A stretch of DNA of 21,325 bases, taken from a virus. The notes beneath the pieces were generated by a model. The model saw only the letters and a list, made by a program, of their open reading frames with translations, ran no database searches and was not told the DNA's origin. Each line of letters opens with the position of its first letter. The first letter of the stretch is position 1. The stretch is taken from positions 1 through 21,325 of IMG/VR virus record IMGVR_UViG_3300044712_001997, one strand, 5' to 3'. Shown one piece after another: positions 1-21,325 of the stretch. Made by a program: the position numbers and the translations under genes.

Positions 1-978
1 CCCGCTGATCAGCAGAAATTATTCGATGATGAATTGGAAAATATGCAGTATCAATACGTCACGGTTGCGGATCTGAAGCAGACTATCCAAAACCTGATGC
101 TCAATCTGAATGAAGCGCCATTTTCAGTTAAGGATAAACTGCTATTGGAGACTGCCGGCAGTTGCGAGTTCTGCCCTAAGAGGACCGGAAACGCACTGGA
201 TCTATTCAGCGAATTTTCCGGCAAGAGCATCTGCACGGATCCTGCCTGCTATAACGAAAAGGTTCAGCTGGAGATCGAGCGGAAGATGAGCAAAGCCGAA
301 CAGGAAGGAAAGCCGATGGTTAAACTGGTAGATAGTCATCACGGCAACAAGCCGGAGGGCATTTACGGCTGGCAGGGATATGTAAAGTACGATCCGAAAC
401 AGCACAAAAAGGAAAAGGACCTGGTAAAGAAAGGAATCTTTATAGAGGGCAGCCGCCGTGGAAAGATGATCGATATTCTGCTCAACGAGGATATCAAGGC
501 CGAGGGGAAAAAAGCGGTTGCCGCGGACCCGGTAAAGAATGAAGCGAGTGTAAAGCAGAAGGTTGAATTAGCGAACGCTGAAATAGAAGAAATCAGAGAT
601 CGAAAACTGCGGGAAGTTTTATGCGCTGAGATTCTTAAACAGGATCTATCGAAAGAAATTCTGATTCCTATTGTAAGGGAGTTTGTTTCCTGGTTCGGTA
701 ATAGTGTAGAATTAGAGCTGGATAGCCGGTGGGATGATAAAAAGGCCCGCTCCGCGAAGGTTGAAGAAGTAATTGACAGGTTCAATCGGGGTGCGATAAA
801 ATCAATGCAGAGTGGAGGATATGAGATCTGTGTAATTATTTCCATCTGTATGATACTCAAGATCGATTACCCGGCTCACGAAATAAAGATCAATGATGAA
901 TTCCCGCTTGTTACAGCGGCAGACATTAAAAAGAAGCAGAAGGAAGGAAAGAAGACGGAAGCTGCGGAGGATAAATGA
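1..978 (+). CDS. ParB/RepB-like protein, C-terminal part (5' truncated)
   Basis: The frame is open from base 1, so the true start lies upstream and the N-terminal ParB domain is outside the window. What remains is about 325 residues. It has the cysteine pattern CEFCPKRTGN followed about 25 residues later by CTDPACY, a possible metal-binding knuckle that I know from the central part of phage and plasmid ParB-like partition or transcription-regulator proteins. The rest is charged and helical, with a lysine-rich C-terminus. The stop overlaps the next start (ATGA, 975-978), so the two genes are probably co-translated. The next gene is also ParB-fold. DNA-binding partition or regulation is the family role; for this phage it is inferred. 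Confidence 0.75.
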   Translation, partial: PADQQKLFDDELENMQYQYVTVADLKQTIQNLMLNLNEAPFSVKDKLLLETAGSCEFCPKRTGNALDLFSEFSGKSICTDPACYNEKVQLEIERKMSKAEQEGKPMVKLVDSHHGNKPEGIYGWQGYVKYDPKQHKKEKDLVKKGIFIEGSRRGKMIDILLNEDIKAEGKKAVAADPVKNEASVKQKVELANAEIEEIRDRKLREVLCAEILKQDLSKEILIPIVREFVSWFGNSVELELDSRWDDKKARSAKVEEVIDRFNRGAIKSMQSGGYEICVIISICMILKIDYPAHEIKINDEFPLVTAADIKKKQKEGKKTEAAEDK

Positions 979-1694
979 AGACTCCTCAAACAAAAATAAT
1001 AGGGACCTCAGATTACTCACAATTCAAACTGCACGATAAGAATCGTCGGGTTAACTATAAGAAGGCCGAGAAGCTTGCGGTAGCTATAAAAGCACACAAT
1101 CTCCTTCCCATCTTTCCAATCGTAGTTGATAAAAACATGATCATCCTGGATGGTCAGCACCGGTTCGAAGCTGCAAAACTGGCAAAGGCAAAGCTTTACT
1201 ATGTTATTACCAGCGGTGAGTATGCAATAGAGAACGTAGCCGAAACCAACAATATGCAGAATCATTGGAGAACCGAAGATTTCATCAATTATTACGCTAA
1301 AGAAGGGAGAGCGCCATTCGTAAAGCTGGTTGATCTTGCCAGAAAATATAAACTCCGCAGTTCAGTTATTGCTGATTTGGCTCTTCCTTACAAAGGTATC
1401 GAAAAGCTAAAGGACGGATCTTTCCAATTTGAGAATTATGATCTGACAAAGGATCTTCTGCAGCACGCCAAAGTGATCGGGATCGAATATGCTTTCCCTT
1501 ACTGGAACAGCCGGCCGTTTCTCCGGGCACTCAGGCATATTCTGAACGTAAAGAATTATAATAAACTGCGCATGGGTCAGCGGATCCAGGCAAACAGAAA
1601 GCTTCTGGTAAAATGTTATGATCCCCAACAATATATCAAACTCATGGAAGAGATATATAATACCGGTGCGTTGGAAAACGTGAGATTTTTATAA
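975..1694 (+). CDS. ParB/sulfiredoxin-fold protein (phage ParB-like)
   Basis: A 239-residue protein. The N-terminal part contains DGQHR at residues 59-63 followed by FEAAKLAKA. DG(Q/H)R is the nucleotide-binding core motif of the ParB/sulfiredoxin fold. The fold is preceded by a predicted helix-strand stretch (KKAEKLAVAIKAHNLLPIFPIVVD) typical of ParB N-domains. The middle (HWRTEDFINYYAKEGRAPFVKL) and the arginine-rich C-terminus match nothing I can name. There is no obvious HTH/KorB domain. Start ATG 975 overlaps the stop of the upstream ParB-like gene by 4 bases. Possible roles are DNA binding, NTP-dependent clamp or nuclease; the sequence does not decide. Confidence 0.7.
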   Translation: MKTPQTKIIGTSDYSQFKLHDKNRRVNYKKAEKLAVAIKAHNLLPIFPIVVDKNMIILDGQHRFEAAKLAKAKLYYVITSGEYAIENVAETNNMQNHWRTEDFINYYAKEGRAPFVKLVDLARKYKLRSSVIADLALPYKGIEKLKDGSFQFENYDLTKDLLQHAKVIGIEYAFPYWNSRPFLRALRHILNVKNYNKLRMGQRIQANRKLLVKCYDPQQYIKLMEEIYNTGALENVRFL

Positions 1695-1711
1695 TTAACC
1701 CGACAAGGTAA

Positions 1712-1759
1712 CCGGCAGTGATAATAAACAAGATTAGCACTCTTAAAAAACTCTGCCGG
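1712..1759 (+). other. inverted repeat in intergenic gap
   Basis: CCGGCAG at 1712-1718 is the exact complement of CTGCCGG at 1753-1759. The loop is 34 nt and A-rich. The right arm, TCTGCCGGAAT at 1752-1762, matches the first 11 positions of the 18-mer repeat found in the replication-initiator-like gene (3124-3318), so it may be a stray binding half-site and not an RNA hairpin. The 102-base gap 1695-1796 holds nothing else I can name. Confidence 0.3.
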
Positions 1760-1796
1760 AATATTTTCAGGCATAATTAACAACAGGAATTACAAG

Positions 1797-1937
1797 ATGA
1801 GCAGAAAGATCACAGTCATTGTCCTTAAATGCAATCAGTGTGATTTCATCTTCGAAAAGAGGAATAAGAATCATTACAAATGTCCCCGCTGCGGCGCGGC
1901 ATTTACTAAACCGACAAAAGAAAAGGTGAAGGGATGA
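1797..1937 (+). CDS. zinc-ribbon miniprotein (46 aa)
   Basis: A short ORF starting at ATG 1797 and ending TGA 1935-1937. The 46-residue product has CNQC near residue 12 and CPRC about 17 residues later, a classic four-cysteine zinc-ribbon (rubredoxin-like) spacing, followed by a basic tail. The stop overlaps the next ATG (ATGA at 1934-1937), which supports it being a translated gene in an operon. Such miniproteins are common in phages. Nucleic-acid or protein binding is likely, but no specific role can be read from the sequence. Confidence 0.65.
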   Translation: MSRKITVIVLKCNQCDFIFEKRNKNHYKCPRCGAAFTKPTKEKVKG

Positions 1938-2182
1938 TTGAGAAAAAAGAATATCTGACAGCTGTATGCGATGAATGCGGTGAGAATTTCGATTGTATCG
2001 GCGAGGGCGGGTTTACTGTTTTTGAATCGAAAGAAGAAATGATTGGTATGCTGAAGGAATCTGGGTGGATAGTAAATGGAGAAAATTTCTGCTGTCCGGA
2101 TTGTAAAGCGGAAGAGGAAGCTAAGAACAGCGCTAAAACCAACAAACTTAAAAATGAAACTCTTGCTGGGGGTAAAGGATAG
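1934..2182 (+). CDS. small zinc-finger-like protein (82 aa)
   Basis: An 82-residue protein with CDEC at residues 12-15 and a second pair in FCCPDC near residue 55, so two CxxC knuckles separated by about 40 residues. The intervening part (FESKEEMIGMLKESGWIV) looks like a helix plus strand. This fits a phage zinc-ribbon protein of unknown function. The C-terminus is lysine-rich. It is coupled to the upstream zinc-ribbon gene by an ATGA overlap. Its 3' end carries the first copy of a short repeat shared with the ends of the next two genes. Confidence 0.65.
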   Translation: MIEKKEYLTAVCDECGENFDCIGEGGFTVFESKEEMIGMLKESGWIVNGENFCCPDCKAEEEAKNSAKTNKLKNETLAGGKG

Positions 2183-2732
2183 GATGAAGCAGGCCGAGAT
2201 CATAGAAGAGTTAAAAAAAGGTGCAGTTATAAATGAGCATTTTTCGACCGGGGAAGGTGAAAAGTTCGAATATTCAATCTGTAGAGATGATGAAGAGACC
2301 GGAGATGAACTTCAGGAGGATTTAACAAATGCTCAATTCAAATCTCTGGAGAAAAAAGGAATAATAAAATACAGCCGGTCCATGAGTCTTTATAATAACC
2401 AATACATTCTTGCTGAGGGTAAACATGCGATTCAATAAACCTTATCCCACTACCGCAAAAGGTTTTTTTGGGCGAGCATTTGCAATCATAAATTCTCCTA
2501 TAGATTCAAATATTGAGGTTGTGGAGAAAAATGACAAACGGTTAGTTATACGAGCATACGCAACCGATAATAAAGTCTACGAATTTATCAGAGCAACCGG
2601 TCCGAAGGGTGGATACTTTTATTTTGTTGATGATGTAACCGATCCGGATGATAGAAAAAAAGCTAATGAGCATTATGCATGCTCACGGACCATCGATAAA
2701 TTTAATAAAAATGAAATTCTTGCTGAGGGTAA
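2150..2732 (+). repeat. gene-boundary repeat, three dispersed copies
   Basis: Three copies of a short sequence end three consecutive small genes: 2150-2175, 2404-2422 and 2707-2732. The shared core is TTCTTGCTGAGGGTAA (TCTTGCTGGGGGTAA in copy 1). Copies 1 and 3 match at 24 of 26 positions, starting AAAAATGAAA. Each copy holds the purine-rich GAGGGT/GGGGGT that serves as ribosome site for the next gene, so the unit is a mobile or duplicated translation-initiation cassette rather than random similarity. Confidence 0.6.
2184..2438 (+). CDS. hypothetical protein (84 aa)
   Basis: I start this gene at ATG 2184, two bases after the previous stop and preceded by GGGGGT..AGG at 2167-2183, and not at the longer in-frame TTG/ATG options inside the upstream gene. 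The product is 84 residues, acidic and helical (EEIKK/DDEETGDELQED), then ITN-AQFKSLEKKGIIKYSRS, which could be a small winged-helix-like wing. I do not recognise the family. The C-terminus ILAEGK is encoded by the repeated gene-end sequence described separately. It overlaps the next gene by 14 bases. Confidence 0.55.
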   Translation: MKQAEIIEELKKGAVINEHFSTGEGEKFEYSICRDDEETGDELQEDLTNAQFKSLEKKGIIKYSRSMSLYNNQYILAEGKHAIQ

Positions 2733-2745
2733 TAGTGGCCACTAA
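2425..2745 (+). CDS. hypothetical protein (106 aa)
   Basis: The start chosen is ATG 2425 with GAGGGT at 2415-2420 as its ribosome site. An in-frame TTG at 2410 is possible but lies inside that site. The 106-residue product is of mixed alpha/beta character with a glycine-rich turn (GPKGGYFYFVDDVTDPDD). No known family is recognised. The end of the protein reads ILAEGN, matching the C-terminus of the upstream gene product (ILAEGK); at DNA level these are near-identical repeats that include the ribosome site of the following gene. It overlaps the next gene by 11 bases. Confidence 0.55.
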   Translation: MRFNKPYPTTAKGFFGRAFAIINSPIDSNIEVVEKNDKRLVIRAYATDNKVYEFIRATGPKGGYFYFVDDVTDPDDRKKANEHYACSRTIDKFNKNEILAEGNSGH

Positions 2746-3976
2746 AGAATATTTAGACTATCAGTTACATTTCGATAAACGTGTCGCAAAGGAATTCGGG
2801 CTTCCGGAGGCGGTTGTTATAAATAAGTTTCAGGCGCTGATCGGCAGCAATAAGGCACTCGGCAAAAATTATTATCAGGGACGCACCTGGACGTATAATT
2901 CATACGAAGAGTGGGTGGATAATGATTACTTCAGCTGTTTCTCAAAAGAACAGATGCGCCGCATACTGGAGAGCCTGCTGGAACAGAAGATCCTAATGAA
3001 GGGTAACTTCAATAAACGCCGCAACGATAAAACAAACTGGTATGCTTTTGTTGAGGAAGAAAAATGGATTGAGAGAAAATCACCGATCGCTAATTATGGT
3101 TCTGACCGGCCGGATGGATTTACTCTGCCGAATTCAGCAGAGACCATTGACACAGGGCTGTTCAATTCTGATACATTGCCGGAATCGGCAAAGCAAGAGG
3201 ACGCTCTGCCGAATTCAGCAGACCAATTAAAAGACTCTGCCGGAACCGGCAATGAGACTGCCGAAAACGACAAAGCGATCGGTCGAAATCAACAGATGGA
3301 TCTGCCGGATTCGACAAACCATTACCAATTAAGTCCTACTAAATCCAACGATGTCACTGTTATTAACGGCGACGCCGGCAAAAATACTTTTCAAATGCTC
3401 ATTGGTAAAACTGCCATGGAAGCTGTTAACGACGGAACTGCAGATAAACTTGCTTTTGAATTTAACGATGGTAATCTGGTCGACGAAAAGATCGTGCAGC
3501 TCTTCCGGATCTTCATTAAGGACGCTCAGCCCCACTTTTCGAATATCGATAAAATAAAATTTGAATTGCTGAATGATTCTCGCATTGAACTCAGCCGCAA
3601 AGCCTGCTGGGTGATCATAATGCTGGCATTCTTTGAATATCCCGGATGGAATTCGAAATACCAAAATGTGGGCTCTCTCTTAGGCAAAATTAAAAAGCAG
3701 AAAGATCTCTTTGCTCAGAAATATTACGATGGCCAGAAGCAATTTGAAGCGGCCCGGGATAGAATGAAAGAAAGAGAACAGAGTAAAATTAAAAATGAAG
3801 AAGCCATTAATCAGATCCTCAAAGAGGCTGCTGATAAATTGGAGCGCTATAAACATAAATTAAATCTTCGGCAGGTAGAGGAAATAACCAACCTGATCAG
3901 GAACAGAAACTATCTGCAGGCAGACAGTAAATTAATTGAATATCTCGAATTGAATGAGGGAGAGGAAGCAGCATGA
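2735..3976 (+). CDS. phage replication-initiator-like winged-helix protein
   Basis: The start is inferred as GTG 2735 (protein begins MATKEYLDYQ), 5 bases after GAGGGT at 2725-2730. Upstream in-frame ATGs lie inside the previous gene. The 413-residue product has an N-terminal winged-helix-like domain (about residues 5-115: VAKEFGLPEAVVINKFQAL, SKEQMRRILESLLEQKI, TNWYAF). This is the arrangement seen in phage replisome organisers and lambda-O-type initiators. A polar linker (about 130-200) contains LPNSAE, LPESAK, LPNSAD, LPDSTN, encoded by DNA repeats that I interpret as an origin. A helical domain follows (about 240-330), then a charged coiled coil. It sits among DNA-metabolism genes and overlaps the NinG-like gene by ATGA. 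Function is inferred. Confidence 0.65.
   Translation: MATKEYLDYQLHFDKRVAKEFGLPEAVVINKFQALIGSNKALGKNYYQGRTWTYNSYEEWVDNDYFSCFSKEQMRRILESLLEQKILMKGNFNKRRNDKTNWYAFVEEEKWIERKSPIANYGSDRPDGFTLPNSAETIDTGLFNSDTLPESAKQEDALPNSADQLKDSAGTGNETAENDKAIGRNQQMDLPDSTNHYQLSPTKSNDVTVINGDAGKNTFQMLIGKTAMEAVNDGTADKLAFEFNDGNLVDEKIVQLFRIFIKDAQPHFSNIDKIKFELLNDSRIELSRKACWVIIMLAFFEYPGWNSKYQNVGSLLGKIKKQKDLFAQKYYDGQKQFEAARDRMKEREQSKIKNEEAINQILKEAADKLERYKHKLNLRQVEEITNLIRNRNYLQADSKLIEYLELNEGEEAA
3124..3318 (+). repeat. six iteron-like 18-bp repeats (candidate replication origin)
   Basis: Six 18-mers fit the consensus TCTGCCGRATTCRGCARA, at 3124-3141, 3175-3192, 3205-3222, 3236-3253, 3257-3274 and 3301-3318. The first and third are identical. 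Each is a near-palindrome; the second has perfect arms TTGCCG/CGGCAA and the fourth TGCCGG/CCGGCA. Four copies are read as LPxSxx, while copies four and five are in another frame (SAGTGN, TAENDK), so selection is on DNA. The following 50 bases (3316-3365) are about two-thirds A+T by my count. Lambda ori has this arrangement inside gene O. Confidence 0.6.
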
Positions 3977-4410
3977 TTGATTCCAAGATCGGAACAACAG
4001 CAAGCAGCAAGAAAACACTCAAACGCCTGGCAAATAAATGCGAGAAGCTTTCACGCAAATACACAGCTCTCAGAGATCCCATCTGCCAGTGCGCCGACGA
4101 TAGTTGCCAGAAAACAACCGGTCTGGACTGGGCGCACGCAATAAGCCAGCGCTTTGAGAAGTTTAGATACAATCCGATAAATACAATGCGTTTAAACCAC
4201 GAATGTCATCTGGCCATAGATCATTCTCCGGAAAAGAAAAGACTGATGGATGAGCTGATGTTCAAACGTTTAAGCATAACGCAATTTGAAGAATGGACCC
4301 GGATGAGAATGGAATCATTCCTTCCATTCAAACCAACTATTGAGTGGTATGAAAAACAGATTGAGGAATTAACCAGGCTCATTGCGGAGGTGCAGCATGC
4401 TGAGTATTAA
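3973..4410 (+). CDS. NinG/Rap-like HNH-fold protein
   Basis: A 145-residue protein with the zinc/HNH layout of NinG-type recombination proteins: C38, C40 and C45 (CQCADDSC), D52-x2-H55 (DWAH), FRYNPIN at 64-70, and HECH at 76-79 followed by AIDHS. NinG (Rap) of lambda acts in phage recombination and is thought to be a structure-specific endonuclease. The N-terminal 35 residues are basic and the C-terminus helical. Start ATG 3973 overlaps the upstream stop by ATGA, directly behind the replication-initiator-like gene, which suits a replication/recombination role. A generic HNH endonuclease is the alternative. Confidence 0.6.
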   Translation: MIDSKIGTTASSKKTLKRLANKCEKLSRKYTALRDPICQCADDSCQKTTGLDWAHAISQRFEKFRYNPINTMRLNHECHLAIDHSPEKKRLMDELMFKRLSITQFEEWTRMRMESFLPFKPTIEWYEKQIEELTRLIAEVQHAEY

Positions 4411-4981
4411 AACCAACATTGCAAAGTTCATCAATTCTGAATTGAGAGATATTAAAAACGCATCTACCAAGGCAACACGCAGCGCTACTACCAAGACTGC
4501 CAGACAGGGAGCAACCGCTGGTAAGCAGGCCGTGAGGGCGCAATATACAATCCCCGCATCTGAACTGAATAAAGCAACAAAGATTAAATCGGCTTCATCC
4601 AATGATTCGAGCGCAAAGATAATCGTTACCGGCAAGCCTCTCTCAATGGATAAATACAGAGCACTGAAGAATAAGATCAAAGGTGCCACCGCTATGATCA
4701 TCAAAGGTAAGCGGGTTACTATCCCCGGCGATAAGACTGAGGGCACTAAGACGTTCGTGACCGTCATGAAGAGCGGACATAAAGGGATCTTCTACCGCAT
4801 CAGCAAAGGGAAGAGCACACATGCATCTGATCCCTGGCGCCTGCCGGTGAAGGAACGTAAAGGTCCGAGCGCTCCAGATCTTATGAGAAGCCGGTATGCG
4901 ATCAATGCTATCACTGCATTCGCTAAGCTAAACTATGAACGCATCTTTAAAAGTGAATATAAATTTTTCAAGAGCAAATGA
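4397..4981 (+). CDS. gpZ-like minor tail protein
   Basis: The start is ATG 4397, 6 bases after GGAGG (4386-4390); it overlaps the previous gene by 14 bases. The 194-residue product has a long Ala/Thr-rich N-terminal helix (residues about 5-50), a basic middle, then KTFVTVMKSGHKGIFYR and LPVKERKGPSAPDLM. The pattern of basic helix, then a phenylalanine/glycine strand segment (..SGH.G(V/I)F.R), then E..GPS.P is what I know from the prophage minor tail protein Z family, which in lambda helps complete the tail. It is oddly placed: other tail genes start 12 kb downstream. Family assignment is by pattern memory. Confidence 0.6.
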   Translation: MLSIKTNIAKFINSELRDIKNASTKATRSATTKTARQGATAGKQAVRAQYTIPASELNKATKIKSASSNDSSAKIIVTGKPLSMDKYRALKNKIKGATAMIIKGKRVTIPGDKTEGTKTFVTVMKSGHKGIFYRISKGKSTHASDPWRLPVKERKGPSAPDLMRSRYAINAITAFAKLNYERIFKSEYKFFKSK

Positions 4982-4985
4982 AACC

Positions 4986-5101
4986 TTTGAATTCAGAACA
5001 TAAACGCTGCGAATTCATTCCATATTCTTGGGTCCTTCCTGTGACCTACGTCTACGGGTGCGAGACGACCGCAGGAAATGAAAATTTTTTGAGAATTCAA
5101 A
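4986..5101 (+). ncRNA. structured intergenic region upstream of the methyltransferase
   Basis: In the 151-base gap, TTTGAATTC (4986-4994) is the exact complement of GAATTCAAA (5093-5101) and would close the region. Inside is a strong hairpin: TTCCTGTG (5036-5043) with CGCAGGAA (5070-5077, one G-U pair), an internal loop, then CGTCT (5049-5053) with AGACG (5063-5067) and a 9-nt loop. A TTTTTT run lies at 5085-5090, 7 bases after the stem. It could be a leader RNA, a weak terminator or a protein-binding site. I cannot match it to a known RNA family. Confidence 0.4.
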
Positions 5102-5132
5102 ACATGGTTCGGTTCGTTTTTAGGAGAACAAT

Positions 5133-6521
5133 ATGAAGCAGATCAAAAACAGAGTTATTGAATTAAGGCATATCAACTGGAAGAAACTGGAATGGTTGAA
5201 GCCTGAAGATTACAAAATTAGCAGCGAAGAGAATTTAACGAAGCTGGAAAATTCCTTAACTACAAATCATTTCATAGATCCTTTCAAAATATGGTTCGAT
5301 GAAAAAGAATCGAAGATGTTTATTCTTGATGGCCACCGGAAGCAGCTGGCGCTCACCAACATTGAAACTCGCGGGAGCAAAATTCCAGAGAGACTTCCTG
5401 CCGTATTCATCGAGTGTAAAAATATAAAGGATGCAGCGAAGCTCGTGCTGGCCTATGATAGTATCTACGGCAAAGTAAATAATGAGGGCCTGAAGGATTA
5501 CTTATCTCTCTTCGAAATCGATTATTCCGAGATTGCCGAGTTCACAAACATTCCGGAACTCGATGCATCCTACCTGAATACCGCTGAGTTCGATGAAAAA
5601 GAACTTGATGAAATTCCCGAGGTCCCGAAAAAAGCACAGAGCAAAACCGGGGACCTCTTCCTGATCGACGGCCGGCACAGGATCTTATGCGGAGATTCAA
5701 CCGATCCGGACCAGGTATCAAGATTGATGGACGGAAAGAAAGCTGAAATATTTTTTACTGATCCTCCATACAATGTTGATTACGGCAGTTCATTAAAAGA
5801 TAAAAAGGGCAGCAAGAGAGGCGGTAAAAAACCCGGTAGAAAAATTCTGAATGATAACTTTAAATCATCTCTCGAGTTCAAAGAATTCCTGAAGAGAGCC
5901 ATCCTGGCTGCAAAGCCATTCATTAAAGGCGACGTTTATATTTTTATGTCATCCTCTGAGCTGCACACACTGCAGAGTGCTTTTGCCGAATGTGACGGTC
6001 ACTGGTCCACATTCATCATCTGGATTAAGAATCATTTTACAATGGGACGCTCAAACTACCAGAGACAATATGAACCGATCCTGTACGGCTGGTTTAATAA
6101 AACATCTCATTACTGGTCCGGAGTGCGAAACCTCGGCGATATTTACTACGATGAAATACAGAAAGACGAAGAAGGAAATCCGCTGATCAGGATGGAGAGC
6201 GGATCTGTTGAATCCAACATTTGGGAATATCCCAGGCCGCAGAAGAGCGAAGATCATCCGACCATGAAGCCGGTTAAACTTCTGGCGCGCGGAATTGAGA
6301 ACAGCACTAAGCCTAACGGAATTGTCCTGGATACATTCTCCGGATCCGGAAGCACTATCATCGCGGCGGAATTTACAACCCGCACCGGTTACGGAATTGA
6401 AATGGACCCGATTTACATCGATTTGATATTGAAGAGATACAAGAAGCTTTATCCAAAATCAAAGTTCGAATGTGTTAACAGAAAATTCGATTTCAAAAAA
6501 TTATTCATTGACCAGCATTAA
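5133..6521 (+). CDS. ParB-domain / DNA methyltransferase fusion
   Basis: A 462-residue protein started at ATG 5133 with AGGAG at 5122-5126. Residues 1-150 form a ParB-like domain with DGHRK at 66-70. Residues about 175-455 form a beta-class amino-methyltransferase (N6-adenine or N4-cytosine): the catalytic DPPY at 210-213 comes before the AdoMet-binding DTFSGSGST at 400-408, the order typical of beta-class enzymes. HPTMKPVKL lies before the second motif. This fusion is well known in phages and mobile elements. No restriction endonuclease is nearby, so it is an orphan methylase, probably modifying phage DNA against host restriction or marking packaging/replication sites. The base specificity cannot be read. 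Confidence 0.88.
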   Translation: MKQIKNRVIELRHINWKKLEWLKPEDYKISSEENLTKLENSLTTNHFIDPFKIWFDEKESKMFILDGHRKQLALTNIETRGSKIPERLPAVFIECKNIKDAAKLVLAYDSIYGKVNNEGLKDYLSLFEIDYSEIAEFTNIPELDASYLNTAEFDEKELDEIPEVPKKAQSKTGDLFLIDGRHRILCGDSTDPDQVSRLMDGKKAEIFFTDPPYNVDYGSSLKDKKGSKRGGKKPGRKILNDNFKSSLEFKEFLKRAILAAKPFIKGDVYIFMSSSELHTLQSAFAECDGHWSTFIIWIKNHFTMGRSNYQRQYEPILYGWFNKTSHYWSGVRNLGDIYYDEIQKDEEGNPLIRMESGSVESNIWEYPRPQKSEDHPTMKPVKLLARGIENSTKPNGIVLDTFSGSGSTIIAAEFTTRTGYGIEMDPIYIDLILKRYKKLYPKSKFECVNRKFDFKKLFIDQH

Positions 6522-6554
6522 GACTCCCCGGGCGCGCAAACACCCGGGAAGTTT
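6521..6554 (+). other. strong hairpin between methylase and terminase (terminator or cos-like)
   Basis: Bases 6521-6534 pair with 6541-6554: AGACT, mismatch, CCCGGG, mismatch, G, against C, CCCGGG and AGTTT, with loop CGCAAA. There are two mismatches and one G-U in a 14-position stem. It starts on the last base of the methylase stop codon. Only three T residues follow, so it is a poor intrinsic terminator. Its place directly upstream of the small-terminase gene is where lambdoid phages carry cos, so a packaging-site role is possible but unproven. Confidence 0.45.
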
Positions 6555-6617
6555 GAATGCAAATCAAACAAAACGGTGTTTGACTTGCGAAAAAAGAAGA
6601 ATAACTCCGCGGATACT

Positions 6618-7175
6618 ATGGGAAAATATGCCACTGCCAGACAACTCGCAAGTCTGCATAAAGTTGATGCACGCACTGTACAGCGCCGGAGCGATCCCCA
6701 GGACCGGCTGTACATCAAAGGATATGATAAAGAAGGACGCGGCCAATATGATATTGTTAAGTGCACCAATGCTCTTATTGATTATTATAATTCCAAGATC
6801 GATGCCCTGGAGGGCGGATCTCTCCGAAACAGTAAGGAGCGCAAAGAAGCGGCGCTGGCGGAGAATGCTGAGTTCGATCTCGCTGCACGCCGTAAAGAAA
6901 TTATTAAGGTTGACGATGCCATTACTCTCTTTGAAAAAATACTTAACAACTACACCAGCAGAACCAGTGCAACCAAGAAACTCAGTGTACCAAAGCTGCT
7001 GATTGCAAAAGATGATAAAGCGGTAACACAGATTTTAGAATCAAGAGATAACGAATTAATCAATGAACTCACAAATACTATCGAGAACATCATCCGCGGC
7101 ATGGTTGAATCTTCTAATCAAGATCACACCCATACTCGACCAGGTAAAACCGCGCGCCGAAGAAAAGCTAAGTGA
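6618..7175 (+). CDS. terminase small subunit (Nu1-like)
   Basis: A 185-residue protein if started at ATG 6618. An in-frame GTG at 6576 would add 14 basic residues, but neither start has a clear ribosome site; I prefer 6618 because the helix-turn-helix then begins near the N-terminus as in lambda Nu1 (181 aa). Residues 4-35 (ATARQLASLHKVDARTVQRR) look like the DNA-binding winged HTH, followed by YDIVKCTNALIDYY, a linker, and an acidic/helical stretch RNSKERKEAALAENAEFDL resembling the Nu1 region before the oligomerisation part. The 3' end overlaps the large terminase gene. Its role is recognition of the packaging site and recruitment of the large subunit. Confidence 0.75.
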   Translation: MGKYATARQLASLHKVDARTVQRRSDPQDRLYIKGYDKEGRGQYDIVKCTNALIDYYNSKIDALEGGSLRNSKERKEAALAENAEFDLAARRKEIIKVDDAITLFEKILNNYTSRTSATKKLSVPKLLIAKDDKAVTQILESRDNELINELTNTIENIIRGMVESSNQDHTHTRPGKTARRRKAK

Positions 7176-9006
7176 CTGGGCAACCAAGAACTTTTATCTG
7201 AGTTCTGAATATGCAAGTTACGAGCTTTACAACTACGAGCGCCGGCCGTACCAGAAGGAAGTACTGGATGAAATAGGCGATCGGAGAAATGAAAGGGTAA
7301 CCATTGTTTCCGCTACGCAGATGCTCAAAACATTAATGCTGCAGATTGCAACGGCGAATAGAATTAAAAATAATCCCGGCGCAATCTTGCATGTTATGGA
7401 TACAATTCTCAATGCTACAAAGTACAGCAGGCAGCGCCTGGAGCCCATGATCCACGATAATCAATATTTGAATCAGCTCATTCAGGAAGTAAAACCCAAA
7501 AAAGCGGACACAGTTTTAATGAAGAAGTTCGTCGGCGGACTCCTTACACTCGTCGGCGCGAACTCTTCCAGCGGTTTAATCTTTACCTCTGCCCGGGATC
7601 TGATGCTGGATGAAGTTGATTCCTACCCGGTAACCGTCGGTGAGTTCGGTGATCCAGTTGAACTTGCAATCAGAAGAACAACAGAATTTGAGGATCGGCA
7701 GATCATCATGGCCAGCTCTCCAGGAAGCGAGGGTGCAAGCCGCATCTGGCCGGAGTTTGAAGCCACTGATCAGAGATACTTTTACGTGCCATGCCCGCAC
7801 TGTAACGAAATGCAGAATCTGGAGTTCGGCGGAGTTGATACGGATTACGGTCTGAAATGGAAAAACGGAGATCCGTCAACTACTTACTATCTATGCAGCA
7901 GCTGCCATAAAGAAATATACAACCGCGAAAAATACTGGATGCTGGCAAATGGAGAATGGAGGAAGACATTCCCTGAAAGATTATTCCGTCCGGGCTTTCA
8001 CATTAACAGACTCTATTCACCGTCATCAACTACCAGTTGGGATAAGATCGTTGAGGAGTGGATCACCGCGCGCAAGTTTTCGAAGCAGGGTGATCACGAG
8101 CGTTTGAAAGTATTTATCAATACGGTGCTGGCGGAACTCTGGACACCAAAATTCGATCTGCCAAAAGAAGAAAAACTTCTGCAGCGCGTGGAAGAATACT
8201 ACACTCCGGAAAAGCCGCATCTGCCCGGCGGAGTTTGTTTCCTTACTGCCTTTGTGGATGTTCAGGATACCTGGCTGCACCTGATCGTTAAAGGATGGGG
8301 CATTGGAGAAGAGAACTGGCTGATAGAGGAAAAACAGTTCCAGGGAAATCCGGAATTCAAACCGGTATGGAATGAACTGGATATTTATTTGATGAAAGCT
8401 TATCAGCATCCTCTCGGGCTCAATCTGCACATCAGCGTAATTGGGGTGGATACCGGCGGGCATCATAGCGATCAGGTTTATGCTTTTGTGAAGGATCGGT
8501 TGATCCGTAAACTAAGCAGCGGAGCCGTACAAAAATTTTACGCGACAAAAGGATGGAACACCCCCTGGAAGCCGATCACTGATCTAAAACCACGGGTAAA
8601 TAATAAGGGCGGAATTCCTCTTTACATGGTCGGCACGGACACCGCAAAGGAAGTAATCTTTAACCGTCTGGCAATAGAGAACGATGAAAAGAGCGCGCCG
8701 GGATACATGCATGTTAATCACTTTGCTACAGCGGATTATTTTGAAGGGCTTATCTCTGAAACGATTGTTCGGGACAAAATTACTAAACAGGCAAAATGGG
8801 TTAAGATACCAAACAGAAGAAACGAGCAGCTGGATTGCGAAGTTGGAAATCTATTTGTCCTGCGTCTCAGCAAAGCAAACCTGCTGAGCATAATGGAAGA
8901 TCTGATGAAGATTGCGGACCGGGCTAAACAGGGTACTCTCTTCGAACAGCCGAAAGATCAGCCGGAACCGCGCCGGGGTAATTGGGCAAATTCTTGGAAC
9001 AAATAA
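7063..9006 (+). CDS. terminase large subunit (GpA family)
   Basis: Up to 647 residues; ATG 7063 overlaps the small subunit gene, and TTG 7105 (MNLLIKITPILDQ) is an equally natural start. The N-terminal ATPase has an odd Walker A (SATQMLKT, Lys89, Thr90), Walker B LMLDEVD (Asp183-Asp186) and coupling motif IIMASSP. A four-cysteine knuckle follows (CPHC 244-247, CSSC 278-281), as in many GpA-type terminases. The C-terminal nuclease part shows FVDVQDTWLHLIVKGWG and GVDTGGHHSDQVY, and LDCEVGNLFVLRL matches the end of the family domain. It packages DNA into the prohead and cuts at the packaging site. Its neighbours fit. Confidence 0.93.
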   Translation: MNSQILSRTSSAAWLNLLIKITPILDQVKPRAEEKLSDWATKNFYLSSEYASYELYNYERRPYQKEVLDEIGDRRNERVTIVSATQMLKTLMLQIATANRIKNNPGAILHVMDTILNATKYSRQRLEPMIHDNQYLNQLIQEVKPKKADTVLMKKFVGGLLTLVGANSSSGLIFTSARDLMLDEVDSYPVTVGEFGDPVELAIRRTTEFEDRQIIMASSPGSEGASRIWPEFEATDQRYFYVPCPHCNEMQNLEFGGVDTDYGLKWKNGDPSTTYYLCSSCHKEIYNREKYWMLANGEWRKTFPERLFRPGFHINRLYSPSSTTSWDKIVEEWITARKFSKQGDHERLKVFINTVLAELWTPKFDLPKEEKLLQRVEEYYTPEKPHLPGGVCFLTAFVDVQDTWLHLIVKGWGIGEENWLIEEKQFQGNPEFKPVWNELDIYLMKAYQHPLGLNLHISVIGVDTGGHHSDQVYAFVKDRLIRKLSSGAVQKFYATKGWNTPWKPITDLKPRVNNKGGIPLYMVGTDTAKEVIFNRLAIENDEKSAPGYMHVNHFATADYFEGLISETIVRDKITKQAKWVKIPNRRNEQLDCEVGNLFVLRLSKANLLSIMEDLMKIADRAKQGTLFEQPKDQPEPRRGNWANSWNK

Positions 9007-9060
9007 AAATGAACTTGCAAAATTCAAACCGGAGTATTAAGTTGCTGCCATCAGAATTAA

Positions 9061-9216
9061 ACATAGGCGGCAATTCCGCTCCGTTAATGCGGTTGTTTTG
9101 TTTTAAAGAGAACACAACAGCCCAAGATTCCATGCATCGTGAGGTGTATGGGCGTCGCCTATGTGACGCTGATAAATCTTGGGCATTTTTTATTTATCAA
9201 AATAACATAGGAGGCA
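9061..9216 (+). promoter_or_regulatory. candidate translational switch around a hairpin
   Basis: ACATAGGCGGCA (9061-9072) and ACATAGGAGGCA (9205-9216) are direct repeats differing at one base. The second contains the Shine-Dalgarno AGGAGG (9209-9214) of the next gene. CGCCTATGT (9156-9164), in the top of the hairpin between them, is the exact complement of 9061-9069 and, as CCTATGT, of 9205-9211 including half the ribosome site. Three mutually exclusive pairings are therefore possible: the local hairpin, the upstream copy, or the ribosome site. This is sequence logic only. Confidence 0.4.
9120..9191 (+). terminator. long hairpin with T-run after the terminase gene
   Basis: GCCCAAGATT (9120-9129) and AATCTTGGGC (9175-9184) form a perfect 10-bp stem followed by A and six T (9186-9191). 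This is terminator-like, and it lies 114 bases after the large-terminase stop. The stem encloses 45 bases that fold imperfectly (GTATGGGC/GCCTATGT with G-U pairs, loop GTC), longer than a simple intrinsic terminator. It may be a terminator, an RNA regulator, or both. Confidence 0.55.
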
Positions 9217-9218
9217 GT

Positions 9219-9473
9219 ATGTCTATCCATCATGAACAATGCGAACATTGTTTTCTTTCTTACGGTCCGCTCGATCATCTCTCTCTTCAGTTTACAAAAT
9301 TTTCTTTTGCAATCAAGGGAACAGTTCAGATTCTGAAATCGGAAGAGGCAAATATTCCGGCAACTCATGCTTTTGGGTTGGACATGGCATGGGATGAATT
9401 TCAGACCGCGCTTGAAAGATACATCCAGAGCAAAGGGGAAGACAGCACTTTAATCATGGGGGATAAATCATGA
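9219..9473 (+). CDS. hypothetical protein (84 aa)
   Basis: The start is ATG 9219, 4 bases after a near-consensus AGGAGG (9209-9214). The frame stays open upstream to 8982, but the earlier start has no good ribosome site and lies inside the terminase gene. The 84-residue product has an N-terminal CEHC knuckle with nearby histidines (HHEQCEHC, residues 4-11), suggesting metal binding, then a beta-rich middle and an acidic helical C-terminus. I do not recognise the family. The possible RNA switch described above lies directly upstream. It is coupled to the HNH gene by an ATGA overlap. Confidence 0.65.
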
Positions 9474-9904
9474 GTGAGCTGAAATGGTTTGAGACGAAAG
9501 AACTCGATGGATTTATAGAACAGGGCAATGGATATAGGCTTATCTATTGCCCCAACCATCCTTACGCAAAAAGGAGTGGTTATGTTTATGAACATCGCTA
9601 TGTGATGGAAAAGCACCTTGGTAGATTTTTGAAAAATGAAGAATTGGTTCATCACGATAACGGAATAAAGCATGACAATAGGATTGAAAATTTAAGAATA
9701 ATGAGTATTGCTGAGCATTCGAAATTACATTTAGATAGTCATAATTATCACAAGAAGAGAGAAAGATTACAAATACTATGCGCTTGTGGATGCGGTTTGA
9801 TGATTATGAATTATGATAAAAAGGGACGGCCGAATAAATATCATCGCGGCCATGGTACGCGAACAAAAAAATATAAGATAAAAACAATCGGGGAAATGGA
9901 ATGA
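9470..9904 (+). CDS. HNH_3-type homing endonuclease-like protein
   Basis: A 144-residue protein with the hallmark HNH_3 pattern: [15 protein letters not shown] (38-52), HHDNG at 61-65, NRIENL at 70-75 and H83, H87. The catalytic pair is probably His61/His62 with Asn70. The C-terminal part has CACGCG (104-109) and [11 protein letters not shown], a short zinc-like or DNA-binding tail often seen in such enzymes. Free-standing HNH_3 genes are common phage selfish elements that cut and copy into related genomes. It overlaps its neighbours by ATGA at both ends, so it is well integrated. A/T content appears higher than in the adjacent structural genes, consistent with mobility. Confidence 0.85.
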
Positions 9905-10329
9905 AAATACTAACTCTCTGGGAACCCTGGGCATCCTTTATTGCCGTAGGATGGAAGACAATTGAAACCCGCACGCACGACCGGTTCAGAAATCTTAAAG
10001 GCGAAACGATCGGCATACATGCCGGTCAGCACTGGGATAAGGATTGGTACAAGCTGGCCGGTCCGTATTTAACAGATCTCCAGAAGAAGGAAGTGGAATT
10101 CTTTAAAGAAAATTTCAACGCATCCAATGGATACAAAGGGAAAATAATTTGTACTGCAAAAGTCGATTCAGTGAACTGGCTTCACTCTTCTTTTTGTGAT
10201 AAAGCATTGATTGAATGTGAAACACTTCGCTGCGGATTGTTCCTTGTTGATATTCGAAAGACTACATCACCTGTTCTTAAAGGCCATCAGGGAATCTGGA
10301 ATTATGACGGGGAGATTACATACTTATAA
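9901..10329 (+). CDS. ASCH-domain protein
   Basis: A 142-residue protein beginning [20 protein letters not shown], then [22 protein letters not shown]. The L-W-PWA, G-K-IETR and I-IHAG elements are the signature of the ASCH fold, a beta-barrel related to PUA that binds RNA. Some ASCH proteins cleave N4-acetylcytidine or act as RNA nucleases. The C-terminal part ([31 protein letters not shown]) completes the barrel. Frequent in phages, it may deal with modified or host RNA, or act in anti-defence; neither is shown here. Start ATG 9901 overlaps the HNH gene by ATGA, and its stop overlaps the next start (TAATG). Confidence 0.8.
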
Positions 10330-10697
10330 TGCCGATCGATTATAAAAAATATTCGGCAGACTGGCAGGAGCGGAGAGAAAGAATTCTAAAACGCGCCGGC
10401 AACAAATGCGAAGATTGCGGCGTTGAAAACCATTCCTATGGGGTACGGGAAAAGGACGGATCCTTCCGGGAGTACTCCGCGATGGAAGCTGAAGCCGCGG
10501 CACTCGATGGCGATAAAGTAATTATGATTGTTCTTACAATCGCGCACCTGGACCATGATGAAGAGAATGTAAACGTCTCAGACGATCGGCTGAAGGTACT
10601 CTGCCAGCGCTGTCACCTGCGGTATGATGTACCTGAAAAAATGCGTCGCAGAAAAAACAAAAAAGCAATTGGAGATTTATTCCAAAATGAAAATTGA
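10329..10697 (+). CDS. HNH endonuclease-like protein with zinc knuckles
   Basis: A 122-residue protein with W12, RRERILKRAGNKCEDC (C27, C30), an insertion of about 40 residues, then AHLDHD (H73, D75, H76) and CQRCH (C92, C95, H96). This is the order of a treble-clef HNH nuclease, with two CxxC pairs binding zinc and AHLDHD supplying catalytic residues. It lies downstream of the terminase. In HK97-type phages an HNH protein next to the terminase is needed for cos cutting, so a packaging role is one option; a free-standing nuclease is another. It overlaps the next small gene by 11 bases. Confidence 0.75.
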   Translation: MPIDYKKYSADWQERRERILKRAGNKCEDCGVENHSYGVREKDGSFREYSAMEAEAAALDGDKVIMIVLTIAHLDHDEENVNVSDDRLKVLCQRCHLRYDVPEKMRRRKNKKAIGDLFQNEN

Positions 10698-10854
10698 AAT
10701 CATAGCCTGGAAAAATCATCACTTCCCCTGGGATGGAAAGACTATCCGGAATCTGAATGATCTCTACTCTCTTATATGCAATGGCTTTATCTGGCATGAG
10801 GAGACAACCAGGCACGACGAAAAAATTAAAATAACAATTGAGACAGAGGATTAA
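10687..10854 (+). CDS. hypothetical protein (55 aa)
   Basis: I take ATG 10687 as the start because the longer in-frame option (10624) lies well inside the HNH gene. The 55-residue product is MKIEIIAWKNHHFPWDGKTI followed by RNLNDLYSLICNGFIWHEETTRH. It is alpha/beta with no motif I know. The gene overlaps its upstream neighbour and is followed after one base by the next gene, so it fits the operon, but coding status rests only on position and the absence of competing frames. Confidence 0.45.
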   Translation: MKIEIIAWKNHHFPWDGKTIRNLNDLYSLICNGFIWHEETTRHDEKIKITIETED

Positions 10855-10855
10855 C

Positions 10856-11080
10856 ATGGCTAAAGGAAACGGACTGCATATTCAGCTTTGGGATGTTAAC
10901 AAAGCATTGGATATTGGCAACGCGCTCGGCGCCCCGAATAAATTTATGAATGATTTCTTTGGCGCTGTTGATTCCGATTCATTTATACTTTCCATGCAGC
11001 AGCTGATGAGAGAGAAACATGTTCATTTGAAAATTGTAGTAGAAAAAGTTAATATTAATCAAACTAAAAAGGATAATTAA
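10856..11080 (+). CDS. hypothetical protein (74 aa)
   Basis: Start ATG 10856 is preceded by AGAGGA. The 74-residue product begins MAKGNGLHIQLWDVNKALDI and then GNALGAPNKFMNDFFGAVDSDSFILSMQQLMREKHV, a largely helical small protein with a basic tail. No family recognised. It lies one base after the previous stop and two bases before the next start, consistent with a run of short accessory phage genes. Confidence 0.55.
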   Translation: MAKGNGLHIQLWDVNKALDIGNALGAPNKFMNDFFGAVDSDSFILSMQQLMREKHVHLKIVVEKVNINQTKKDN

Positions 11081-11081
11081 G

Positions 11082-11264
11082 ATGGAGAATAAAGTCCCAC
11101 GTTTTAAAATTAATTTAGACGGAGTTGAATCAAAACAGAGTAAAGAGATTAAAAAAATGTTGACTCCATCCAAGAGAAAAATACTTAAGGGGGAAACATT
11201 TATGTTTGTAAAGGATAGAAGAACAAAAACCGGTCTGAGGCTGAAAGAATTAATAAAGGACTGA
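11082..11264 (+). CDS. hypothetical protein (60 aa)
   Basis: A 60-residue, strongly basic protein (KQSKEIKKMLTPSKRKILKG, KDRRTKTGLRLKELIKD). Its charge suggests nucleic-acid binding, but no motif is recognised. It follows the upstream gene by one base. The ribosome site is weak (AAGGATAATTAAG before ATG 11082). Confidence 0.5.
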   Translation: MENKVPRFKINLDGVESKQSKEIKKMLTPSKRKILKGETFMFVKDRRTKTGLRLKELIKD

Positions 11265-11266
11265 CC

Positions 11267-11443
11267 ATGAACAAACGAAAAAAGAAAAAGCTTTATATGA
11301 AGATCAAATCCTTAACAATCAATATCGATGCGCAAAAGGAAATTGAGCTATTATCTGAAGAAGGTTATATAAATCTGGAAGAAGAAATATTCCCGCGAAC
11401 GAGAACAATTACAACGCATGAACAACCAACCACCAATAACTAA
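11267..11443 (+). CDS. hypothetical protein (58 aa)
   Basis: An ORF starting at ATG 11267 (two bases after the preceding stop) and ending TAA 11441-11443. The product is 58 residues: a lysine-rich start MNKRKKKKLYMKIKSLTINI, an acidic middle (SEEGYINLEEEIF) and a Thr/Asn tail. The IKSLTINIDAQ stretch looks like a beta strand of a phage early protein. AAAGGA upstream could be the ribosome site. Function unknown. It is the last gene before the promoter-like gap. Confidence 0.5.
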   Translation: MNKRKKKKLYMKIKSLTINIDAQKEIELLSEEGYINLEEEIFPRTRTITTHEQPTTNN

Positions 11444-11477
11444 TAACCGTTTTTAATTCTCCATTCTGAATTCTCAA

Positions 11478-11512
11478 TTGATTTCATGTCACAATCTGAC
11501 ATAATGTGACAT
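11478..11512 (+). promoter_or_regulatory. promoter-like sequence overlapped by an inverted-repeat operator
   Basis: TTGATT (11478-11483) and CATAAT (11500-11505), 16 bases apart, resemble sigma70 -35 and -10 boxes. The exact inverted repeat ATGTCACA (11486-11493) / TGTGACAT (11505-11512) spans the spacer and the -10 edge, where a repressor would block transcription. A further TGACA half-site lies between the arms (11497-11501). The site precedes the head-gene operon by about 100 bases. If the host uses Bacteroidota-type promoters the boxes may not count; the inverted repeat stands on its own. Confidence 0.4.
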
Positions 11513-11587
11513 CGCTTTAAACCCGCACTTTAAATAAACTACCCCCGAAGAAAAAAGCAAAGAATCAATTACTCTCTTAACAGGTTA

Positions 11588-11615
11588 ACTAAATGCTAAA
11601 CGCTAATAGCTAACA
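11588..11615 (+). repeat. four tandem 7-mers before the connector gene
   Basis: ACTAAAT, GCTAAAC, GCTAATA, GCTAACA run in direct tandem, ending three bases before ATG 11619. The downstream gene has no Shine-Dalgarno sequence in this stretch, so the A-rich repeat may act as an unstructured ribosome-landing leader, or it may be simple slippage. Confidence 0.45.
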
Positions 11616-11618
11616 GCC

Positions 11619-12125
11619 ATGATTACAGACTTTAACTTATTCTGCGGTTCCACCTGGGATTGGACAGATACATTCGATGACTATCCCGCATCGCTGTGGG
11701 ATTGCACCCTTTACCTCGAGCTCGGCACCGGCGCTACAATAACACTCACGCCAACAAAAGATGGCGATGATTTTATTTTTACAAAATCCGCCGCGCAGAC
11801 AGCTGCGTTACTTAACGGAGATTATTCCTTTCAGTACCTTTTCACAGAGCTCGCGGATACATCCAACAAACAAATCGAGAGCGGCATTGTACGCATAGAG
11901 GCGCTTCTCTCGGCCACCGCGGATCCTCGCAGCGATGATCAGAAAGTTCTTGATGCCCTTAAAGCCGCGCGGCTTACCATTGCCGGCAGAGACTACGTGG
12001 AAGTAAGCATAAACGGAAAGTCCTCAAAATTTAAAACCCTGGATGAGATCGAAGCGGCCATCTACAGGTACGAAGTAAAACTCGGCATTAAAGTAATCCC
12101 GAGGATAATCAATTCATTCGGATGA
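11619..12125 (+). CDS. gpW-like head-tail connector with N-terminal beta domain
   Basis: A 168-residue protein. Residues 1-95 form a beta-rich domain (FNLFCGSTWDWTDTF, ATITLTPTKDGDDFIFT, GDYSFQYLFTE), the kind found on phage and bacteriocin connector or fibre proteins. Residues 105-165 (ATADPRSDDQKVLDALKAAR, then YVEVSINGKSSKFKTLDEIEAAIYRYEVKL) match the small gpW-like pattern ADxRS..xKxLDAL....I.G(R/K)..(T/F)..EL...RxxYE. In lambda gpW stabilises the filled head and joins it to the tail. Placement directly before the portal gene (ATGA overlap) supports it. The N-terminal domain is an addition to gpW, which is usually about 70 residues. Confidence 0.6.
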   Translation: MITDFNLFCGSTWDWTDTFDDYPASLWDCTLYLELGTGATITLTPTKDGDDFIFTKSAAQTAALLNGDYSFQYLFTELADTSNKQIESGIVRIEALLSATADPRSDDQKVLDALKAARLTIAGRDYVEVSINGKSSKFKTLDEIEAAIYRYEVKLGIKVIPRIINSFG

Positions 12126-13825
12126 TTGTGGATCTAAAAAATCAAATAGCGCAAAAACTCGGTTATGTTCCTTCTGCAGTGGTAACTGATCTACAGAATG
12201 AAACTCAAAAGCTTTCCCAGGATTACAGCCAGCTAAAAGGTGGTTTTGATGGTCTGATGAAATCACTGCAGGAATCTCAGAGAAGTTTATCCGGCGCACA
12301 GATAACTAATTTAACAAGCGATTGGAATAATGTATTTGAAACAATCAGTGGAATGCAAAGAGTATCATTACGCCGTTTGGTTGGCAGAAGCCGTGACTTT
12401 GCCCTCAATGATCCATGGGCAAAAGGTTATTTAAGATCATTGGATAAAAATGTTGTGGGCCCGGACGGATTTACTTTACGCAATAAAGCTATGGAATTGG
12501 TCTGGGACGCCGAGAAGAAAGAAAATCTTCCACGCTACGATAAAGTTGCAAACATGATCATCCAGGATGGATTTGAAGATTGGCAATTACCCCGTTACAA
12601 CAGTTTGACCGAAGATATCGCATTCCGAGAACAATGCGGGTTAACTCTAAAAACTATTGCGATCGATGGAGAAATTCTTGTAAAACCTATCCGTACTGTC
12701 AGCCATAAATACAAATATGCTCTTCAGCTCATCGAGAGTGACTATCTCGATGAAACTTACAACACAACATTAAGCAACGGTAACATTGTAATAATGGGTG
12801 TTGAAATGACACCTTACCGTAAGCCGGTTGCTTACTGGTTGAGAAAATCGAATCCATACCAAAATATGCTCTACAGTTCTTACTCGTCGTCAGATAGGGA
12901 GCGGATACCTATCTATGACAAGTACGGACAGGTGCAGATAAAACATCTTTTTGTTAAAGAACATCCATCACAGGTACGCGGTATCCCCTGGTTTGCGCCA
13001 TCAATGATTCGTCTCAAAATGCTCTCAGGTTTTGAAGAAGCTATTCTAATGGATGCGCGGGTAAGCGCCAATAAAGGTATGATCTATACATACAAGGACG
13101 GAGCATCCAGCGGCGAAATCAGTGAGGCAAATGTTGCCGGATCTTATCTTGCTACAAATGCGGACGGAACTCAAGACCCTAAAAGATTAATCGTTCCATC
13201 AATGCCCGGCGAAGATAAAATTGTTCCGCGCGGCATGGAGGCAGAAGTTGCGGATTATAAATCACCCTCTGGTAAGGAGGGAGAATTCCAGAAATGGGCC
13301 TTGCGCGGAATAGCTACAGGTATAGGCATTGCGTTTATAACGCTGGCAAATGATTACAGTGATGTGAATTATACATCCTCAAGGACAAATCTCCTGGACG
13401 AACGCGATACCTGGAAGACACTTCACACCTGGTTCAGAGACCACTTTTTAAATTGGAATTTTGAAGAATGGTTACGTGCCGCATTAATGAACGGTGCAAT
13501 AAATCTGCCGGTAAGCAAGTTCGATAAATTCAACAAGCCCTGGTTCCAGGGCCGGGCATGGCAGTGGGTTTCTCCAAAGGATGAAGCAGACGCAATCATG
13601 GTGTTGGTCTCTAACGGCGCCGCTAGCTTCGAAGAATTTCTTGCAGAACGTGGCTGGTCGCTGGAAGCATTTATAGACCAGATGCAATACGAAAAGAGAA
13701 TGTTTGAAGAAGCCAAACTCCCTTTCCCGGGGAGTAACTATAAGCAGAATTCTCCAGTTCTAAAATCCGTTGATGAACCCGCTGCCGGCAGTAACGGTAA
13801 AGCAAAAAGTGTAATTGCAAATTGA
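12122..13825 (+). CDS. portal protein (lambda gpB-type)
   Basis: A 567-residue protein. After a short N-terminal coiled-coil stretch (about 22-60) comes the lambda-portal core: RDFALNDPWAKGYLRSLDKN (91-110), NVVGPDGFTLR (110-120), DGEILVKP, LQLIESDYLD, HLFVKEHPSQVRGIPWFAPS, GIAFITLANDYSDVNYTSSR and WVSPKDEADA. These are the usual landmarks of the lambda portal family, which forms the dodecameric ring for DNA entry. An uncharged Ser/Gly/Lys-rich tail follows (SPVLKSVDEPAAGSNGKAK). Start ATG 12122 overlaps the connector stop. It is followed after 15 bases by the protease-capsid gene. Confidence 0.93.
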   Translation: MIVDLKNQIAQKLGYVPSAVVTDLQNETQKLSQDYSQLKGGFDGLMKSLQESQRSLSGAQITNLTSDWNNVFETISGMQRVSLRRLVGRSRDFALNDPWAKGYLRSLDKNVVGPDGFTLRNKAMELVWDAEKKENLPRYDKVANMIIQDGFEDWQLPRYNSLTEDIAFREQCGLTLKTIAIDGEILVKPIRTVSHKYKYALQLIESDYLDETYNTTLSNGNIVIMGVEMTPYRKPVAYWLRKSNPYQNMLYSSYSSSDRERIPIYDKYGQVQIKHLFVKEHPSQVRGIPWFAPSMIRLKMLSGFEEAILMDARVSANKGMIYTYKDGASSGEISEANVAGSYLATNADGTQDPKRLIVPSMPGEDKIVPRGMEAEVADYKSPSGKEGEFQKWALRGIATGIGIAFITLANDYSDVNYTSSRTNLLDERDTWKTLHTWFRDHFLNWNFEEWLRAALMNGAINLPVSKFDKFNKPWFQGRAWQWVSPKDEADAIMVLVSNGAASFEEFLAERGWSLEAFIDQMQYEKRMFEEAKLPFPGSNYKQNSPVLKSVDEPAAGSNGKAKSVIAN

Positions 13826-13840
13826 TTGTGGAGTAATAAA

Positions 13841-15799
13841 ATGAAGATTAGAAATTTTAAAGATGAGAGATTCAAAGGCTGGTGCTCTCGCTCTATCCCG
13901 CTGAAATTTGAATCGATAGACGATAAAACCCGTTCTGTTGAATGCATCATGACAACTGAAGATCCCGCGATTGTTTTTGACTGGTGGGAATGGAAATACA
14001 TCCGCGAGATAATACTTATGAGAGGAGTGGAATTTGAAAGCGAGATTCCTTTCATCAATTCCCATAAGCGCGACGATATTGAAAATCTTCTCGGTACAAC
14101 TAAAGAGATCCGCACGGAAGGCGATCTGCTGATTGGAAGAAATTATTTCTCCGTGACAGCTGAAAAGGCCTGGACTCTTACCAAAGAAGGCCATCTTAAA
14201 AATTATTCCGTTGGTTACCAGACGTATGAAGAAGAATCTAACGTCTTGAAAACCGGGCAGGAGATAGATATTGACGGCCGCAAATTTATTAATAACTATT
14301 CTGATGGATTGGATCTTGTCATCCGTAAACGCGCCACGATGAAAGAAAATTCATCTGTAATACTTGGTGCGGATAAAAGAGCTAAAGCCCGTGCTGAGGG
14401 TGGCGTTTCTGTGGAAGATGAGGACCTGCAGGACGAACTGGAAAAAATGTTTGAAAAATTCGAACAGAAGCTGGATATAAAAATTAACTCAATCAAATCA
14501 CAAGGAGGTCCTAACATGGACGAACTCACAAAAAAAACTCCGGAGCAGCTTCGTGAAGAAGCTTGTATGGAAATCGAAAAATCAAAGTCGATGTTTGACG
14601 GCGCTTTCAAACACAAGGCCGACGAAGCGATTTTGAAATTAAAATCTGGCGCCGAGGTCAATATCGGTGAATTCTACAAATCCCTTTATGATGAAGTTCA
14701 GAGAAACGGCGGACACGCAAGTAAGCCGGTATCTCACATGGACTTCTCTAAATCCGAAAGCGAATCATATTCACCCAGCCGCGCGATCGGTAAAATTCTC
14801 CGTGGTGAAAAAAGAGACGGTCTGGAATTTGAAGTTTCAGATCAGATTTCAAAAGACAGCGGTCAGCCGGCAAGCGAAAAAGGTTTCTTCCTCGCCGCTA
14901 ACTTTCAGGCTAGAGCTCTGGATGCTCTCGCAAAGCGCGCTCATTCTATCGGCACGCCGGCCGAAGGCGGTTATTTTGAAACAGATGATTTCCGTCCCGA
15001 CATGTTGAAGGAAGTAGTCAGAAATCAGACGGTTCTCGGCGCTGCGGGTTCTACAATCGTTACCGGTCTGAACGGTCCGTTGGTTGTTCCTAAAATCGTT
15101 ACCAGCCTCACATCCTATACTCCTCTTGAAAACATTGCGGTTGATAAATCTTATATCGTTGTTGATACCGACGAAGTATCACCAAAAAGAATTTCAACTG
15201 CAACGGAACTCGGACGCGAACAATTCATTCGCACAAATAAAGGACTGGGTGGCCTGGACCAGATTCTTATCCGCGAATTGTATTCTACTCAGAATGTAAA
15301 ACTGGATTACGAAGGTATCAACGGTACAGGTTTAAGCGGCAGACCCACCGGTATTCTCAACATGAGCGGCATGAGCGCTCCTTCGATGAGCATTGTAAAC
15401 CTAAAGAAAATGGTAAACTTCATCCGTCTTGTTGCTAAAGCAAACGGATTAGTTCAGAATATGAAGTGGGTTAACAGCGTTGATGTCGAGAGCTTGTTAA
15501 GAATTGCGCCGGTAGATTCAAGCGGAATCGAAAAGCTGTTTGATTACAAAACAAGAACAATTCAGGGTTATCCTTCCATTTCCAGTAACCAGATTCCGGA
15601 TGCCGTTAACATATTCGGAAATTGGCCGGAATACTACACACTCTTATGGGGTGTTGAAGAGTTGATAGTTGCAGATCAGCCGCAGCATTTGAAATGGATG
15701 GTCGAGTTCTCGCTTCATCGTTTGGCAAACTTCTATCTCAGAAGTTCCGAATCGATTGCAATAGCGGACGATGCCCCGATCACTGATTGGGACGAATAA
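13841..15799 (+). CDS. prohead protease - scaffold - major capsid fusion protein
   Basis: The start is ATG 13841 after GGAG (13830-13833); an upstream TTG (13826) is less likely. The 652-residue product has an HK97-type S78-like prohead protease domain at about 1-165, with INSHKRDD (His75) and NYSVGY (Ser123) as the His/Ser catalytic pair. A coiled-coil scaffold-like part spans about 190-280, and an HK97-fold major capsid domain about 330-652 (AEGGYFETDDFRPDML, NGPLVVPKI, GTGLSGRPTGILN, and a C-terminal HRLANFYLRSSESIAIADD). Fusions of this kind are known in tailed phages. The polyprotein would assemble and be cut during maturation. The capsid half is also available from an internal start. 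Confidence 0.9.
   Translation: MKIRNFKDERFKGWCSRSIPLKFESIDDKTRSVECIMTTEDPAIVFDWWEWKYIREIILMRGVEFESEIPFINSHKRDDIENLLGTTKEIRTEGDLLIGRNYFSVTAEKAWTLTKEGHLKNYSVGYQTYEEESNVLKTGQEIDIDGRKFINNYSDGLDLVIRKRATMKENSSVILGADKRAKARAEGGVSVEDEDLQDELEKMFEKFEQKLDIKINSIKSQGGPNMDELTKKTPEQLREEACMEIEKSKSMFDGAFKHKADEAILKLKSGAEVNIGEFYKSLYDEVQRNGGHASKPVSHMDFSKSESESYSPSRAIGKILRGEKRDGLEFEVSDQISKDSGQPASEKGFFLAANFQARALDALAKRAHSIGTPAEGGYFETDDFRPDMLKEVVRNQTVLGAAGSTIVTGLNGPLVVPKIVTSLTSYTPLENIAVDKSYIVVDTDEVSPKRISTATELGREQFIRTNKGLGGLDQILIRELYSTQNVKLDYEGINGTGLSGRPTGILNMSGMSAPSMSIVNLKKMVNFIRLVAKANGLVQNMKWVNSVDVESLLRIAPVDSSGIEKLFDYKTRTIQGYPSISSNQIPDAVNIFGNWPEYYTLLWGVEELIVADQPQHLKWMVEFSLHRLANFYLRSSESIAIADDAPITDWDE
14502..14518 (+). 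promoter_or_regulatory. internal ribosome-binding site inside the fusion gene
   Basis: AAGGAGG (14502-14508) lies 7 bases before an in-frame ATG (14516-14518). It is among the best Shine-Dalgarno matches in the window, located exactly where the protease domain gives way to the scaffold/capsid part, and so is very unlikely to be chance. Lambda uses the same strategy in gene C/Nu3. Confidence 0.7.
14516..15799 (+). CDS. nested scaffold - major capsid protein (internal start product)
   Basis: In-frame translation from ATG 14516 would give a 427-residue protein, MDELTKKTPEQLREEACMEI onward, equal to residues 226-652 of the fusion. It holds a helical delta/scaffold-like segment (about residues 1-100) then the HK97-fold capsid domain. 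Capsid is needed in hundreds of copies per head while protease is needed in few, and the strong internal ribosome site would set that ratio. The long helical segment before the capsid core matches the size of the HK97 delta domain (about 100 residues) removed by the protease. The start is deduced from the ribosome site and the domain border. Confidence 0.65.
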   Translation: MDELTKKTPEQLREEACMEIEKSKSMFDGAFKHKADEAILKLKSGAEVNIGEFYKSLYDEVQRNGGHASKPVSHMDFSKSESESYSPSRAIGKILRGEKRDGLEFEVSDQISKDSGQPASEKGFFLAANFQARALDALAKRAHSIGTPAEGGYFETDDFRPDMLKEVVRNQTVLGAAGSTIVTGLNGPLVVPKIVTSLTSYTPLENIAVDKSYIVVDTDEVSPKRISTATELGREQFIRTNKGLGGLDQILIRELYSTQNVKLDYEGINGTGLSGRPTGILNMSGMSAPSMSIVNLKKMVNFIRLVAKANGLVQNMKWVNSVDVESLLRIAPVDSSGIEKLFDYKTRTIQGYPSISSNQIPDAVNIFGNWPEYYTLLWGVEELIVADQPQHLKWMVEFSLHRLANFYLRSSESIAIADDAPITDWDE

Positions 15800-15812
15800 T
15801 ATTATAACGCCC

Positions 15813-15839
15813 GGGCGGTGCGCAACCGCCCAAATTTTT
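15813..15839 (+). terminator. intrinsic terminator after the capsid gene
   Basis: GGGCGGT (15813-15819) pairs perfectly with ACCGCCC (15825-15831), loop GCGCA, followed by AAATTTTT ending at 15839. It lies just after the capsid stop (15797-15799). Leaky termination here would keep capsid mRNA above that of tail genes, a common phage arrangement. Confidence 0.8.
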
Positions 15840-15867
15840 ATTAACTAACTAAAGAGAGCATTAGAAA

Positions 15868-16170
15868 ATGGAAAAGCCAAGAATCACCCAGTGGAACCAG
15901 GATAAAATTAACGAAGAAGAAGAATTCCTGGTCTTTAAGCCTTGCAGAATTGCCACTGCGGGCAAGCCTGCCAGAGCGTTCAAAAAGGGAGAAACCGTTT
16001 CTCTCAAAGGCGGCGTTAAAAAGGATCTCTATTTTCAGAATAAAATCCTGTATCCGAAAGATTTTGAAGCCGTTGTTAAGTACGAAGCTGAACAGAAGGA
16101 AAAATTTCAGATGGAAGCATCCGCCACTGTTTCTGAAAAATCATTAAATGGGAAGGGAAAAGGCAAATAA
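15868..16170 (+). CDS. hypothetical head-region protein (100 aa)
   Basis: A 100-residue protein of basic character with a central small beta domain (FLVFKPCRIATAGKPARAFKKG, ETVSLKGGVKKDLYFQNKIL) and a charged helical C-terminus ending in KGKGK. It is not recognised as a family. The position between capsid and head-completion genes is where lambdoid phages place decoration or head-stabilising proteins (gpD/FI) or small connectors, but none of those motifs is visible. The weak ribosome site (AAAGAGAG) is about 10 bases before ATG 15868. Confidence 0.55.
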   Translation: MEKPRITQWNQDKINEEEEFLVFKPCRIATAGKPARAFKKGETVSLKGGVKKDLYFQNKILYPKDFEAVVKYEAEQKEKFQMEASATVSEKSLNGKGKGK

Positions 16171-16216
16171 GTTTTTGAAGTAAATCAGTTCAATAAATAA
16201 AATAGGAGAAACACAC

Positions 16217-16711
16217 TTGAAGAAAATTAAATTCATCTCGATTCTGGTTACTCTGCTAATGGGACTGGTTATGCCAGCCATAGCGCAGACAACCACAGAT
16301 AATCTTAATGGTTACGCGCGGGAAAACGGCATTGTTCTCAGATGGAATTCGATCACCATCGATTCAGCCGAAGTCATTTATTCACAATCGTTAGATCTTA
16401 CTAACTATGATAATTATGCCTGGACAACTGACGGCGTTTACATAGGAGGTAAAGCTACAACTGCCAGCGGCAATCCAAAGCTTTTACTGGATTATTATGT
16501 CTGCTATGGCGATCCGACTGTCAATGCTAACTGGATTCTGGGCAATGATTCTCTCATGACATGTAACGCAACAACTGTATTCGGCGCCAGCACGTTACGA
16601 TTTACAGTTAAGGCGCCTTACATAAAATTTAAACTTGCGAATTTAGCCACCGGTGTAAAGGTCACTGATTTGGATCTTGGAATTTATTTCATCAAGCGGG
16701 ACGAAAACTAG
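16217..16711 (+). CDS. signal-peptide-bearing protein in the head operon
   Basis: A 164-residue protein started at TTG 16217, 8 bases after AGGAG (16204-16208). Residues 1-23 are a textbook Sec signal peptide: MKKIKF, then hydrophobic ISILVTLLMGLVMPAIA, with cleavage probably after AIA23 before Gln24. The mature part is beta-rich, with repeated Thr/Tyr/Asn (LTNYDNYAWT, LLLDYYVCYGD, FTVKAPYIKFKLANL) as in phage decoration or adhesion beta-sandwich domains; two cysteines (C87-ish, C105-ish) could form a disulfide in the periplasm. The stop overlaps the next start (TAGTG), so it is co-translated with a head-tail joining gene. An exported product among virion genes is unexpected; a virion protein would stay in the cytoplasm. 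Function unknown. Confidence 0.7.
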   Translation: MKKIKFISILVTLLMGLVMPAIAQTTTDNLNGYARENGIVLRWNSITIDSAEVIYSQSLDLTNYDNYAWTTDGVYIGGKATTASGNPKLLLDYYVCYGDPTVNANWILGNDSLMTCNATTVFGASTLRFTVKAPYIKFKLANLATGVKVTDLDLGIYFIKRDEN

Positions 16712-17016
16712 TGATCCAGGAAGTATCCATATTCCTTAATACAAATGATTTCGCGGAACCGTTCACCGTTACACCGGTGGGCGGTGTCGCTAAAGTCATT
16801 AATGGGATCTGGCGTACCGAGGGCTCTCCCTCTACCAACGGCGATATTACAGTAATAAACGACAGCCCCACTGTGGAATTTGCTACCGCGGACTGCCTCA
16901 CGCTCGTTAAAAAAAGTACCGTCGTAAGAGGTGGAGTTACTTACTACGTATTAGATCCCGGTGTGGATGTGGATGGATTCACAGTTAAAACATTAAGCAA
17001 AGATATACCAGCATAA
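16711..17016 (+). CDS. FII-like head-tail joining protein
   Basis: A 101-residue protein started at GTG 16711 that overlaps the previous stop by one base. The beginning, IFLNTNDFAEPFTVTPVGGVAK, resembles the head-tail attachment family related to lambda FII (a conserved FA-PFT/V element near the N-terminus followed by a small beta barrel), and GGVTYYVLDPGVDVDGFTV fits the second half. These proteins form the ring between connector and tail tube. The next gene encodes a tail-terminator-like protein, matching lambda order once Z is skipped. Confidence 0.6.
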   Translation: MIQEVSIFLNTNDFAEPFTVTPVGGVAKVINGIWRTEGSPSTNGDITVINDSPTVEFATADCLTLVKKSTVVRGGVTYYVLDPGVDVDGFTVKTLSKDIPA

Positions 17017-17017
17017 C

Positions 17018-17057
17018 CTCGGCTCCGCCCGGGATCACACTGAGCGAAGACGAAGTG
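17018..17057 (+). repeat. REP-like intergenic palindrome, copy 1
   Basis: CTCGGCTCCGCC (17018-17029) followed by CACACTGAGCG-AAGA-CGAAGTG (17036-17057). It resembles a palindromic intergenic element that I remember from several Bacteroidota and Ignavibacteria genomes, of the type CACTGAGCG..GTCGAAGTG. This is from memory, not from a search. A second, inverted and interrupted copy lies at 18917-18954. Confidence 0.35.
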
Positions 17058-17072
17058 AGACGGAATTAAAGA

Positions 17073-17528
17073 ATGGCACTACCGACATTACATGATAACC
17101 TGATAATCACCGCTATTAAAACGGCCTTTGAAACTCTCAAGACCGCTCAGGCAGCTACTTATCATATCACCGCTAAATCCGTGTTCGATACTAATGCTGC
17201 TACCATAGTAGATACAGAACGGCCGGCTTACAATATAAGCGAAGGGGATGAAGAATTTTTGCAGGAAGACGCGTCCAGCACAGTGCATGATAATAAAATC
17301 CAGGTGTATATCGATCTCATCGCGGATACGGTCCTGGAGCTGCGCAAGATGAAAGCGGACGCTATGAAAGTCATCAAGGCAAATTTACAATGGGGTTACA
17401 GCAGCTGGATCTTAACAACATATTACGTTACCACTCTGAGAAATGTTGTGGACCACCAGGGGAATTTAATAGCAGACCGAAGAATAATAATTGAAGTGCA
17501 GTATAGAAAAACAGCATGGAGCGATTAA
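17073..17528 (+). CDS. tail terminator-like protein (lambda gpU-type position)
   Basis: A 151-residue protein starting MALPTLHDNLIITAIKTAFE. An N-terminal helix is followed by beta strands; NKIQVYIDLIADTVLELRKMKADAMK and a C-terminal VDHQGNLIADRRIIIEVQYR are the pattern of phage tail-completion/terminator proteins (long helix carrying KMKADAM, then strand R-IIEVQYRT). The gene lies after the FII-like joiner and before the tail tube gene, as gpU does. The terminator caps the tail tube at the correct length and binds the head-tail connector. Assigned by order and general pattern. Confidence 0.55.
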   Translation: MALPTLHDNLIITAIKTAFETLKTAQAATYHITAKSVFDTNAATIVDTERPAYNISEGDEEFLQEDASSTVHDNKIQVYIDLIADTVLELRKMKADAMKVIKANLQWGYSSWILTTYYVTTLRNVVDHQGNLIADRRIIIEVQYRKTAWSD

Positions 17529-17711
17529 ATGGGAAAGAATTTAAAACTCGATCAAATCCGCCCGGATCTGGAGATTGGCGTACAGATGCCCGGCGCGTTT
17601 GTAATAAGAGACGGCAAAGCGGTTCCGGATCTTAATGATTCCGCGATGGCAAAAAGAGAAGAGCTGAAAAAAGAAAACCAGAAGCCGGTGCAGGATGAAG
17701 GGAATAAATAA
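17529..17711 (+). CDS. hypothetical protein (60 aa)
   Basis: A 60-residue protein: MGKNLKLDQIRPDLEIGVQM, then PGAFVIRDGKAVPDLNDSAM, then a charged lysine/glutamate tail. It starts directly after the tail-terminator stop (no gap) and its 3' end overlaps the next gene by 17 bases. The PGAFVIRDGKAVPDLND stretch may be a small strand-turn. No family recognised; a small tail-region accessory. Confidence 0.55.
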   Translation: MGKNLKLDQIRPDLEIGVQMPGAFVIRDGKAVPDLNDSAMAKREELKKENQKPVQDEGNK

Positions 17712-17946
17712 AATACTTGCTGAATATAGCAATCAGTCTCTTTCAGTAATCACCGGCATTCCGGTGGAGCATATTAAAATGTTCCGCAAAAATGATATTG
17801 ATCATTATGCTATCAGGACAGATTCAACTGGCCGTGGCATTCCAACACGCGGAGTGATGGAAAAAATAATTGTTGAAAAAGTAAACGACAATGAACTGGT
17901 AACAAAGAGAAGCAAAAATTCAATTACTCCGGTCCTTAGCACATAA
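17695..17946 (+). CDS. hypothetical protein (83 aa)
   Basis: An 83-residue protein starting at ATG 17695 inside the end of the previous gene: MKGINKILAEYSNQSLSVIT, then GIPVEHIKMFRKNDIDHYAI and a basic C-terminus (KRSKNSITPVLST). It has no recognisable motif. Genes of this size between tail terminator and tail tube occur in many siphophages without known roles. It ends 16 bases before the tail tube gene. Confidence 0.55.
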   Translation: MKGINKILAEYSNQSLSVITGIPVEHIKMFRKNDIDHYAIRTDSTGRGIPTRGVMEKIIVEKVNDNELVTKRSKNSITPVLST

Positions 17947-17962
17947 TAGAAGGAATAGATAA

Positions 17963-18916
17963 ATGGAAAAAGTAAAATCAGCAGTCTTCGTAAAAATTGA
18001 GACCGTTTACGGAACAGATCCTACACCGGTTGAGGGAACGGACGCAATTGAATGCTTCGGCCAGCCGTCATTTGAATCGGTGACCGAGGCAAAGCCAAAC
18101 CTTATTCCCATCTCCACATTCGGAGAGCTGGCGCCGCTTATTGTAGGCAAGGCATATAAACTTAGCGGCATAAAAGTACCTCTGAAAGGAAGCGGTACAG
18201 CGGGCACGCCTCCGCGCATTGGTCCTCTCCTCAGGGCCATGGGTTTCTCGCAGACAGTTGATGGAATAATTAAAGTTACTTACGCTTTGCACTCAATATT
18301 CGAAGGCGAAAGCGTTACACTTTATTTCTGGTACGGTGGAACAAAACATATTCTTACCGGTTGTGTTGGTACCGGAAAGCTCGCGCTTGCAGCTGGAGAA
18401 GAGATGTTTCTGGAATGCGATATGACAGGCATATACGGCGGGGCCATTGCGGATGTTACATTCCCCTCACCGACCTTTGAAACCACAGCGCGGCAGATCT
18501 GGGATAACGCTCTTTTCAAGTTCACCCCGGCAGCTGGCAGCGATCTCGGTCTCATCATCAGCAAGTTCGATTTTGATCTGGGAGCCGAATTTAATCCGCG
18601 GCCGGATCCAAACGGCGCCTATGGAATTAACCGTTATTACATCAGCGATCGGAAACCTAAAGTAGGTCTCGATCCGGAAAAGGTAGCGCTCTCAACATTG
18701 AATCCGTACTCGCTGCATGAAGCTCAGACAGCCATTGCCATCGAAACCAAACCGGCAGGTACAGCCGGCAACCTGGTAGAGATTACAGTGGGAGGTGTTA
18801 CTCTCGACGCGCCGAAAGCGGGCAGCAGAAACAACGTAGCCACATGGGAACTCAGCGGCCAGTGCCGTCCGACCATTGCAGCCGGCAATTCTGAAATTGC
18901 AATAGTATTTAAATAA
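17963..18916 (+). CDS. major tail tube protein
   Basis: A 317-residue protein started at ATG 17963 behind AGAAGGA (17949-17955). It opens VFVKIETVYGTDPTPVEGTDAIE, a hallmark opening of siphophage tail tube proteins (K.E..YGTDPTP...DA), then GLEAPLIVG..YKLSG.KVPLKG-type strands, FEGESVTLYFWYGG, a DMTGIYGG turn and a long beta-rich C-terminus. At 317 residues it is somewhat larger than lambda gpV (246), with an apparent Ig-like C-terminal part (AGNLVEITVGGVTLDAPKAG). It forms stacked hexamer rings of the tail tube. G/GT and tape-measure genes follow, as in lambda. Confidence 0.8.
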   Translation: MEKVKSAVFVKIETVYGTDPTPVEGTDAIECFGQPSFESVTEAKPNLIPISTFGELAPLIVGKAYKLSGIKVPLKGSGTAGTPPRIGPLLRAMGFSQTVDGIIKVTYALHSIFEGESVTLYFWYGGTKHILTGCVGTGKLALAAGEEMFLECDMTGIYGGAIADVTFPSPTFETTARQIWDNALFKFTPAAGSDLGLIISKFDFDLGAEFNPRPDPNGAYGINRYYISDRKPKVGLDPEKVALSTLNPYSLHEAQTAIAIETKPAGTAGNLVEITVGGVTLDAPKAGSRNNVATWELSGQCRPTIAAGNSEIAIVFK

Positions 18917-18954
18917 CACTTCGACTCGGCCGGCTTTTGCCGGCCGGCTCAGTG
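18917..18954 (+). repeat. REP-like palindrome, copy 2, interrupted by a GC hairpin
   Basis: CACTTCGACTC (18917-18927) and GCTCAGTG (18947-18954) match the two halves, in opposite orientation, of the element at 17036-17057. Between them sits a perfect hairpin CGGCCGGC-TTTT-GCCGGCCG (18927-18946). No T-run follows, so it is not a normal terminator. Confidence 0.35.
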
Positions 18955-18971
18955 CTCAGGGAAAAGAGAAA

Positions 18972-19016
18972 ATGAAACACAATAAAATATTACTTAACCA
19001 CTCGGCTCCTAGGTGA
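18972..19016 (+). CDS. possible 14-residue leader peptide
   Basis: ATG 18972 to TGA 19014-19016 encodes MKHNKILLNHSAPR, with purine-rich GGGAAAAGAGAA just before. Its 3' end overlaps CGGCTC (19003-19008), one arm of two competing hairpins. A leader peptide with attenuation is possible, but so short an ORF can occur by chance. Confidence 0.25.
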   Translation: MKHNKILLNHSAPR

Positions 19017-19059
19017 GCAAAGAGCCGCATGGGCGTTCTAACCCTTCGCCCGGCGGCTC
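19003..19059 (+). other. competing hairpins upstream of the G-like gene
   Basis: GAGCCGC (19022-19028) pairs with GCGGCTC (19053-19059), and GGGCG (19031-19035) with CGCCC (19047-19051), giving one long stem. GAGCCG can instead pair with CGGCTC (19003-19008) at the end of the possible leader peptide. The two folds are mutually exclusive. There is no clear T-run after either stem. The G-like gene starts 41 bases downstream. Confidence 0.4.
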
Positions 19060-19100
19060 GGATTTATAAAGGGTAAAAAAAAGTAGAAGGGAAATAGAAC

Positions 19101-19523
19101 ATGGCACTTGAATTAGATATTTGCGACAATAATGAAATAACCATCTATCATGTTGCGAGCGGCAGTAAGATAAAATTTTTCTACACCAATCCGGATACTG
19201 ATGTTCACATTCAATATAAATCCGCAATTCTTCATGCTTCCGCAAAGGGCAAAAGCATAGAAGACGTTCAAAAAATCCAGATCGAATTTGGTTTAAAACT
19301 CATCAAGGGTATCCGCAAAGGAGATTTTATTCTTAATAAGAAACAGATCTCTTCAGATCCCGCGGATCCGGATTATCTGGCAGACTGGAAAGAAGTTATA
19401 AAAAGAGTTGCAGGAAATATCATCATAAAATTTGTTGAACAAATACTGGATTCTTCCTGCTATGCTATAAAGGATGAGGCCGCGAATGCTGATTTTTTCG
19501 CCGGCAGTACGAATCCTTCTTAG
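19101..19523 (+). CDS. tail assembly chaperone, short form (lambda gpG-like)
   Basis: A 140-residue protein starting MALELDICDNNEITIYHVAS, with AGAAGGG before ATG 19101. It sits between the tail tube and tape-measure genes, the fixed position of lambda gpG, whose length is the same. Residues 30-120 are helical (SIEDVQKIQIEFGLKLIKGI, YLADWKEVIKRVAGNIIIKF). gpG-type proteins coat the tape measure during tail assembly and are absent from the virion. The last codons contain the slippery site, so a fraction of ribosomes should shift to make the long form. Assignment rests on position, length and the frameshift site, not on a clear sequence match. Confidence 0.75.
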   Translation: MALELDICDNNEITIYHVASGSKIKFFYTNPDTDVHIQYKSAILHASAKGKSIEDVQKIQIEFGLKLIKGIRKGDFILNKKQISSDPADPDYLADWKEVIKRVAGNIIIKFVEQILDSSCYAIKDEAANADFFAGSTNPS

Positions 19524-19780
19524 CGCAGTTTCCGCCGGAGAGCTGGCAGGAATGCCTTAAGCGGCACGGTGGAAGCGAGAGAGAAGCGAGGGCGGTTTTT
19601 GATTCTTATGAATTGAAAAAGTATGAACCGGATGCGCGATTTGAATTTACTTATTGGATTAACGAATTGCTGAATAGCGGGATTACACTCAACAAAAATG
19701 ATTTGACAATCGAACAATGGTTCTATTTATCACGGTTCAAGGAAGCACTTTTAATGATTCACGCAAAACCAAAAGTATAA
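19101..19780 (+). CDS. tail assembly chaperone, frameshift long form (gpGT-like)
   Basis: Reads 19101-19499 in the first frame and then continues at 19499 in the -1 frame to TAA 19778-19780, for 226 residues. The T-like extension is about 93 residues: RRQYESFLAQFPPESWQECL, then RHGGSEREARAVFDSYELKK, FEFTYWINELLNSG, LTIEQWFYLSRFKEALLMI. It has no usable start codon, and it carries the helical-rich, Trp/Phe-containing character of lambda gpT. It ends three bases before the tape-measure ATG (19784). In lambda the T part binds the tail tube protein while G binds the tape measure. Confidence 0.7.
19493..19499 (+). promoter_or_regulatory. -1 ribosomal frameshift slippery heptamer
   Basis: T-TTT-TTC is in the correct register: the zero-frame codons are GAT TTT TTC, so both tRNAs can slip back one base. 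The downstream frame opens at 19493, immediately after an in-frame stop (19490-19492), and runs to 19780. Possible stimulators are GCCGGC (19500-19505) with GCTGGC (19542-19547, one G-U) and a GGCA-GGAA-TGCC hairpin further on. Confidence 0.75.
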
Positions 19781-19783
19781 CCA

Positions 19784-21325
19784 ATGGCTCAGAAAATTGA
19801 AATAATAATTGACGGCGATAATGTTAAGGCTGTCAATGCCATAAGCGGAGTTGAAACCCAGCTTAAAAAACTGGATTCAAAATCAAAGAGCTCTGGTTCT
19901 ATTATGGATTCAGTCTTCGGTTCGCTGGGCAATAAAGTAGCTTTTGGTTTAGGTGCCGGTATTGCGGCTATGGGCCTGATGATAAAGAACACCATTGACC
20001 TGGCGGATAATCTAAATGATCTATCTAAAAAAACAGGCATATCCGTAGAGCAGCTCTCAACCATGAAATATGCTGCAGAAACATCCGGATCCTCGCTCGA
20101 TGGCATGGGTTCCAGTGTTATCAAATTGAATAAAAATATTTATGAGGCGATCAACGGCGGCGGTGAAGCAGGAGATGTTTTCAGACGAATGGGTATTTCG
20201 GTAAAAGATTCCGCGGGGAATATTACCAGTGCCGATCAGGTAATGTATCAAATAGCTGATCGGTTTAAGGATATGCCTGACGGAGTTGAGAAAACCAGCA
20301 TGGCAATAAAACTCTTTGGAAAATCCGGTGCCGAAATGATACCCATGCTGAATGACGGCTCTGCCGGTTTAATGAAAATGCAGGATGAAGCCAGGAAGCT
20401 CGGTCTCGAGATCTCTACCAAGACAGCTCAGCAGATGGATGATTTTAATGATAAGATGGCGCGCATCGAAGGATCCGCAAAGGGTGCGGCAATCTCCCTT
20501 GTGTCCGCATTCGGGCCTGCCGTAACAAGTATCCTCACAAATTTTGCGGAAGGATTGGATGTCGTTTTCGGCAAGACAGAGTTAATTAACGGTGTTCAGT
20601 TCAAGGCTCCAGTTATGGGCTTAGCCGAAATTAATGAGCAGACCAAATTATTGAAAGGAACTACTCAGGAATATCGCGATGAACTAATCAAAAGCATTCA
20701 ACTACAAATAGAACTTTTACAAATAGAGAGCGAAAATCAGCTTAATGAATTGGAAAGATTGAGCGTTAAACAAAGGTCTCTGGGTACGGGTATCAGTTTT
20801 CTGCAGTATGTGCCACTTGTTAGGATCGCGGGTGAACTGTACGATACATTTGACGATACTGATAATAAACTTGGGGATAGTGTCAGGCAGACCAAGACCC
20901 AGATAGAACTCGACAAACAGAGGTTGGAGATTATTAGAAAATTCGGTGCAGCCAAACCTCCTAAATTTCCTGATCCCGATGATGTAAAAACAGCTAGGCA
21001 GTTGAAAAAAGAATGGGGGGGGATTGCCGCTGCCATGCATTATGAAAATATGGTTGCCGGTCTGGATTCACACTCAAGAAAATTAGAAGACCTGATCCAT
21101 AAAGCAAATCAGTTAAAAGAAAAATATTATTCAATCCCGGGTGCTATTCAGCTGATCAATTATAATTTGGATACAATGGTCAGCGAACAGTTCAAGGTAT
21201 CAAATCTAAAATTCGATATTGAAATTCCAAAAGAAATCAAACCGGATGTTAAACCCCTCAATCCACTCGATGATACTGCTGCGGTGGAGGCCGGCAATCG
21301 CATTAAAAATACGGTCCAGGAAATC
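19784..21325 (+). CDS. tape measure protein (3' truncated by the window)
   Basis: Open from ATG 19784 to the end of the window, with no stop in 514 codons. The start MAQKIEIIIDGDNVKAVNAI is the usual tape-measure opening (a short strand then a helix). A hydrophobic glycine-rich segment (KVAFGLGAGIAAMGLMIKNT, about residues 46-66) precedes LADNLNDLSKKTGISVEQLS, a motif shared by many siphophage tape measures, as are TSMAIKLFGKSGAEMIPML and MDDFNDKMARIEGSAKGAAI. The rest is long helices (LLKGTTQEYRDELIKSIQLQ). It sets tail length and is ejected with DNA. The remaining part lies outside the window. Confidence 0.93.
   Translation, partial: MAQKIEIIIDGDNVKAVNAISGVETQLKKLDSKSKSSGSIMDSVFGSLGNKVAFGLGAGIAAMGLMIKNTIDLADNLNDLSKKTGISVEQLSTMKYAAETSGSSLDGMGSSVIKLNKNIYEAINGGGEAGDVFRRMGISVKDSAGNITSADQVMYQIADRFKDMPDGVEKTSMAIKLFGKSGAEMIPMLNDGSAGLMKMQDEARKLGLEISTKTAQQMDDFNDKMARIEGSAKGAAISLVSAFGPAVTSILTNFAEGLDVVFGKTELINGVQFKAPVMGLAEINEQTKLLKGTTQEYRDELIKSIQLQIELLQIESENQLNELERLSVKQRSLGTGISFLQYVPLVRIAGELYDTFDDTDNKLGDSVRQTKTQIELDKQRLEIIRKFGAAKPPKFPDPDDVKTARQLKKEWGGIAAAMHYENMVAGLDSHSRKLEDLIHKANQLKEKYYSIPGAIQLINYNLDTMVSEQFKVSNLKFDIEIPKEIKPDVKPLNPLDDTAAVEAGNRIKNTVQEI

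Follow-up and report, generated by a model that had tools for sequence, protein, structure and literature searches.

A predicted lambda G/GT-type -1 frameshift in the tail chaperone gene of an uncultured phage

In the window analyzed here (the complete IMG/VR record IMGVR_UViG_3300044712_001997, 21,325 bases; a possibly fragmentary virus record), the gene just upstream of the tape measure gene is predicted to yield two products, a short protein (G) and a longer G-T fusion. Based on sequence comparison, programmed -1 ribosomal frameshifting of the lambda G/GT type is the best explanation for this locus, and we assign it a probability of about 0.93. Most ribosomes would stop at a TAG codon (19521-19523) and release G, 140 aa in length. 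In a minority, the P- and A-site tRNA-Phe on TTT TTC would re-pair with TTT TTT, one base upstream; these ribosomes would then read CGC CGG CAG TAC and onward for 93 codons, producing a fusion of about 230 aa. Following the lambda model, G would coat the tape measure protein, the T part of G-T would recruit tail-tube subunits, and the ratio of G to G-T would be set by the frequency of slippage. In systems of the G/GT type, the two products arise in unequal amounts, and tails require both although neither is present in virions. We infer the slippage, its frequency and the roles of both proteins, the roles being drawn from gene position and from lambda.

The locus would extend the conserved tail-chaperone frameshift to an uncultured phage lineage whose chaperone family is not represented in Pfam or PHROGs. 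It also offers a natural comparison of two heptamers, TTTTTTC and CCCTTTT, set in phage backbones that are nearly identical. Standard gene callers miss the T domain here, and several GenBank phages likewise have no annotation of the fusion.

Gene order and reading frames

On the plus strand, the window has the head-to-tail order terminase, portal, major head protein, head closure, tube-like protein, G with its extension, and tape measure (Table 1). The best named tape-measure PHROG match to the last of these has an E-value of 3.7e-47, and the protein also matches Pfam PhageMin_Tail (2.7e-8). The protein encoded upstream of G matches Pfam Phage_tube_2 with an E-value of 4.6e-5 and 23.6 bits, under the curated cut-off of 27, and PHROG 290 with an E-value of 1.8e-5. 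Based on these matches, G and its extension lie between a probable tail tube gene and a certain tape measure gene. A GC-rich hairpin (CGGCCGGC-TTTT-GCCGGCCG, 18927-18946) is located just 3' of the tube gene, in a terminator-like position and without a clear T run.

Table 1. Features of the predicted frameshift locus in the window, and heptamers at the corresponding place in more distant phages
Feature	Position	Strand	Basis	Heptamer
Probable tail tube (major tail) protein, upstream of G	17963-18916	+	Pfam, PHROG	
G, putative zero-frame tail assembly chaperone ORF, 140 aa	19101-19523	+	ORF list, relatives, gene position	
-1-frame TGA stop, abuts heptamer	19490-19492	+	sequence	
Putative slippery heptamer, X XXY YYZ register	19493-19499	+	sequence; relatives	T TTT TTC
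-1-frame extension, putative T-like part of GT, 93 codons + TAA	19499-19780	+	sequence; relatives; selection	
Tape measure gene, cut by contig end	19784-21325	+	PHROG, Pfam	
L005				AAAAAAA/AAAAAAC
L009				CCCAAAC
Synechococcus phage S-LBS1 (GenBank)	L013 1567-2288			AAAAAAC
Paracoccus phage Shpa (GenBank)	L014 1705-2336			AAAAAAG
Butyrivibrio phage Arawn (GenBank)	L015 1344-1918			GGGAAAC

The initial annotation placed T TTT TTC in the correct register, and the G-frame codons at 19491-19499 (GAT TTT TTC) confirm that the heptamer follows the X XXY YYZ pattern. The first -1 codon after slippage would be CGC at 19499, joining ADFF to RRQY at the junction. The second frame, which is -1 relative to G and overlaps the end of G by 31 nt, is open from 19493 to 19780; the codons of the extension occupy 19499-19777, and its TAA stop is at 19778-19780. 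A TGA codon of the -1 frame lies directly 5' of the heptamer; therefore, the extension can be entered only at or after the heptamer. The extension has no start of its own at its head: the earliest ATG, GTG or TTG in its frame is a TTG at 19613, which falls within the conserved domain, and no ribosome-binding-site-like sequence was seen there. The frame ends 3 nt 5' of the tape measure gene. These observations agree with the earlier description of a 93-codon extension that lacks a start codon and directly precedes the tape measure, and that is missing from a plain ORF list; at a threshold of 60 aa, the list does not contain it.

G had also been described as a tail chaperone, and its position and organization point to this role, although G itself matches no known family. 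Searches of Pfam and PHROG with G and with the extension, singly and as alignments, identified nothing significant. AlphaFold models built from three sequences reached pLDDT values of 50 and 68, too poor for a fold search. Judged by these sequence searches, the putative chaperone family has no counterpart in Pfam or PHROGs, the libraries searched.

Related loci and selection on the extension

We searched IMG/VR with the extension and the tape measure and identified two relatives, L002 and L003, giving three loci of the G/extension family; L002 and L003 share most of their sequence. Scans with the extension alignment, the tape measure alignment and the tube protein returned the same two contigs and distant tape measures, and a degenerate-DNA scan for EAANADFF with any codons returned L002 only. 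No relatives were found in genome_contigs scans with the extension or in a viral_contigs scan with G alone.

The window G aligns to G of L002 and L003 with 42-46% identity. L002 has the same heptamer, TTTTTTC (GCTGATTTTTTCG), and its extension has 54% aa identity to that of the window. Whereas the G genes of the window and L002 are 58% identical in DNA gene-wide, the heptamer region is the best-conserved 27 nt of G, with 25 of the 27 identical. In L003 (G 46% and extension 41% identical to the window), C CCT TTT occurs in phase in the overlap, at the same place as T TTT TTC in the window. All three loci have a canonical X XXY YYZ heptamer in phase inside the overlap, and both frames are kept as protein in L002 and L003. 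The slippery site of L003 has been exchanged for a different canonical heptamer rather than lost; the outcome that the initial annotation named as refuting, a disrupted heptamer in relatives that keep both frames, was not seen in either relative.

Upstream of the G start codon, the L002 and L003 backbones agree at 99.7% over 6,142 bp. Past this codon, G and the heptamer differ completely between the two, and similarity returns inside the extension (L010 6125-6571 against L011). G and the slippery site appear to have been replaced together between near-identical phages. The spacer before G in L002 (~3505-3575; also present in L003) contains repeated short motifs (AATAGTCAAATGTCAAAAGTCAATTC... 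GATTGACTATTGACTATTCAC) that do not occur in the window, and parts of these repeats recur inverted elsewhere in the L002 contig.

Five further phages, picked solely for their matching tape measures, are listed in Table 1. In all five, there is an in-phase heptamer with an open -1 frame that runs to the tape measure or its immediate vicinity. With longer overlaps of 100-124 nt, S-LBS1, Shpa and Arawn are more likely to contain a heptamer by chance. Their extensions are annotated as separate hypothetical genes or are absent, and there is no joined CDS. Neither G nor the extension had a TBLASTN match in the phages collection, and chaperone similarity to S-LBS1, Shpa and Arawn was not detected. The G-like gene of S-LBS1 is named as an ABC-transporter ATPase component, which is probably a misannotation.

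The window is a metagenomic virus record and its junction lies in a homopolymer, as would be the case if an assembly or sequencing artefact, namely a miscounted T6, had split one normal gene. However, L002 comes from a separate dataset and has the same T6 despite the low DNA identity of its G, and L003 requires the same -1 shift at CCCTTTT, so that all three loci would need the same direction of error at a canonical heptamer. Five other phages, among them three GenBank isolates, show this layout as well, which further argues against an artefact; we consider an artefact extremely improbable. Transcriptional slippage on T6 would instead generate mRNAs with altered T count, from which the fusion would arise by standard translation. 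Bacteria and IS elements provide known cases of slippage on A/T runs (PMC5009743), and a T6 run is present here; however, the run is short, L003 has the same extension with CCCTTTT and no long homopolymer, and distant relatives use CCCAAAC or GGGAAAC. We regard this explanation as very improbable.

The initial annotation held that the extension cannot otherwise be translated, which is accurate for the window; in L002, by contrast, an ATG overlaps the G stop (ATGA, 4022-4025). This ATG would be consistent with independent translation of the extension, through re-initiation after termination or from a non-canonical start close to the stop codon of G, and re-initiation may occur in L002. No start is present at the matching place in the window or L003, where the first ATG, GTG or TTG is at least about 40 codons in, within the conserved domain. 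In addition, residues 5' of the ATG in L002 are conserved in the -1 frame (RRxYxSF). Separate translation is therefore a highly unlikely alternative to programmed frameshifting.

Of 6278 codon positions in the window's listed genes, 38 have an in-phase XXXYYYZ heptamer, and the chance of finding one in an overlap of ~10 positions is about 6%; a lone heptamer is thus weak evidence. The case for frameshifting is carried by the related loci, in which the arrangement recurs, and by the conservation of the extension as protein. Between the window and L002, the extension has a pN/pS of 0.40, compared with 0.41 for the neighboring tube gene, and its differences by codon position are 38/19/50. The -1 frame contains 0 stops, whereas the other two phases contain 6-9 per sequence and show no purifying pattern between the window and L002. 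Protein-like evolution of this stretch is seen in the -1 frame only. A nonfunctional remnant, either a decayed former fusion or a chance open frame, would draw on the chance of about 6% for the heptamer; however, the purifying selection on the extension, the 31 invariant columns in its three-sequence alignment (window, L002 and L003) and the recurrence in independent phages leave this reading with a probability close to nil.

RNA structure near the heptamer and in the G leader

An RNA stimulator of -1 frameshifting would be a stable hairpin or pseudoknot 5-9 nt downstream of the heptamer. Considering nested folds only, structure downstream of the heptamer was not significant at the three loci (z = 0.26, 0.59 and -1.53), and the downstream consensus fold was weak. 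We also weighed an SD-like sequence (AAGGATGAGG, 19470-19479) located 5' of the heptamer as a possible stimulator; the encoded residues can explain why it is conserved, and we do not claim it as such.

The leader of G (19022-19074) contains a strong hairpin, GAGCCGC...GCGGCTC (z = -4.26). The hairpin loop, ACCCTT (19041-19046), could base-pair with AAGGGT (19069-19074) a short distance 3' of it, suggesting a possible H-type pseudoknot. The element is kept in L002 (ACCCTT at 3462-3467, AAGGGT at 3489-3494) and in L003, with a compensatory change in the stem. It has no Rfam match, and the only IMG/VR contigs that contain it besides the window are L002 and L003. This conserved leader element may be more unusual than the frameshift. 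A broader scenario combines a T TTT TTC frameshift that operates without a stimulator, a chaperone family unrelated to known ones, exchange of G and the heptamer as a unit, and perhaps level tuning by a conserved pseudoknot in the G leader; we view this combination as doubtful.

Comparison with known frameshift systems

The heptamer had been noted as unlike that of lambda, and this is correct: lambda G/GT uses G GGA AAG, compared with T TTT TTC in the window and C CCT TTT in L003. However, a heptamer that differs from lambda's is not novel in itself. A systematic study in E. coli by Sharma et al. counts H_HH.U_UU.Y among the efficient heptamers; its selection of shift-prone motifs contains U_UU.U_UU.C as well as C_CC.U_UU.U, and the former is also listed among the motifs of IS elements (PMC4066793). 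The -1 frameshifts of IS elements on U_UU.U_UU.C share the heptamer of the window but occur in genes for transposition proteins, and IS-element sites can carry a pseudoknot stimulator (PMC4066793), whereas nested folding found none at the window site.

Among tailed phages, S-LBS1, Shpa and Arawn share with the window the in-phase heptamer and the open -1 extension ahead of the tape measure; their heptamers are A-rich or GGGAAAC in place of T TTT TTC, and their tape measures are 28-40% identical to that of the window over part of the length. Other chaperone frameshifts of tailed phages, in the HK97-like cluster (PMC3711429) and the SEA-PHAGES set (PMC10885494), have the same gene order and -1 logic with various heptamers. 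Unlike these, the putative chaperone family of the window has no Pfam or PHROG match.

The lambda G protein interacts with the tape measure protein, and the T part of GT with the major tail protein. G outnumbers GT by about 30:1, and the arrangement is widely conserved despite the low sequence similarity of such genes (PMC5009743). The lambda chaperone work is that of Levin (1993) and Xu (2004, 2013, 2014), as cited in PMC5009743. A sequence relation between the lambda pair and that of the window is not detectable, and the products of the window are predicted from sequence. The lambda-like organization recognized in the initial annotation is borne out by gene order, the -1 frame, the in-phase heptamer and the conservation of both frames; as in lambda G/GT, the predicted pair is flanked by a probable major tail protein gene and the tape measure gene, its extension has no start of its own, and the shift would occur at an X XXY YYZ heptamer.
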